A stretch of 64,000 bases of DNA from Rheinheimera sp. SA_1 (GTDB lineage Bacteria > Pseudomonadota > Gammaproteobacteria > Enterobacterales > Alteromonadaceae): NCBI RefSeq assembly GCF_001669775.1, contig NZ_LXWK01000015.1, positions 806,001 through 870,000 on the forward strand, written 5' to 3'. How positions within the stretch are numbered: position 1 is the first letter of the stretch; each line of letters opens with the position of its first letter. A program made the translations under genes and the position numbers. This document shows, one piece after another, positions 1-64,000 of the stretch. A model generated the notes under the pieces. The model did not search any database. It was not told the origin of the DNA and saw only the letters and a program-made list of their open reading frames with translations.

Positions 1-654
1 AAATCAATTGTTGTACTGATTTCAGGTAGTGGTTCAAACCTGCAGGCCATTATCGATGCTTGTGCGGCTGGCTTTATTGCCGGTCGCATCAGCGCCGTCA
101 TTTCGAACAAGGCCGGGGTTTTTGGGCTACAACGCGCTTTAGAAGCGGACATTCCAACTGTGGTGCTGGACCATAAAACCTTTCCTGATCGGCAAAGTTA
201 TGATGCGGCATTACTACAGAGCATCGATAGTTTTCAGCCTGATTTAGTGGTGCTGGCCGGTTTTATGCGTATTTTAACACCTGAATTTGTCGGGCATTAT
301 CAAGGGCGATTATTAAATATTCACCCTTCGTTATTGCCAAAATATCAGGGTTTGCATACGCATCAGCGTGCATTGGACGCCGGTGATACGCAGCATGGTT
401 GCAGCGTGCATTTTGTCACGGCGGAACTCGATGGTGGACCTGTGGTATTACAGGCTAAAGTCCCTATTTTTACCGGGGATGATGCGACGATAATTGCCGA
501 GCGTGTACACGAACAGGAACACCAAATTTACCCACTTGTGGTCCGTTGGTTTTGTCAGGGACGTTTACAACAGCAGGCAGATAAGGCATTGTTGGATGGC
601 CAGATTTTATCAGACCATGGATATGCCGACGATGATGATCACGACAATTCATAA
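1..654 (+). CDS. purN: Phosphoribosylglycinamide formyltransferase (5' end cut off)
   Basis: Transfers a formyl group from 10-formyltetrahydrofolate to GAR in step three of purine synthesis (cytosol). The open frame runs from base 1, beginning KSIVVLISGSGSNLQ, so only about one or two residues including the start codon lie outside the window. The folate/GAR-binding signatures VVLAGFMRIL, NIHPSLLPKY and the ELDGGP segment are all visible. The tail (DHGYADDDDHDNS) is acidic. The next gene starts inside the last 40 bases. purM normally lies upstream, outside the window. Confidence 0.97.
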   Translation, partial: KSIVVLISGSGSNLQAIIDACAAGFIAGRISAVISNKAGVFGLQRALEADIPTVVLDHKTFPDRQSYDAALLQSIDSFQPDLVVLAGFMRILTPEFVGHYQGRLLNIHPSLLPKYQGLHTHQRALDAGDTQHGCSVHFVTAELDGGPVVLQAKVPIFTGDDATIIAERVHEQEHQIYPLVVRWFCQGRLQQQADKALLDGQILSDHGYADDDDHDNS

Positions 655-1426
655 ATGGCGCCTGATGGCGTCATTTTTTTGCCTCGCCATTCCACAAGTG
701 TTTGCCGCACAAAATACTGCGGTTGCCACAGAAGCAACAGCGAAGCCTGCCGCTCAGGTTCCGGTGGCGGTCAGTACCGATGCAGCCATTGGCTTTAAGC
801 CCTTTGAAGCCAGTTATCAGATTTTACGTTCAGGTAAAAAGCATGGCGAAGCATCGCGTTATTTAAAACGGGATGGTGTCGGCTATGAACTTGGTTATAA
901 CAGCAAAATCAGCTGGTTGGTCTTCAAAGATGAACGTAAAGAACGCTCACGTTTTGTGATTGAACAAGGCCGGCTCAAACCAAGCCATTATTTAATGCAA
1001 CGTTCTGGCACTGGCCCCAGCCGTCATTATGAACTGAGTCTTGATTGGGCGCAGAAGCAGTTAAAAACGGAAAAAAAGCAAGTCGTCAAACAAATTCCAT
1101 GGAATGACCAATGGCTGGATATGTTGAGTTTCCATGGCCAGATTGTGTTGGATATTCAACAAGGCAAAACTGATTTTGTTTACGACGTACTTAACCGCCA
1201 TGGTGAAAACCGCACTTATAAATACAAAGTGGCTACCGAAGAATGGCTGTCTTTGCCTTATGGCAAGGTCAAAGCAATCCGCATCGAACGGTATGGCCAA
1301 GGCCCTGATAAACAGGTGTATGCCTGGCTGGCACCAGAGCTGGATTATCTGTTGGTTCGATTGTGGCAATCAGAAGATGATGTTGAGCAATTTGATGTGC
1401 AGCTGAGTCAGTATCAGCCGCAGTAG
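617..1426 (+). CDS. Exported DUF3108 domain protein
   Basis: A 269-residue protein with an N-terminal signal peptide (hydrophobic stretch MASFFCLAIPQVFA, predicted cleavage before AQNTA), so probably periplasmic. The body, starting about FKPFEASYQILRSGKKHGEA, matches the DUF3108 pattern of beta-rich domains found next to purN in many gammaproteobacteria. No enzymatic residues are recognised and the role is unknown. In-frame ATG codons lie at 617, 623, 632, 635 and 665; none has a clear Shine-Dalgarno, so the exact start is uncertain. All but the last overlap the purN end, suggesting translational coupling. Confidence 0.8.
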   Translation: MDMPTMMITTIHKWRLMASFFCLAIPQVFAAQNTAVATEATAKPAAQVPVAVSTDAAIGFKPFEASYQILRSGKKHGEASRYLKRDGVGYELGYNSKISWLVFKDERKERSRFVIEQGRLKPSHYLMQRSGTGPSRHYELSLDWAQKQLKTEKKQVVKQIPWNDQWLDMLSFHGQIVLDIQQGKTDFVYDVLNRHGENRTYKYKVATEEWLSLPYGKVKAIRIERYGQGPDKQVYAWLAPELDYLLVRLWQSEDDVEQFDVQLSQYQPQ

Positions 1427-1468
1427 TTTTGCATTTGATACCGTTCAAAACCCAATTCAGACAACAAT

Positions 1469-1494
1469 AGGTTGAACTTACAGCAGTTCAACCT
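1469..1494. terminator. Inverted repeat at the convergent gene ends
   Basis: A perfect 10-bp inverted repeat (AGGTTGAACT / AGTTCAACCT, 6-base loop) lies between the DUF3108 gene and the convergent amidotransferase gene and overlaps the latter's stop codon. No T-run follows on either strand, so an intrinsic terminator is possible but weak. Confidence 0.4.
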
Positions 1495-2251
1495 GTTCTC
1501 CTGCTCTAAACAAACAAGCTTCGCCAGGTGCCATCGCCTGCCATTGCTCGTTGGTGGTTAAAGGCAAGGTTGCGACTATCGTTACCACATCGTTAGGTGT
1601 GGTTTCCTGACTGAAATCAATATCCACATCCACATCTGATAATTTCGCTGTGCCAAATGGTGCGCGGCGGGTGATCCAATGCAATTTGGTACTGCAATAA
1701 CAAAACAAATATTCGCCATCAGATAACAACAAGTTAAATACACCTTGCTGCTTTAACTGGTCAGAGAGCTTTTTAATCAGGCGGAACAGCTGCTTACGTG
1801 CAGGTGGTTTATCAGGATAGCGCGCTGCCAGCTCCGATAGGATAAAGCAAAATGCCGATTCACTATCCGTGGTGCCAACCGCTTTAAAGCGCCCCTGCGC
1901 CAGCGATTTGTAGTCTTTCAGCTGACCATTATGGGCGTAAGTCCAATAACGTCCCCACAATTCGCGGGTAAACGGGTGAGTGTTCTCAAGTGCGACCCGA
2001 CCGCGATTAGCCTGTCGCACATGCCCAACAACCACATTACTTTTAATCGGGTAGTCGGTCACTAGTTTTGCCACTTCCGATTGATGGCTGGCCTGTGCAT
2101 CTTTAAAAGTGGTCACCCCCTTCCCCTGATAGAAAGCTATGCCCCAACCGTCCTTGTGCGGACCGGTATTACCACCCCGCTCTCTCAGGCCTTTAAAGCT
2201 AAAACAAATATCGGTCGGCACATTCGCCGACATCCCAAGCAGTTCACACAT
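1478..2251 (-). CDS. yafJ: Class II glutamine amidotransferase, YafJ family
   Basis: A 257-residue protein with the N-terminal nucleophile Cys2 after Met (MCELLGMSAN), then the class II glutaminase motifs: GWGIAFYQG around residue 36-44, GHVRQANRG, and the THPFTRELWGRYWTYAHNGQ region that binds glutamine. It is the stand-alone amidotransferase type (E. coli YafJ, similar length). The acceptor substrate is not known; distant relatives act on gamma-glutamyl compounds. It is transcribed divergently from fadE, with an ERIC-like element in between. Confidence 0.88.
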   Translation of the reverse strand: MCELLGMSANVPTDICFSFKGLRERGGNTGPHKDGWGIAFYQGKGVTTFKDAQASHQSEVAKLVTDYPIKSNVVVGHVRQANRGRVALENTHPFTRELWGRYWTYAHNGQLKDYKSLAQGRFKAVGTTDSESAFCFILSELAARYPDKPPARKQLFRLIKKLSDQLKQQGVFNLLLSDGEYLFCYCSTKLHWITRRAPFGTAKLSDVDVDIDFSQETTPNDVVTIVATLPLTTNEQWQAMAPGEACLFRAGEQVELL

Positions 2252-2365
2252 ATATTTATTTGATTGGAAGTTTCTATTTAATATGCCCTGAGGTTAGCAG
2301 TGTTCCGTTCAACTTCACAACCCTCAACCTGCCGTTTTGGCCGTAAAAACAATAATGCACAGGTC

Positions 2366-2492
2366 TATACCCAAAATCATTGGAGATTCGGGTAGGCGAC
2401 GAGCACGTGAGGCCCTAGGAGCATAGCTGTTCTATGTGACTGGGGCGAATGAGCGAAGGCAACAACCCCGAATCTTCAATGATGACGGGTAT
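2366..2492 (+). repeat. ERIC-like repeat, copy 1 (127 bp)
   Basis: An imperfect palindrome from TATACCC to GGGTAT, exactly 127 bp, the canonical ERIC length. The core has CCTAGGAGCATAG followed by TATGTGACTGGGGCGAA, clearly resembling the core of the enterobacterial ERIC consensus. It sits between yafJ and fadE. Its right arm can be read in frame with fadE, which produces a spurious longer N-terminus. Confidence 0.9.
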
Positions 2493-2539
2493 GACCAGAA
2501 AAGTTGACACTGAATCAACTACACTACAGCAGGAATCAC

Positions 2540-2568
2540 TTGCATCTTCGGCCAATCCACTTTACGCT
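2540..2568 (+). promoter_or_regulatory. Candidate sigma70 promoter of fadE
   Basis: TTGCAT (2540-2545), 17-base spacer, TACGCT (2563-2568). The -10 is weak, but the predicted start point (about 2575) coincides with a FadR-like site, which fits repression. A stronger-looking TTGACA at 2504 has no convincing -10 at 16-18 bases. Confidence 0.4.
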
Positions 2569-2576
2569 AACCCGGT

Positions 2577-2593
2577 TAGTGGTCAGACCTCTT
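2577..2593 (+). promoter_or_regulatory. FadR-like operator upstream of fadE
   Basis: The core GGTCAGACC matches the FadR centre GGTC-N-GACC perfectly; the outer arms match four of eight positions. It lies 15 bases before the fadE ATG, the expected position for acyl-CoA-relieved repression of beta-oxidation. No fadR gene is in the window. Confidence 0.5.
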
Positions 2594-2607
2594 ATCTGGA
2601 GATAATT

Positions 2608-5073
2608 ATGGATGTGTTAATCTTTATCGCTGCATTGCTGGTAGCAATCGGCATTTTGGCCTATCACCGGGCCAGTCTTACATTATTTACCGGCGCTATC
2701 GCCGCTTTGCTCGTCGCCGGTACCTTTGCCGGAACTGTAGGGATTTTTAGTTGGCTGATTTTTGCAGCAATCACCATTCCGCTGAATATCGCCAGCATTC
2801 GCCAGCAACATATCACCAAACCGCTGTTAAAACTTTACCGCAAAATCATGCCGGAAATGTCGACCACGGAAAAAGAAGCTATTGATGCCGGTACCACCTG
2901 GTGGGAAGGCGATTTGTTTCGCGGCAACCCGGATTGGCACAAGCTGCACAATTTTCCAAAACCGCGACTGAGTGCTGAAGAACAAGCATTCCTTGATGGC
3001 CCGGTAGAAACACTGCTGGCGATGGTTGATGACTGGCACACCACGCATGACCGCGCCGATTTAGCACCGGAAGTGTATCAATATTTAAAAGATCAGGGCT
3101 TCTTCGCCATGATCATCAAAAAGCAGTATGGCGGTCTGGAATTTTCAGCGTTCGCCCAATCTTGTGTTCTGCAAAAATTAACCAGCAAAAGCATGGTTTT
3201 ATCCAGCGTAGTTGGCGTACCTAACTCGCTTGGCCCAGGCGAATTGCTGCAGCACTATGGCACCAAAGAGCAGCAGGACCATTACCTGCCGCGTTTAGCC
3301 AAAGGCTTGGAAGTTCCTTGTTTTGCGCTGACTTCACCGGAAGCTGGTTCTGATGCCGGTGCTATTCCGGATTTCGGTATTGTCTGTAAAGGTCAGTGGC
3401 AAGGCGAAGAAATTCTCGGTATGCGCCTGACCTGGAACAAACGTTATATTACGCTGGCGCCTATTGCCACTGTACTGGGATTAGCCTTTAAGTTGCAGGA
3501 TCCGGACAAATTGCTCGGTGATAAAACTGATTTAGGTATTACCTGTGCGCTGATTCCAGTAAGCACCCCTGGCGTGAAAATTGGTCGTCGTCATTTCCCA
3601 TTAAACGTGCCATTCCAGAATGGTCCGACCCAAGGCGAAGATATTTTTGTGCCACTTGATTACATTATTGGCGGTCCGAAAATGGCCGGTCAAGGCTGGC
3701 GGATGCTGGTCGAATGTTTATCGGTTGGCCGCGCTATTACCCTGCCGTCGAACAGTACCGGTGGCATCAAAGCCGCTGCGATGGCGACCGGCGCTTATGC
3801 CCGTATTCGTCGTCAGTTCAAATTGCCAATCGGCAAAATGGAAGGCGTGGAAGAAGCAATGGCACGGATTGGCGGTTACGCTTATATGGCCGACGCCTCT
3901 ACAACCATGTCAGTTGGCTCGATTGATTTAGGCGAAAAACCGTCGGTGATTTCAGCTATCACCAAATACCACATGACTGAACGGATGCGTCAGGCAGTGA
4001 TTGATGCGATGGATGTGCATGGCGGTAAGGGCATTTGCATGGGCCCGACCAACTATTTAGCCCGTGGTTATCAGGGTGCGCCGGTGGCAATTACTGTTGA
4101 AGGCGCAAACATTCTGACCCGCAATATGATTATCTACGGCCAGGGCGCCATTCGTTGCCATCCATATGTCCTTGCAGAGTTACAGGCTGCGCAGCTGGAT
4201 GACGAACGTGCTGCAGTAACCGCCTTTGACCGCGCATTATTCGGCCATATCGGTTTTAGCATCAGTAACTTCTTCCGCACTTTCTGGTTATCGCTGACCA
4301 ACGCTGCCTTTTCGCATGCACCGGTTAAAGATGAAACTGCTGCTTACTACAAGCAAATGAATCGCTTCAGCGCTTCACTGGCATTAATGTCAGATATTGC
4401 GATGGCAACTATGGGCGGTGACTTAAAACGCCGTGAGCGGATTTCAGCCCGTCTTGGTGATATTTTGTCGATGTTGTACCTGACTTCAACCATTTTGAAA
4501 AAGTACCACGATGAAGGTCGCCAGGTGCAGGATTTACCGCTGGTGCAATGGGGCTGTGAAGACAACCTGGCTAAAGCACAGCTGGCGCTGGACGAATTGT
4601 TCGACAACTTCCCGAACCGGATTGTCGCAACAGTGCTAAAACGCGTGGTATTCCCTTGGGGCCGCTTGCTGCGTCGTCCAAGTGACGCGCTGGATCACAA
4701 GGTTGCCCGCATCATGCAAACGCCTTGTGAAGCACGTACACGCCTTGGCAGCCACTTGTATCTGACGCAGGAGCCGAACAATCAGTTAGGTCTGCTGGAA
4801 AAAGCCCTGACCGACATTCTGGCCGCCGAGCCGCTGTTTGATAAAGTGGTGCATGCTGCGAACAAGCGTCTGCCATTTTACCGCTTAGGTGAAGTGGCCG
4901 ATCTGGGTCTGGAGCTTGGTGTACTAAGTCAGGCTGAAGCAGAAAAACTGCGGATTGCTGAAGCCGGCCGTTTGCATGTGATTAATGTTGATGACTTTGA
5001 TCCGCTGGATCTGGCCGCTGACAAGTCGCTGTTTGATGCCAAACCCGCCTGCAAGACTGAGCAAGCTGCTTAA
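2608..5073 (+). CDS. fadE: Acyl-CoA dehydrogenase FadE
   Basis: First step of fatty-acid beta-oxidation: FAD-dependent oxidation of acyl-CoA to 2-enoyl-CoA. The product is 821 residues, close to E. coli FadE (814). The start is the ATG at 2608, after GGAG at 2598-2601, giving [16 protein letters not shown], a membrane-anchoring hydrophobic N-terminus as in FadE. Acyl-CoA dehydrogenase signatures such as [18 protein letters not shown] and [12 protein letters not shown] are present, followed by the long FadE-specific C-terminal domain (DUF1974). A longer frame from 2449 starts within an ERIC repeat and is rejected. Probably monocistronic, with a terminator downstream and a FadR-like site upstream. 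Confidence 0.96.
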
Positions 5074-5117
5074 ACGAGCTCAGATGATACAGCGGGATCA
5101 GAAGTTTTAAGATGACT

Positions 5118-5143
5118 AGCCGGCCAAAGTGCCGGCTTTTTTT
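5118..5143 (+). terminator. fadE terminator
   Basis: A 7-bp GC-rich stem, AGCCGGC / GCCGGCT, with a 6-base loop, followed by a run of seven T. Confidence 0.88.
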
Positions 5144-5232
5144 ATGCCCGGATGTCGGCGTCACCAAAACTCTGGTTTTTCCTTTTTTGTCGACTATGCT
5201 AATTAATAAATTCGGGACAGGATGTCACAACA

Positions 5233-5577
5233 ATGTTCAAGTCTTGGTTCGCGCCCGCCCCCCGCTATCGCATGCATTTAGCCCATCAGATCATCGATAT
5301 TTCACCTAACCAGACGGTACTGCAAAGCGCGCTGCTGCACGGTGTGAACATTCCGCATGGTTGTAAGGCCGGTGGCTGTGGCATGTGCAAATGCCGGCTG
5401 ATTAGCGGCAAGGTCGAACAGATCATTGAAAATACTGCAAAGCTAACTTCGACCGAACTGAACTCCGGCATTATCTTCGCTTGCTGCAGTGTTGCAAAAA
5501 CCGATCTGCAGCTAGAGATTATTACGGATTCGGTGACGATTAGCACGAGTCGGGATCAGGCGCCAGCCAGGGTTTAA
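5233..5577 (+). CDS. 2Fe-2S ferredoxin, plant type
   Basis: A 114-residue electron carrier. The cluster ligands are in CKAGGCGMCKC (pattern Cys-x4-Cys-x2-Cys), with the fourth Cys in FACCSVAK about 35-40 residues later, the chloroplast/plant-type ferredoxin spacing. It resembles the small YfaE-like and oxygenase-associated ferredoxins, but no reductase or oxygenase partner lies nearby, so the electron acceptor is unknown. Weak AGGA upstream. It is followed by the oppositely oriented tRNA operon. Confidence 0.85.
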   Translation: MFKSWFAPAPRYRMHLAHQIIDISPNQTVLQSALLHGVNIPHGCKAGGCGMCKCRLISGKVEQIIENTAKLTSTELNSGIIFACCSVAKTDLQLEIITDSVTISTSRDQAPARV

Positions 5578-5699
5578 CGGCGATAAAGCAATTTGTTGCA
5601 GCAGTTGCAACCAATTGAAGAAGTAACAAGAACATAGCTGCAATTAGAATAAAACGATGAATTGAAAATAAAATTGAGCAGAAACTTTTGGAGGGAGAA

Positions 5700-5776
5700 T
5701 GGTCGGTGATGCAAGATTCGAACTTGCGACCCCTTGGACCCAAACCAAGTGCGCTACCAAGCTGCGCTAATCACCG
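5700..5776 (-). tRNA. tRNA-Pro (TGG), distal copy
   Basis: A 77-base cloverleaf on the minus strand with encoded CCA, acceptor CGGTGAT/ATCACCG, T-loop GTTCGAATC and anticodon loop TTTGGGT (anticodon TGG). Identical over its length to the copy at 6066-6142. Last gene of the tRNA operon. Confidence 0.97.
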
Positions 5777-5842
5777 ACTATGAACTCTTTGATATTTTTT
5801 AGAACTTATTTGGACTTTTCTGGATAAAAGTCCTGAACTGAA

Positions 5843-5919
5843 TGGGGTGGCTGATGGGGCTCGAACCCACGACAACCGGAATCACAATCCGGGGCTCTAC
5901 CAACTGAGCTACAGCCACC
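5843..5919 (-). tRNA. tRNA-His (GTG)
   Basis: A 77-base tRNA with the extra G at -1 opposite C73 that marks tRNA-His, encoded CCA, and anticodon loop TTGTGAT (anticodon GTG). Third gene of the operon. Confidence 0.97.
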
Positions 5920-5951
5920 ACGGTCTCAATTCAAACATATCTTTAAGTTAA

Positions 5952-6028
<77 letters not shown>

Positions 6029-6065
6029 AACAAGTGCAGTCACAGAGCGCATACCAACTTAAAGA

Positions 6066-6142
6066 TGGTCGGTGATGCAAGATTCGAACTTGCGACCCCT
6101 TGGACCCAAACCAAGTGCGCTACCAAGCTGCGCTAATCACCG
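6066..6142 (-). tRNA. tRNA-Pro (TGG), promoter-proximal copy
   Basis: Identical in sequence to the tRNA at 5700-5776; 77 bases, encoded CCA, anticodon TGG. First gene after the promoter. The spacers between the four tRNAs are 32-66 bases, consistent with one processed transcript. Confidence 0.97.
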
Positions 6143-6171
6143 ACTGAGTTACACTAGTGCAACGGGGCGCA

Positions 6172-6200
6172 ATATTACAACCCGACCCCGTATGCGTCAA
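6172..6200 (-). promoter_or_regulatory. tRNA operon promoter
   Basis: On the minus strand TTGACG (6200-6195), exactly 17 bases, TAATAT (6177-6172), followed by the GC-rich discriminator GCGCCCC typical of stringently controlled stable-RNA promoters. The start point falls about 20 bases before the first tRNA. Confidence 0.85.
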
Positions 6201-6384
6201 ACGTTTTTTTAGTGAAAAAAACTGTTTGCCTATAATTTGAACCTTCCGGCAGTTTTCTGCTGCAAAAGCATGCAATTTCACTGATTTTACAGAAATTTCC
6301 GCCGCGCCAACCATTGTACTTGGCGCATTGTCGCCTGCTGTGAGAAAATACGGCAACTTTTCAGATTTGGATCAGAGGCGCTTC

Positions 6385-7245
6385 ATGGCAGCACAAATTA
6401 TTGACGGTAAAGCAGTTGCACAAGCGACCCGCGGACAAGTGGCACTGCGCGTGCAACAACGACTGGCAGCTGGAAAACGCGCACCAGGCTTAGCCGTGGT
6501 GTTAGTGGGAGCCGATCCGGCCTCGCAAGTGTACGTTGGCAGTAAACGCAAAGCCTGTGAAGAAGTCGGTTTTGCCTCCTTCTCTTATGATTTACCCGCC
6601 GATACCAAACAACAGCAACTGTTCGATTTGATTGACCAGCTAAACGCTGATACCAGCATCGACGGCATTCTGGTGCAATTGCCGTTGCCAGCAGGCTTAG
6701 ACGCTTCCGCCATTCTGGAACGGATAAATCCACTCAAAGACGTCGACGGCTTCCACCCTTATAATATCGGCCGTTTGGCACAGCGGATGCCGGCACTGCG
6801 CCCTTGTACTCCGAAAGGCATCATTAAGCTGCTGCAGAGCACCGGTGTACAAATCCGTGGTATGGATGCTGTTGTGGTAGGCGCATCGAACATTGTCGGC
6901 CGCCCAATGGCGCTGGAGCTGTTATTAGCCGGCTGCACCACCACCATCTGCCACAAATTCACCAAAAACCTGGAACAACAGGTACGACGCGCTGATTTAC
7001 TGGTGGTTGCAGTTGGTAAACCTGAGTTTATTCCTGGCGATTGGGTAAAACCTGGTGCGTTGGTGGTTGATGTGGGTATTAACCGGCTGGATTCCGGCAA
7101 GTTAGTCGGCGATGTCGAATTTAGCAAAGCGGTTGAACATGCCCGTTTTATCACACCAGTGCCTGGTGGTGTTGGCCCGATGACGGTGGCATGTTTGATA
7201 GAGAACACGCTGGAAGCCTGTGAGCAGTTTCACGATTTGAGCTAG
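6385..7245 (+). CDS. folD: Bifunctional methylenetetrahydrofolate dehydrogenase/cyclohydrolase
   Basis: Interconverts 5,10-methylene-, methenyl- and 10-formyl-tetrahydrofolate (NADP-dependent), feeding purine synthesis (purN) and initiator tRNA formylation. 286 residues from the ATG at 6385, the usual length. Signatures: [22 protein letters not shown] with catalytic Lys near residue 54, ILVQLPLP, the NADP-binding [16 protein letters not shown], and [12 protein letters not shown] near the C-terminus. An upstream in-frame extension to 6328 lacks a ribosome site and is unlikely. Confidence 0.97.
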
Positions 7246-7270
7246 TCTGCTGCAAAAACAAAAGCCATAA

Positions 7271-7300
7271 AAAAACGCGGTTTCGCGTTTTTGTTTTTTT
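7271..7300 (+). terminator. folD terminator
   Basis: Stem AAAAACGCG / CGCGTTTTT with a GTTT loop, followed by GTTTTTTT. Confidence 0.85.
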
Positions 7301-7319
7301 ACTTTCAGTAAAAGCGCTA

Positions 7320-7460
7320 TATACCCAAAATCATTGACGATGCGGGATGGCCACGGTGGAACCGCGACGAGGGAGTGAGACCGCAGGAGCATAGTTAACT
7401 ATGTGACTGCGGCGAATGAGTGAAGTCAACCCCCCCGCATCTTCAAGGATGACGGGTATA
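7320..7460 (+). repeat. ERIC-like repeat, copy 2 (141 bp)
   Basis: TATACCC...GGGTATA termini, core CGCAGGAGCATAG / CTATGTGACTGCGGCGAA. It carries an extra GGCCACGGTGGAACCGCGAC-type segment in the left arm, also present in copy 4. It lies between the convergent folD and cysS genes, ending 5 bases from the cysS stop. Confidence 0.9.
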
Positions 7461-7465
7461 AGCGA

Positions 7466-8845
7466 TTAGCCACGACGCCAGCTGGTGACGCCATTTTTGT
7501 CTTCAACCACAATACCTTTGGCAGTAAGTGCGGTACGCGCTTCATCAGCAGCCGCCCAGTCTTTGTTGATGCGGGCTTGATTACGTTTGGCAATCAAAGC
7601 TTCAATTTCCGTTACATCATCATCTGAACCGCCGGCCTGCAGGAAAGTTTCGGCATCACCCTGCAAAATACCCAGCACTTCACCCAGTTTCACCAGCACT
7701 GCAGCCAGCTCTGAGGCTTTTTGCGGATTCAGTTCTTTTTCTTTGTTAATTTCACGCGCCAGTTCAAATAATACCGGTAACGCCAGCGCGGTGTTGAAAT
7801 CATCATCCATCGCTTGTTTAAACTGCGCCACATACACGCTGTCGAGTGCTACTTCAGCAGCTGGGGTCACGCCACGCAGTGCAGTGTAGAGGCGCCCTAA
7901 AGCCGCATGCGCTTGCTGCAGGTTCTCGGCACTGTAATTGAGCTGACTGCGGTACTGACTGGAAATCAGGAAATACCGCACCGATTCGCGGTTATATTCG
8001 GCCAACACGTCTTTTACCGTAAAGAAATTGCCTAAAGATTTCGACATTTTTTCTTTGTCGATCTGCACCATACCGGTGTGGATCCAAGTATTGACGTACT
8101 TGGTACCATGCGCGCAGCACGACTGGGCAATTTCGTTTTCATGATGCGGGAACTGCAGATCCGAGCCACCGCCATGAATATCAAAATGCGCACCTAAATG
8201 CTTGGCGCTCATCGCCGAACATTCGATATGCCAGCCCGGACGACCAGCGCCCCAAGGCGATTCCCAACTTGGCTCACCTGGCTTGGCCATTTTCCACAGC
8301 ACAAAATCCAGCGGATCGTCTTTCGTCTGATCCACTTCAACCCGGGCGCCAGCTTGCAGCATATCGAGATTTTGTTGGCTTAACTGACCGTAGTTTTCGT
8401 AGGTACTAACATCAAACAGCACATCACCATCTACAGCGACATAAGCGTGTTTTTTCGCAAGTAACGTCTGAATGAGCTCGATGATTTCCGCCATATGGGT
8501 AGTGACCCGTGGCTCGATATCGGCTGGCAATAAACTTAAAGCGTTAAAATCGGCATGCATGGCTTCAGTGTAACGGGCCGTTAAAGCATCACAACTTTCA
8601 CCATTTTCGTTGGCGCGGCGAATAATTTTGTCGTCAACATCTGTGATATTGCGGACATAAGTGACGTCATAGCCAGAAAACCGCAAATAGCGATTAATCA
8701 CGTCAAAAGCGACATAGGTACGGGCATGGCCAACGTGACAGAAGTCATAAATTGTAATACCACAGACATAAAGGCCGACTTTGCCTGGTTGCATTGGCAC
8801 AAACGTCTCTTTTTGACGGCTCAGGGTATTATAAATCTGTAACAT
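7466..8845 (-). CDS. cysS: Cysteinyl-tRNA synthetase
   Basis: Class I aminoacyl-tRNA synthetase charging tRNA-Cys. 459 residues, the usual length. Visible: the zinc/Cys ligand in [19 protein letters not shown] with the HIGH variant HVGH, the GWHIECSAM segment, HHENE, and the KMSKS loop ([12 protein letters not shown]). C-terminal anticodon-binding domain present. Divergent from ppiB, an arrangement common in gammaproteobacteria. Confidence 0.98.
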
Positions 8846-8976
8846 GACTTCCTCGGATAAACGCTGACGGCGAAAAAGCGATAGTGTAACACCGGTGTTA
8901 AGGCTCGGCTATGGTCTGTTGGCGGTCGATCTGGCTTTGTGTTCAGCGCTGGTTGCGCTAAACTAGCGCCAAATTT

Positions 8977-9106
8977 TACCGCCCCAAAATCATTGAAGCT
9001 GCAGGTAGGCGACAAGTGAGTGAGACCCCAGGAGCATAGTAGTCCTATGTGACTGGGGCGAACGAGCGAAGTCAACAACCCTGCAACTTCAAGGATGACG
9101 GGGATA
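8977..9106 (+). repeat. ERIC-like repeat, copy 3 (about 130 bp)
   Basis: Core GAGACCCCAGGAGCATAG / CTATGTGACTGGGGCGAA. Of the seven copies this has the core most like the enterobacterial consensus. The left end is degenerate (TTACCGCCCC instead of TATACCC). It lies between divergent cysS and ppiB. Confidence 0.85.
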
Positions 9107-9128
9107 GCCCTTAAAGAAGGATTGAATG

Positions 9129-9623
9129 ATGGTCAGCTTACACACCAATTTCGGCGTGATTAAATTACAGTTATTTGCCGACAAAGCCCCGCTTACCGTG
9201 GAAAACTTCAAAAGTTATGTCAAAGACGGTTTTTACGACAACACCATTTTTCACCGGGTGATTGATGGTTTTATGATCCAGGGTGGCGGTTTTACTCCAG
9301 ACATGGAACAAAAAGAAACCAAAGGTCAGATTAAAAATGAAGCCAACAACAAAGTGCCAAACAAAAAAGGCACTGTGGCAATGGCCCGTACCAACGATCC
9401 ACATTCTGCAACCTGCCAATTTTTTATCAATATCGCTGACAACAGCTTCCTGAATTTTACTTCTGAGAATTCATCAGGCTGGGGCTACTGTGTTTTTGCC
9501 GAAGTCGTTGAAGGCATGGATGTGGTCGATAAGATCCGCGCCGTCGCAACCGGCCGTAAATTTGGCCACGCCGATGTGCCGGTAGAAAACGTGGTGATCG
9601 AAAAAGCAGAACTGCATGGCTAA
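9129..9623 (+). CDS. ppiB: Peptidyl-prolyl cis-trans isomerase B (cyclophilin)
   Basis: Cytosolic cyclophilin that isomerises Xaa-Pro bonds. 164 residues, no signal peptide, so PpiB rather than PpiA. Active-site Arg in [13 protein letters not shown], plus the [12 protein letters not shown] and [18 protein letters not shown] signatures. GAAGGA at 9116-9121 favours the second of two adjacent ATGs (9129; the first is 9126). Its last 8 bases overlap lpxH. Confidence 0.97.
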
Positions 9624-10368
9624 GGGCTTAACCCTTGTTATCGCGGATTTGCATTTAAGTCAGGAACGCCCGGATATCACCGCGGCGTTTCTCGATTTTG
9701 TTAAAGTCACCGCCAGCCAAGCCGACGCGCTGTATATCCTCGGCGATTTATTTGAAGTCTGGATTGGCGATGACAACCCTGCCCCTTTGCTGACTCAGGT
9801 CGCCAACGCACTTAGCTCGCTGCGCTCCCATGGGGTGTTGGTGTATTTCTGTCATGGCAACCGGGATTTTCTGCTCAAACAAACCTTTGCCAAGCGTGCT
9901 GGTTTTGAATTACTGCCGCCTTATCATATCGCTGATTTTTATGGCAAAAAAGCATTGTTGATGCATGGCGACAGTCTGTGCACGCTGGACTTTCAGTATC
10001 AGAAATTCCGCTCATGGTGGGACCAACCCTGGTGGCAATGGCTGATTTTGGCCACTCCTTTGTGGTATCGCCAGCATCTGGCGCGCAAAGCACGGCGCAT
10101 CAGCAAGCAGGATAAACAGCAAAAAACTGCCATGATCATGGATGTCACACCGGATGAAGTACCCAAAGTGATGAGCGAGTATCAGGTGCAGTATTTAATT
10201 CATGGCCACACTCACCGCCCGGCAGTCCATGAATTTCAAGGGCTTGATGGTAAGCAAGCTTACCGCTATGTGGTGGGTGACTGGTATCAGCAAAGCTCAT
10301 ATCTTGCTATCACCAAAGATGAGTGGACTTTACATTTTTGCCCTTTGGCAGCAGCGTCTCCGCTTTAA
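9616..10368 (+). CDS. lpxH: UDP-2,3-diacylglucosamine diphosphatase
   Basis: Hydrolyses UDP-2,3-diacylglucosamine to lipid X in lipid A synthesis; peripheral membrane metallophosphoesterase. 250 residues. Metal-ligand motifs in order: [29 protein letters not shown], and HGHTHRP. Start overlaps the ppiB stop; the ppiB-lpxH pair is conserved in gammaproteobacteria. Presence implies an LPS-bearing outer membrane. Confidence 0.96.
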
Positions 10369-10429
10369 AGTCGTGCCACCTGATACTCACGACAACAAGT
10401 CCGCTTTGCATTGCAGTATGGAGTAAATG

Positions 10430-11188
10430 ATGAAAAACAATGACCTGCTGATACCGATCCTCAGCTTTTTGCAATGCGAAACCCCTACGCGCTGGCTGGA
10501 TGAAGCGACAAAAACTGAACGCTTACCAATTCTGCTGCAGGATCATCTGATCTGTGAATTAAAAGCCGCGCAAACAGCGATGTATCTGCTGCGCCGGTAT
10601 GCCTGCGATCAGGAAAGCTCCACCACGTTATTACACTGGCTAAAGCCGTTTGAGGACTTTGCATATCGTTTTAACGGTGATGTACAAAGCTTAAAACAAG
10701 CGGAAAAACTCAATAAAAGCATTATTGGCCGTTCTGACTTTGCTCATTCCAATCTGATTATTGACCGGATGGTATTGCTGATCCGCGAGGAGTTACATCA
10801 TTTTTGCCAGGTGCTGGAAATCATGCAGCAACGGGGTATCCCTTATGAAAACATCACTGCCAGTCGTTATGCCAAAACATTGGTGCAAAGCTGCAAAACC
10901 CATGAACCGCAAATCCTGATCGATAAACTTATTTGTGGTGCTTATATCGAAGCCCGCTCCTGTGAGCGATTTGCCAGACTGGCCGAGCTGGTGGATGCTA
11001 AACTCGGCGCTTTTTACGTCTCGTTATTGCGCTCCGAAGCCCGCCACTTTGCTGACTATCTGGAGCTGGCGCAGGTGATGTCCAAAACCGATATCAAACC
11101 GAGAGTGGACTTCTTTGGCAAGTTGGAAGCTGAGCTGATTTCTACTGCCGATGAGGATTTTAAGTTTCACAGCGGGTGCCCGGTTTAA
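10430..11188 (+). CDS. miaE: tRNA 2-methylthio-N6-isopentenyl-adenosine-37 hydroxylase
   Basis: Nonheme di-iron monooxygenase that hydroxylates ms2i6A37 in tRNAs reading UNN codons. 252 residues. Ferritin-like four-helix bundle ligands are visible: Glu in DHLICELKAAQTAMYLLRR, EELHHF, EARSCERF and SEARHF. The GGAG at 10420 spaces best to the second ATG (10430). About 60 bases after lpxH, probably co-transcribed. miaA/miaB are not in the window. Confidence 0.93.
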   Translation: MKNNDLLIPILSFLQCETPTRWLDEATKTERLPILLQDHLICELKAAQTAMYLLRRYACDQESSTTLLHWLKPFEDFAYRFNGDVQSLKQAEKLNKSIIGRSDFAHSNLIIDRMVLLIREELHHFCQVLEIMQQRGIPYENITASRYAKTLVQSCKTHEPQILIDKLICGAYIEARSCERFARLAELVDAKLGAFYVSLLRSEARHFADYLELAQVMSKTDIKPRVDFFGKLEAELISTADEDFKFHSGCPV

Positions 11189-11316
11189 AGCCGTCTATTT
11201 CCCCCTGAACACAGTCAATACTTGACGAGTGCGGTTCTGTTGGTCATAACTTAATCATGAGTGTTACGTTGTCGCTCAGACACCATCAGTACAGCAGTCG
11301 ACAAGGATAATAAAAA

Positions 11317-11916
11317 ATGATACTAAACCATTTATGGGGGCTGTATGCCCACCCGAAAGAAGAATGGCATACCATTGACGCTCGTCACGAAAGTTTACGC
11401 TACAGTTTAATCCACATCATGCTCGTTGCTCTCATCCCCTCCATTTGCGCTTACGTCTCTGCCGTTCATATTGGCTGGAGCATTGGCGTGGGTGAACCGA
11501 TTCATTTAACCTCGGACAGCGCGCTGATGCTCGGCACCGCCATGTATTTTGCGTTGATCCTCGGCGTGTTTGCGCTGGGTTATTTAGCGCACTGGATGGC
11601 GCATACTTTTGGCTCTGAACCAACGTACACCCAAACCCTGGAACTGGCTTCCTATACGTCCACGCCATTATTTATGGTGGGGATCGCCGCCTTGTATCCG
11701 GAACTGTGGTTTGTGATGCTGGTTGGGCTGGCGGGTTTGTCTTATTCGGTCTATCTGCTGTACGTCGGTGTGCCAATTTTGATGCACATCCCGGAAGAAC
11801 GGGGTTTTATTTACGCCAGCTCGGTCGTCACTTGTGGCCTGATTTTGTTGGTGTGTGTATTAGCGTCTACCGCTATTTTATGGAGCTCAGGGTTCCAGCC
11901 GGTGTTTACGCACTGA
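11317..11916 (+). CDS. Yip1 family inner-membrane protein
   Basis: A 199-residue protein with about five hydrophobic segments (for example LIHIMLVALIPSICAYV, MYFALILGVFALGYLAHW, FMVGIAALYPELWFVMLVG, SSVVTCGLILLVCVLAS). The N-terminus LWGLYAHPKEEWHTI is the characteristic start of bacterial Yip1-domain proteins. Function unknown. Preceded by AAGGA at good spacing. Confidence 0.85.
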   Translation: MILNHLWGLYAHPKEEWHTIDARHESLRYSLIHIMLVALIPSICAYVSAVHIGWSIGVGEPIHLTSDSALMLGTAMYFALILGVFALGYLAHWMAHTFGSEPTYTQTLELASYTSTPLFMVGIAALYPELWFVMLVGLAGLSYSVYLLYVGVPILMHIPEERGFIYASSVVTCGLILLVCVLASTAILWSSGFQPVFTH

Positions 11917-11957
11917 CGACGGTCTTGCCTGAACCAGTAAAACGCGGGTGTTAAAAT

Positions 11958-11989
11958 AAAACAAAGGGAGCTGCGGCTCCCTTTGTTTT
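11958..11989. terminator. Bidirectional terminator between the Yip1 gene and purF
   Basis: Perfect 14-bp stem AAAACAAAGGGAGC / GCTCCCTTTGTTTT with a TGCG loop. Because of its A- and T-rich ends it can serve both converging transcripts. Confidence 0.92.
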
Positions 11990-12012
11990 ATCTGAAGTTA
12001 CCTTACTTGAAC

Positions 12013-13527
12013 TCAGTTACCTTCGTTATAAGTTTCCAGATTTCCGGCCATCAACGCTGTTTTATTGCCTTTTTTGGCATCGTTACGCGAAGCGTCCAGT
12101 TTATTCAGGTATTCCTGGGTAATGTCATTGGTGACATAAACGCCGTCGAACACTGACGTTTCAAACTTTTTGATATCCGGATTCTGACTGCGTACCGCTT
12201 CGACTAAATCTGGCAACGATTGGAAAATCAAACCGTCAGCACCGATGATTTTACAAATGCTTTCCACGTCATGTCCGTGCGCAATCAGCTCATTGGCCGA
12301 TGGCATATCAATACCATACACATTCGGGAAGCGAATTTCCGGCGCCGCAGAAGCGAAATACACTTTGTTGGCTCCGGCTTCACGCGCCATATCAATGATT
12401 TGCTCTGAAGTGGTGCCGCGTACGATTGAATCGTCGACCAGCAACACATTTTTGCCTTTAAACTCTTGCCAAATGGCATTCAGTTTACGCTTGACCGATT
12501 TTTTCCGCTCACCCTGCCCCGGCATAATAAAGGTCCGGCCAATATAGCGGTTTTTCACGTATCCCTGGCGATAAGGTAAACCCAGTTCAGTGGCAATTTG
12601 CAAAGCCGCGTCATTACTGGTTTCAGGAATTGGAATGACCACATCGATATCCAGATGCGCCCATTCTTTTTTAATTTTTTCGCCCAGCTTTTTACCCATT
12701 GCCACCCGTGAGGCATAAACCGACACGTTATCAATAGTGGAATCAGGGCGGGCAAAATAAACATATTCAAAAATACATGGTGTATAAGTTGGGTTTTCAG
12801 CACATTGCTGGCTATATAACTCACCATTTTCGGTGATATACACTGCTTCGCCTGGGGACACGTCCCGCAGCACGGTGAAACCGTCAGCATCAAGTGCCAC
12901 GCTTTCTGAAGCCACCATATATTCGGTGCCAAGTGCCGTTTCACGTTTACCCATCACCAATGGACGGATGCCATGTGGGTCACGGAAAGCCACTAAACCA
13001 TGGCCGATGATCAGCGCTACCACGGCATAGCCGCCGCGCACTTTGCGGTGTAAATTAGTCACGGCGCGAAAAATGGCGTCCGGCATCAATTGCATCGAGC
13101 CGTCACCCTGCAGTTCATGCGCCAGGGCATTGAGTAATACTTCAGAGTCAGAACTGGTATTGACATGGCGGCGCGCCACTTTAAACAACTCAGCTTTGAC
13201 TTGTTCGGCGTTGGTTAAATTACCATTGTGCGCCAGCGCCAGACCAAAAGGGCTGTTGACGTAAAATGGCTGGGCTTCAGCGGTGCTGGAAGAACCCGCT
13301 GTTGGATAACGTACATGGCCGATGCCGATATTGCCCGACAACCGCTCCATATGCCGCTCTTCAAACACATCTTTGACCAGGCCGTTGGCCTTGCGCAGCC
13401 GCAGCCGGTCCTGGTCGACGGTGACGATCCCTGCCGCATCCTGACCACGATGTTGTAACACGGTTAAACCGTCATACAAGGCCTGATTGACCGGATATTT
13501 ACCTACGATACCAACAATACCACACAT
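12013..13527 (-). CDS. purF: Amidophosphoribosyltransferase
   Basis: Commits PRPP and glutamine to phosphoribosylamine, first step of purine synthesis. 504 residues, as in E. coli (505). N-terminal nucleophile Cys2 (MCGIVGIVG), glutaminase motifs ([20 protein letters not shown]), and the PRPP-binding loop [15 protein letters not shown]. coli-type enzyme without a propeptide. Last gene of the minus-strand block; cvpA ends 6 bases upstream, the classic cvpA-purF pair. Confidence 0.98.
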
Positions 13528-13533
13528 GGAACC

Positions 13534-14037
13534 TTACCTCGTCAGCACGGATGCCTGTTGCATAAAACTCGAGTTGTCTTTCAGGTAACTGAAAAACCAT
13601 TCAATAATAAAGTCGAATTCGGGGATCAGAACTGAGGCTTTCCACCAGTCTGATCCGGCTGAAGGCGTAAAAGCGTCCAGAAAAAACAACACAGCACTAA
13701 CCACTAACACCCCACGCAAGGCGCCAAACAATACACCGAGCAAACGGTCGGTGCCGCTTAAGCCAGTCGAGTGCACCAGTTTGCCAACCAGATAGTTGAT
13801 CAAACCGCCAAGCAACAGCGCACTGATAAACAGCAAGCCGATAGCGACTGCATTTCTGATCAGTAAATTTTCAATATTGGAGAAAAAGGGGGCGAGATAG
13901 GGATAATAATGACTGGCAACGAAAAACGCTGTGATCCAGACGATCAGTGAAATGGCTTCTTTTACAAAACCGCGGACCAGACTGATAACAGTCGATAATC
14001 CAATTATTGCCAAAATGGCATAATCAACCCAGACCAT
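13534..14037 (-). CDS. cvpA: CvpA family membrane protein
   Basis: A 167-residue inner-membrane protein with four hydrophobic helices, beginning [19 protein letters not shown] and with the RGFVKEA motif. In E. coli it is needed for colicin V production and envelope homeostasis; the molecular role is unsettled. The ATG at 14037 follows GGAAG, whereas the longer frame adds a non-hydrophobic 14-residue tail with no support. Confidence 0.92.
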
Positions 14038-14096
14038 GTGCTTCCAAAGGCTGCTCGATGACGGCGCGCATTCTACCAAATGGCGCGCCGGTTAGG

Positions 14097-14852
14097 CTAA
14101 TTATTTTCAACCGGTGAAAAGGCCATCACCTTTAAGTTTTTCACCGCAGCCAGTTGTTGCAGTTGTGGCAGGCTACGTTCAAGTTGCTCTTTTTTAAGAT
14201 CCGGTCCCACCAGCACGCTAATCATGGTCTGACCCTGACCATTGGTAATTTTTCGGCTGAAGGTGGCAAAACCTGCCTGCCGTAATTTACTGACTAACGC
14301 ATTGGCATTTTGTTCTTTACCAAATGACCCCACTTTCACCACCCAGGCCGCTTCAGTTAATGGCTTTGGCGGAACCAAAACTTTCTCGGCGACTGGCTTG
14401 GCTTCAGTCGCAGCGGGATTGGTCGCTGCAGTTGTGGTTACAGGTTTCGCCGCAGCACTGTCGGTATCAACAGAAGCATAGGTTTGATCAGGCAATGTGT
14501 CGGTTGGTGCAGGGTCTGTCGTAGCCTTATCTGTTACAGTTGGATCGATCAAAGTTGGATCGGTCACAGCCCCGGGTTGTGGATCAGTCGTACTGCCGGC
14601 AGCTGACGGATCGTCTAAGGCCGGGCTGGTGTCTGTCGGTAAGGTCATCGCCTGTTGACGACTGGCATCATGCTGATCCTGCGCAAACACCTGTTGCTGC
14701 GCAACAGCGGCAAATTCCGGACGCTCCGGCACTGCTTTAAAATCATCTTTGACCACTTGTTTTTGGCCATCTAATAAATCCGGTAAAAACACAATGGCAG
14801 CCACAATCAAGATGGCACTACCAATCAGCCGGTTTTTAAATACTTCGGTCAT
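14097..14852 (-). CDS. dedD: SPOR-domain cell division protein DedD
   Basis: A bitopic inner-membrane protein that binds denuded septal peptidoglycan. 251 residues: cytoplasmic start MTEVFKNRL, one membrane helix (IGSAILIVAAIVFLPDLL), a long low-complexity periplasmic linker with Pro/Thr/Asp/Ala repeats (TDPAPTD-like), and a C-terminal SPOR domain from about AAWVVKVGSFGKEQNANALV. The linker is longer than in E. coli DedD (220 residues). The first 4 bases overlap the folC end. Confidence 0.92.
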   Translation of the reverse strand: MTEVFKNRLIGSAILIVAAIVFLPDLLDGQKQVVKDDFKAVPERPEFAAVAQQQVFAQDQHDASRQQAMTLPTDTSPALDDPSAAGSTTDPQPGAVTDPTLIDPTVTDKATTDPAPTDTLPDQTYASVDTDSAAAKPVTTTAATNPAATEAKPVAEKVLVPPKPLTEAAWVVKVGSFGKEQNANALVSKLRQAGFATFSRKITNGQGQTMISVLVGPDLKKEQLERSLPQLQQLAAVKNLKVMAFSPVENN

Positions 14853-16135
14853 ACGTTTCCCTGTTGCCAGTGTGCTAAAAACTGCGACACAGTGACAAAT
14901 GAACCAAAAATCAACACTAAATCAGTGTCGTGAAGATCTGTACTCAAAGTAGCCCAGGCCGTTGTTACATCGGGGTAGCAAACAACATTTGCCCCATCCG
15001 GTAACTGGGCTGCCAGTAATTCGGCAGTGGCACCACGCGGCGGCGGTAAACCGGCGCAATGCCAGGTACTGACCAAACCGGCAAAATCGGCCAGACTTTG
15101 GCGCATGTCTTTATCTTTGAGCATGCCTACCAACACATGAACACGCTGATAACGTGGTGCAAGCAATGCAAGTTGTGATGCGAGGTAGCTCGCCGACTGC
15201 GGATTATGCGCCACATCCAGTAAAATAGCCGGTTGCTGTTGCAGCCATTGCATCCGTCCGGCCAGCGTCAGCTCAGCCAACACTGTAGCAATCTTGGCTG
15301 GTGGCGGCAATAACTGCAGTGCTTCGAGGCACGCCAGACAAGTGGCGATATTCTGCAGCGGTAATTTCGCCAAGGGTAAATTGGCAAGTTTAAGACTTTT
15401 GCTCTGCCACTGCCACGACAAACCATCTTCTGCTAACTGATATTGATAATCACGATTGACCAGACGCAGCGGCACCGCTAACCGCTTGGCTTCGGCTAAA
15501 ATCGACTGCGGTACATCTAAATCGCCAACAATGGCCAAGCGCTCCTGGCGGAAAATACCAGCTTTTTCGCGGCCGATACTTTCGCGATCGTTGCCAAGCC
15601 AATCCTGGTGATCTAAGTCGATGGTGGTAATGACACAAGCGTCCGGTTCAATAATATTGGTGGCGTCCAAACGCCCGCCGAGACCGACTTCAATAATGCA
15701 AACATCCGGCTGTTGCTGTTTCAGCATGGCAAAAGCGGCAAGTGTGGTGAATTCAAAATAGGTCAGCGGCACATCAGCGCGTAGCTTTTCGACTTCACGT
15801 AGTCCTGCCACCCACAGCTCGTCAGCAGCATCCACCCCATTTAGGCGCAGCCGTTCATTAAACTTGAGTAAATGCGGGGAGGTGTAAACGCCAACCGAAT
15901 AACCTTGCGCCAGCAGCAGTTGTTCCAGACAACGGGCGCTGGAGCCTTTGCCGTTAGTACCGGCCAACAGTATTTTGATGCCGGGTAATTGCTGCAATGC
16001 ACCGCGCGCTGCTACGGTTTGTACCCGCGCCAGGCCAAGTTCAATTTGATCAATAGGATGGCTTTGTTCAATAAACGCAAGCCAATCGGTCAGGGTCTGA
16101 CACGATTGGCTTGTTGTTAACGCAGAAGAGTTCAT
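14849..16135 (-). CDS. folC: Bifunctional dihydrofolate/folylpolyglutamate synthase
   Basis: ATP-dependent addition of glutamate to dihydropteroate and to tetrahydrofolates. 428 residues. P-loop GTNGKGSSAR, the ligase signature YTSPHLLKFNERL, and VEVGLGGRLDATN-like segment (IEVGLGGRLDATNII). The stop overlaps dedD by 4 bases. Part of the conserved accD-folC-dedD-cvpA-purF order. Confidence 0.96.
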   Translation of the reverse strand: MNSSALTTSQSCQTLTDWLAFIEQSHPIDQIELGLARVQTVAARGALQQLPGIKILLAGTNGKGSSARCLEQLLLAQGYSVGVYTSPHLLKFNERLRLNGVDAADELWVAGLREVEKLRADVPLTYFEFTTLAAFAMLKQQQPDVCIIEVGLGGRLDATNIIEPDACVITTIDLDHQDWLGNDRESIGREKAGIFRQERLAIVGDLDVPQSILAEAKRLAVPLRLVNRDYQYQLAEDGLSWQWQSKSLKLANLPLAKLPLQNIATCLACLEALQLLPPPAKIATVLAELTLAGRMQWLQQQPAILLDVAHNPQSASYLASQLALLAPRYQRVHVLVGMLKDKDMRQSLADFAGLVSTWHCAGLPPPRGATAELLAAQLPDGANVVCYPDVTTAWATLSTDLHDTDLVLIFGSFVTVSQFLAHWQQGNV

Positions 16136-16141
16136 AACGCC

Positions 16142-17014
16142 TTAGGCGACGCGATTCTCCGACACCGGAGAAGGCAGTCGCATGAATTTTGCAACTAATC
16201 GCGCAATTGTATCGCGCATTTGGCGGCGGTCAACAATCATATCAATGGCACCATGATCCAGCAGGAATTCGCTGCGCTGGAAACCTTCCGGCAGTTTTTC
16301 CCGTACTGTCTGTTCGATAACACGAGGACCGGCAAAACCAATCAGCGCATTTGGCTCGCCGATATTCACATCACCGAGCATGGCCAAACTGGCTGAAACA
16401 CCACCCATCGTCGGGTCAGTCAACACCGAAATATACGGCAGACCGGCTTCACTCAGTTTGGCTAAAGCAGCGCTGGTTTTGGCCATTTGCATCAAGGACA
16501 ACAACGCTTCCTGCATCCGCGCGCCACCAGAAGCGGAGAAACAAACGAATGGCACTTTGTGTTCCAGCGCAAATTCCACGCCTTTAACAAATTTGGCACC
16601 AACGACAGACGCCATCGAGCCGCCCATAAAATTAAATTCGAAACTGGCAACCACAATCGGCATGCCTTTGAGTGAACCGCGCATCACCACCATGGCATCT
16701 TTTTCGCCGGTTTCTTTTTGTGCTGCGACGATACGGTCTTTGTATTTTTTACTGTCTTTAAACTTCAGAATATCCTGCGGCTCGAGCTCGGCAGCCAGTT
16801 CAACACCGGTATTGGTATCAAGGAAACTGGCCAGACGTTCGCGGGCATTGATGCGCATATGGTTATCGCATTTTGGGCAAACGCCCAGCTGGCGATCCAG
16901 ATCTGCTTTGTACAACACCGCTTCGCAAGACGTACATTTGGTCCAGACCCCTTCCGGGATATTACGACGCGCTGACGACGAAGTTCTGGGCAGGATTTTT
17001 TCTAACCAACTCAT
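16142..17014 (-). CDS. accD: Acetyl-CoA carboxylase carboxyltransferase subunit beta
   Basis: Transfers CO2 from biotin to acetyl-CoA, with AccA, making malonyl-CoA. 290 residues from the ATG at 17014, where the standard N-terminus [11 protein letters not shown] begins after AAGGAA. The four-Cys zinc ribbon is intact (CTSC ... CPKC), followed by the crotonase-like carboxyltransferase core ([19 protein letters not shown]). The in-frame extension upstream to 17188 has no family match. Confidence 0.97.
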
Positions 17015-17191
17015 AAGGATTCCTTTGTCTACACTGGACGATTTTCGCGCACAAATGCCTGAATTTAGGCAAAATTCAGCGAAAACATGCCAAACGGCGG
17101 TTATTAAAACATAAAGGTGCGCAGCCGAACATAAAAAACTGGTCTTAGCTGTCGCCTTGAAACAGGTCAGTCCAGAGCATGTAGCCAAGGT

Positions 17192-17977
17192 TTAGTCCGG
17201 CAAAAACAACGGCCCCATTGGTGTGGTCGGAATTTCAAACTCTGTCGGATAATCAACTGCCACTAAATACAGGCCTTCAGCTTTAGCCGTAGCCGCCGCT
17301 AAAGTCCGATCTTTGGCTGCCAGCAATTCACCCAACCACTGTGGCGGACGTTTTTTCATGCCGATTTCCAACAAACTGCCAGTAATGTTACGCACCATAT
17401 GATGTAAAAAGGCATTCGCCTTGATATCAATGACAATAAAGTCCTGATAGCGTTCAATCTGTAAATGCATCAGATTACGAAATGGTGTATTGGATTGACA
17501 TTGGATCGCCCGAAACGACGAAAAATCATGCTCTCCCAACAACAGCGGCGCTGCTTGTTGCATCAGACTGACATCTAAATCCTGATGATAATGACTCAGT
17601 CCCTGACCCAAAATGGCAGGGCGGTATTTACGGTTGTAGATCACATAACGATAACGGCGGGCAGTTGCAGAAAAACGGGCATGGAAGTCATCGCTAACCG
17701 GCTTGGCCCAACGCACCGCGATACCTGTAGGTAAGTTAGAATTGGCACCCATGATCCAGCCGCGCATATCGCGCACGGCACTGGTGTCAAAATGGATCAC
17801 CTGACCGGTACCGTGCACGCCAGCGTCAGTGCGACCGGCGCAGAAAATTTCGATGGTTTCGTTGGCAACCTGGCTAAGCGCTTTTTCCAGCTCGCCCTGA
17901 ATGCTGTTGACTTCCCGCTGACGCTGCCAGCCAAAAAAGCCAGTACCGTCATATTCAATACCCAATGCGATGCGCAT
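17192..17977 (-). CDS. truA: tRNA pseudouridine(38-40) synthase
   Basis: Makes pseudouridine at positions 38-40 of the anticodon arm. 261 residues. Catalytic Asp in [24 protein letters not shown]-type start ([17 protein letters not shown]); C-terminal [15 protein letters not shown] motif. The ATG at 17977 follows GAGGAG with 5-base spacing; a GTG two codons earlier is less likely. Lies between fimV and accD as in many gammaproteobacteria. Confidence 0.96.
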
Positions 17978-18108
17978 GCCCACTCCTCGTTAAACCGGCG
18001 CGAGTATAACAAAGCAGCGGGTAAATCCCAACGGGCGTGTGCCAGCCTGGCATTCCAGGCGACAGTGACGGCTTTGATAGCAGGACTTTCAACTGCAGCA
18101 ACAATACT

Positions 18109-21100
18109 TTAGCTTTGCTGCAGCGTTAACGCTTCCTGCTTGACGTGAGCTGGCGCATCGGATGCCAGTATTTCTCTGATCAGCTGTTCAGCGCTGTCGG
18201 CATCACCAATTTCGTTATAAGCCCTGACCAAATCGAGTCGTCCGGCATAACCAGCATCGGCGTGATCGACATCGCCCATTTCATCGGCGGAAATTAAATC
18301 TTCAAAATCAGCCAACCCGACATCAATATTCAGCACCCCTTTGCTGACGGGTTCCAGTTCGTCGTCTTCCGAAGCAGCCAACAACTTGTCGATATGCACA
18401 TAATCCGGAATATCATGATCTGCTGCTGCGACCACGGTATTTTGTTGAGTTTGCTGCGCCGCGTCTAATTCAGCCAGCACGCGTTTGGCCGACTGCAGAT
18501 CTTGTTCCGGCGCCACAGTTACCGCTTCAAATTGATCGAGCTCGGACAACATTTCATCAAAATTGGTGTGTTCTAACGCTTTGAGCTCAGACAATAAAGT
18601 TGGATCTGTGGCTAGTGCATTCCCAGCCTCAACTTCATTCCCGGTATCAAAAGCGCTGTCAAAGGCGGTTTCAAGTAAAGCCGTCTCGTCCGTCAAATCA
18701 TCGTCTGGAAAAATAAGATCCGCATCACTGTCGGCAAGCAAATCGTCCGACAATTCGAGTTCCGGATATTCATCCAATACTTTACTGGGCCGTTCGACCG
18801 ACGACAGCGATTCATAGAGTCGACTGACCGAATTGTCGTCCAGCTCTTCTAAATCCGGCATCGGAGTTTTATGGATGTCGTTATCATCGAGGGTGGCAAA
18901 CTCACTCAGCTCTTCCGGATCAGCAGAGACGATTTTCGGTGAAACAGGGTCAAAATCATCCAGCATAATGTCGTCACTGTCGGGCAGTTCTGAAAACTCT
19001 GCCGACGCAGGCAATACCGGCGCTGATGCTGGTGCTGGTGCTGGTGCCGCTACAAAATCCGGCTCGTCATCATCATTGTCTTGCAGCATCGAACTGACAT
19101 CAGCCACTGAAATCGAAGCTTCGTCGAAATCTTCATTGGCTTCGGCCAGCGCAGATTCCGGCAACGACAATCCGGCAAGCGTCGCGGCATGTAACTGACT
19201 CTGCGCCCGGATTTCGGCAACTTCCGACAAAATATCGTCAAGTTCGCTGGCCAAATCCGCTTCGTCTGGTTCAACCGCTTCGGTGATATGCTCAGCTTCC
19301 AGCGCGAACTCGGCAGCAACTAAGGCCAAATCGTCATCATTGAGTTCAGTAACTACAGATTCAGCCAGTGTTTCCTCGGCCAGCGATTCAGCAAATGCAT
19401 CCAGCTCCGAGCTGTCAAAAGTGCTGACTTTCTCTGCTTCCGGCATATCGGCAACAAAGTCCGCTGCGGTCAGATTTGGCTCTGCAACATCCATAGCAGT
19501 AGCTTTTGGTACAGCTGCGGATTCGGCGTTCGCTGCCAATAACGAATCGATATCAAAATCATCATCGTCCGGTTGCATCGGTGCCGCTGTTGGTGTTGTT
19601 GGTGCAGCAGCCGGAGCTACTGTGTTCTGCTGTGCAGCCTGGGTGGAAGCCATTAATGCATCGATATCAAACTCTTCGTCCAATGACACTAAATCGTCTG
19701 GATCGGTTGGAATATCCAGTTCAATTTCTTCCAACAGTTCATCAAATTCATCGGCTTGTGCGGCGGCGTTTTGCAATGCATCCGCAGCAAGTGGCCGATC
19801 AGATGGTAAGTCATCAACATCATCTACTGGTGCTGCACTTGCAGCCGTGGCGTCCTGAGCTGCCAGCGCCTGCGCAAAAATGTCATCCGGATCTTCTGCT
19901 TCGTCCAGATTGTCAAACAGTGAACTTAAATCATCGCCAGACAGTATATTTTTCGGATCAAAATCTTCTTTGGCAGTAAAAGCCGGTTCTTCGTCCAGAT
20001 TATCAAATAACGATGATAGATCGTCGCCGGAAAGGATGTTGTTGGCGTCAAATTCGGTGCGGGGAGCAGCAGGCGCATCCAGTGGCTCGTCCAGCAAATC
20101 ATCCAGATCAAATTCTGATCTGCCTTTATTGACCGGGCTTGGCGAGTCAAAACTATCATCCAGCAGATCATCGGCAAAGTCAGCAAAGTTATTTGTCATC
20201 GCCGGTTTGACCGATTTAGGCGCAAAGTTGTCGTCATCCAGTCGAATACCTGAATTCAGACTGTCATTGAGCAGGGAATCATCCAGATTGATCAGGCTGC
20301 TTTCATCAAAATCCAGACTGTCATCGAGCGGCGGCAACGGCGAGCGATAATTTGGATCGACTGTTGGCGATGCTGTCGCAGCTGACACCACATCCGCGGC
20401 TTTTTGGCCACGGCGACGGATAAACGACACGATAATCAACAATAACATAATGGCAGGCAACGAAGCTGCAATGGCCCAGCCTACCGGACTTGAGGCAAGT
20501 TTTTGCCAGGTTTCGGCAAAATTGAACCCCTCTTCGGCTTTTCTGATTTGTTCGCGTTGCTGTTCCAGCAGCTCGGTTTGTTGTAACAATAACTGCTGCA
20601 ACTGGGTTTGAATTTCGCTGTCTTTATCGAGTTTACTTTTAACCAGCGTCAGTTCTTCAACCACAGTATCCAATTGTTTTTTCAGCTGGGTGTTTTCGAC
20701 GACGATGGTTTCAACATTGGCCATTGAAGCGCCAAGCCGATCACGGATATCGCTCATTTGCTCGGTTTGCTGTGATTCAACCCGATTTAATTCTTCAGTA
20801 ATCTGCTTGGTGGCCTTGGCGACGTCTTGCTGGCGGGCAGCTTTTTCATCCGGCTTGGCATTGGCCACGCTGCGGATTTTCTCCGCCCACACCCGGTCGT
20901 CATTTTCAGATTTACGTTGCGCTTCCACCGCATTAATGGCGAGAATTTCACGAATAGTTGGGATTTCCAGGTACGAACCTGGTTTGAGGTGATTAAAATT
21001 TTGTTCGAGGAAAGCGTCAGGATTTTTTAAGTAAAGCGCGTGCATCACTTGATACATATTCAAACGCGGATCTGGTCTTGCTTGTTCGGCAAGTCGCCAC

Positions 21101-21249
21101 AAGGTGTCACGTGCAGACAACGGACCCAGCCGGGTGACTGCTGGAGCGTCAAACTCTTTCGGTCCACGCAATTTTGCGGTGGTATCCGCCACTGCAACCG
21201 TCATAAAATTGACAATCAGCAACAGGATTAATAATCGCAGTTGATGCAT
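18109..21249 (-). CDS. fimV: FimV/HubP polar landmark protein
   Basis: A 1046-residue, very acidic protein organising the cell pole (type IV pilus assembly, chemosensory and chromosome-origin anchoring in relatives). Signal peptide (LRLLILLLIVNFMTVAVA), FimV N-terminal region with a LysM-like peptidoglycan-binding segment (about 45-100), a coiled coil rich in Gln/Glu (about 140-245), one membrane helix (VGWAIAASLPAIMLLLIIVSF), then about 650 acidic residues with repeats, and a C-terminal FimV domain with a TPR-like helix pair (LDLVRAYNEIGDADSAEQLI). A segment with ILSGDDLSSLFDNLDE occurs twice in tandem (DNA about 19900-20055). Confidence 0.92.
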   Translation of the reverse strand: MHQLRLLILLLIVNFMTVAVADTTAKLRGPKEFDAPAVTRLGPLSARDTLWRLAEQARPDPRLNMYQVMHALYLKNPDAFLEQNFNHLKPGSYLEIPTIREILAINAVEAQRKSENDDRVWAEKIRSVANAKPDEKAARQQDVAKATKQITEELNRVESQQTEQMSDIRDRLGASMANVETIVVENTQLKKQLDTVVEELTLVKSKLDKDSEIQTQLQQLLLQQTELLEQQREQIRKAEEGFNFAETWQKLASSPVGWAIAASLPAIMLLLIIVSFIRRRGQKAADVVSAATASPTVDPNYRSPLPPLDDSLDFDESSLINLDDSLLNDSLNSGIRLDDDNFAPKSVKPAMTNNFADFADDLLDDSFDSPSPVNKGRSEFDLDDLLDEPLDAPAAPRTEFDANNILSGDDLSSLFDNLDEEPAFTAKEDFDPKNILSGDDLSSLFDNLDEAEDPDDIFAQALAAQDATAASAAPVDDVDDLPSDRPLAADALQNAAAQADEFDELLEEIELDIPTDPDDLVSLDEEFDIDALMASTQAAQQNTVAPAAAPTTPTAAPMQPDDDDFDIDSLLAANAESAAVPKATAMDVAEPNLTAADFVADMPEAEKVSTFDSSELDAFAESLAEETLAESVVTELNDDDLALVAAEFALEAEHITEAVEPDEADLASELDDILSEVAEIRAQSQLHAATLAGLSLPESALAEANEDFDEASISVADVSSMLQDNDDDEPDFVAAPAPAPASAPVLPASAEFSELPDSDDIMLDDFDPVSPKIVSADPEELSEFATLDDNDIHKTPMPDLEELDDNSVSRLYESLSSVERPSKVLDEYPELELSDDLLADSDADLIFPDDDLTDETALLETAFDSAFDTGNEVEAGNALATDPTLLSELKALEHTNFDEMLSELDQFEAVTVAPEQDLQSAKRVLAELDAAQQTQQNTVVAAADHDIPDYVHIDKLLAASEDDELEPVSKGVLNIDVGLADFEDLISADEMGDVDHADAGYAGRLDLVRAYNEIGDADSAEQLIREILASDAPAHVKQEALTLQQS

Positions 21250-21521
21250 TCAAAATTCCCTAACCGCTTTGGCGTCAATATGTCACCTGAATTGCGCGGT
21301 GCCATCACATTTACACTTTTGATAACGAGCTCCTGCAAACAATGTTCCACATTGCACAGTCACTTTGTTCTGAATTCTAAACCAGATCAGCAGTCAATGC
21401 GACGAACCGCCCGCAGAAAGCCAGCTATTTCACAGGTTATCTGCGACATTGCCTGAAACTTAACCGGCTGGATGGAGGAAAACAATATGGATGGGAGTCA
21501 TACGTGAAAGGGACAGCAAGT
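21250..21521. other. Intergenic stretch upstream of fimV
   Basis: The gap of about 320 bases between the asd end and the fimV start holds the asd terminator at its left edge and must contain the fimV promoter. I see no convincing -35/-10 pair, no RNA gene and no ERIC copy. Confidence 0.4.
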
Positions 21522-21544
21522 AAAAAGGCTCCCGCAGGAGCCTT
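21522..21544 (-). terminator. asd terminator
   Basis: Stem AAGGCTCC / GGAGCCTT with a CGCA loop (21525-21544); read on the minus strand it is followed by a T-run (A-run on plus at 21522-21526). Lies 25 bases after the asd stop. Confidence 0.88.
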
Positions 21545-21568
21545 ATTCTCGTTCAGTTGTGGCGTATC

Positions 21569-22588
21569 TTACAGATAATCACGGATCAAATGTTCAGCAA
21601 TCTGAATGCTGTTGGTGGCCGCACCTTTGCGCACGTTATCAGCCACTACCCAAAGGTTGATGCCGTTTTCATGCGAAATATCCTGACGAATACGGCCAAC
21701 AAACACATCATCCTGACCTTGAGCGTTGCCAACCTGAGTCGGGAAATCGGCATTGTCTTCCAGCAGTACCACACCCGGAGCATTGGCCAATAAGGCTTTG
21801 ACTTGCTCAACGCTGATTGGATGGCGGGTTTCCAGATGCACCGCTTCAGCATGGCCGTAAAACACCGGCACCCGCACCGCAGTCGCATTGACGCTGATGC
21901 TGTCATCGCCCATGATTTTCTGGGTTTCCCAGTGCATTTTCATTTCTTCTTTGGTGTAACCATTGTCCAGGAACACGTCAATTTGCGGGATCACATTAAA
22001 CGCGATCTGACGACTGAACTTGCCATCCCCTTCCACCGGCCGACCATTCAGTAACTGCGCCGTTTCTTTGGCCAGCGCTTCGATGCCTTGTTGGCCTGCG
22101 CCACTGACCGACTGATAAGTACAGACATTGATGCGGCTGATACCAACAGCATCGTGGATCGGTTTTAATGCCACTAACATCTGAATGGTAGAGCAATTTG
22201 GATTGGCGATAATATTGCGGTTGCGGTAGTCAGCAATCGCATGTGGATTCACTTCCGGTACCACCAACGGAATATCCGCTTCATAGCGGTAATGCGAAGT
22301 GTTGTCGATCACCACACAACCCGCTTCTGCTGCTTTTGGTGCATAGATGGCTGAAATGCTGCCGCCAGCAGAAAACAAACCAATTTGCGCTTCTGACCAA
22401 TCAAATTTATCGGCATCCAGCACTTCAATTTTCTTACCCTTAAAGGTGACAAACCCGCCAGCGGAACGACTACTTGCTAAAGGGATTAACCGTTTCACCG
22501 GAAAATCACGTTGTTCAAGAATTTCAATCAGATGCTGACCGACTAAACCAGTTGCACCTAAAATTGCGACGTCGAATTGCTGCGCCAT
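21569..22588 (-). CDS. asd: Aspartate-semialdehyde dehydrogenase
   Basis: Reduces aspartyl phosphate to the semialdehyde, the branch point to lysine/diaminopimelate, methionine and threonine. 339 residues. NADP-binding GATGLVGQHLIEIL, active-site Cys in IANPNCSTIQMLVAL, and the catalytic His in the EAVHLETRHPISVEQ segment. This is the shorter Vibrio/Pseudomonas-type Asd2 rather than the 367-residue E. coli enzyme. Linked to fimV as in Pseudomonas and Shewanella. Confidence 0.96.
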   Translation of the reverse strand: MAQQFDVAILGATGLVGQHLIEILEQRDFPVKRLIPLASSRSAGGFVTFKGKKIEVLDADKFDWSEAQIGLFSAGGSISAIYAPKAAEAGCVVIDNTSHYRYEADIPLVVPEVNPHAIADYRNRNIIANPNCSTIQMLVALKPIHDAVGISRINVCTYQSVSGAGQQGIEALAKETAQLLNGRPVEGDGKFSRQIAFNVIPQIDVFLDNGYTKEEMKMHWETQKIMGDDSISVNATAVRVPVFYGHAEAVHLETRHPISVEQVKALLANAPGVVLLEDNADFPTQVGNAQGQDDVFVGRIRQDISHENGINLWVVADNVRKGAATNSIQIAEHLIRDYL

Positions 22589-22620
22589 AGTTTGTTTCCC
22601 CTAATGCTGGCTGCTAAAAC

Positions 22621-23751
22621 CTAAAACCTAGAACTAAAACCTAAGTTACGTAAAAATTCCGGAATTGCGAGAGCTGGATTATCCAGCTGCACTTGCAACG
22701 AACTAAATTCCCGCCGTGGCGGATAATGTTTTCTGAGCCAGTCAAAGCCATGACCTTGCAGATGAAATCTGAATAAAGCGTCATCACGGCGGACATCATA
22801 TAACATACGGCAGATATTTTGGACATCTGAAAGTCTAAAATTTGCAGAAATTTGCAGCTTTTCCATCACTGGAACCGGACAAAAATCATGCAATTGATGT
22901 TTTGGCTGTATTTTCAGCGTTTTACACAGCGCCTGATATAACATTTCGGTGCCGCGAGCCTTACCTTCAATGCTATGACCGGCAATATGCGCCGTGGCAA
23001 TCGTGGTGAAAGGTACCAATTCTTGCAGCACATTGGGTTCGTTGTCCCAGACATCCAGCACCAGCGGGCGGTGTACACCACTTTTCGCTTCGGTAAGCAG
23101 CGCCTGGTTGCAAGTCACTTCACCGCGCGAAGCGTTGATAATGGTGACTGCTGGCGGTAACTGCGGCAAATTGTGCTGGTTTAACAGCTTCAGCGTTGGA
23201 TGAGCTCCGCCTTTAACCAATGGCACATGAAAGCTCAGTGCATCAACCTTGTGACATAATTCAGTGAAATCCAGATGTGGAAAATCTGGCTCATTGGCGG
23301 CGCGTAGCGGATCCGATTGTAGTACTTTCACCTGCAGCGCCTGTAAGGCTTTCACCAGCCGCGAGCCAATCTGACCAACGCCGACCACACCCACCGTCCA
23401 TTGCTGCAATGGTTTTTGTTGCTGCTCCGCCAGCAAAAACAAACTACTCAGCACATATTCCACTACCGACTGGGCGTTACAGCCTGGCGCACTGCTAAAA
23501 CTAATCTCACGGCTTTTTAGATAAGCCTGATCAATGTGATCTACACCGATAGTGGCAGTACCAACAAAATTTAACTGATTGTTTTGTAATAATAATTGCG
23601 CATTTACTTGCGTCACTGAACGCACCAGCAATACATCAGCATCAGCGACTTGCGCTGGCGTTAATTGCCTGCCATCGACCAACTGCACAGTGCCTAACTC
23701 AGCAAAAAACTGCTGCACGTAAGGCATATTTTCATCAGCGTAAATTTTCAT
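22621..23751 (-). CDS. pdxB: 4-phosphoerythronate dehydrogenase
   Basis: NAD-dependent oxidation of 4-phosphoerythronate in pyridoxal phosphate synthesis. 376 residues (E. coli 378). D-2-hydroxyacid dehydrogenase fold: GVVGVGQIGSRLVKALQALQ nucleotide-binding loop, NASRGEVTCNQALL with catalytic Arg, and the HIAGHSIEGKARGTEM segment with the catalytic His; C-terminal PdxB dimerisation domain. About 30 bases upstream of asd, likely same transcript. Confidence 0.95.
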   Translation of the reverse strand: MKIYADENMPYVQQFFAELGTVQLVDGRQLTPAQVADADVLLVRSVTQVNAQLLLQNNQLNFVGTATIGVDHIDQAYLKSREISFSSAPGCNAQSVVEYVLSSLFLLAEQQQKPLQQWTVGVVGVGQIGSRLVKALQALQVKVLQSDPLRAANEPDFPHLDFTELCHKVDALSFHVPLVKGGAHPTLKLLNQHNLPQLPPAVTIINASRGEVTCNQALLTEAKSGVHRPLVLDVWDNEPNVLQELVPFTTIATAHIAGHSIEGKARGTEMLYQALCKTLKIQPKHQLHDFCPVPVMEKLQISANFRLSDVQNICRMLYDVRRDDALFRFHLQGHGFDWLRKHYPPRREFSSLQVQLDNPALAIPEFLRNLGFSSRF

Positions 23752-23800
23752 TTCAGGCCCTGTTCGCCAAAAGTGACCGCATTCTAGACTGCCAGAAATA

Positions 23801-23826
23801 ACAAAGCCACCGCTTGGTGGCTTTGT
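23801..23826 (-). terminator. fabB terminator
   Basis: Perfect 11-bp stem ACAAAGCCACC / GGTGGCTTTGT with a GCTT loop, about 40 bases beyond the fabB stop and just before the pdxB start. T-run is short on the minus strand. Confidence 0.7.
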
Positions 23827-23868
23827 TAGTGTGCTTGCAGTGTAAGTTAAAATTAACCGCGATACTTT

Positions 23869-25086
23869 TTATACATTTTTATACTTTTGCATTACTAAAG
23901 TCGCGTTGGTGCCGCCAAAACCAAAGCTGTTCGACATCACAGTTTCCAGCTTCGCTTCGGTTGGTTTTGTGATGATGTTCAAACCTTCGGCCGCCGCATC
24001 CAGTTCACCGATATTAATCGATGGTGCAATAAAACCGTGCTCCATCATCAGTAATGAATAAATCGCTTCGTGCACACCGGCAGCGCCTAAGGCATGACCG
24101 GTCATCGCTTTGGTTGCGCTGATGGCTGGCGATTTACCCGCAAATACTTCTTGAATAGCGCCGAGTTCTTTCACATCGCCCACCGGGGTACTGGTACCGT
24201 GAGTGTTGACGTAATCAATAGTCGCGTCCACGCCTTGCATCGCCATTTGCATACAACGCACTGCGCCTTCACCGCTTGGTGCCACCATGTCATAGCCATC
24301 TGAAGTTGCGCCATAGCCAACTACCTCGCCATAAATTTTTGCGCCGCGGGCCAAGGCATGTTCCAGCTCTTCAATCACCAGAATGCCGCCGCCACCAGAA
24401 ATCACAAAACCGTCGCGGTTGGCATCATAAGTGCGCGAGGCCAGTTCCGGCGTTTCATTATATTTGGTAGATAACGCGCCCATCGCATCAAATTCCATGG
24501 CTAAGGTCCAATGCACTTCTTCACCACCACCGGCGAAAATAATGTCCTGTTTACCTAACTGGATGAGTTCGACGGCGTGACCAATACAATGCGCGCTGGT
24601 GGCGCAGGCGGAACTGATCGAATAGTTGACGCCTTTAATCTGGAAAGGGGTCGCCAGACAAGCAGAACAAGTACTGGCCATGGTTTTTGGCACGGCATAA
24701 GGCCCAACCCGCTTCACACCTTTTTCGCGCAGGATATCTGCAGCTTCCACCTGCACTTTAGAAGAAGCCCCACCAGATCCAACGACCAGACCTGTTCTCG
24801 GGTGAGAAACCTGTTCAGTGGTTAAACCTGCATCTTCGATCGCTTGTTGCATCGCGATATAAGAAAAAGCGGCGGCATCGGCCATAAAACGAAAGGCTTT
24901 GCGATCAATCAGTTCGCTCGGGTCTAACTTGATATTACCCCAGACTTGCGAACGCAATCCCAGATCAGCAAACTCCTGTGAATAGGTAATACCTGAGCGG
25001 CCAGCTTTTAACGAGGCTAATACTTCAGCCTGATTGTTACCGATGCTGGATACAATGCCCAATCCGGTGATTACTGCTCTTTTCAT
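23869..25086 (-). CDS. fabB: Beta-ketoacyl-ACP synthase I
   Basis: Condensing enzyme needed for unsaturated fatty-acid elongation. 405 residues (E. coli FabB 406) from the ATG at 25086 preceded by AGGAG, giving [18 protein letters not shown]. Catalytic Cys in [16 protein letters not shown], His in [12 protein letters not shown] and [10 protein letters not shown], terminal [14 protein letters not shown]. The upstream 7-residue extension is not supported. Monocistronic, with its own terminator. Confidence 0.97.
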
Positions 25087-25158
25087 TCTGACTCCTGAGA
25101 TCTGCAAACTAACGCTGCTATATGTTAATAAAAGCTATTGTACGGACTTTTCCGCGCC

Positions 25159-25175
25159 AACTGGTCCAATTTCAG
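25159..25175 (+). promoter_or_regulatory. FadR-like half site upstream of fabB
   Basis: AACTGGTC, a perfect left half of the FadR consensus, about 75 bases before the fabB ATG; the right half is not conserved. In E. coli FadR activates fabB from a site near -40, so position is plausible. Confidence 0.25.
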
Positions 25176-25190
25176 CGCACAGTTGTACAC

Positions 25191-25312
25191 TATACTCAAA
25201 ATCATTGAAAGGTGCAGGATGGCCACGGTGGAACCGCGGCAAGTGAGCGATGCTGGAACGCCAGTGAGAGAAGGCGACCAACACCCCTGCAATTTCAATG
25301 CTGAAGGGTATA
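25191..25312 (+). repeat. ERIC-like repeat, copy 4 (diverged)
   Basis: TATACTCAAAATCATTGAAA at the left end and a GGGTATA right end with the usual GGCGACCAACACCCCTGCAA arm, but the central AGGAGCATAG/CTATGTGACTG hairpin is replaced by a different sequence. Its last two bases are shared with copy 5. Confidence 0.75.
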
Positions 25313-25437
25313 TACCCAAAATCATTGACGATTTGGGTAGGCGACGAGTGAGTGAGTCCGCAGGAGCATAGTTAACTATGTGACTGCGGCGAACGAGTGA
25401 AGTCAACAACCCCAAATTGTTAATGATGAAGGGTATA
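25311..25437 (+). repeat. ERIC-like repeat, copy 5 (127 bp)
   Basis: Complete 127-bp copy, TATACCC...GGGTATA, core CGCAGGAGCATAGTTAAC / CTATGTGACTGCGGCGAA. It abuts copy 4 so that the junction reads GGGTATATACCC with a shared TA. It lies 62 bases before the mnmC start. Confidence 0.9.
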
Positions 25438-25498
25438 TTATCTATCCAAATGACAATCAGGTTAAACTGTGCCGATTTTTTCCTGCCAGAGCACTTTC

Positions 25499-27385
25499 AT
25501 GCAAGCCATTCAATCCGCGAAAATTCACTACAACGACCAAGGCACACCGGTTTCCGACCTGTTTGGTGATGTCTATTTCTCCAATGAAAGTGGCCTGGAA
25601 GAAACCCAATATGTGTTTTTACAACAAAATGGTTTACCGGATCGCTGGTTACAACATCCTGCAGAATACTTCCATATCATTGAAACAGGCTTTGGCACCG
25701 GCCTGAATTTTTTACTGGCCTGGCACAATTTTCGGCAAGCTTTGGCCGCCGCTCCCGCCATGCGCTGCCAGCGTTTGTATTTCAGCAGTTTTGAAAAGTA
25801 TCCGATCACTCATGCCGATCTCGAACTGGCCTTAACACAATGGCCATCACTGGCGCCGCTGGCGGCACAATTACTGGCGCAATATCCGCCCGCGCTTCCC
25901 GGTTGTCATCGGGTACAACTGGACAATGGTCAGGTGATCCTCGATTTATGGTTGGGTGACGTGCATGACTCGATGCCGCAGTTATCGGCGCACAATCAGG
26001 CTGATGCCTGGTTCCTCGATGGCTTTGCGCCGAGTAAAAACCCACAAATGTGGCAACCAGAATTATTCAGCCAAATGGCGCGCTTAAGTAAACCAGGTTG
26101 CACTGTCGCTACTTTTACCAGCGCAGGTTTAGTGCGCCGTGGTTTAAGCGAGGTTGGATTTCAGGTCAAAAAAATCAAAGGGTATGGCCGCAAGCGGGAA
26201 ATGTGTGTCGGTACTTTTGCGTCGCCAGAGTCTGCACCAGTACCAACAACACCAACAGCAGTATCCGATATTTGTATTGTTGGCGGCGGACTGGCTTCGG
26301 TTTGCCTGGCGCTGGCACTGGTCAGCCGCGGCCAAAAAATACATTTGATCTGTAAAGATCCTGAGGTAGCCAGCGGCGCTTCCCACAACCGCCAGGGCGC
26401 CTTATACCCGCAACTACAAAGTACATTTAGCGCGGTGTCGGCGTTTCATGCGCATGCATTTTGTTTTGCCCGACGGTTTTATCAGCGGCTGCACGCGCAG
26501 AGTTTTCAGTTTCCGCATGCTTTTTGCGGGGTATTGACCCTGGCCTGCACTGAGCAACTGGCGATCAGACAACAGAAAATCAGCCAGCAACCGGTCTTTT
26601 CGTCCTTGCTAAAAACCCTGAACGACAACGAAGCCAGTGCAGTTGCTGGCTTGGCAATACCATTTCCCGGATTATTTTTTGCGCAAGGCGGCTGGATTGC
26701 GCCGCAGCTGTTTTGCCAAGCGGCCATTGCATATTTACAGCAGCAACCAGGATTTACCCTGCAATTAAATTGTGAACTGCAAGCGGCGACATTCAGTCAC
26801 CAAACCATGCAGTGGGAGCTCACCACCCATCAAGGCAAGCTACAAAGCAGTCAGCTGTGTCTGGCGACTGGTGCCGCCCTCGCCGATTTTGAAATGACCG
26901 CCGGTTTGCCGGTCAAGCAAGTACGCGGACAAGTCAGTCATGTTGATTGTACTGGCATGGCGCCGCTCAAAACGGTGATTTGTCATCAGGGATATATCAC
27001 GCCGGCGAACGACATTTTTAGCGGGCAGCAGGAACATTGTGTGGGTGCGACCTTTGATCGCAGCAGACAGCAAGCCGTTGAGCTGGAAGAAGATAATGCT
27101 GCCAATCTGGCATTGGTCAATAAGGTATTACAGCAACCTGACTGGTTTAGCCATGCGACTGTCATTTCAGCTAAGGCGGGACTCAGAGCTACCATTCCAG
27201 ATCATTTACCACTTGCAGGGCAATTAGCAAACCAAAGTTGGGTGTTGGGTGGGCTTGGTGCCAGAGGCCTGCTGTTCGCACCTTTACTGGCGGAACAGCT
27301 GGCGGCAGAGATCTGTGGTGAACCGACACCGCTGCCGGTGGAAATAGCAGCCCTGGTTTCTGCACGACGATTTGAGAAATCGTAA
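25499..27385 (+). CDS. mnmC: Bifunctional tRNA mnm5s2U34 methyltransferase/FAD-dependent demodification protein
   Basis: Completes mnm5s2U at the wobble position: the FAD domain converts cmnm5 to nm5 and the SAM domain methylates it to mnm5. 628 residues from the ATG at 25499. SAM-binding IETGFGTGLNFLLAWHNF near residue 60-75, DAWFLDGFAPSKNPQMW catalytic segment, FAD-binding CIVGGGLASVCLALAL about residue 260, and GLGARGLLFAPLLAEQLA near the C-terminus. Both domains look intact. It is often close to fabB in gammaproteobacteria. Confidence 0.95.
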   Translation: MQAIQSAKIHYNDQGTPVSDLFGDVYFSNESGLEETQYVFLQQNGLPDRWLQHPAEYFHIIETGFGTGLNFLLAWHNFRQALAAAPAMRCQRLYFSSFEKYPITHADLELALTQWPSLAPLAAQLLAQYPPALPGCHRVQLDNGQVILDLWLGDVHDSMPQLSAHNQADAWFLDGFAPSKNPQMWQPELFSQMARLSKPGCTVATFTSAGLVRRGLSEVGFQVKKIKGYGRKREMCVGTFASPESAPVPTTPTAVSDICIVGGGLASVCLALALVSRGQKIHLICKDPEVASGASHNRQGALYPQLQSTFSAVSAFHAHAFCFARRFYQRLHAQSFQFPHAFCGVLTLACTEQLAIRQQKISQQPVFSSLLKTLNDNEASAVAGLAIPFPGLFFAQGGWIAPQLFCQAAIAYLQQQPGFTLQLNCELQAATFSHQTMQWELTTHQGKLQSSQLCLATGAALADFEMTAGLPVKQVRGQVSHVDCTGMAPLKTVICHQGYITPANDIFSGQQEHCVGATFDRSRQQAVELEEDNAANLALVNKVLQQPDWFSHATVISAKAGLRATIPDHLPLAGQLANQSWVLGGLGARGLLFAPLLAEQLAAEICGEPTPLPVEIAALVSARRFEKS

Positions 27386-27424
27386 GCCTTTAAACAGCGA
27401 GCCATGATCAAGTGCCAAGGCGAT

Positions 27425-28300
27425 TTATAACTTTGCCAGTTGCACCACTGCCCGGCGGTTGGTGCCACGGCCACGACTGGTTTCATTCGGCGCGACGTGG
27501 CGTTTCTCACCGAAGCCTTCGGTTTTCACCAGTTTTGCATCAACACCGGCGCTGACAAAAAACGCTTTCAGCGTGGCTGCGCGCTTACGTGACAGTTCTT
27601 CGTTGATCCAGCGGCCGCCATAACTATCGGTATAAGTATCAATGCTTACTTCTGCAACCGCTTTGTCATGTTTTAAATATTCGGCAATCTGATCCAATCT
27701 GGCTTGCGACTCACGGGTTAACTCATCACTGTTCGATTGGTAATTCAACACTGTCATCGCGATATCTTCGAAGGTAAACCGCAATAACCCTGCCATACAT
27801 AGATTAAATTTCTGAAACGGATCGGAAAATCGCAGTGGATTAATGGCTGCCGCCACCTGATCAAAAGGGCTATGCCAGTCTGCAAAATAGAAGGTCGGGC
27901 TAAAACCTTGTTCCAATTCTGTCAACAAGGTCCAGGCGGCTTTTTTCGGTAAACCACCATCAAATTGTTTCAGCAGAGCTAAATCAGCAATTGGCTTGGC
28001 AATTTCGCCGGCGCGCCACTGGGGCGGGACCGACATAACTTTGGCGAGACCATAATCGTCCGGTAAACGTGTCATTTTCAGTTCAAATAACAGGTTCAGC
28101 TCTTTGTTGGCATTGCTACTAAACCGCGCTTCGCCGAAATTTGGAATGTTATGACTCAGTTCACATTTTAGTGCGCTGGCATTGGTAACGGCCCAGTTCG
28201 CCTGTTCGATCGTGGCAGCATATTGCCGAATGTTCATTCGCGCCTGGCTGGTAGTTGCCACCAGCACTAAACCCAATAACAGAGTTTGTTTAAATTTCAT
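27425..28300 (-). CDS. motY: Sodium-driven flagellar motor protein MotY
   Basis: T-ring protein of the flagellar motor that anchors stator units. 291 residues (Vibrio MotY 293). Signal peptide (MKFKQTLLLGLVLVATTSQA), MotY-specific N-terminal domain starting RMNIRQYAATIEQANW with the conserved Cys pair, and a C-terminal OmpA-like peptidoglycan-binding domain (VSIDTYTDSYGGRWINEELSRKRA ... ETSRGRGTNRRAVV). Divergent from rnt, the arrangement known in Vibrio, Shewanella and Pseudomonas. Implies polar flagella encoded elsewhere. GGAGG ribosome site. Confidence 0.93.
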   Translation of the reverse strand: MKFKQTLLLGLVLVATTSQARMNIRQYAATIEQANWAVTNASALKCELSHNIPNFGEARFSSNANKELNLLFELKMTRLPDDYGLAKVMSVPPQWRAGEIAKPIADLALLKQFDGGLPKKAAWTLLTELEQGFSPTFYFADWHSPFDQVAAAINPLRFSDPFQKFNLCMAGLLRFTFEDIAMTVLNYQSNSDELTRESQARLDQIAEYLKHDKAVAEVSIDTYTDSYGGRWINEELSRKRAATLKAFFVSAGVDAKLVKTEGFGEKRHVAPNETSRGRGTNRRAVVQLAKL

Positions 28301-28499
28301 TGGGCCTCCTGCGTCGCAACAAGGGTCATGCTGACGCTATCTAACTATTCTGGCAGTCTTTAGGACTTACAGGTCGGGAACTTGACGCAAATGTCGGCTG
28401 CAGACGCTGATTATTTTTTCTTGCAAAGGCTGTGCCGCGACAAGACGAAACTGTTTTTTTTTGGCATACTGCCCGCCCGACTGGCCTGCAGGTTTACCC

Positions 28500-29171
28500 A
28501 TGACTCAAGCGTCAACATTACTCTCTCAACGGTTCCGTGGCTATTACCCCGTCGTCATCGATGTCGAAACTGCCGGATTTAACGCGCAAACCGACGCCTT
28601 ATTGGAAATCGCCGCTACTTTGCTGACCATGGATGACTCAGGTCAACTGCAAATTGCGCAAACCCTGCACTTTCACGTTGAGCCATTTGAAGGTGCTGTA
28701 TTAAACCCGAGCTCGTTAGCGTTTAATGGCATAGACCCGTATAACCCACTGCGTGGTGCAGTTTCCGAACGCGAAGCGCTGACTGAAATTTTTAAAGCCG
28801 TGCGAAAAGCGCAAAAAGACGCCGGTTGCCAGCGCGCGGTGATGGTGGCGCACAATTCAGCTTTTGATCAGGGTTTCCTGAACGCGGCTGTCGAACGTAA
28901 CAGCATCAAACGCTCACCTTTTCATGCCTTTGTGTCTTTTGATACCACCACGCTGGCTGCGCTGGCATTGGGGCAAACGGTACTGGCAAAAGCCTGTCAG
29001 GCGGCGGGTATTGCTTTTGATAACAAAGAAGCCCACAGCGCATTATACGATACCGAACGCACGGCAGAACTGTTTTGTCATATCGTCAATCGCTGGCAAA
29101 ACTTAGGCGGTTGGCCACCGCCCTTCCTTGGCAGCGTCAATGACGAACCGGAAGAACAGGCAGCGGAATAA
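28500..29171 (+). CDS. rnt: Ribonuclease T
   Basis: DEDD-family 3'-5' exoribonuclease that trims tRNA, 5S and 23S 3' ends. 223 residues (E. coli 215). Metal ligands in [19 protein letters not shown] and the H-x4-D motif in [16 protein letters not shown]. The ATG at 28500 gives the standard [19 protein letters not shown] start; the upstream extension is unsupported. Short acidic C-terminal tail. Confidence 0.96.
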
Positions 29172-29230
29172 CCTTCTTTACCGGTTCAGCAGTTGACTAA
29201 ACATTCAAAGTGAATGATTTAAATAGTAAA

Positions 29231-29252
29231 AAAAGCAGCCTTGGCTGCTTTT
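29231..29252. terminator. Bidirectional terminator between rnt and grxD
   Basis: Stem AAAAGCAGC / GCTGCTTTT with a CTTG loop; A-run upstream and T-run downstream allow use from both strands. Confidence 0.85.
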
Positions 29253-29280
29253 ATGTTGTCTCTTACCTGGCCTGTATCAA

Positions 29281-29631
29281 TTATTCAGCAGCTTGGGTAT
29301 CTTCAGGCTTTTTGAATTTCGCGGCAGTTTCTTTAATTAGTGGCTGCAATTCACCCCGTTGAAACATTTCCAGCATAATGTCACAGCCGCCGACTAACTC
29401 ACCTTCTACCCACAATTGTGGAAAGGTTGGCCAGTTGGCGTATTTTGGAAGTTCAGCACGAATATCCGGGTTTTGCAGAATATCGACATAAGCGAATTGT
29501 TCACCACAAGCAATCAGCGCTTGCGAAGCCTGTGCAGAAAAACCACAGCTTGGGAATTTTGGTGAACCTTTCATAAACAGAATAATTGGGTTATCTGTCA
29601 GTTGTTGTTTAATTTTGTCGATCGTTTCCAT
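29281..29631 (-). CDS. grxD: Monothiol glutaredoxin GrxD
   Basis: Fe-S cluster storage and transfer glutaredoxin. 116 residues, monothiol active site CGFS (KFPSCGFSAQASQ), glutathione-binding WPTFPQLWVEGELVGGCDI. Preceded by AGAGG. Located convergent with rnt and divergent from sodB, a synteny seen in E. coli (ydhD near sodB and rnt). Confidence 0.97.
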   Translation of the reverse strand: METIDKIKQQLTDNPIILFMKGSPKFPSCGFSAQASQALIACGEQFAYVDILQNPDIRAELPKYANWPTFPQLWVEGELVGGCDIMLEMFQRGELQPLIKETAAKFKKPEDTQAAE

Positions 29632-29858
29632 GGTGAGCCTCTGCCTTACAGCACAAAAAAGTTAAATCATTTTACCAGAGGATTTGAGGTCAGCCACTTG
29701 AGTTTTCAAGATCTGCCCCAAAAATAAAACCTAGCATAAAACAAACATCACGAGCTCATTTGCTTGGCTAAGGTCTTAGGTAAAACTTGAGTATTTTAGT
29801 CGGGTTTTGTAGTCTACGTGATGCAGACACCATCAACAACGTCAGTGGAGAATTAGAA

Positions 29859-30443
29859 ATGGCTTTTGAATTACCAGCATTACCGTACGCAAAAGATGCG
29901 TTATTACCACATATCTCTCCAGAAACTCTGGATTATCACCACGGTAAGCACCACAACGCTTATGTCGTGAAACTGAACTCTTTGATTGAAGGCACTGCCC
30001 ATGCTGGCAAATCGCTGGAAGACATTATCAAAGCTTCAGAAGGCCCGGTGTTTAACAACGCAGCGCAAATCTGGAACCACACCTTTTACTGGCACTGCCT
30101 GGCACCAAATGCCGGTGGCGAACCATCAGGCGCTTTAGCAGACGCTATCAACGCCAAATGGGGTTCATTTGCTGCGTTCCAGACTGCTTTTAACGACAAA
30201 GCTGTTAACAACTTCGGTTCAAGCTGGACCTGGTTAGTTAAAAAAGCCGATGGTACTTTAGACATCGTCAACACCAGCAATGCCGGTACACCGTTGACCG
30301 ACAGTTCAGTGACACCAGTCCTGACTGTGGATCTGTGGGAACACGCTTATTACATCGATTTCCGCAACGCCCGTCCAACTTACCTGAACGCCTTCTGGGC
30401 ACTGGTAAACTGGAACTTCGCGGCGGAAAACTTTGCTAAATAA
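29859..30443 (+). CDS. sodB: Superoxide dismutase [Fe]
   Basis: Dismutates cytosolic superoxide. 194 residues from the ATG at 29859 (GTGGAG upstream). Metal ligands: His in YHHGKHHNAYV, His in WNHTFYWHC, and D-x3-H in DLWEHAYYIDF. FeSOD-type features include AAQIWNHTFYW and NAGGEPSGAL. A longer frame from 29787 has no support. Confidence 0.97.
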   Translation: MAFELPALPYAKDALLPHISPETLDYHHGKHHNAYVVKLNSLIEGTAHAGKSLEDIIKASEGPVFNNAAQIWNHTFYWHCLAPNAGGEPSGALADAINAKWGSFAAFQTAFNDKAVNNFGSSWTWLVKKADGTLDIVNTSNAGTPLTDSSVTPVLTVDLWEHAYYIDFRNARPTYLNAFWALVNWNFAAENFAK

Positions 30444-30495
30444 ATGACTTTCGTGAAGTCATCGTCAGCTGAGTAACTATTAGTTGCCAGCTATA

Positions 30496-30520
30496 CAAAC
30501 CCGGCCCTGTGCCGGGTTTG
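30496..30520 (+). terminator. sodB terminator
   Basis: 10-bp stem CAAACCCGGC / GCCGGGTTTG with a 5-base loop, then TTGTTTTTA. Confidence 0.88.
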
Positions 30521-30709
30521 TTGTTTTTACTCTCCATGCCCGGCATTCAACTAAGCTTGTTGCACTTCAGATCGCCTCAGAGCGCCGTTTGTCGAAAATT
30601 TCATAAAATTCTGTCAATTAGCTGGGCGAAGCCAGATTTTACTGTCTAACCTTTAAACATAACACCGGTTCAGTCTCATGTTTTTTATGACAAGGTTGCG
30701 GAGGTGCAT

Positions 30710-32632
30710 ATGGGTATTTTTGAGCACTACAAGTCACGTTACGAAGCCGCTCGGGAAGAGGAATACAGTATTTCTGAATTCCTGACGCTGTGCAAAGGTG
30801 ACAAAAGTTGTTACGCCAGTGCGGCGGAACGGCTGTTGATGGCGATTGGTTCCCCTGAGTTTATTGATACCGCCCAGGATCCGAAACAAAGTCGGTTATT
30901 CTCCAATAGAGTAATTGCCCGCTATCCGGCATTTTCTGAGTTTTATGGCATGGAAGACGCAATTGAACAAATCGTCGCTTACCTGAAACATTCAGCGCAA
31001 GGCCTGGAAGAGCGCAAGCAAATTCTGTATCTGTTGGGGCCGGTTGGCGGTGGTAAATCATCGCTGGCAGAAAAACTGAAATCGCTGATGCAACAAGTGC
31101 CAATTTATTATCTGAAAGGCTCACCGGTCTACGACAGTCCGTTGTGTCTGTTTGATTTAAATGAAGATGGCAATATCCTGGAGCAGGAATACGGCATCCC
31201 CAAACGTTATTTAAAAACCATTATGTCGCCCTGGGCCAGTAAACGGCTGCATGAATTTAACGGCGATATCAGCTCATTTCGCGTGGTAAAAAAATACCCA
31301 TCCATACTGGACCAAATCGCCATCGCCAAAACTGAACCTGGTGATGAAAACAATCAGGATATTGCCTCCTTAGTGGGTAAAGTCGACATCCGCCAGCTGG
31401 AACATTTCGCCCAGAATGACCCTGACGCCTACAGTTATTCCGGCGCTTTATGCCGTGCCAATCAGGGCATGATGGAATTCGTAGAAATGTTTAAAGCACC
31501 GATTAAAGTGCTACATCCTCTGCTGACTGCGACACAGGAAGGTAATTACAACGGCACAGAAGGCCTCGCCGCGCTGCCGTTTGAAGGTATTATTCTGGCG
31601 CACAGCAATGAATCTGAATGGCAAACCTTTCGCAACAACAAAAACAATGAAGCCTTTTTAGACCGGGTCTATATCGTCAAGGTGCCATATTGTTTGCGGG
31701 TATCGGAAGAAGTGAAAATTTACGAAAAACTGCTTGAACACAGTGAGTTAAAAGTATCGCCTTGTGCGCCAGGCACCTTAACTTCGCTAGCGCAATTTGC
31801 AGTATTATCACGGCTGAAACTGCCGGAAAACTCCAGTTTGTATTCCAAAATGCGGGTCTACGACGGCGAGAGCTTAAAAGACACTGATCCTAAAGCGAAA
31901 TCCTATCAGGAGTACCGCGATTACGCTGGTGTCGACGAAGGCATGACCGGACTTTCAACCCGCTTTGCCTTTAAAATTTTATCAAGGGTGTTTAACTTCG
32001 ACAGCACGGAAGTGGCTGCCAATCCGGTACATTTATTTTATGTGCTGGAGCAACAAATTGAACGGGAGCAATTCGCTGCCGATGTTGCAGAACGTTATCT
32101 GGAGCACTTAAAAGGTTACCTGATTCCGAAGTATGTTGAATTTATTGGCAAGGAAATTCAGACGGCATATCTCGAGTCTTATTCCGAGTATGGCCAGAAC
32201 ATCTTTGATCGGTATGTGATTTATGCTGATTTTTGGATCCAGGATCAGGAATACCGGGATCCGGAAACTGGTCAGTTGTTTGACCGTTCGGCGCTGAATG
32301 CGGAACTGGAGAAAATTGAAAAACCAGCCGGCATTAGCAACCCGAAAGATTTTCGCAATGAAATCGTGAACTTTGTGCTGCGAGCCAAAGCCAAAAACAA
32401 TGGCAAAAACCCAACCTGGACCAGCTACGAAAAACTGCGCACTGTGATTGAGAAAAAGATGTTCTCAAGTACTGAAGAACTGTTGCCGGTGATTTCGTTT
32501 AATGCCAAAACCTCGACCGATGATCAGAAAAAACATGATGATTTTGTCGATCGGATGATGGAAAAAGGCTATACGCGCAAACAGGTCCGCTTGCTGTCGG
32601 AGTGGTACTTGCGGGTACGGAAATCGCAGTGA
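30710..32632 (+). CDS. prkA: PrkA family AAA+ serine protein kinase (YeaG)
   Basis: A 640-residue protein: N-terminal PrkA AAA domain with Walker A GPVGGGKSS (about residues 110-118) and C-terminal PrkA kinase-like domain. Closely follows E. coli YeaG in sequence (RLFSNRVIARYPAF, YGMEDAIEQIV). YeaG is induced by nitrogen and stationary-phase stress; substrates are poorly known. The ATG at 30710 follows GGAGG; a GTG two codons upstream is less likely. First gene of prkA-yeaH-spoVR, with 24 bases to the next gene. Confidence 0.95.
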   Translation: MGIFEHYKSRYEAAREEEYSISEFLTLCKGDKSCYASAAERLLMAIGSPEFIDTAQDPKQSRLFSNRVIARYPAFSEFYGMEDAIEQIVAYLKHSAQGLEERKQILYLLGPVGGGKSSLAEKLKSLMQQVPIYYLKGSPVYDSPLCLFDLNEDGNILEQEYGIPKRYLKTIMSPWASKRLHEFNGDISSFRVVKKYPSILDQIAIAKTEPGDENNQDIASLVGKVDIRQLEHFAQNDPDAYSYSGALCRANQGMMEFVEMFKAPIKVLHPLLTATQEGNYNGTEGLAALPFEGIILAHSNESEWQTFRNNKNNEAFLDRVYIVKVPYCLRVSEEVKIYEKLLEHSELKVSPCAPGTLTSLAQFAVLSRLKLPENSSLYSKMRVYDGESLKDTDPKAKSYQEYRDYAGVDEGMTGLSTRFAFKILSRVFNFDSTEVAANPVHLFYVLEQQIEREQFAADVAERYLEHLKGYLIPKYVEFIGKEIQTAYLESYSEYGQNIFDRYVIYADFWIQDQEYRDPETGQLFDRSALNAELEKIEKPAGISNPKDFRNEIVNFVLRAKAKNNGKNPTWTSYEKLRTVIEKKMFSSTEELLPVISFNAKTSTDDQKKHDDFVDRMMEKGYTRKQVRLLSEWYLRVRKSQ

Positions 32633-32656
32633 TGCTAAGGGTCAGCCGGAGGTTTT

Positions 32657-33925
32657 ATGGCGCATTTTATCGATCGACGCCTGAACGGCAAAAACAAAAG
32701 CGCGGTGAACCGGCAACGGTTCATCCGTCGTTACAAGCACCAGATTAAACAGGCGGTTTCCGACGCCATCAGTAAACGCAGCGTTACTGATATTGACAGT
32801 GGCGAGTCAGTGACTATTCCTGGTCGCGATATTACTGAGCCATTTTTTCATCAGGGTAAAGGCGGTCATCGCGAAATGATCCATCCTGGCAACGATCAGT
32901 TTAGCCCGGGAGATCGAATCAAACGTCCTTTGGGTGGACAAGGTGGCGGCTCTGGTCAGGGTGAAGCCAGCCAGGACGGTGAAGGCGAAGACGAATTTGT
33001 ATTTTCAATTTCCAAAGATGAATATCTAGATTTGCTGTTCGAGGACTTAGAACTGCCCAATCTGAAGAAAAATCAATTGGATAAGTTGGTGCAATACAAA
33101 AATGTCCGCGCTGGTTATCGCTCGGAAGGTGTACCCAGCAATATCGATATTGTGCGCTCGTTACAAGGCTCGTTAGCAAGACGTATTGCAATGAGTGCTG
33201 GCAAGAAAAAACAGTTACACGAACTGGAGCAAGAGATTGCCTTGCTGGAGCAAGATCCGGTACCAGACCAGCATCAGCTGCAGTTACTGCGCGCCGAAGT
33301 GCTGGAGTTAAAACGACGGATTGGCGCGGTGCCTTTTATTGATAGTTTTGATTTAAGGTTTCGAAATTTCGCCAAAAGACCGGAGCCGACCAGTAAAGCA
33401 GTGATGTTTTGTCTGATGGACGTATCCGGCTCGATGGATCAGGCCACTAAAGATATGGCGAAACGCTTTTATATTCTGCTGTATATGTTTTTAAGCCGCA
33501 GCTATAAAAACGTCGATGTGGTGTACATCCGCCATCACACCCAGGCCAAAGAAGTCGACGAGCAGGAATTTTTCTATTCGCAGGAAACCGGCGGTACTAT
33601 TGTTTCCAGCGCGCTGAAACTGATGGCCGAGATTGTCAAAGACCGTTACGACCCGACGCAATGGAATATCTATGCGGCGCAGGCGTCCGATGGCGACAAT
33701 TGGGCCGATGACAGCCCGCAATGCGCTTCTTTGCTCACTGAGCAGCTACTGCCGTTTGTGCGTTATTACGCCTATATCGAAATCACCCAGCGGCCGCATC
33801 AAAGCTTATGGCAGGAATACGAAAAGCTGTTAGTTGGCTTTGAAAATTTTGCCATCCAGCCGATCCGTCAGGTCAGTGACATCTACCCGGTGTTTCGAAC
33901 CTTGTTTAAGAAACAAGCTGCTTAA
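32657..33925 (+). CDS. yeaH: YeaH/YhbH family DUF444 protein
   Basis: A 422-residue partner of PrkA. Arg/Lys-rich N-terminus ([16 protein letters not shown]-like), a Gly/Gln/Glu low-complexity linker (about residues 92-112), and a C-terminal von Willebrand A-like domain with a MIDAS-type motif in [10 protein letters not shown]. Always found with PrkA and SpoVR. GGAGG ribosome site at 32649. Molecular role unknown; probably an adaptor acting with the kinase. Confidence 0.94.
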
Positions 33926-33944
33926 CATCTTCAAGGAGTGCAGG

Positions 33945-35471
33945 ATGACCGCCAAGCCGAAAACCGCACCAATACCAGCACTAAGTGTGACCCCACTGTC
34001 GGATGGTCCGGACTGGACCTTTGATCTACTGACCCAATATCAGGCCGAAATTGAACGGGTGGCTAAATTTTATCAACTCGATTATTACCCGAATCAAATC
34101 GAAATTATCACCGCCGAACAAATGATGGATGCTTATTCCAGCGTCGGGATGCCGCTGGGTTACAACCACTGGTCTTATGGCAAAAAATTCATCCAGACCG
34201 AGCAGAACTACAAACGTGGTTTTATGGGGCTGGCCTATGAAATTGTCATCAACTCCAACCCTTGTATTGCTTATCTGATGGAAGAAAACACCATTACCAT
34301 GCAGGCGCTGGTGATGGCGCATGCTTGTTATGGTCATAACTCTTTTTTTAAAAACAATTACTTATTTAAAACCTGGACCGATGCATCATCCATTATTGAT
34401 TATCTGGTGTTTGCGAAAAAATACATCAGCGATTGTGAGGAAAAATATGGCCTCAGTGAAGTGGAAGATATTCTCGATTCCTGTCACGCGCTGATGAACT
34501 ACGGGGTTGACCGTTACAAAAGACCGCAGAAAATTTCAATGGATGAAGAGCAGCGCCGGCAAAAAGATCGGGAAAGTTATCTGCAGTCGCAGGTTAATCA
34601 ACTGTGGAAAACCATCCCGAATAAAGGACAACAAGCGATAGCGGAAGAGCGGCATTTCCCGGCAGAGCCGCAGGAAAACATTCTGTATTTTATTGAAAAA
34701 AATGCACCTTTGCTAAAACCATGGCAGCGGGAAATTGTGCGGATCGTCCGTAAAATTTCGCAATATTTTTATCCACAAAAACAAACCCAGGTGATGAATG
34801 AAGGCTGGGCAACGTTCTGGCATTACACCATTTTGCAGCATCTGTATGGCGAAGGTTTAGTCACCGACAAATTTATGCTGGAAGTACTGCACAATCATAC
34901 CAATGTGGTGTTTCAGCCGCCCTACAATTCAAAGTATTACTCCGGCATCAATCCCTATGCCCTCGGTTTTGCCATGTTTTGTGACATTCGGCGTATTTGC
35001 GAACATCCGACAGCCGAAGATAAACTTTGGTTTCCTGACATTGCTGGCAGCAACTGGGTGGAAACCATGCATTTTGCGATGCAAAACTTTAAAGACGAGA
35101 GTTTTATCAGCCAGTATCTGTCGCCGAAAATTATCCGCGATTTTCACCTGTTTGCCATTGTTGATGATGACAAGGAAAACTCGCTGGAAGTGGCAGCTAT
35201 CCACAATAACGAAGGCTATCAGCATATTCGCTCGATGCTGTCGGCCCAGTACAATCTGAGTAATATTGAACCGAATATTCAAGTGTGGAATGTCGACGTC
35301 AGTGGTGACCGCTCGTTAACGCTGCGCTTTGTACCAAATAAACGGGTGCCATTGGCCGACAGCTACCATCAGGTGTTAAAACACTTGCACCGGCTCTGGG
35401 GGTTTACCGTAAGGCTGGAGCAACTGAACGAAGACAATACGGTGCGGCAGCTGTTGATGGTGCCGAACTAG
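33945..35471 (+). CDS. spoVR: SpoVR family protein (YcgB)
   Basis: A 508-residue protein (E. coli YcgB 510), named after a Bacillus spore-cortex gene but widespread in non-sporulating proteobacteria. Typical SpoVR motifs: YNHWSYGKKF, MAHACYGHNSFFKNNYLF and MNEGWATFWHYTI with conserved His/Glu that look metal-binding (H-x-x-x-H and E/H). Start at 33945 after AAGGAG. Third gene of the operon, 19 bases after yeaH. Confidence 0.95.
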   Translation: MTAKPKTAPIPALSVTPLSDGPDWTFDLLTQYQAEIERVAKFYQLDYYPNQIEIITAEQMMDAYSSVGMPLGYNHWSYGKKFIQTEQNYKRGFMGLAYEIVINSNPCIAYLMEENTITMQALVMAHACYGHNSFFKNNYLFKTWTDASSIIDYLVFAKKYISDCEEKYGLSEVEDILDSCHALMNYGVDRYKRPQKISMDEEQRRQKDRESYLQSQVNQLWKTIPNKGQQAIAEERHFPAEPQENILYFIEKNAPLLKPWQREIVRIVRKISQYFYPQKQTQVMNEGWATFWHYTILQHLYGEGLVTDKFMLEVLHNHTNVVFQPPYNSKYYSGINPYALGFAMFCDIRRICEHPTAEDKLWFPDIAGSNWVETMHFAMQNFKDESFISQYLSPKIIRDFHLFAIVDDDKENSLEVAAIHNNEGYQHIRSMLSAQYNLSNIEPNIQVWNVDVSGDRSLTLRFVPNKRVPLADSYHQVLKHLHRLWGFTVRLEQLNEDNTVRQLLMVPN

Positions 35472-35506
35472 CACCACCAACGTTCAACTCTGTGCACAAC
35501 ACTTTG

Positions 35507-35537
35507 AAAAAAACCGGCGAAGATGGCCGGTTTTTTT
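35507..35537 (+). terminator. spoVR operon terminator
   Basis: 12-bp stem (seven A then CCGGC, pairing with GCCGG then seven T), 7-base loop. It could also stop the convergent diguanylate cyclase transcript. Confidence 0.9.
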
Positions 35538-35563
35538 CAAATTACCTTCAACAAAATCCGAAC

Positions 35564-36544
35564 TTAGCCAGCCGACAATTGCTCAGCACTCTGACATAAA
35601 GTGACCTGATTACGGCCGTTAGCTTTGGAGGTATAAAGCGCTTTATCAGCGGCTTCAATCCAGTGCCGGTGCTCAAGCATTGTGCTGTGATACTCAGCAA
35701 TGCCCACGCTCACTGTCACCCGGAGTAATTGCTGGTTGTATTCAATGGCTAAATTTTCGACTGTTTTTCGCAGGCGTTCAGCAAAAAATAGCGCCTGATC
35801 CTCAGTGGTATCCACTAACAGCACCGCAAATTCTTCACCGCCATAACGACCTGCCACATCTGTCTCGCGTAGGTTTTTCTTCACGGCTTGCGCGACATCT
35901 TTAATCACCGCATCACCGGCGGCATGGCCAAAGGTGTCGTTTACCCGCTTAAAGTGGTCGATATCACACATCAGCAACGCACTACGATGACCACTGCGCT
36001 TAAGCCGTTTGAATTCCGTCATCAGCGAGTCTTCCCAATGGCCACGATTATTCAGTGCGGTCAAAAAGTCGGTTTTTGATAATTGCCGCAATTGGCCGTT
36101 CATCGACTCCAGCTCCAGACGGCTGGTCGCAACATCGGTCACATCATAAATAATCATACACAAATGGGTCACCACGCCACGCACATCGGTGATCGGGAAA
36201 ATGGTGCTATTTTGGTACATATAGTCGGCCGAGCCGGTGATCGGCCGATAGTTGCGGAACTTAAAGATATATGGCCGCTGCTCCCAAATGGTAAAAGCTT
36301 TATTTTTCAGTAGGATCACCGGATCGCATTTACGGCGCAGCCAGTCTTCATCTATTTCAGAGAACAAATCAAATAAATGCCGATCACGTACCTGACGCGG
36401 TGTCAAACCACTATGGTTTTCCATAAAACCGTTCCAGACCTGTATTTTGTAGTCGATGGTTAACACCACCAGACCCACATCAACCGTCTGGAACATGTCC
36501 AGTAACCAGTGTACTTCGGATACATCTGAATTCATTTGTGACAT
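35564..36544 (-). CDS. PAS-GGDEF diguanylate cyclase
   Basis: A 326-residue cytosolic protein without membrane helices. PAS domain about residues 12-140 (MFQTVDVGLVVLTIDYKIQVWN), then a GGDEF domain starting near SKTDFLTALNNRGHWE. The active motif GGEEF is intact at 235-239, and the product-inhibition I-site RxxD is present as RETD at 226-229, five residues before it. Expected to make cyclic di-GMP under feedback control. Starts 2 bases after the response regulator stop, so almost certainly co-translated with it and controlled by it. Confidence 0.94.
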   Translation of the reverse strand: MSQMNSDVSEVHWLLDMFQTVDVGLVVLTIDYKIQVWNGFMENHSGLTPRQVRDRHLFDLFSEIDEDWLRRKCDPVILLKNKAFTIWEQRPYIFKFRNYRPITGSADYMYQNSTIFPITDVRGVVTHLCMIIYDVTDVATSRLELESMNGQLRQLSKTDFLTALNNRGHWEDSLMTEFKRLKRSGHRSALLMCDIDHFKRVNDTFGHAAGDAVIKDVAQAVKKNLRETDVAGRYGGEEFAVLLVDTTEDQALFFAERLRKTVENLAIEYNQQLLRVTVSVGIAEYHSTMLEHRHWIEAADKALYTSKANGRNQVTLCQSAEQLSAG

Positions 36545-36546
36545 AA

Positions 36547-37578
36547 CTACTCTTCTAGCAAGAATGCGACTTTATAATTCATGGTTTTAATACTGTCTTC
36601 AGTAAAAAGCAGTAATAAATCACAATTAATATTATAGTTTTCAATGCCATAACTTATTTCGATTGCCAAAGTGCGCTTCCAGCGTTTGGCATTGGCTTTG
36701 ATCATTTCACTGATCGGCGCGTGTTGCCCTAAAACCACCGGATGGCCCTGACTAAAGGTCATATCAATTTGTTCAGCCAGCCCTTTTAACACCGCACCAA
36801 TCAAAATATTGCCGATGTCCATCAACAGCTCGAGCTCGGTCTTCGTAGTCAATTTACCATTGTAATTCAGTAGTTTGGCAATATCGGCAAAACTCGAATC
36901 ATTCAGAATTAATAGGGCTTCGCCAGAAATGCCACCACCAATAAATCCCTGGCAGACCGCCGACGTGGTTTGCTTTTGCTCCACCGAAGCAATTGCCATA
37001 TGCAGTTCACTGACTTCGATGACGTTGACGTTGGGGATGGGGAGTTTTACAAATACTTTTAGCAACCGCGCCAACAAATCACCGGCCTGCCCCATCGCGA
37101 CATTGGTAAGCTCCTGAAATACATCACGCAGGATCGGATCCAGCGCAAAATCACCGGCCAGCTGATTGGCATTCATCGCGCGATCAATCACTTGTTTACT
37201 GTCGGCGGCGCTATGAACAGATATAAACTGCTGCAGTACTTCAGTCAGTTTTTCTGCCGCGACCGGCTTTCGGATAAAATCCAGTGCGCCATAACTGAGC
37301 ACTCGCTCGCGGGCTTCCGGTTGAATATCGCCAGAAACCACGACCACTTTGACTGGAATTTTTTGTTGGGAAATTGCCTGCAGCACCTCATAACCGTCAA
37401 GGATCGGCATATTTAAATCGAGGAATAACAAATCAATCGGCTGGCGCTTTAATACTTCCAGCGCTTCCTGTCCGTGCCCGGCAAAGGAAATTTTTTCTTG
37501 CCATTCGGCAGGCAGACTACGTGCCATCTGCTTACGCGCCAGATTCGAGTCATCGCATATCAAAACCGCAGCTACCAT
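36547..37578 (-). CDS. Response regulator with CheC-like phosphatase domain
   Basis: A 343-residue two-domain protein. Receiver domain residues about 1-125 with acidic pocket Asp9/Asp10 (LICDDSN), phospho-acceptor Asp54 (LLFLDLNMP) and Lys in FIRKP. The C-terminal CheC/CheX-type domain has two helix motifs, QELTNVAMGQAGDLLARL (E-x-x-N) and LLMDIGNILIGAVL (D-x-x-N), suggesting phosphatase activity on a phospho-receiver. No histidine kinase is adjacent. It directly precedes a diguanylate cyclase, implying a signalling pair. Confidence 0.9.
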   Translation of the reverse strand: MVAAVLICDDSNLARKQMARSLPAEWQEKISFAGHGQEALEVLKRQPIDLLFLDLNMPILDGYEVLQAISQQKIPVKVVVVSGDIQPEARERVLSYGALDFIRKPVAAEKLTEVLQQFISVHSAADSKQVIDRAMNANQLAGDFALDPILRDVFQELTNVAMGQAGDLLARLLKVFVKLPIPNVNVIEVSELHMAIASVEQKQTTSAVCQGFIGGGISGEALLILNDSSFADIAKLLNYNGKLTTKTELELLMDIGNILIGAVLKGLAEQIDMTFSQGHPVVLGQHAPISEMIKANAKRWKRTLAIEISYGIENYNINCDLLLLFTEDSIKTMNYKVAFLLEE

Positions 37579-37740
37579 TAGACACCTGATTCACGTATTG
37601 TTAGTTTTCAGTGTAGCGCTGAAATCTTGATAGTGCGAATAAAAAACATCCCGGCACAGCACCAGCCGTCATGTGCTTAACAGATTGAATTACTGATTAA
37701 ATTCCCAAGCCACTTGTGTTGTTTCCAAAGGAGAACTCGA

Positions 37741-38352
37741 ATGAAAAAAATGTCACGCTGCGCCACAACGATTGGTTTGGCGATGTTAAGTTTCAGTGCC
37801 GTGGCGGTTGATTTGACCGCAACATTACCCAGCCGTCTTTCTGATATAAAAGCAGGTGAACGGCAAATTGAACTACTCGGTACTCCGGCTGTGTTGCAGC
37901 AACAAGCTCCCGATTTCAAAGTCGCCGATCAGGCTTTCAAAGCAGTCAAACTAAGCGATTTCAGTGGCAAAACGGTATTGCTCAGTGTCGTTCCCAGTCT
38001 GGATACGGGCGTTTGTTCAATCCAGACCAAAAAATTTAATCAGGAAGTTGCGGCCTTGCCTGCAGATGTGGTGGTGATGACTATTTCAACCGATTTGCCC
38101 TTTGCCCAAAAACGCTTTTGTGTGCAGGAAAAAGTCGACAAATTGCTGGTGTTATCGGATGCGGTCTGGGGCGATTTTGGTAGCAGTTATGGGTTAAGAA
38201 TTAAGGACATGGGCATTTTAAGCCGCGCGGTATTAATTATTGATGCCAGTGGTAAGCTTGTTTACCAGCAATTGGTGCCTAGTTTGGGTCAGGAACCCGA
38301 CTACGCTGCCGCACTGGCCCAACTTAAAACAATCAGTGCAAAAAAACCTTAA
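37741..38352 (+). CDS. tpx: Thiol peroxidase with signal peptide
   Basis: A 203-residue atypical 2-Cys peroxiredoxin that reduces lipid and hydrogen peroxides. Peroxidatic Cys in PSLDTGVCSIQTKKFN, resolving Cys in KRFCVQEKVDK. Unlike E. coli Tpx (168 residues, no leader) it has a 30-residue N-terminal leader, MKKMSRCATTIGLAMLSFSA, with a VAVD-type cleavage region, so it is predicted periplasmic. Start chosen at 37741 after GGAG. The leader itself holds an extra Cys. Confidence 0.92.
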   Translation: MKKMSRCATTIGLAMLSFSAVAVDLTATLPSRLSDIKAGERQIELLGTPAVLQQQAPDFKVADQAFKAVKLSDFSGKTVLLSVVPSLDTGVCSIQTKKFNQEVAALPADVVVMTISTDLPFAQKRFCVQEKVDKLLVLSDAVWGDFGSSYGLRIKDMGILSRAVLIIDASGKLVYQQLVPSLGQEPDYAAALAQLKTISAKKP

Positions 38353-38360
38353 ATTTCCCC

Positions 38361-38388
38361 CTTGAAACCGTCATCGCCGACCTTATTT
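38361..38388 (+). promoter_or_regulatory. Sigma32 promoter of the Hsp20 gene
   Basis: CTTGAAA (38361-38367), 13-base spacer, CCTTATTT (38381-38388), against the heat-shock consensus CTTGAAA-N11-16-CCCCATNT. The -35 is perfect and the -10 matches five of seven defined positions. The leader would be about 100 bases. Confidence 0.8.
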
Positions 38389-38466
38389 TATAAAGCAGGA
38401 TGCCTGAACAGGATCCTGAAATGGACTGGTCCCGTCGTGGACAGTCCTTATTAATCAAATGCTTAA

Positions 38467-38495
38467 CTAATTTGCTTACTTTATAGAGGAATTGG
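38467..38495 (+). promoter_or_regulatory. ROSE-like RNA thermometer hairpin over the ibpA ribosome site
   Basis: CTAATT (38467-38472) pairs with AATTGG (38490-38495); between them TTGCT (38472-38476) faces the Shine-Dalgarno AGAGGA (38485-38490). A UYGCU strand opposite the ribosome site is the hallmark of ROSE elements, which control small heat-shock genes. A second hairpin, GGACTG...CAGTCC, lies upstream at about 38424-38448. Confidence 0.65.
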
Positions 38496-38497
38496 CG

Positions 38498-38995
38498 ATG
38501 ACAACTTTAGACTTCACTCCATTTTACCGTTCATTTATTGGTTTTGATCATCTGGCTGGCCTGATGGACGCCGCTGCCCGTAATGAAAAACAACCCGCTT
38601 ATCCACCGTACAACATCGAAGTGACCGGCGAAGATCAGTATCGGATCACCATGGCGGTTGCAGGTTTTGATCAACACGAATTATCGATAGAAACCGAACA
38701 CAACAAGCTGGTGGTCAAAGGGCAAAAAGCGGATAAAACCGAAGATCGGCGCTTTTTACACCAGGGCATTGCGGAGCGCAATTTTGAGCGTAAGTTCCAG
38801 CTGTCCGACTATATCAAGGTAACAGGTGCCAATGTGCACAGCGGTTTGTTGCATATTGAACTTGTGCGCGAAGTGCCGGAAGCGTTAAAACCACGCCGGA
38901 TTAATATTGGCCAGAGCCAGCCGTCAACTCTCCTGACGCAACAAAACGCCGCCAACAGCGAAACACCGGCGCTCACCGTAGCCAGTAATAGTTAA
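38498..38995 (+). CDS. ibpA: Small heat-shock protein, IbpA/Hsp20 family
   Basis: ATP-independent holdase that binds aggregating proteins. 165 residues, starting MTTLDFTPFYRSFIGFDHL as in IbpA. Alpha-crystallin domain about residues 38-130 (PPYNIEVTGEDQYRITMAVAGF ... GLLHIELVREVPE), and a C-terminal R-x-I/V-type motif (RRINI). The ATG at 38498 follows AGAGGA by 7 bases; a TTG two codons upstream is not needed. Heat-shock promoter and thermometer upstream. Confidence 0.95.
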   Translation: MTTLDFTPFYRSFIGFDHLAGLMDAAARNEKQPAYPPYNIEVTGEDQYRITMAVAGFDQHELSIETEHNKLVVKGQKADKTEDRRFLHQGIAERNFERKFQLSDYIKVTGANVHSGLLHIELVREVPEALKPRRINIGQSQPSTLLTQQNAANSETPALTVASNS

Positions 38996-39002
38996 TGTTG
39001 TC

Positions 39003-39161
39003 TATAGCCTAAATCATTGAAGATCCGGGTAGGCGACAAGCGAATGAGACTGGAGCGCCAGCCCGGCCCGGAGCATAGCTGTTCTATGTGACTGGGTCGG
39101 ACTGACGCTTCAGCGAGAGAGCGAAGGCAACAACCCCGAATCTTCAAGGATGACGGGTATA
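39003..39161 (+). repeat. ERIC-like repeat, copy 6 (159 bp, internal insertion)
   Basis: TATAGCC...GGGTATA termini and core CCCGGAGCATAGCTGTTC / CTATGTGACTGGGTCGG. About 30 bases longer than the 127-bp form because both arms carry extra paired sequence (CTGGAGCGCCAG and CTGACGCTTCAG). The right arm provides the last codons and stop of the adjacent hydrolase gene. Confidence 0.88.
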
Positions 39162-39941
39162 ATTAAGCGCCCGGATAAATTCAATGATCTGGGCGTTGAC
39201 TAATTCTGCTGCTGCCACCGGCCCCATATGACCGGCTGGCAGCGTCTTGACACTGGCCTCTGGCCATATTCTTTCTAACATTTCCGAAATCAATAAAGCC
39301 GAACGGCGACTTTCTGACCCACGTAACAGCAACACCGGGCAGCTGATCTGCTGATAGTCGGCAAGCGTAGCGGGTTCACCAATCAATGCGGAAAAATCCT
39401 GCGGCACTTTCCAAACCTGACTCACCATTTGCTGCTGCATTCGAGCGGGCAGATGCTGAAAATAATCCTGCTGTTGCCAATAATCGACAAACAACCGTGC
39501 GGCGTCCCAGGCTGGCAGATGAGGCATCTGCTGCGATAACGCCACCACTTCAGCGGTGAGCGCAATAGCCTCTGCATCTGCTGAATTCGCCAGCAAATGA
39601 AAAGCCACCGGCTCATACAGGATTAACGCTTTAAGCTTGATTTTACCGGTACGTGCCAGATGTAAGGCCACCGCGCCACCAAACGAATGGCCAATCAGCA
39701 GCATCGGTTGTTGCAGTAAAGCAACTGGGATCTGCGCCAGCACAGCATCCGCTTCGACGGCCAACTGATGTTTGGGTTCTGCCTGAAATTCAGCGACCGG
39801 ATGGCTGCCATAACCCAACAAATCCGGCAGCAGCAGCTGAAACTTCTCACTCAGCTGCCCTACCAGCGGTAACCATTGTTTGTGGCTGCTCAGTGAACTA
39901 TGCAGCAACAACACTGGCTGACCCTGCCCGACAATTTTCAT
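39144..39941 (-). CDS. Alpha/beta hydrolase
   Basis: A 265-residue alpha/beta-hydrolase fold protein. Oxyanion region LLLHSSLSSHKQW, nucleophile elbow GHSFGG, and catalytic His near the end in LPAGHMGPV; the Asp/Glu is probably in the LRGSES strand region. Substrate unknown. The final residues NYTRHP and the TGA stop are encoded within the ERIC repeat, so the native C-terminus may have been altered by insertion. Starts 4 bases after the MAPEG gene stop; likely last gene of hemH-MAPEG-hydrolase. Confidence 0.85.
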   Translation of the reverse strand: MKIVGQGQPVLLLHSSLSSHKQWLPLVGQLSEKFQLLLPDLLGYGSHPVAEFQAEPKHQLAVEADAVLAQIPVALLQQPMLLIGHSFGGAVALHLARTGKIKLKALILYEPVAFHLLANSADAEAIALTAEVVALSQQMPHLPAWDAARLFVDYWQQQDYFQHLPARMQQQMVSQVWKVPQDFSALIGEPATLADYQQISCPVLLLRGSESRRSALLISEMLERIWPEASVKTLPAGHMGPVAAAELVNAQIIEFIRALNYTRHP

Positions 39942-39945
39942 CGAA

Positions 39946-40332
39946 TTAAACCTGGCCCAACACCAAAAAAGCCGCACTGCTTAACAAAGCAACAAAGGTG
40001 GACAACATCCCAATCATCCTCGGTGCCGAGGTGCCACTGGTTTTACTCAAACCAACGGCATGACTGAGCCTGCCGGCTAAAGTTAAACCACCAATCAGGT
40101 GTAACTGCCACAACGCGGCGCCCTGGATCTCCAGGATCAGCAATAAAATCAATAATAAAGGTACATATTCGGCAAAGTTACCATGGATCCGCACTGCTTT
40201 CACCAGAGCAGGTTGTTGGCCATCGCCCAGGCCTACCCTGCACTTAACACGTTGCCTGACCACCAGCCCGGCTAACACCACATACATTACGGCCAAGGCT
40301 GCAGCATAATAAGGAAGTACGGTTAAAGTCAT
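39946..40332 (-). CDS. MAPEG family membrane protein
   Basis: A 128-residue protein with four hydrophobic helices (for example LPYYAAALAVMYVVLAGLVV and EYVPLLLILLLILEI), with the MAPEG-type RxxxNxxE sequence in AVRIHGNFAEYVPL and the C-terminal GRLSHAVGLS. It resembles E. coli YecN (131 residues). MAPEG members are glutathione-dependent transferases or peroxidases, but the substrate here is unknown. The ATG at 40332 is only 2 bases after the hemH stop. Confidence 0.88.
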   Translation of the reverse strand: MTLTVLPYYAAALAVMYVVLAGLVVRQRVKCRVGLGDGQQPALVKAVRIHGNFAEYVPLLLILLLILEIQGAALWQLHLIGGLTLAGRLSHAVGLSKTSGTSAPRMIGMLSTFVALLSSAAFLVLGQV

Positions 40333-40334
40333 GT

Positions 40335-41336
40335 TTACCACCCCTGTAATTGTTGCAGCACCAGCTGCCGGAATAATTGAATATGACAAGGCGAATCATT
40401 GAGCGCCTTGATGTATTGATAGTCTTCACCACCAGCATGCAGGAATACTTCGCAGTTTTCTACCGCGATTTCCTCCAGTGTTTCCAGACAATCGGCCGAA
40501 AATGCCGGGCACAACACCTGGAGCTTTTTAATACCTTGCCCCGGTAACTTTTCCAGCAGTTGATCGGTATATGGTTGCAACCACTGCTCTTTACCCACTC
40601 TGGATTGGAAGCTAACTAACACTTGTTCTGATGTTAAGCCCAAATCAGTCGCCAGATTGGCGGCCGTTTCCCGGCAATGCCGCTCATAGGGGTCGCCAAG
40701 CCTGACAAAACGCTCAGGAATACCATGAAAGGATAACAGCAGTGCATCGGCCTGCCCCTGCTTTGCCCAATGTGCCCGCACTGAACCTGCCAGCGCGCTG
40801 CGATAAGCCAGTAAATGATGATAGTGTTTTTGCATGCGGATTTCCGGCAAATCCCGCTGCTGCTGTAAATAACTGCCGATTTGATCGGAGATGGCGGCGG
40901 TCGTGGTGGCGGAATACTGCGGATACAGCGGCAGCACCACAAAACGTTCAACACCTTGGGCACGCAGCCCGTCCAGCACCGAAGCAATCGAAGGATTGCC
41001 ATAGGTCATGGCATAACGCACTTGCACCGGCAGCCCACCCATCAGCATGGCATTACCGAGCGCTTTGGTTTGCCGTTCGGTAATCACCCGCAGCGGCGAA
41101 CCCTGTTCCCACCAAATTGATTGATATAACTTCGCAACGCGCCGGCCGCGAAATGGCAAGATGATCCCACGTAAAATGCACTGCCATAAAATAGCCGGGT
41201 AATCGACAACCCGTTTGTCTGACAAAAATTGTTTCAGATAACGTTGAATGGCCGGCACTGTGGGTTCATCTGGTGTGCCGAGATTTACCAGGACAACTGC
41301 ATAACGCTGCAGTGGCAAAGTTAAGTTGGTGGTCAT
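40335..41336 (-). CDS. hemH: Ferrochelatase
   Basis: Inserts Fe(II) into protoporphyrin IX, the last step of heme synthesis. 333 residues from the ATG at 41336 (a TTG start at 41360 would add 8). Conserved metal-site His in LLSFHGIPERFV, and LVNLGTPDEP near the start. C-terminal Glu-rich helix (CLETLEEIAVENCEVF). Adjacent to adk as in E. coli. Confidence 0.96.
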   Translation of the reverse strand: MTTNLTLPLQRYAVVLVNLGTPDEPTVPAIQRYLKQFLSDKRVVDYPAILWQCILRGIILPFRGRRVAKLYQSIWWEQGSPLRVITERQTKALGNAMLMGGLPVQVRYAMTYGNPSIASVLDGLRAQGVERFVVLPLYPQYSATTTAAISDQIGSYLQQQRDLPEIRMQKHYHHLLAYRSALAGSVRAHWAKQGQADALLLSFHGIPERFVRLGDPYERHCRETAANLATDLGLTSEQVLVSFQSRVGKEQWLQPYTDQLLEKLPGQGIKKLQVLCPAFSADCLETLEEIAVENCEVFLHAGGEDYQYIKALNDSPCHIQLFRQLVLQQLQGW

Positions 41337-41467
41337 TACAAGAAGTATCCCCAAAAGCAAGCTGTGTCGAAGTTTAGCATGTTGTTTGATGCTGGCTTAT
41401 CGAATAAAAGCGATGTTAGTCATCGACTTATTCTCTTTGGAAAAGTAAGGCACATTTGCGCGCACAT

Positions 41468-41490
41468 AAAAAAACCCACCTGAAGGTGGG
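41468..41490 (-). terminator. adk terminator
   Basis: CCCACC / GGTGGG stem with a TGAA tetraloop (41475-41490) and, on the minus strand, a following run of seven T. Confidence 0.88.
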
Positions 41491-41537
41491 CTCTCAATGT
41501 AAGGTTGTTCTATTGCGTTAAGCCAACTTAAACCGAC

Positions 41538-42613
<1,076 letters not shown>

Positions 42614-42645
42614 AAACGGACAAAGCCTCGCGGATTTGTCCGTTT
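42614..42645 (-). terminator. htpG terminator
   Basis: Perfect 11-bp stem AAACGGACAAA / TTTGTCCGTTT with a 10-base loop; A-run (42611-42616) gives a T-run on the minus strand. Confidence 0.85.
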
Positions 42646-42671
42646 ACTACGATTCGGGAACAGCAGTTTTG

Positions 42672-44597
42672 TTACTTCGCCAGATCAAGCAACAAGCTGT
42701 TTAAGCGGGTGACAAAGCTAGCCGGATTTTTCAGACTGCCACGTTCCGCCAACAGCGCCTGTTCAAAAATAACCTCAGCCCATTGTTTAAAGCGGCTTTC
42801 GTCCTGTACGTCGGCAATATGTTTCACCAATTGATGGTCTGGGTTTAATTCGAAAATTGGTTTTACTTCAGGCACTTTCTGGCCAACTGATTCCATCAGC
42901 TTCATCATCTGTGTGCTCATATCGAACTCATCAGTGACAATACAAGCCGGGCTGTCGGTTAAACGATGACTGACTTTAACGTCTTTGACCTGGTCGCCCA
43001 ATGCAACTTTAAAACGTGCCGCAACTGCAGCAAACTGTTGTTCAGTTTCCTGCTGAGCTTGTTTCGTTGCTTCGTCATCCAGTTTGCTCAGATCCAAACC
43101 ACCTTTGGCCACTGAACGCAGTTTTTTGCCTTCAAAATCCGTCAGGTGTTGCATCAGCCACTCATCGATGCGATCAGATAACAACAACACTTCGATGCCT
43201 TTTTTGCGCAGTACTTCCAGATGCGGGCTGTGCTTGACTGCTTCGTAACTGTCGCCAACCAGATAATAAATGTCATCTTGGGACTCTTTCATCCGGCTGA
43301 CATAGGCTTCCAGTCCAACGTTCTGAATGTCGCTGTCGTTGTGAGTTGAAGCAAAACGCAACAATTTGGCAATTTGATCTTTATTGGCAAAATCTTCGGC
43401 CGGGCCTTCTTTGATAACCTGACCAAACTCATTCCAGAACGTCTGGTATTCCGCCTGATCTTCAGCCTTGGCCATTTTCTCCAGCATTTTGAGAACACGT
43501 GAAGTACAACCTTTACGCAGGCTTTGTGTCACTTTGGTGTCTTGCAGAATTTCGCGGGAGACGTTCAGCGGTAAATCGCTAGAGTCCAGCACACCTTTGA
43601 TAAAGCGCAGGTAACTTGGCATGAATTGCTCTGCGTCATCCATGATAAACACACGTTGCACATACAATTTCAGACCATGGCGAGCTTCGCGGTTCCATAA
43701 ATCAAACGGCGCTTTTTTCGGCACATAGAGCAGACTGGTGTAGTTGCTGTTACCTTCAACTTTGTTGTGGCTCCAGCTTAATGGCTCGGTCCAGTCATGC
43801 GAAATATGTTTGTAGAATTCCTGATATTCGGTTTCAGAGACCTCAGATTTATCGCGCATCCAAAGTGCAGTGGCTTTGTTAACGACTTTCCAATGGCCTT
43901 CAGTTGCCGCAATTTTTTCGCCGTCTTCACCTTCGCTTTCAGCACTGCCTTCTTCCCACATTTGTACCGGAATAGAGATGTGATCAGAATATTTAGTGAC
44001 GATGCCTTCAACTTTCCATTTACCAAGAAACTCAGATTCAGCTTCACGCAGATGCAGAACAATATCGGTGCCACGGCTTGGTTTGCTGATTGGGGTTAAA
44101 GTGTATTCGCCTTCACCTGATGATTCCCATTCCACCGCGCTGTCGGCAGCGGCACCGGCTTTGCGGGTACGGACTGTGACTTTGTCGGCGACAATAAAGG
44201 CTGAGTAAAAACCAACACCAAACTGGCCGATCAGCTGCGAGTCTTTGCTGGCTTCGCCGGATAATTGGGAAAAGAATTCTTTGGTGCCGGATTTAGCGAT
44301 GGTGCCTAAGTGACTGATCACTTCGTCGCGGCTCATGCCAATGCCGTTATCGCTGATGGTGATGGTTTTGGCAGCATCGTCGAGGCTGATCCGTACGCGT
44401 AAATCGCCGTCGTTGTCGTATAAGCTGCTGTCGGATAAGGCTAAAAAGCGCAGTTTGTCGGCCGCATCCGATGCGTTGGAAACCAGTTCACGCAGGAAGA
44501 TTTCTTTGTTTGAATACAAAGAATGGATCATTAACTGCAGCAGTTGTTTTACTTCGGCCTGAAAGCCATGCGTTTGTTTTTGAGTCGTTTCAGTCAT
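42672..44597 (-). CDS. htpG: Molecular chaperone HtpG (Hsp90)
   Basis: ATP-dependent chaperone. 641 residues (E. coli 624). GHKL ATPase motifs: [15 protein letters not shown] with Mg-binding Glu/Asn, [23 protein letters not shown], and [11 protein letters not shown]. Middle domain with catalytic Arg segment ([11 protein letters not shown]) and C-terminal dimerisation domain are present. Perfect sigma32 promoter upstream. Neighbours recR and adk match the E. coli order. Confidence 0.98.
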
Positions 44598-44707
44598 TTA
44601 CCGCTCCTGTTATCAATATTGTCGCCACTCACGCCACATCAGTGCCGCGGGCATTGCAGGGTATGTACCCGAAAATTTCAAACCTAATTGGTTTTGAACT
44701 GACAGCT

Positions 44708-44736
44708 ATATGGGGGAGCAAGACAAAAGTTTCAAG
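44708..44736 (-). promoter_or_regulatory. Sigma32 promoter of htpG
   Basis: On the minus strand CTTGAAA (44736-44730), 14-base spacer, CCCCATAT (44715-44708): a full match to the sigma32 consensus. The leader would be about 100 bases. The -35 is preceded by a run of eight C. Confidence 0.92.
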
Positions 44737-44764
44737 GGGGGGGAAATTGGTTGGTTGTTGAGTC

Positions 44765-44787
44765 AAAAAAGCCTGAAACGTCAGGCT
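44765..44787 (-). terminator. recR operon terminator
   Basis: AGCCTGA / TCAGGCT stem with an AACG loop (44770-44787), followed on the minus strand by six T. Separates dnaX-ybaB-recR from htpG. Confidence 0.87.
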
Positions 44788-44820
44788 CTGGTGAATCATC
44801 TGGATAAAATTGTTGGCCGG

Positions 44821-45423
44821 TTAAAAAGGTTTACGGCCACTGAAGGCATACGACAACGTGCTGCCATCAACATATTCCAATTCACCGCCAACTGGCATAC
44901 CCTGCGCCAGACGCGACACCTGGATCTGATGTTTCTTGCACAGTTCCGCAATGTAAAAAGCGGTCGCATCACCTTCAATCGTAGGGTTCGTCGCCAGGAT
45001 CACTTCCTGCACCTGACCTTGCGCCAATTGTTTAGCCAGCTGATCCAGCCCCAGCTCAGCCGGACCAATACCATCAAGCGGTGATAACTGCCCGCGCAGC
45101 ACAAAATATCGCCCGGCAAACAAGCCTGTTTGTTCAATCGCATATAAATCTGCGGCACTGGCGACAATACACATCACTGCACTATGGCCACGAACCGGAT
45201 GGGAACAAATCTGGCACAGCAGGCCTTCGCAGAAGGTGCGGCATTGCTGACAATGTCCGACTTTTTGCATCGCCTGCTGCAGCACCTGCGCCAGTTGTAA
45301 ACCACCTTCGCGATTACGCTCCAGCAGCTGATACGCCATACGCTGCGCCGACTTTGGCCCAACTGAAGGTAACAGTCGTAACGCGTCAATCAGTTGCTGT
45401 ACCAGCGGTGTATGCTTACCCAT
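44821..45423 (-). CDS. recR: Recombination mediator RecR
   Basis: With RecF/RecO loads RecA at gaps. 200 residues (E. coli 201). Helix-hairpin-helix ([17 protein letters not shown]), four-Cys zinc finger ([19 protein letters not shown]), Toprim domain ([17 protein letters not shown]) and C-terminal Walker B-like region. Third gene of dnaX-ybaB-recR. Confidence 0.97.
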
Positions 45424-45452
45424 GCCATATCATCCTGAAACTTAGCGCCGTA

Positions 45453-45779
45453 TCAGAACGGCATTTTAAAACCTGGAGGTAACTGCATACCACCGGCAAC
45501 ACCGGACATTTTTGCTTTGCTGGTTTCTTCGACCCGACGCACTGCGTCGTTAATTGCAGCTGCAATTAAATCTTCCAGCATTTCTTTATCGTCTTGCATC
45601 AGGCTGTCATCAATACTGACCCGACGCACGTTGTGGTTACCGAGCATCGTCACTTTGACCATACCGGCACCGGCTTCGCCTGTGACTTCTAACTTGGCAA
45701 TTTCTTCTTGTGCACGCTGCATTTTTTCCTGCATCTGCTGCGCCTGTTTCATGATATTACCCATGCCACCTTTAAACAT
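45453..45779 (-). CDS. ybaB: YbaB/EbfC nucleoid-associated protein
   Basis: A 108-residue dimeric DNA-binding protein, starting [20 protein letters not shown], with the conserved [21 protein letters not shown] core and C-terminal LPPGFKMPF. Always between dnaX and recR in gammaproteobacteria. The 240 bases to dnaX contain nothing recognisable. Confidence 0.96.
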
Positions 45780-46018
45780 AATTATGCTCTCTCTTTGCGT
45801 TAGGCTTGGATCATCGCGGCAATACGGATCTGATGCAACCCGCTGGCGATGGTCTAATAGTTATCAAAAATGGTTACCAAAAATGTCGCGTCATTTGGCG
45901 CTATGACGCCCAACTTCTGCAGTCACCAGCGATGCGCTGCTCTGCTTTGTTCTGGCCGACACGATAATCAGATCACAGTCAAAATACAAGGGATCCGGAG
46001 TCCGCAAGCTGCAGTCGG

Positions 46019-48265
46019 CTAATTAACCAACAAGCTATCCGCCACCAGCTCGGCAGCAAAATGTTGCTGCAGCGCCAGTATCAACGGATCTGCCGCCAGT
46101 ACCGCCGCAACATAAATCCGTCGAGCTTCATCAATACGTTGCTGAATAGCGATCGGGCAGTCCGGCACTTGCTCACAAAATTCAATCTCAAGCACCAGTG
46201 GTTGTTGATAAGAAGCAGACAACACCGTTTGCAGCGTCTGTCGGTTCTTTTCGTTATCCAAATGACGTTGGCTGGCCATCACCTGCAGTTTTAACTGCGA
46301 GTCCTGCCGCTCGGCGCTGGCATGTAATAGGAACAGTCGCATCAGGCCACCAATGGCCAGTTGATCAATCCGCGCTGCCCATGGGTCTATTTGACTGGCA
46401 TATTTCACGGCAAAATTACCAGCGTCGATGCTGCCATGAAAATACAGCGGCTGGTGGCTGACTTCGGCTATCGCCACTTGCTGCACAGTATCGGCCAAAA
46501 AATCGGTATTGTCGTGGTCCTGCACTTGCAAACTATCGAGCAGTGCATGGCGGATCGGTTGTGCATTATCGCCACCGGTCGCAGCAGCAGAGTCTTTGTT
46601 AAGATCAGAAGTGTGTTCATCTGCCTGATATTGTTGCCAGGCCCAATTACCACCGGCGCTATCGGCTACCGGGTCCGGTTCTTCATCCTGATCATTATTA
46701 TCGACGGATGTATTGACGGCTGCCATCGTCGTTATTGGCTGCCATTCGTCATCCTGCTCTTCAACTGCTAATGGTATTACGGCAATAACAGCAGCGGCTG
46801 TTGGCGTTGTCAGCTGTGCTGCAGGCGCTGATTCTGCCGATGCTGGCGCGATGGTAATCTGCGGTGCAACAGGTTTGAAGAGCTGAGGCGCCGGCTGGCG
46901 CTCAGACTTTTTTTCGTCAACAGCTCCGGCAGCTACCGCCTGTGCACGACGAGCAATAATACTGGCAGTGATCGGATCGATTTGCGGTATCGCCGGATCC
47001 GCAACGATATCCGCTGGTGTCGTGTGTGGTTCGGCAACAGGCTGATCTGCAACTGTAGCGGCCTGAACCGGAACTGCAACCGGGTGTGCTACCGGAGTGG
47101 CGATTGTCGGCAACCCTGCAGCAGAAAGTGCCGCAGCACGGCCGCTCTGTGCGGTGTTTTCAGTTATATCCTGGCCTGGTGCCGCCGGTACAAAGGCAAT
47201 CGCCCGCAATAACGCCATTTCAATACCGGTGCGGGCGTCCGGGGCATAAGGTAAATCTTTTTTGCCAGACAATAACAGCTGGTAGTACAGCTGAATGGCT
47301 TCAGCGCTTTGTGATTTTGCCACGGCTCGTACAAAGGCTGACTCGGTCAAAGCAAGTTCAGCGGCGCTGAGCTGAAACTGGCATAAAGCAGCCAGATGTA
47401 ACAAAGACAGCATATCGTCCAGCACCGAATGCACCTGGCTATGTTGAGTCATCAGTTGCATTAAATGTTGTTGCATCAGCTGCAAATCACGGTTCAGTAC
47501 ATCTTGTAGCAATAACTCGGCCCAGGACTGTTCTAAAAATCCCAGCATTTCGCGCACGGGGCCAAGCTCAATATGGCCGTTGGTCTGGGCAATCGCCTGA
47601 TCGGTTAAACTCAGTGAATCACGTAAACTGCCTTTGGCAGCTCGCGCTAATAACGCCAGCGCTTCATCTTCAGCGGCAATTTTTTCTTCGCCCAGAATAT
47701 AAGCAAGATGCTGTTTGATTTGGCTTTGGCTCAGCGCTTTTAAACTGAACTGCAGACAACGCGATAACACAGTGATCGGTAATTTTTGTGGATCGGTAGT
47801 TGCCAGCAGAAATTTGACGTGAGGCGGTGGTTCTTCCAGCGTTTTTAGCAGCGCATTAAAACTGTGTTTGGACAGCATATGCACTTCATCGATCAGGTAA
47901 ACCTTGTAACGACCCCGGCTCGGTGCGTATTGCACGTTGTCGAGTAAATCGCGGGTATCTTCAACTTTGGTGCGGGAAGCAGCATCAATTTCAAGTAAAT
48001 CAACAAAGTAACCTTTGTCGATTTCAACGCAGGCACTACAAACGCCACAAGGTGTCGCGGTGACACCTTGTTCACAGTTCAGACTTTTGGCAAAGATCCG
48101 CGCTATGGTGGTTTTACCGACCCCGCGGGTGCCGGTAAACAGATAAGCATGATGCAGACGATTCTGGGTCAGCGCATTGGTCAGGGCCGCTTTGACATGG
48201 TCCTGCCCTACCAGCTGGCCAAAATTTTGTGGCCGCCATTTTCGCGCTAATACCTGATAACTCAT
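46019..48265 (-). CDS. dnaX: DNA polymerase III subunits tau/gamma
   Basis: Clamp-loader ATPase and replisome organiser. The full-length tau form is 748 residues. Walker A GTRGVGKTT (about 45-53), four zinc-binding Cys (CEQGVTATPCGVCSAC), Walker B and sensor segment LIDEVHMLSKHSFNALLKTLEEPP, clamp-loader domain III, then a Pro/Ala-rich linker and domains IV-V from about residue 620. A programmed -1 frameshift signal at codons 451-453 would produce a 454-residue gamma form. Followed by ybaB, preceded by apt. Confidence 0.97.
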   Translation of the reverse strand: MSYQVLARKWRPQNFGQLVGQDHVKAALTNALTQNRLHHAYLFTGTRGVGKTTIARIFAKSLNCEQGVTATPCGVCSACVEIDKGYFVDLLEIDAASRTKVEDTRDLLDNVQYAPSRGRYKVYLIDEVHMLSKHSFNALLKTLEEPPPHVKFLLATTDPQKLPITVLSRCLQFSLKALSQSQIKQHLAYILGEEKIAAEDEALALLARAAKGSLRDSLSLTDQAIAQTNGHIELGPVREMLGFLEQSWAELLLQDVLNRDLQLMQQHLMQLMTQHSQVHSVLDDMLSLLHLAALCQFQLSAAELALTESAFVRAVAKSQSAEAIQLYYQLLLSGKKDLPYAPDARTGIEMALLRAIAFVPAAPGQDITENTAQSGRAAALSAAGLPTIATPVAHPVAVPVQAATVADQPVAEPHTTPADIVADPAIPQIDPITASIIARRAQAVAAGAVDEKKSERQPAPQLFKPVAPQITIAPASAESAPAAQLTTPTAAAVIAVIPLAVEEQDDEWQPITTMAAVNTSVDNNDQDEEPDPVADSAGGNWAWQQYQADEHTSDLNKDSAAATGGDNAQPIRHALLDSLQVQDHDNTDFLADTVQQVAIAEVSHQPLYFHGSIDAGNFAVKYASQIDPWAARIDQLAIGGLMRLFLLHASAERQDSQLKLQVMASQRHLDNEKNRQTLQTVLSASYQQPLVLEIEFCEQVPDCPIAIQQRIDEARRIYVAAVLAADPLILALQQHFAAELVADSLLVN
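46883..46927 (-). other. Programmed -1 frameshift signal in dnaX
   Basis: Elements in order on the minus strand: Shine-Dalgarno-like GGAG (46927-46924); 10 bases; slippery A AAA AAG in the correct phase (46913-46907, codons 451-453 GAA AAA AAG); then a stem-loop CTGAG-CGCC / GGCG-CTCAG with an AGCC loop and one bulged C (46905-46883). After slipping, the next codons are GTC TGA, ending gamma as ...E-K-K-V. Same design and spacing as the E. coli dnaX signal. Confidence 0.88.
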
Positions 48266-48290
48266 CTGCTTTCCTTGATTACCAACAACC

Positions 48291-48306
48291 GGGCCTGACG
48301 AGGCCC
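48291..48306 (-). terminator. Hairpin between apt and dnaX
   Basis: GGGCCT / AGGCCC stem with a GACG loop. No clear T-run on the minus strand, so it may attenuate rather than stop transcription from apt into dnaX. Confidence 0.45.
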
Positions 48307-48323
48307 TTCAGCAAATTCAGTGC

Positions 48324-48875
48324 TTAGTGGCCAGCAAAATCAATCAGGCTATAGACATTTAACTGTAACGCCGCGAGACGTTGATCACCACCTAAATCCG
48401 GCAGATTCACCACAAATGCAGCATCGCTAACATTGCCACCTAAGCGGCGTACTAATTTGGTCGTGGCATCAATAGTACCACCAGTTGCTAATAAGTCGTC
48501 AACTAACAACACTTTATCGCCAGGCACTATTGCATCAAGGTGAATTTCCAACGTGTCCTGACCATATTCCAGCTGATAACTTTCGGCAATACGCTCACGC
48601 GGTAACTTGCCCGGTTTACGTACTGGTACAAATGCTACGCCTAAGGCATAAGCTAAAGGTGCGCCAAAGATAAAACCCCGGGATTCAGTCCCGACAATTT
48701 TGGTAAAACCCTGATTGGCATAACGCTGTTTGAAGTTGTCGATCACAGCTGCAAAAGCGACCGGATCCTGCATCAGACTGGTCACATCACGGAATAAAAT
48801 ACCCGGTTTTGGATAGTCCGGTACTGACTTAATCACCTGCTCGAGCATCGTGGTGAAAGCTGTGGTTTGACTCAT
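48324..48875 (-). CDS. apt: Adenine phosphoribosyltransferase
   Basis: Salvages adenine with PRPP to AMP. 183 residues from the ATG at 48875, as in E. coli (a GTG at 48887 would add 4). PRPP-binding loop [17 protein letters not shown] and the purine-binding [21 protein letters not shown]. apt upstream of dnaX is the E. coli order. Confidence 0.97.
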
Positions 48876-48946
48876 AATCGTGGTCACTCTTGAAATAAAT
48901 GATAAAAAAACAATGGAAAGAACAGTGCTGACTGGGTGCTATCGAC

Positions 48947-48969
48947 AAAAAAACCGCCAACCGGCGGTT
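48947..48969 (-). terminator. Terminator after the small membrane ORF
   Basis: AACCGCC / GGCGGTT stem with an AACC loop (48952-48969), followed on the minus strand by seven T. It lies 20 bases after the stop of the 39-codon ORF and upstream of apt, closing the bufA-bufB-bufC transcript. Confidence 0.88.
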
Positions 48970-48988
48970 CTTCTGATCAGAAAGTAGC

Positions 48989-49108
48989 TTAACCCAGAAT
49001 TTGTAACCAGCGCAGAATAGGCACCAGACACAACAAACCTGTGAATACCACCAGGAATAACAAAAACTGAACCAGGCCAAAAGATTCTTTGAAATTTGCA
49101 TCTGCCAT
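48989..49108 (-). CDS. 39-residue predicted membrane protein
   Basis: A short frame, ATG at 49108 to TAA at 48989, beginning MADANFKESFGLVQ followed by one strong hydrophobic helix (FLLFLVVFTGLLCLVPIL) and a short RWLQILG tail. GGGA precedes the start by about 8 bases (within GGGAATTCCCTG), and a good terminator lies 20 bases beyond the stop. It follows the DUF2063 gene by 57 bases, so it may be the last cistron of the peptide operon, or a stand-alone small protein gene. I do not recognise the family. Confidence 0.6.
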   Translation of the reverse strand: MADANFKESFGLVQFLLFLVVFTGLLCLVPILRWLQILG

Positions 49109-49165
49109 CAGGGAATTCCCGTTGTTCATCAGAGTTAAAATTAAGGTCGAACATGGTAATGAATT

Positions 49166-49912
49166 TTAGGCAGATTGAAAAGCTCGGATCACGCCTTTCT
49201 TCGCCAATTCCTGCAGCAATTGTAGCGCACCGTCGCCAATCTGCTGGTTAGTTAATTGCGGGGCTAATGTCTGTAACGTCGTGGTTAATTCCGCCAAACT
49301 GGCGCCCGGAGTGTTAATAAGTAACTGTAATAAACTGGCACTTAATTGATTTAACGCCATAAATTTAATGTCATCGGCCGGATCACGATACACCAACAAT
49401 AAACTGGGTGCCGCTGATGGTTGTTCAGGTCTGAATTCAGTGCAGATTTGACTGACTGGATATTGATAACACAACAATAATGCCAGTTCATCGAGTGCCA
49501 GTTGTTGAGTCGAATCTATTTGTCCAAGCAACGGCAGGTTGTCTTGGCGATGAGCGGTTGCCAGGTGAAGCTCTATCCATTCGTAATGTGCCAACTCCAG
49601 CAAAAATGGTGGATCTTCAGGCTCAAGCGGCTGTTGTTGTAACCAAGTGAAAAAACTTTCGGCGATATCCAGAAAATACGGGCTGTGCATGCAGCTGCTT
49701 TGAAAAAACAGCCGGGCTTTGGCATGCCACTGTTGCTCGCTATATAAAGTGCGGAGCACCGGAAAAGCACTGCTGACAAAATTCAGCAAGTTATTAAAAA
49801 ACAGGTCCTGATACACAGCCATTCGTTCCTGTGCAACGCCTGGCGGCAGCGGCTGTGCCGGATCACGGATAGCTTCGGCAAATTGACTTTGGATCTGCTG
49901 GAAGTCACTCAT
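49166..49912 (-). CDS. DUF2063 partner protein of the DUF692 enzyme (BufC/HvfC type)
   Basis: A 248-residue protein. N-terminal DUF2063 domain (FAEAIRDPAQPLPPGVAQERMAVYQDLFFNN-like helices, LLNFVSSAFPVLRTL) and a C-terminal winged-helix-like region (about 200-245). In HvfABC/bufferin systems this protein pairs with the DUF692 enzyme and probably delivers the precursor peptide. The ATG at 49912 follows the DUF692 stop after a single base, indicating coupled translation. Confidence 0.87.
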   Translation of the reverse strand: MSDFQQIQSQFAEAIRDPAQPLPPGVAQERMAVYQDLFFNNLLNFVSSAFPVLRTLYSEQQWHAKARLFFQSSCMHSPYFLDIAESFFTWLQQQPLEPEDPPFLLELAHYEWIELHLATAHRQDNLPLLGQIDSTQQLALDELALLLCYQYPVSQICTEFRPEQPSAAPSLLLVYRDPADDIKFMALNQLSASLLQLLINTPGASLAELTTTLQTLAPQLTNQQIGDGALQLLQELAKKGVIRAFQSA

Positions 49913-49913
49913 A

Positions 49914-50753
49914 TTAGCCGGCAACCCTTATTTGTGCTGTCGAAGCTTGTTGCTGCAAACTTTTAATTTGTAATAATTCCTGCGCCAAAACGGCTAACTC
50001 AGGCAAATTAAAATCGCGCTCCAACAGCGTTGGAAACTCGCCATGTTGCTGATAAGCAAACTGCAGCAGCTGCCACACCGGGTCTATCACCGCAGCGCCA
50101 TGGGTGTCGATAAGCAAAGTATCAGAAGCGTGATAATGACCCGCGATATGGCCGTACACCAGCTGCCGTGTCGGCATCGCAGCGATAAATGCTCTAGCGT
50201 CATATCCATGATTCACTGAATTGACATAAACATTGTTGACGTCCAACAGCAAGCCGCAATCGGCTTGTTGCAGCACTTCCAATGTAAAATCCAGCTCCGA
50301 CATTTCCTGACCTGGCGCAGCATAATAGGATACATTTTCAATCACCAGCTGCTGTTCCAGTACTTCTTGCACCTGGCGGATGCGCCTTGCCACATAGCGT
50401 GCGGCCGCGCTGGTAAAGGGGATCGGCATTAAATCGTATAAATGGCCACCAGCCGAGCAATAACTTAAATGTTCACTGTAAAGTTTAATTTGATGGGTCT
50501 TCAGGAAAGTTTTCACGTCGGCCAGGAAATCCAGATCCAGCGGATCCGGGCTTCCCAGCGATAACGACAGGCCGTGACAGATAAAGGCATGTTGCTCGGT
50601 CAAAGCACGAAACTTCTTACCGAGCTTGCCACCAAACGGCAGCCAGTTTTCCGGGGCGACTTCAAAAAAATCGATGATGTCAGGCTTATGCTGCAGCACC
50701 GGATCCAACAGCTCCCGTCGCAGCCCAAGCCCTACCCCGCCAAAAGCTGTCAT
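49914..50753 (-). CDS. DUF692 multinuclear iron enzyme (BufB/HvfB/MbnB family)
   Basis: A 279-residue TIM-barrel enzyme. Relatives (MbnB of methanobactin, HvfB, bufferin BufB) use a di/tri-iron centre to turn peptide Cys into oxazolone-thioamide or thiooxazole groups. Candidate ligands in order: Glu31 (FFEVAPEN), His60 (CHGLSLS), Glu94-His95 (SEHLSY), Glu139-Asn140 (IENVS), Asp171 and Asn173-174 (DVNN), His202/His206 (GHIAGH), Asp216 and His218 (DTHG), Glu245 and Asp247 (ERD). All look intact. One base separates it from the precursor stop. No kinase, transporter or MbnC-like gene nearby. Confidence 0.92.
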   Translation of the reverse strand: MTAFGGVGLGLRRELLDPVLQHKPDIIDFFEVAPENWLPFGGKLGKKFRALTEQHAFICHGLSLSLGSPDPLDLDFLADVKTFLKTHQIKLYSEHLSYCSAGGHLYDLMPIPFTSAAARYVARRIRQVQEVLEQQLVIENVSYYAAPGQEMSELDFTLEVLQQADCGLLLDVNNVYVNSVNHGYDARAFIAAMPTRQLVYGHIAGHYHASDTLLIDTHGAAVIDPVWQLLQFAYQQHGEFPTLLERDFNLPELAVLAQELLQIKSLQQQASTAQIRVAG

Positions 50754-50754
50754 C

Positions 50755-51135
50755 TTAATTCATGCCACCGCATTTGCCTTCACCACATTTACCTTCTTTG
50801 GCTTTTTCAGTGGTGTCTTTGACTTTATCTTTGGCTACAGCTTTAGCCTTGTCGGAACCACATTTACCTTCGCCACACTTGCCTTCACCACATTTACCTT
50901 CTTTGGCTTTATCGGCAGTGGCTTTTGCTTTATCTGCACCACATTTTGCTTCTTTGGTCTTGTCATCAGTTTTAGTTTTATCTGCGCCACAAGATGCTTC
51001 CGTGGCTGCCAGCTGATAACCACCACTTAACTCAGTCGCAGTAAAATCCTGCGCCTGCACCGCACCAATACTGCTCAGCGAACCTAAAACAAAAACACCT
51101 ACCACTGCGGTAACTTTTCGATTGATTGTTGTCAT
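50755..51135 (-). CDS. Exported Cys-Gly repeat precursor peptide (BufA/HvfA type)
   Basis: A 126-residue precursor: Sec signal peptide (residues 1-28, RKVTAVVGVFVLGSLSSIGAVQA), then a charged Lys/Asp/Glu/Ala chain. All seven Cys are followed by Gly: Cys49, 65, 82, 87, 92, 117 and 122. Five lie in exact EGKCG motifs (79-83, 84-88, 89-93, 114-118, 119-123); two are variants (EASCG, EAKCG). EGKCG is the unit modified by HvfB-type enzymes into copper-binding groups. AAAGGA ribosome site. A 381-base opposite-strand frame is a repeat artefact. Confidence 0.92.
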   Translation of the reverse strand: MTTINRKVTAVVGVFVLGSLSSIGAVQAQDFTATELSGGYQLAATEASCGADKTKTDDKTKEAKCGADKAKATADKAKEGKCGEGKCGEGKCGSDKAKAVAKDKVKDTTEKAKEGKCGEGKCGGMN

Positions 51136-51172
51136 GATTTTAATCCTTTGCTGTTGTTGAGGTTGGCCGGGT

Positions 51173-51298
51173 TATACCCGTCATCCTTGACGATGCTTGT
51201 TGGCCGCCTTCACTCACCCCAGTCACCTAAAACAGCTATATTCCTGGAGCTTCGATTAGTTGCTGCCTACCCGAATCTTCAATGACTTTGGGTAAATA
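51173..51298 (-). repeat. ERIC-like repeat, copy 7 (reverse orientation, diverged)
   Basis: TATACCC at the left and GGGTAAATA at the right; on the minus strand the core reads GGAATATAGCTG then TAGGTGACTGGGGTGAG. About 126 bp. It is 37 bases upstream of the precursor gene start, so the promoter must lie in or beyond it and it may be transcribed in the leader. Confidence 0.8.
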
Positions 51299-51384
51299 TC
51301 CCGACTGCGATAAGTAGACCTGGATAACCGCGATAAAATTTCAGCGTACAAAAAAATGACCAACATATTTTCCGGTTACTCTGA

Positions 51385-51405
51385 AAACATGCACTTTGCA
51401 TGTTT
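51385..51405. promoter_or_regulatory. Perfect 21-bp palindrome between the peptide operon and the dksA-like gene
   Basis: AAACATGCA-CTT-TGCATGTTT, 9-bp arms and a 3-base centre. It lies between the divergent precursor gene and the DksA/TraR-like gene, outside the ERIC repeat. It has the form of a dimeric regulator's operator. No T-run follows, so a terminator is unlikely. The cognate regulator is not evident. Confidence 0.55.
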
Positions 51406-51523
51406 AGCATAAAGTATCAGCGACGTGCTTGCTAATGTCTTTACCTTTGATCTGTATCAGAACATCGATTGCCAAAACTGGCCACAATCAGCCAAGTCCC
51501 ATCAAAGTTATTTGAGGTTTGAG

Positions 51524-51880
51524 ATGCCAAAAGCCATGACCACGATGCTCAGAGCGCAAATGCTTGAAGAGATCCAACAATTGCGGTTGCAAATAGTCCA
51601 GTACATTCAACAGGAACATCAACCTGAATTTGGCAATCTGTCATTAAAACTGGCGCAGAGTCCGCTCAGTCACTGGCCGGAATTGTTACAGCAGTGGTTA
51701 ACACCGGAGTTGAAAAATAAAGCAATGCGACTGGAAGCCTTACTGGCCGCTATTAGTTTAATGGATATGGGGTTATACGGATTATGCTGCGATTGTGAAC
51801 AGCGTATCGAACGAGAACTGTTATTGCGCGATCCCGCCCGGCAACGCTGTCAGCATTGCTCGGCAAAAATCTATGCCTGA
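51524..51880 (+). CDS. DksA/TraR family zinc-finger protein
   Basis: A 118-residue protein with an N-terminal coiled-coil helix pair and a C-terminal zinc finger, Cys-x2-Cys ... Cys-x2-Cys (CCDCEQRIERELL ... QRCQHC). It is shorter than DksA (151) and longer than TraR (73); family members bind the RNA polymerase secondary channel. The acidic tip residues typical of DksA are not obvious here. The ATG at 51524 follows GAGG by 6 bases; a longer frame from 51425 would run over the leader region. Confidence 0.8.
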   Translation: MPKAMTTMLRAQMLEEIQQLRLQIVQYIQQEHQPEFGNLSLKLAQSPLSHWPELLQQWLTPELKNKAMRLEALLAAISLMDMGLYGLCCDCEQRIERELLLRDPARQRCQHCSAKIYA

Positions 51881-52008
51881 TCTGCAGCTTTTAGCTATTG
51901 CTGAGTCAGCACGCTAATTGATGAGGTGGTCGTTAAATAGATAAAAATTGCTCCCTGATGGAACTCGTGAGCAATATATGACTTACATCTTTATGCTGCT
52001 TCAAATAT

Positions 52009-52037
52009 AAAAAACCGCCGGTGAAGGCGGTTTTTTT
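52009..52037. terminator. Bidirectional terminator between the dksA-like gene and the TonB receptor
   Basis: AAAAAACCGCC / GGCGGTTTTTTT stem with a GGTGAA loop. Serves both converging transcripts. Confidence 0.9.
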
Positions 52038-52121
52038 ATTTGTTCTACCATCCGCCGGAACATCGATGACGTTCTGGCAGCTGATAGCGTACTTTCAGCA
52101 CTGTCACCAGTGCAGCGCAGA

Positions 52122-55079
52122 TTAGAACTTAACGTTCAGAGTCATGCGGTAAGTACGGCCAATCATATCGTAGTGAGATGGGAAGGTGTTACCAGAGTTA
52201 AACGTGGTAGAAGCAGCTTCGTTACCAACAACCGGAGCTTCACGATCCAGCAGGTTATCCACACCGAAGTTCACTTTCATCGCTTCACTGATCTGGTAGC
52301 TGCCGTACATATCTACATAGCTGTAAGAGCCAATGTGACGGAACGCAGCAAAAGTACCGCTTGCCATGCCAGGCTCAACATCGATGTCACTCATCCAGCG
52401 CCACATAAAGCCTAATGAGTAATCTTCATAGTTCCAGGTTACACGCTGGTTCGCACGAGTTTCGTGTTGCGGATCACAGCTGGTACCGAAATAACCGTTA
52501 CAGTCGATCACTTCTGAAGTTGGTGCACTTAAAGTTTCAACATCGATGTAGTGGTTCAATTGACCAGAGAAATCAACAGTACCCATAGACGCTAAGTTGA
52601 AGCCAAAAGAGTACTGAACTTCATAACCAGTTGTTTTCAGATAATCAAGGTTGGTGATGTACTGCTGGATACCAGAGATATCAGAAATCAGCGTACCGCC
52701 ATCACGTGTGATCAGGTCACACTGAGCCTGGTTACCCAGAATATAACAACCATCCAGTACTTCTTGTGGCGTGTTGGTATCGATATAACCATCAACATAG
52801 ATATCGTAGTAGTCAACAGACAAGTTTACACGTTCAACACCGTCAAATTCTGGTGTCCATACGAAACCAATGGTAGTGGTTTTTGCATCTTCTGCATCTG
52901 GTGGAGACAGTGGGTCAGAACCAGAGAATACGTTGATTTGACCAGAAATGATGTCGTCAACAGCGCCTACTTGTGCGTTTGTCATGCCAGTTGCAATACA
53001 ACGGGCACGTAAAGTAGCATCAATATTTGCAGCGTTGGCCTTTGAACATGGGTCCATCGTCGCGTTATCCAGACCTGATGTCAGTGGCGCGAACAATTCA
53101 CCTACGTTAGGAGCACGAGTTGCAGCGTTGTTCATCACACGGAATAACAACTCATCGTTGACACGCCATGCAACACCCAGTTTCCATGAACCGTTGTCAC
53201 CAACAGTGTTGTAATTACCATGGCGGTAACCAAACTCAAGCTCGACAACATCTGACAGGAAACCATCTTCAATCAGTGCCACTTTACCTTCAGTAAACAG
53301 TTCGTTTACTTTAAACATACCGCCTACTGGCAATTGGTTACCACCGGCGCCACCTAAACAGCTGGCTGGAGCTAATTTCCAACATTCATCTGGGTTAGAA
53401 AACGCTTCTTCTTCACGCCACTCATAACCGAAGCTCATTGACAATGGTGAATCAGCCCAAGGAGATACGATAGCGTCGAATGGACCGTTGATAGAACCTG
53501 AAACCACACGTTGTTGATATTCAGTTGCAACGAAAGCAGTTGCACGAGCATAAGCAGCCATTTCTTCAGTGATAGAACCGAAACCACCGAATAAGTTGAT
53601 TGGCACACAGCTTGAATCGCCGTTACGACATGCGGTTTCTGATACTGCATCTAACTGGTTTGCAATGTTCGCAACGTTAGTGTAACCAGCGCTGACGTCT
53701 AAACGTTTAGTCTGACCGTGCTGAGCTGAAACTTCATAAGCCCAGGTATCCGTCAGGAAACCTTCCACACCAGTCACGAACTGGAATTGGTCAGAATCAT
53801 AACCAGTTGAACGTGCCCCTAACTCAACAGTACGACGGAAAATGTTCATCCGTAAGGAGTCAGCCTGATCAACAACGCCGTTGTTGTTCGTGTCACGCCA
53901 GTTGGTCGCATTCATGCTACCAAGAGCAGCATTTGCACCGTTCAGGATGAAATTACGAGCTTGAGTATTTAAGAACGGGTTTGCCATTGGGATCCAGAAG
54001 GCAGTACCGAAAATACCTGATGGCGCAACTTGCGTGTCTACTGAAGTCGTTACGTAGTTTACGTTTGTGAATACAGTATGTTCGTCGTTCAGGTTGTAAC
54101 GTGCTAATGCTGTAGCGCTGTAACGCTTAGCTGGAGTCTGGTAGTAGTTGAACGGGTTGAAGTTAAATACCGAACAGTTTGCACCAAGATTACCGCCATC
54201 ACGGAACTGACCGGCAACACTTGGAACACCAAACAGACCAATACGCGTTGGCAGCGTAGTACCTGAACCGCCAGCAGCTACTGCACCTGGACCACCACAC
54301 GCTGGATCAGCTGGTGGAGTTGGAGCAATACCATCGAGGAAGTTTTGGTAGTTGCCGCCAGTTGCAGTCACGATACCCAGGTTACCCAGTGGGCGCTGAC
54401 CTAACAGCAGAGAATCACGATCTAACCAGCCGAGAGACAGAACAGCGTTACCTTTGTCATCATCAAAATTGCCACCTAAAGTCAGGCTGGCATTTTGAGA
54501 GAAAGCATCGGCTTCAGCAGAACGGGAATGGCCTGTTTCGAATTCAACACCTTCGAAGTCGTTTTTCAGAACAACGTTCATGGCGCCTGAAATTGCATCA
54601 GAACCGTATACAGCTGATGCACCACCAGTGACCAGATCGATACGATCGATCAGTGCTGTTGGGATAGAAGAAGTATCAACATGGCCTTGAGTGTTAAACG
54701 GAACCATCCGCTTACCATTCATCAGGATCAAGTTACGGTTACGGCCCAGACCACGTAAGTTGATTGAAGCAGCACCACCAGAACCGTTGTTTACGTTTGA
54801 ACCGTCACCTGGCAGCGCAGATGGCAGGTTACGGATAATACGTTCAACTTCAGGTTGCTGTTGTTGCTTAATTTCGATTTCGCCGATGGTTGCAATTGGG
54901 CTGGTCGACATGGCGTTGGCACTACGGATCCGGCTACCGGTTACCTGAATTTTTTCGACTGTTTGATCAGCAGCTGGTTCTTCCTGGGCTACAACGCCCT
55001 GAGAAAAGAACAGAGGTGAGGCAACCCCTAAGACCAGCGCGATTTTTACCGACTTTGATAGTTTATTCGCAGCAAACAT
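52122..55079 (-). CDS. TonB-dependent outer-membrane receptor
   Basis: A 985-residue outer-membrane active transporter. Signal peptide ending SQGVVAQ, TonB box-like region (VEKIQVTGSRIRSANAMSTS), plug domain (INLRGLGRNRNLILMNGKRMVPF; GGASAVYGSDAISGAMNVVLKNDFEG) and a 22-strand barrel ending with Phe (YRMTLNVKF). The large size and this plug type are typical of Alteromonadales and sphingomonad receptors for oligosaccharides, peptides or other non-iron substrates; the substrate is not determinable. No enzymes or TonB genes sit beside it. Confidence 0.94.
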   Translation of the reverse strand: MFAANKLSKSVKIALVLGVASPLFFSQGVVAQEEPAADQTVEKIQVTGSRIRSANAMSTSPIATIGEIEIKQQQQPEVERIIRNLPSALPGDGSNVNNGSGGAASINLRGLGRNRNLILMNGKRMVPFNTQGHVDTSSIPTALIDRIDLVTGGASAVYGSDAISGAMNVVLKNDFEGVEFETGHSRSAEADAFSQNASLTLGGNFDDDKGNAVLSLGWLDRDSLLLGQRPLGNLGIVTATGGNYQNFLDGIAPTPPADPACGGPGAVAAGGSGTTLPTRIGLFGVPSVAGQFRDGGNLGANCSVFNFNPFNYYQTPAKRYSATALARYNLNDEHTVFTNVNYVTTSVDTQVAPSGIFGTAFWIPMANPFLNTQARNFILNGANAALGSMNATNWRDTNNNGVVDQADSLRMNIFRRTVELGARSTGYDSDQFQFVTGVEGFLTDTWAYEVSAQHGQTKRLDVSAGYTNVANIANQLDAVSETACRNGDSSCVPINLFGGFGSITEEMAAYARATAFVATEYQQRVVSGSINGPFDAIVSPWADSPLSMSFGYEWREEEAFSNPDECWKLAPASCLGGAGGNQLPVGGMFKVNELFTEGKVALIEDGFLSDVVELEFGYRHGNYNTVGDNGSWKLGVAWRVNDELLFRVMNNAATRAPNVGELFAPLTSGLDNATMDPCSKANAANIDATLRARCIATGMTNAQVGAVDDIISGQINVFSGSDPLSPPDAEDAKTTTIGFVWTPEFDGVERVNLSVDYYDIYVDGYIDTNTPQEVLDGCYILGNQAQCDLITRDGGTLISDISGIQQYITNLDYLKTTGYEVQYSFGFNLASMGTVDFSGQLNHYIDVETLSAPTSEVIDCNGYFGTSCDPQHETRANQRVTWNYEDYSLGFMWRWMSDIDVEPGMASGTFAAFRHIGSYSYVDMYGSYQISEAMKVNFGVDNLLDREAPVVGNEAASTTFNSGNTFPSHYDMIGRTYRMTLNVKF

Positions 55080-55156
55080 GTTTTATTCTCCCTGGACCAC
55101 TGTAATAAGTGATTCTATTTTTTTAGCCTGAATCATATACTTTCAGGCGAACTGTT

Positions 55157-55171
55157 ACGGAACGTTTCCGT
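55157..55171. promoter_or_regulatory. Operator-like palindrome in the TonB receptor leader
   Basis: ACGGAA-CGT-TTCCGT, a perfect 15-bp inverted repeat just downstream of the predicted promoter and 78 bases before the receptor ATG. This position suits a repressor. LacI/GalR-type operators have similar GGAA...TTCC arms, but no regulator gene is adjacent. Confidence 0.55.
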
Positions 55172-55183
55172 GAACCGACTTCG

Positions 55184-55213
55184 ATAATAAACGTATTTTT
55201 TTTCAAAGGTCAA
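55184..55213 (-). promoter_or_regulatory. Candidate sigma70 promoter of the TonB receptor
   Basis: Minus strand TTGACC (55213-55208), 18 bases, TATTAT (55189-55184). An A-rich spacer. The start point would be near 55178-55176, immediately before the palindrome. Confidence 0.6.
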
Positions 55214-55434
55214 CAAATTTGATGGAACAAAACCGTTAATTCGTTGTCGTGCCACAACAATGACTGTAAATAGTTCCGTCCAGTAAAATCAAATGTTATT
55301 TGGTTAATAAAGAGTCAGGCATTTGCTAACGGATACTTGCATCTCATCGTCGGTTTTTTGGCGTTCATCTGAGTTTGCACGACATCCACCGACTGTTTAC
55401 AATGAGATACCTGTAAATTTATACAAGTATTCTT
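55214..55434. other. Intergenic stretch upstream of dinG
   Basis: Between the receptor promoter and dinG. No LexA box (CTGT-N8-ACAG) was seen, and no RNA gene or repeat. The dinG promoter is not obvious. Confidence 0.35.
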
Positions 55435-57474
55435 ATGCTGAGCGCCGGACAGAAGGCTGAAATCAAAGCCATCCATCAACTGATCAAAACCGGATTACCC
55501 GGCTATCAACCACGCCCTTCTCAAAACAAACTGGTCGCTGAAATGGCCAACATCATTGCTGGTTCTTATCATAGTCATGATCGCATCGGCCTGATCGAAG
55601 CCGGCACCGGCACCGGCAAATCGTTGGCTTATTTACTGGCTGCGACCCCGCTCGCGCTGCACAAGAAAAAAACGCTGGTCATTGCAACGGCGACAGTGGC
55701 TTTGCAAGAACAGCTGGTGTTTAAAGATCTACCGTTTTTTCAAAGTCATAGCAAACTGCCGTTTGAGTTCACACTGATTAAAGGTCGCCAGCGCTACGCC
55801 TGTATCCAGCGGCTACGTGATCAACTATTACAGCCCGATTTGCTACCACAATGGCAAGCCAGTGATCCGGCACAGCTAGCCAAGTTGCAAGCAGCCTGGG
55901 ACGACCGCAGCTGGTTGGGTGATCGCGATTCGCTGCCAATTCAGCTGACGGATCAGGCCTGGGCAGGTATCCAGGCCGATGCTTATCATTGTCATAAACA
56001 ACATCCGGCACATAAAAATTGCCCTTTTCATCTGGCTCGCGCTGAAATCGACAACAGTCAGGTGCTGGTGGTGAATCATGCCTTGCTGCTAGCCGATTTA
56101 GCCTCAGGCAACAGTATTTTGCCAAAGCCGGAAGAATGCATTTATGTCATTGATGAAGCGCACCATCTGGCTGATTGTGGGCGCGATTTTTTTTCCGCCG
56201 ACACCCAGCTCAATATCGATTGCAACTATTGGCAACAACAAATCGACAAACTGTATCAGAATTTGCAAAGTAATCTGACCCACCACGGCGCCATACGTGA
56301 AACCTTAAAGTTGGTTGAGTTATCGCAAGACTTTTTTAATCTGCTCAAACCGATGCAACAGGCTATTAGCAAACAAAGTCAGTGGTTCGCCAATTCGCCA
56401 CATCACCGGTTTGTCGATGCGGTCTTACCAGAGCTGTTTTCGCGTCAGGCTGATACCTTGGCTGAACATAGCGGCAAGTTAATGTCTTGTATCGAAAAGT
56501 TGTTCCAGCAATTATTGGAACTCGCCAGCGAAGGCAAAGTACGCAATAAAGTGCTGTTGCCGTTGCAACATGAGCTGTCGGTGCTGGAACAAAAGTTTTC
56601 CGGGCAACATCAGTTGTGGCAACTGTGGTCAGTGCCGCAGACAAATTATGTGAATCAGGCGCGCTGGCTTAGTCAGCGCGACCAGCAAATTCGGGGCCAT
56701 GCCTGCCCGTTGTCAGTCAGTTTTCAACTTGATGAATTATTATTTTCACAAGCGCATACGGTGCTGTTGTGTTCCGCCACTCTAACCTCGCTAAATTCCT
56801 TTGATTACATCAAACGAGAACTGGGTTTAACCGACCATCCTGGCTTACAGACCCTACAGGTCAGTTCACCTTTTGCCTATGCCGAACGGGGTTTAATCCA
56901 TATCCCTAAATTAAACAGTGAACCAAGTTCCGATGTATTCACCGCTGAATTGATCACTGTGTTGCCGCAATATCTGGATAAACAAGTCGGCAATCTGGTG
57001 CTATTCGCCAGTTACTGGCAAATGGAACAGGTGGCGAAAGCCTTACGCGAACAAGGATTTACCTTGTTAGTACAGGGCGAAGCCGGCCGGCAATCGTTGC
57101 TTGATTTGCATAAAATGAAAATTGAAGGTGGCAACGGCAGTATTTTATTTGGTACTCAGAGTTTTTCGGAGGGCCTCGATTTGCCGGGCGCTTTATTAAC
57201 CAATCTGATCATCACCAAGCTACCCTTTGCGGTACCAACATCCCCCTTTGAAGAAGCGATGGCAGAAGCAGTGACCAAACGCGGCGGCAATCCATTTTTG
57301 CAGTTAACGGTGCCAGCTGCGGCAAGGAAACTGGTGCAAGCCTGTGGTAGACTGCTGCGTCAGGAACAGGATCAAGGCAAAATTGTGATTCTGGACCGAC
57401 GTTTAGTCACCAAGTCGTATGGCAGTGCCATGCTAAAAGCACTCCCGCCGTTTCGGCAACAAATTGACGGATAA
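55435..57474 (+). CDS. dinG: DinG/YoaA-type XPD-family DNA helicase
   Basis: A 679-residue superfamily 2 helicase that unwinds DNA 5' to 3' and resolves replication/transcription conflicts in relatives. Walker A EAGTGTGKSLAY (about 55-66), DEAH box VIDEAHHLAD (240-243), helicase C-terminal motifs FGTQSFSEGLDLPG and QACGRLLRQEQDQGKI. The Fe-S region has only three evident Cys: 123, 186 and 196 (E. coli DinG has four). Starts with ATG at 55435 without a strong ribosome site. Two bases separate it from the next gene. Confidence 0.88.
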   Translation: MLSAGQKAEIKAIHQLIKTGLPGYQPRPSQNKLVAEMANIIAGSYHSHDRIGLIEAGTGTGKSLAYLLAATPLALHKKKTLVIATATVALQEQLVFKDLPFFQSHSKLPFEFTLIKGRQRYACIQRLRDQLLQPDLLPQWQASDPAQLAKLQAAWDDRSWLGDRDSLPIQLTDQAWAGIQADAYHCHKQHPAHKNCPFHLARAEIDNSQVLVVNHALLLADLASGNSILPKPEECIYVIDEAHHLADCGRDFFSADTQLNIDCNYWQQQIDKLYQNLQSNLTHHGAIRETLKLVELSQDFFNLLKPMQQAISKQSQWFANSPHHRFVDAVLPELFSRQADTLAEHSGKLMSCIEKLFQQLLELASEGKVRNKVLLPLQHELSVLEQKFSGQHQLWQLWSVPQTNYVNQARWLSQRDQQIRGHACPLSVSFQLDELLFSQAHTVLLCSATLTSLNSFDYIKRELGLTDHPGLQTLQVSSPFAYAERGLIHIPKLNSEPSSDVFTAELITVLPQYLDKQVGNLVLFASYWQMEQVAKALREQGFTLLVQGEAGRQSLLDLHKMKIEGGNGSILFGTQSFSEGLDLPGALLTNLIITKLPFAVPTSPFEEAMAEAVTKRGGNPFLQLTVPAAARKLVQACGRLLRQEQDQGKIVILDRRLVTKSYGSAMLKALPPFRQQIDG

Positions 57475-57476
57475 TC

Positions 57477-58256
57477 ATGGAATTTGCGCTTGAACCCAGT
57501 TTATGGCTGGTGCTATGTGGGGTCGCTTTTATGGCGGGTTTTATTGACGCGATTGCCGGCGGTGGTGGTTTATTAACGGTTCCGGCCCTGCTGACTGCTG
57601 GCCTACCACCGCATCTGGTGCTTGGCACCAATAAACTGGCGGCAACTTTTGGCTCGTTAACCGCTTCGGTTACTTATTACCGCAAAAAACTATTTGATCC
57701 AAGGTACTGGCGCCATGCCCTGCTGGCAACGGCTATTGGCGCTTGCCTGGGTGTGTTGGTGGTGGATCAAATCAGTAAACAAACGCTGGAAAAAGTACTG
57801 CCAGTGCTGATCCTGGTAGCCGCAATTTATAGTCTGTTTGCCAAAGTACAACCTGATGATCAGCTTATGCTCCCCAAAGAAAACCGCAAAAATCGTTGGA
57901 CACAACGGCTACAGGGGTTAACGCTTGGCTTTTATGATGGCATCGCCGGACCTGGTACCGGTTCATTCTGGATGGTGTCGACAATGGCGTTATACAAAAT
58001 CAATCTGCTGCTGACCAGTGGTGTCGCGCGTTCGATGAATTTTGTCAGTAACGGTTTTGCGTTAGTGACCTTTGCGATGCTTGGTCACATTCATTATCAA
58101 TTGGGGCTGGCGATGGGGTTATGCCTGATGGTCGGATCTTACTTCGGCGCACACACCGCCATTCGCTTTGGTAGTAAATTGATCAAACCACTCTTTATAG
58201 TGATGGTGATGGCCATTGCCCTACGACTGATTTGGCAAACCTGGTTTTCGACATGA
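57477..58256 (+). CDS. TSUP family membrane transporter (YfcA/TauE/SafE type)
   Basis: A 259-residue protein with about eight hydrophobic segments arranged as two repeats; each half contains the family's glycine-rich stretch (IDAIAGGGGLLTVPALL and FYDGIAGPGTGSFW). Members export sulfite, sulfoacetate or other organic anions; the substrate here is unknown. GGAT ribosome site; its stop overlaps the priC start (ATGA). Confidence 0.93.
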   Translation: MEFALEPSLWLVLCGVAFMAGFIDAIAGGGGLLTVPALLTAGLPPHLVLGTNKLAATFGSLTASVTYYRKKLFDPRYWRHALLATAIGACLGVLVVDQISKQTLEKVLPVLILVAAIYSLFAKVQPDDQLMLPKENRKNRWTQRLQGLTLGFYDGIAGPGTGSFWMVSTMALYKINLLLTSGVARSMNFVSNGFALVTFAMLGHIHYQLGLAMGLCLMVGSYFGAHTAIRFGSKLIKPLFIVMVMAIALRLIWQTWFST

Positions 58257-58891
58257 CCAGCAGCACTTCTCTATACAAGTGGCAGCTTCTCACCGACCAG
58301 TTGGAACAACAGTTATTGAAGCTGGCCAGTCAGGCCAGCAAAATTGATCAACAAGCGCCTGCCTGGCAGCGTCGCGATTGGTTTGCTTCCGACTTATTTC
58401 AATGCCATTCACCACAACTACTCGATTATGTACAAGAGGCGATGCAATTGTTGCAACGACTGCAACAACCAATCCGTGGCGCTGGCGAATTATTGATCAT
58501 TCAACAACAAAACCAACAACGCCTCGCCGAAAAATTATCGGCGCAAATGCAGGCGCTTGGCCGGGCTTTTTCTTGTCTTGATGTCCGCCAGCGTGAAAAA
58601 AGTAAATGGCGTCCGGCAAAAACCGCGGCGCAGGCACCAACAACACCGCAACGGCATCGCGCCGGACAACTGCTGGCAGAGCTGGGTGGTTCACATCAGG
58701 CGTTGTATCAAAAGCTCAGTGAAACCCATGAGTTTGAGAGGCGGTTGCTGGATTTAATTAACGAAGCAGCGCGTGAACAACAAGATCCGGTGCGGCAACT
58801 GGCCTTGCACGCCCGCTTGGGCCGCTGTCGTAAAGCTATCAGCCAACTCGAAGCCGAAATTCAGTGGCTGGAACAAAAACGCGAGTTCTGA
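58253..58891 (+). CDS. priC: Primosomal replication protein PriC
   Basis: A 212-residue protein of the DnaC-loading replication-restart pathway. Recognised by order and sequence similarity to E. coli PriC: DLFQCHS near residue 48, HEFERRLLDLI, and the C-terminal ARLGRCRKAISQLEAEIQWLE coiled coil. Longer than E. coli PriC (175) with a basic middle linker (residues about 115-140). Start at 58253 overlaps the transporter stop by 4 bases. Confidence 0.85.
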   Translation: MTSSTSLYKWQLLTDQLEQQLLKLASQASKIDQQAPAWQRRDWFASDLFQCHSPQLLDYVQEAMQLLQRLQQPIRGAGELLIIQQQNQQRLAEKLSAQMQALGRAFSCLDVRQREKSKWRPAKTAAQAPTTPQRHRAGQLLAELGGSHQALYQKLSETHEFERRLLDLINEAAREQQDPVRQLALHARLGRCRKAISQLEAEIQWLEQKREF

Positions 58892-59817
58892 TGCACTGGC
58901 CACCGCTTATTTATCACTCCTGCTACAGCGAACTGCAATTACCGGATAGGCACCGTTATCCCATTGGTAAATACTGTGCTTTATATCAGGCATTGTTAGC
59001 CGCTGGCGTGCCTCTTGATTGTTTTGTCGAACCCACTTCGGCAACCCAGGCTGAACTGGCGTTAGTCCATGACACTCTTTATATAGAAGCGTTGTGCTCA
59101 GGACAGCTTGACGCCAAAGCGATACGGCGAATTGGTTTTCCTTGGTCAGAGTTTCTGATTAACCGCAGCCTGCGTTCCGTCGGCGGCACCATTCAAACCG
59201 CTCAACTTGCATTACAACATGGTTTAGCCCTGCATTTAAGTGGCGGTTATCACCATGCATTTGCCGGCGAAGGTAGCGGCTTTTGTCTGTTTAACGATTT
59301 GGCCGTTGCCGCCCGGGTCCTGCAACAACAAGGCGTCGATAAAATTCTGATTTTTGATTGTGATGTACATCAAGGCGATGGCAGTGCGTTAATTTTTGCC
59401 GATGATCCAAATATCATTACTGCATCTTTGCATGGTGAGAAAAACTTCCCGGCGCGAAAACAACAATCAGATTGGGATCTGGCACTGCCCAACGGCTGCA
59501 CTGATGCACCTTATCTGGAAGCCGTGCAGCAAAGTCTGGATTATTTGTTGGCACTGCATCAGCCCGATCTGGTGTTGTATGATGCCGGCGTCGACATTCA
59601 TCAGCAGGATGATTTGGGATTATTATCCGTGAGCACCCAAGGCATTCTGGCGCGCGACAGTTGCGTTATCAATCGCTGTCATGAGTTAAAAATCCCGCTG
59701 GCCGCCGTAATTGGTGGTGGCTATCAGCGGGATTTGGTGGCATTAACTGCTGTGCATTTACAGCTGTTTAAAGCGGCATTTGCCAGCAGGCAGTTGCCGA
59801 TCGACATTCAGACTTAA
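58891..59817 (+). CDS. Histone deacetylase family hydrolase
   Basis: A 308-residue zinc-dependent deacetylase-like protein. Catalytic tandem His in SGGYHHAFAGEGSG, zinc ligands Asp/His in FDCDVHQGDGSA, and Asp in YDAGVDIHQQDD. GGGYQRD near the end. Bacterial members deacetylate acetylpolyamines or small acetyl compounds; this short, single-domain form is of unknown substrate. The ATG at 58891 shares one base with the priC stop (TGATG). Confidence 0.9.
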   Translation: MHWPPLIYHSCYSELQLPDRHRYPIGKYCALYQALLAAGVPLDCFVEPTSATQAELALVHDTLYIEALCSGQLDAKAIRRIGFPWSEFLINRSLRSVGGTIQTAQLALQHGLALHLSGGYHHAFAGEGSGFCLFNDLAVAARVLQQQGVDKILIFDCDVHQGDGSALIFADDPNIITASLHGEKNFPARKQQSDWDLALPNGCTDAPYLEAVQQSLDYLLALHQPDLVLYDAGVDIHQQDDLGLLSVSTQGILARDSCVINRCHELKIPLAAVIGGGYQRDLVALTAVHLQLFKAAFASRQLPIDIQT

Positions 59818-59869
59818 CATCGAACAAACCGGCATCAGCGCTTTATATAACAGTGCGCAATAGTTCGGG

Positions 59870-60973
59870 TTACGGCTGACCTGCTCCTGCAAAATAAAAC
59901 CCTAACTGACGTTTCAATGTCTGCGGCAGTTGCGGCAGACTGGCTTTTGGCAGTAAAAAAGTCGCCATATGGAATAAATCGGTAAAGATCCGATTTTTTT
60001 CGGTGGTGCGTTTTAAGTAATCATGGCCAGATGAGCCGCCAGTGCCAATTTTGGTTCCCAACATCCGCTGCACCATCATGGCGTGTTTATACCGCCAGAT
60101 CGTCAGATTTTCGTCGATTTCAGTCAAGCAGGTTAGCACCTGAAATGGCAGGTTAAACACCGGCTCTTCCTGATACAAACTGATAAACAGCGCTGCCAGC
60201 ATCGCGCGTTGACTAAGCCGGAAACTGCCATCCTGTTGTAACTGCTTATATTTATCGTTATCCAGTAAAGCGGCAAATTTAGCACGGGTTTTGTCAATTT
60301 CGCCAAGTTGCAACTCACGCTCATGTTCGGCGATTTGCACAATGCTACGGACGGTTTGTTCGTCTTCATCCAGCATTTGGGTAGTAGCGTTTTGGTACAT
60401 CTGCCAAAAACTAAAATCGCCAAATTCTAAAAACGGCATCCGCTCCAGCCATTTTTCGACTTGCTCAAACAAACTCGGTTGTTGCTCCAGACTTTGCAAG
60501 AACAAGCGATCTTGTTCATTGAGGCGGCTGTAAAAGGAGTTTTTATCATAATCAATCCGGTAGCCACTTTTCAGACCCAGACCAATTTCTAACATTTTGA
60601 ACTGCACACTCTGAAAACCAGAAGCCGGCACCAGATAGTCGCGAAATGACATAAAATCCTGCGGCGTCATCGTTTCCATCACGCCAATCTGCTGGTTCAT
60701 TAGCTGCTGGATGGTGATCACCCGTTTTAGCTTATGCACCACACCTGTCAGTTGTTCATCCTTAACTTCGGTCGCAGCGAATACTGAAAGCACTGACTTT
60801 AACTCGTGTAACACTTGCTTAAACCACAGCTCATACACTTGGTGCACCACAATAAATAAGGTTTCGTCGTGGGCTTCATTGCCATATTTGGCGCTTTCCG
60901 GCGCTTGTGCCGTCAAAATTTTATCGAGTTGCAGGTAATCGCCGTAATAACAAGGCGTGGTATTTTTTTGCAT
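59870..60973 (-). CDS. kynA: Tryptophan 2,3-dioxygenase
   Basis: Heme enzyme opening the tryptophan indole ring to N-formylkynurenine, the first step of the kynurenine pathway. 367 residues. Substrate pocket FIVVHQVYELWFKQ with the conserved His, ARM-helix core and proximal heme His in WRYKHAMMVQRMLG, with TGGSSGHDYLKRT near the C-terminus. Start at the ATG 60973; the 20-residue extension is not typical. No kynB/kynU nearby. Convergent with the deacetylase gene. Confidence 0.96.
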   Translation of the reverse strand: MQKNTTPCYYGDYLQLDKILTAQAPESAKYGNEAHDETLFIVVHQVYELWFKQVLHELKSVLSVFAATEVKDEQLTGVVHKLKRVITIQQLMNQQIGVMETMTPQDFMSFRDYLVPASGFQSVQFKMLEIGLGLKSGYRIDYDKNSFYSRLNEQDRLFLQSLEQQPSLFEQVEKWLERMPFLEFGDFSFWQMYQNATTQMLDEDEQTVRSIVQIAEHERELQLGEIDKTRAKFAALLDNDKYKQLQQDGSFRLSQRAMLAALFISLYQEEPVFNLPFQVLTCLTEIDENLTIWRYKHAMMVQRMLGTKIGTGGSSGHDYLKRTTEKNRIFTDLFHMATFLLPKASLPQLPQTLKRQLGFYFAGAGQP

Positions 60974-61144
60974 AATGAGGATCCGGCCGATGGCCTTAAT
61001 TGCGACTGCGCATTGTAGCAGTGCATCAGCCACAATGTCAGTCTGACCAGCTGTGGCATTTTTGCTGGTGAGGGTTTATGCTTAGCCGAACAAAAAAACC
61101 AGTCAGGTCAACCTGTTTGACCGCAAACGACGATGGAGCAGTTG

Positions 61145-61450
61145 ATGAAACTACATGATGATATCCACAACTATTACGAAAAACTGATGCTTGATCACCT
61201 GCTGGAACTGGGATTAACGGATCAGGATCCTGAATATCTGGCCGACTTATCCTGTATCGTGCTGAACCAGCTGCCCTGTAAATATATTCGTTATGAAGTG
61301 GATTTAGCGTTTTACCTGCCACAAACCGAACGTTTTGAAATGGTGACCCGAGTGAAAGAAGCCGTTGCCAAAGGCCGCGCATTTTTAGACAGTCCGGATA
61401 ATCTGAAGGCTGATGACCAAACCGCCCCAACCACGACCGCTATTGATGCC
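61145..61450 (+). CDS. ComFB family late-competence-like protein
   Basis: A roughly 100-residue protein with the ComFB fold: MKLHDDIHNYYEKLMLDHLLELGL, CIVLNQLPCKYIRYEVDLAFYL. ComFB proteins are cyclic di-GMP or competence-linked factors in other bacteria; the role in proteobacteria is not established. GGAG at 61135-61138 places the start at 61145 rather than 61133. The stop is at 61451-61453. Confidence 0.8.
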
Positions 61451-61478
61451 TGAATCTGAATCAAAATCTGAAATAGCG

Positions 61479-61652
61479 ATGGTAAACAAGCCTGTGCCGC
61501 TGGCGCAGGCTGCCATCGAAATACAGTTAGCCGTTGATTTAATTATGTTACTGGAACAACAGCAGTTGCCACCGGCAGTGATTCTGGCGGCGCTGGAGAT
61601 AGTACAGGCTGATTTTCAGCGAGCTTTTGCAGCAATAAAGCCACAAGGCTGA
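61479..61652 (+). CDS. ybaM: DUF2496/YbaM family small protein
   Basis: A small protein (57 residues from the ATG at 61479; 61446 and 61413 are alternatives that would overlap the ComFB gene). The core IQLAVDLIMLLEQQQLPPAVI then LAALEIVQADFQRAF closely resembles E. coli YbaM, in which the same helical hairpin is seen. Function unknown. The start is uncertain because none has a strong ribosome site. Confidence 0.75.
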   Translation: MVNKPVPLAQAAIEIQLAVDLIMLLEQQQLPPAVILAALEIVQADFQRAFAAIKPQG

Positions 61653-61755
61653 ACCTCAAGTGTAAAAATCTTTCTAATGTAGTAAAAAACCAACTGGATA
61701 AGTGGGAACACTGCAATTTCGGGGAACATAAAGAGGTAAAACAAAGGAGAATTTG

Positions 61756-61868
61756 GGTGGTAGCCTTACCAGCCACATCCCGGCACACACGTCATACGCT
61801 TCGGCTGCTTCCTTCCGGACCTGACCGGGTTCACGTACTAGTATTGCGAGAGGACCGATAAGGCCACC
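61756..61868 (-). ncRNA. ffs: 4.5S RNA, bacterial SRP RNA
   Basis: The minus strand reads the hallmark SRP domain GGTCAGGTCCGGAAGGAAGC then AGCC, with the GGAAG tetraloop, asymmetric loop and closing stem. The 5' end GGTGGCCTTA pairs with the 3' end TAAGGCTACC, so the mature RNA is about 110 bases (61868-61759), like the 114-base E. coli form. The other 200 bases of this gap hold no other recognised feature. Confidence 0.96.
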
Positions 61869-61978
61869 ATTGTAACGAACATAACGAAAAATGCATCGTG
61901 GCAAGTTGAGGCTTACCTTTGACGCGGGCGCATTATGCGCAAAACCGCCACGCATCGCAACCCATTCTTCGCATCACA

Positions 61979-62566
61979 CTACGCAAATTCTGGTTTTTTC
62001 GCGGTCATTTGCTGAAAAAACACGCGCATCTGCTGACAATCCTGTTCGAAATTATCACCTGTCTGATGTAAAGGTCCAAACACCAGCTTCTTTTGCGCAT
62101 AGTCCAGGCCAAGCAATTGAATAGGTACACCGGCGGTTCTGGCAATATTCCAGAAGCCGGAGCGCCAGGTGGTGACTTTTTTGCGCGTGCCTTCCGGCGA
62201 CACACCAAGGATTAACTGCGGCTGATCAGCAAACTGGCGGGCGATTTGTTCCACCACACCATGTCGCTCGGAGCGGCGCACCGGGATGCCGCCCCAACGT
62301 AATAACCAGTTCCGCAGTGGCCAGACAAAAATACTGTGTTTGCCTAAAAACGAAATTTTCACGCCCAGCGCCAGACTGGCGGCCATCGCAATCACAAAAT
62401 CCCAGTTGGAAGTATGCGGCGCCACCGCCACTACAAATTTAGACAACGGCGGCAAATTACCTTCAATTTGCCAGCCGAGCTTTTCAAGTACCCAGCGGCC
62501 AAATTTTTGCGCCGCCGGGCTCTGGTGTTTTGGGGCTTCTTTGGGTAACTCCGGCCAATGTGTCAT
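61979..62566 (-). CDS. 1-acyl-glycerol-3-phosphate acyltransferase family protein
   Basis: A 195-residue PlsC-like acyltransferase. Catalytic H-x4-D motif in APHTSNWDF (about residues 50-55), then PEGTR (SPEGTRKKVTT) and the VPIQLLGLDY segment. No clear membrane helix beyond one hydrophobic stretch. The ATG at 62566 and an upstream TTG at 62575 are both possible. Substrate not predictable; family members acylate lysophospholipids or related polyol phosphates. Confidence 0.88.
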   Translation of the reverse strand: MTHWPELPKEAPKHQSPAAQKFGRWVLEKLGWQIEGNLPPLSKFVVAVAPHTSNWDFVIAMAASLALGVKISFLGKHSIFVWPLRNWLLRWGGIPVRRSERHGVVEQIARQFADQPQLILGVSPEGTRKKVTTWRSGFWNIARTAGVPIQLLGLDYAQKKLVFGPLHQTGDNFEQDCQQMRVFFQQMTAKKPEFA

Positions 62567-62609
62567 TGACAACAACCTTCTTCTGCCAATATTTCATTCA
62601 TATGTTTTG

Positions 62610-63521
62610 CTATTTTTTTGCCAACAACGGCTGATAAGCCGCCAGCAACAATTTCAGTCGTTGTTGATTTTTCAGACCTAACCGCACCATTTGTTTATGC
62701 GCCATCGACAGTTGCTCGATTTCGGCATCGGCAAAAGTGTATTGCACCGAATCCAGCGCCAACATTGGACCATCGGCAATTTCCGGCGCCGCTAACAGCT
62801 GCTGGATCGCTTGTTGAACCCGATCACGAAATTGTGCGTCCGGGTAACCAAGCTCCAGATAAGCCTGTTGCATCAACGGATAAAGCTGATTGAACAGCGC
62901 CACTACTTCGGCTTGTGGCGCACTTTCCAATAACTCCAGATGCCGCTGATAACGCTGATAATTGGCGATATCCAACTGATACTGCTGACCGGTTTGCGTC
63001 GCTTTAAAATCCTGTGTCAAACCTTTAAATAGGGCTTGTTCCGGTACCAGCCGGCCTTGTGCAATATTGTCAATCTGCACGACAAAGCGCCGGACCATTT
63101 CTTCGCCGACAAACAACGATGACAATCCTGCTTGCCATGGCAACGCCAGCAATTTTTGTTTTACCACCCCATCGGACTCGTCGAGTGCCGGTAGCGGTTC
63201 AGTGGCGACCACTTCCTGCTCGGCTGGTAATGCGGTGCCGTCAATGCCAGCATCCGCCGCCTGTGCGCTGATTTCATCGGCAGGCTCTTGCGCTGTAGAT
63301 AACACATCGGCCGGTTCGGTCACCGGTGTCGTCACCTCAGGCACTGCGGCTGTTGTTTCTGTGACTATCACTGGCACAGGTTCGGGTTTTAAAAAATACC
63401 AGCCGCCAGCTGCCAGAATAATCACTGCGACAACGGGGCCAATCCAGCGCTGCGTTGCCGGATTTGTAGTCGTTTGTTGAGAAGTTCGATCGGTGGTTTG
63501 ACTTGGCGTGCGGTTAGACAT
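62610..63521 (-). CDS. DUF3014 membrane-anchored protein
   Basis: A 303-residue protein: cytoplasmic Ser/Thr/Gln-rich N-terminus (MSNRTPSQTTDRTS), one membrane helix (IGPVVAVIILAAGGWYFL), a Thr/Val/Ala/Pro-rich periplasmic linker (about residues 55-125), and the DUF3014 domain with LPALDESDGVVKQKLLALP and FVGEEMVRRFVVQIDN. Function unknown. GAGGGA precedes the ATG at 63521; the longer frame is not supported. Confidence 0.88.
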   Translation of the reverse strand: MSNRTPSQTTDRTSQQTTTNPATQRWIGPVVAVIILAAGGWYFLKPEPVPVIVTETTAAVPEVTTPVTEPADVLSTAQEPADEISAQAADAGIDGTALPAEQEVVATEPLPALDESDGVVKQKLLALPWQAGLSSLFVGEEMVRRFVVQIDNIAQGRLVPEQALFKGLTQDFKATQTGQQYQLDIANYQRYQRHLELLESAPQAEVVALFNQLYPLMQQAYLELGYPDAQFRDRVQQAIQQLLAAPEIADGPMLALDSVQYTFADAEIEQLSMAHKQMVRLGLKNQQRLKLLLAAYQPLLAKK

Positions 63522-63709
63522 AGATCCCTCGCAAATAACGAATAACAACAGTGTGCTACTGTACCCGAAGCGCCGGTGGCGTTCCACCGGCAGTTACAGC
63601 TTCGGCACAACTACAGATTCATTCTGTAGATCAGAGCGTTGCATTGTATGGCAAAGTCGGCAATAGTTAGCAAAGTAAAGTTAAAGCCGCAGGCTGTTTG
63701 TCGTGTTGT

Positions 63710-64000
63710 ATGAGTGATTTAAAGCAAAACCCCAAAATAGCCTTATTACTGACCGGTGGCGGCGCCAGAGCTGCTTATCAGGTTGGTGTGCTTAAAGCGA
63801 TAGCTCAGCAGTATCCGCGTAACAGTAAATCGCCGTTTCAGATTATTTGTGGCACGTCCGCTGGCGCGATCAATGGCACTGCGGTCGCCTGTTACGCCAG
63901 TTGTTTTCACTTAGGGGTGCGCAAACTGGAATGGATCTGGAAAAACTTTCATACCCATCATGTGTACTATTCCGATTATTTCCGAGCTTCCTATCATCTG
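63710..64000 (+). CDS. Patatin-like phospholipase (3' end cut off)
   Basis: Starts at the ATG 63710, MSDLKQNPKIALLLTGGGARAA. The oxyanion Gly-rich motif GGGAR and nucleophile elbow GTSAG (Ser in ICGTSAGAINGTAV) are characteristic of patatin-family lipid acyl hydrolases. 97 codons lie in the window; the Asp of the catalytic dyad would lie beyond the edge. Weak ribosome site. Confidence 0.9.
   Translation, partial: MSDLKQNPKIALLLTGGGARAAYQVGVLKAIAQQYPRNSKSPFQIICGTSAGAINGTAVACYASCFHLGVRKLEWIWKNFHTHHVYYSDYFRASYHL

Follow-up and report, generated by a model that had tools for sequence, protein, structure and literature searches.

Which product is made by an operon that combines a putatively exported EGKCG peptide with a DUF692 enzyme in Rheinheimera, and what controls it? 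We analysed a 64,000 nt stretch of Rheinheimera sp. SA_1 (GCF_001669775.1, contig NZ_LXWK01000015.1, positions 806,001-870,000), referred to here as the window. Reading on the minus strand from 51135 to 49166, the operon comprises genes for an hvfA-like precursor (50755..51135, 126 aa), an MNIO (DUF692) maturase, hvfB (49914..50753, 279 aa), and hvfC (49166..49912, 248 aa), a DUF2063 / PME1 partner with an NGO1945_C domain. For hvfC we take the ATG as the start codon; the open reading frame listing opens at an upstream TTG, 49924. The initial annotation had described the three genes as one base apart, and both stop/start junctions indeed measure exactly one base. The span it gave to the operon (48989..51135) does contain the three genes, but 48989 is the end of a separate ORF on the same strand, encoding a 39-aa single-helix membrane protein (48989..49108), and not of hvfC. 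This ORF lies between hvfC and a phosphoribosyltransferase gene that we read as apt, which is followed by a long ORF read from the ORF list as dnaX. Upstream of hvfA, a divergent 151-aa ORF gave weak DksA/YteA-like matches, all below the cut-offs.

The precursor contains seven cysteines (positions 49, 65, 82, 87, 92, 117 and 122), each followed by glycine. In order, the motifs read EASCG, EAKCG, three EGKCG and two further EGKCG. Among 20,000 shuffled versions of the mature part, none reached seven Cys-Gly pairs or held more than one E[GA][KS]CG motif, against seven in the real protein. The description of a 126-residue precursor with seven Cys-Gly, five of them in exact EGKCG, stands. Read by eye, the N-terminus has a basic start, a hydrophobic stretch (mean KD 2.07 over 19 residues) and the sequence AVQA/QD, a putative Sec-type signal from which export is predicted. 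Fold prediction was uninformative (pLDDT 41.7, no confident fold).

Profile searches of the precursor and the enzyme against the Hvf and Buf families had been proposed as a check. The enzyme matches PF05114 (349.3 bits) and passes the HvfB family maturase model NF003818 (425.7 bits, cut-off 360). It falls below the cut-offs of the bufferin maturase BufB (NF050167, 266 bits against 310) and of methanobactin MbnB (TIGR04159, 44.8 bits against 325). Judged by these curated cut-offs, it sides with HvfB and not BufB, as had been suggested. HvfC matches PF09836 (83.7 bits) and PF22106 (82.9 bits), and passes NF050145 (270.4 bits, cut-off 142). Three stretches of the precursor match the HvfA-family repeat model NF050137, above its threshold (46.9 bits, cut-off 19.5), but the protein misses the HvfA equivalog NF050188 (30.4 bits, cut-off 95), and we therefore do not file it as HvfA proper. 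Among solved structures, 3BWW matches the enzyme best (233.9 bits), followed by the DUF692 protein 8hci (59.2 bits) and MbnB 7dz9 (49.6 bits); the closest solved structure to HvfC is 3DEE (48.6 bits). Both 3BWW and 3DEE have been placed in probable RiPP clusters of the EGKCG type (PMC12668002). Loss of N175, D242 or H244 is reported to abolish the activity of Haemophilus influenzae HvfB (PMC13419390). The site-3 ligand positions N174, D216 and H218 of the Rheinheimera enzyme are invariant in all 20 aligned MNIOs and are the predicted counterparts of these residues, the correspondence in numbering being drawn through the 3BWW alignment.

We regard it as highly probable that the operon encodes an EGKCG-type captophorin, similar to oxazolin and fontiphorin; this assessment covers the operon type and the chemistry, and extends neither to the sigma factor discussed below nor to the physiological role. 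Three observations count against it: the precursor score on the HvfA equivalog, the lack of a DoxX gene among the immediate neighbours of the operon, and cysteine spacings (16, 17, 5, 5, 25 and 5) that depart from the 17-residue repeat reported for type-1 precursors. By analogy with characterised relatives, HvfC, an RRE-containing DUF2063 protein, would present the precursor to HvfB with the Sec signal acting as leader. HvfB, with its multinuclear iron site, would then oxidise the Lys-Cys units, and probably the Ser-Cys units, removing four hydrogens from each to give 5-thiooxazoles. The modified peptide would be exported, lose its signal and, as a flexible periplasmic chain, bind copper.

The resemblance to known systems is close. 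As in the HvfABC (oxazolin) system of nontypeable H. influenzae, the HvfB and HvfC models are passed and the precursor carries EGKCG units behind a signal peptide, which in Rheinheimera is putative. HvfA is reported to hold three AEGKCGEGKCG repeats with six cysteines (PMC13419390), whereas the seven cysteines of the Rheinheimera precursor are grouped as a triplet, a doublet and two variant units that stand singly; the DoxX gene and the HvfA equivalog score distinguish the two systems further. FonABC (fontiphorin) of Fontimonas thermophila is similar by published description, with EGKCG and natural EAKCG motifs, seven sites, and an MNIO with a PME1 partner. MmrABC (bulbicupramide) of Microbulbifer is likewise described as having five to eight EGKCG cysteines that vary between species and as an operon kept through a genus. 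The bufferins (BufA1/BufA2) share the MNIO and DUF2063 pair, conversion of cysteine to thiooxazole and copper chelation (the latter two for Rheinheimera by homology); in contrast to these, the Rheinheimera precursor gave no match to DUF2282, the bufferin precursor domain, in a Pfam search and its maturase misses the BufB cut-off. The operon is real, conserved and ordinary, and it is new as a member of the captophorins, not as a kind.

The initial annotation had left the product open between an oxazolone-thioamide and a thiooxazole. For HvfB-type enzymes the product has been assigned as 5-thiooxazole (Manley et al. 2026, preprint, PMC13419390), and the fontiphorin paper, which names the class captophorins, gives the same structure for the kin of HvfB (PMC12668002). 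The thiooxazole alternative is therefore the one that stands, and by homology the window operon would make 5-thiooxazoles. A loss of 4 Da per cysteine is reported for NTHi HvfA (PMC13419390), FonA (PMC12668002), MmrA (PMC12538549) and NedA.

The two outlying units, EASCG and EAKCG, had been suggested to be perhaps unmodified or differently modified. Left unmodified, they might serve as plain thiols or spacers. In the window precursor each of them stands alone, not in tandem, and FonA shortened to a single repeat was not modified (PMC12668002). In addition, Lys is replaced by Ser or Ala in the first unit of 18 of the 22 precursors of the genus (the other four contain no such unit). Against this, both Lys-Cys motifs were modified in FonA67-80 (SGEAKCGEGKCGEK), which carries a natural EAKCG, and FonBC tolerates Ala at position 3 (PMC12668002). 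For these reasons the EAKCG units are probably modified, and sparing of EAKCG in particular is disfavoured. Within the genus, moreover, EAKCG occurs in every precursor of a 12-species clade (L011-L022), where it makes up three of the five to seven units in 11 of the 12, and 22 of the 42 EAKCG units of the genus are in tandem, which again argues against an unmodified unit. Taking both sides together, we consider it improbable that EASCG and EAKCG are both spared. EASCG does not appear among the FonA variants in the passages of PMC12668002 that describe them; it is a single unit in all 16 cases in the genus, and is in tandem in six of 12 among the named loci of all genera.

The operon is a constant feature of the genus. 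Its closest loci are in Rheinheimera (R. riviphila, 94% identity). The MNIO enzyme was found in all 21 other genomes of the genus, and in 34 of 40 relatives overall; with the genome studied here included, an EGKCG precursor lies beside the enzyme in 22 of 22. All 149 cysteines counted in the 22 precursors are followed by glycine, within 88 EGKCG, 42 EAKCG, 16 EASCG, two EAACG and one EHKCG motifs. The number of EGKCG units differs even between close species (five in the window precursor, six in R. riviphila). The EGKCG, EAKCG, EASCG and EAACG units of Rheinheimera thus form a natural series of core motifs against which the tolerance of the enzyme could be gauged.

Captophorins number more than 20,000 in RefSeq (PMC12668002), and their inducer and purpose may be copper, oxidant or both. 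Copper binding is reported for the products of several homologous operons (PMC13419390, PMC12668002, PMC12538549), and bufferins improve growth under copper stress (PMC12452194); a copper defence role for the Rheinheimera operon, as first proposed, is plausible by homology and a reasonable reading. We hold it at that level because of doubts raised in Microbulbifer and because of the mode of induction in H. influenzae. In Microbulbifer, the homologous MmrABC proteins went undetected with and without added copper and the authors hesitate over copper protection (PMC12538549). In H. influenzae, the four hvf genes are induced by hypochlorite in a strongly RpoE2-dependent manner and are homologous to a cluster in the Neisseria sigmaE regulon (PMC7907618), a regulon that also includes msrAB (PMC3240639). 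These reports, and the presence of thioredoxin and DsbD-like genes 3' of hvfC in Arsukibacterium perlucidum, favour an operon that serves mainly in the defence of the envelope against oxidants (hypochlorite or thiol), with copper binding as a secondary property. Weighed against the copper bound by several homologous products and the benefit of bufferins under copper stress, such a role seems possible but the less probable one. Far less credible is a secreted chalkophore for copper uptake. Methanobactin and the window operon do have an MNIO and a cysteine-modified peptide in common, but the enzyme lies well below the MbnB cut-off and the immediate neighbours that we examined include no partner for uptake or export; another, divergent ORF stands between the operon and the nearest TonB receptor (52122-55079).

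The 39-aa ORF raises the question of a fourth, unannotated hvf component, a membrane protein that would replace DoxX. All 22 genomes of the genus have it directly 3' of hvfC, as do 53 of the 80 named loci. Its N-terminus is strongly conserved, and searches of Pfam and NCBIfam at E values up to 1 gave no match. However, its presence tracks apt, which was found downstream in 52 of the 53 named loci with the ORF and in none of the 27 without it (in five of these 27, L116, L132, L133, L137 and L141, the available sequence ends within ~250 bases past hvfC). Furthermore, in 18 loci from one genus of another family the ORF lies beside apt with no hvfC within 1.5 kb on either side; here it is flanked by a response-regulator-like gene on one side and by apt with a ybaN-like gene on the other (names assigned by reading), and an MNIO match is absent in five of these 18 genomes. 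We therefore rejected the microprotein as an hvf component, a role that we consider very unlikely, and judge it to be a neighbour of apt. The hvf-apt order is common to Rheinheimera, Pseudoalteromonas, Shewanella and Alteromonas loci, which suggests vertical descent at this place.

A scan for sigma-70 promoters between 48300 and 51500 found nothing promoter-like on the minus strand; a terminator scan of the same region gave five terminator-like sites compared with 3.8 in shuffles. Alignment of the regions upstream of hvfA gave the pattern TGAAAT-N17-GGTCT. The window copy (GAAAT-N17-GGTCT, 51316..51342, minus strand; mean 0.18 in window shuffles) lies 180 nt 5' of the hvfA start codon, compared with ~60 nt in R. 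riviphila, the window being ~120 bases longer there. The exact pattern GAAAT-N16/17-GGTC precedes hvfA in 59 of 95 loci (a set in which at least seven genomes occur twice), against 0 of 95 for the reversed control. When the 69 named loci that have a precursor ORF were grouped by organism name, GAAA-N17/18-GGTC was found in 47 of 53 from Alteromonadales (Rheinheimera 13/14, Arsukibacterium/Alishewanella 2/4, Pseudoalteromonas 21/22, Shewanella 6/8, other Alteromonadales 5/5) and in 0 of 16 from methanotrophs and unclassified gammaproteobacteria; the reversed control gave 0 of 69. The exact element pattern is present in 38 of the 53 Alteromonadales loci. In 35 of the 47 loci an in-frame stop separates the element from the first core cysteine, so that in these it is not coding. 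Genome G006 has a single match to TGAAAT-N17-GGTCTH, which is the one at hvfA, and two to the reversed control.

In Haemophilus (RpoE2/HrsE) and Neisseria (sigmaE/MseR), an ECF sigma factor is reported to control an hvf-type operon (PMC7907618, PMC3240639), and we tentatively propose the same in Rheinheimera. Arsukibacterium tuosuense has genes for DoxX, an ECF sigma factor and a DUF3379 protein, in this order, 3' of hvfABC and on its strand. Here the element recurs just before the DoxX ORF and matches a third time within the ORF called as ECF. The orthologous ECF gene in the genome studied here (60% to the Arsukibacterium factor) also has a DUF3379 gene behind it, and a DUF3379 relative is present in the locus of all 30 ECF orthologues examined, this one included. 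In nine of the 12 EAKCG-clade genomes, a single contig carries both the ECF gene and hvfB, at a distance of ~8 to 9 kb; the remaining three are draft assemblies with the two genes on different contigs. In the ten ECF loci of the genus outside this clade (L167-L175 and L177), TGCACA or TGAACA stands exactly 17 nt before GGTCT, with no in-frame start codon upstream of the element, and these ten are the only ECF loci that we kept as support. GGTCT as such occurs upstream of 24 of the 30 ECF genes (against a mean of 2.0 and a maximum of 6 in shuffles). It lies inside coding sequence with a start codon upstream in 12 loci, ten of which read Val-Ser at the end, and the figure of 24 was therefore rejected as general support for an ECF promoter; L182 and L188 also have GGTCT at this position but lack the upstream start codon. 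Five ECF loci of the EAKCG clade were examined: GGTCT is absent upstream in four, and in the fifth it falls within coding sequence. At the own ECF gene, an exact GAAAT..GGTC match 201 nt upstream was dropped as a self-promoter for lack of conservation in the sister genome. Exact GAAAT precedes ECF genes in nine of 31 rows, two of which are this dropped match counted twice.

Together, these data suggest, without proving, that the ECF factor controls hvfA. The assignment is opposed by the position of the own ECF gene on another contig than hvf, and by the mostly coding nature of the similar element before ECF genes outside the genus. Nor is there genome-wide enrichment of the promoter patterns over reversed controls (11 matches against 44; nine against 23). 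The latter figures are for TGMAMW-N17-GGTCTH, a pattern widened after the ECF upstream regions were seen; six of its nine matches in the own genome are inside ORFs and three are promoter-placed, two of these being hvfA and the ECF gene. The ECF factor must have other targets as well, since the gene is also present in genomes G022 and G023, where the best MNIO match is only 38-40%.

The anti-sigma factors of the Haemophilus and Neisseria systems are reported to be small (HrsE, 67 aa; the Neisseria relative with a ZAS zinc motif), whereas the Rheinheimera candidate is a DUF3379 protein of 235 aa with one hydrophobic stretch, read as a membrane helix. Our literature search found no paper naming DUF3379 or PF11859. 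Beyond the hydrophobic stretch, H113, C157, H166 and P182 are invariant in 31 aligned DUF3379 proteins, and we infer that these residues would suit a metal or redox sensor; the single-sequence model (pLDDT 45.6) was set aside for geometry. The captophorin operon would then be transcribed by the ECF factor, with the DUF3379 protein as its membrane partner, under metal or oxidant stress in the envelope, a weaker proposal than the chemistry. That in the Alteromonadales the sigma factor is held by the DUF3379 protein, whose periplasmic part would sense copper or oxidant directly through H113, C157 and H166, is a tentative model that we think rather doubtful at present; it is weakened slightly by the overlap of the element with an apparent inverted repeat at L174, L175 and L177, three of the ten loci kept as support. 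If true, a single envelope sensor controls a thiooxazole copper buffer. The promoter and sigma factor lead is the part worth following: with a conserved promoter element and a candidate sigma factor and sensor, the natural signal would become directly testable in an environmental, non-pathogenic genus.

Two further MNIO loci are present in the Rheinheimera sp. SA_1 genome. The MNIO on contig C3 is nearer to BufB (283.7 bits, under the cut-off of 310). On contig C1, the locus has no promoter-like element of the kind described above; its enzyme scores 421.2 bits as HvfB, and an EGKCG precursor scores 28.8 bits on the repeat model (cut-off 19.5). The C-terminal part of this C1 precursor reads as EF-hand-like.

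Two further MNIO loci lie elsewhere in the strain's own genome. The second HvfB-type locus (L002, contig C1) has an EF-hand-like precursor in which EGKCG occurs four times, the same count as in EfhP of Pseudomonas; a GAAAT-N15-18-GGTC element was sought in the 15 kb surrounding this locus and was absent. The third MNIO (L003, contig C3) is closer to BufB and falls below the BufB cut-off. Its gene is followed by a 280-aa ORF and has upstream of it a 92-aa ORF, which carries a CALC string close to its C-terminus and had no match in a Pfam search. No precursor was recognised at this locus.

Relative to R. riviphila, the window carries approximately 120 additional bases (~51170-51290) that separate the promoter-like element from the ribosome-binding site of hvfA. 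In Arsukibacterium perlucidum, the thioredoxin and DsbD-like genes located 3' of hvfC (L073:5227-6300) are preceded by a GAAAT-N17-GGTC element. An ECF sigma factor and its DUF3379 partner are encoded on contig C16 of the strain's own genome (L165:7869-9129), and the orthologous pair of Arsukibacterium tuosuense (L072) sits 3' of hvfABC-doxX. DUF3379 has an invariant His/Cys/His set, located past the hydrophobic stretch of the protein.

The ORF at 48989-49108 (-) encodes a 39-aa single-helix membrane protein of an unannotated family; Pfam and NCBIfam profile searches with it gave no match. Members have the N-terminal signature MAD-x-NFKESF..., replaced elsewhere by MS..FKDPFN..., and across several families of the order they are linked to apt (the likely identity of the phosphoribosyltransferase gene downstream of hvfC).
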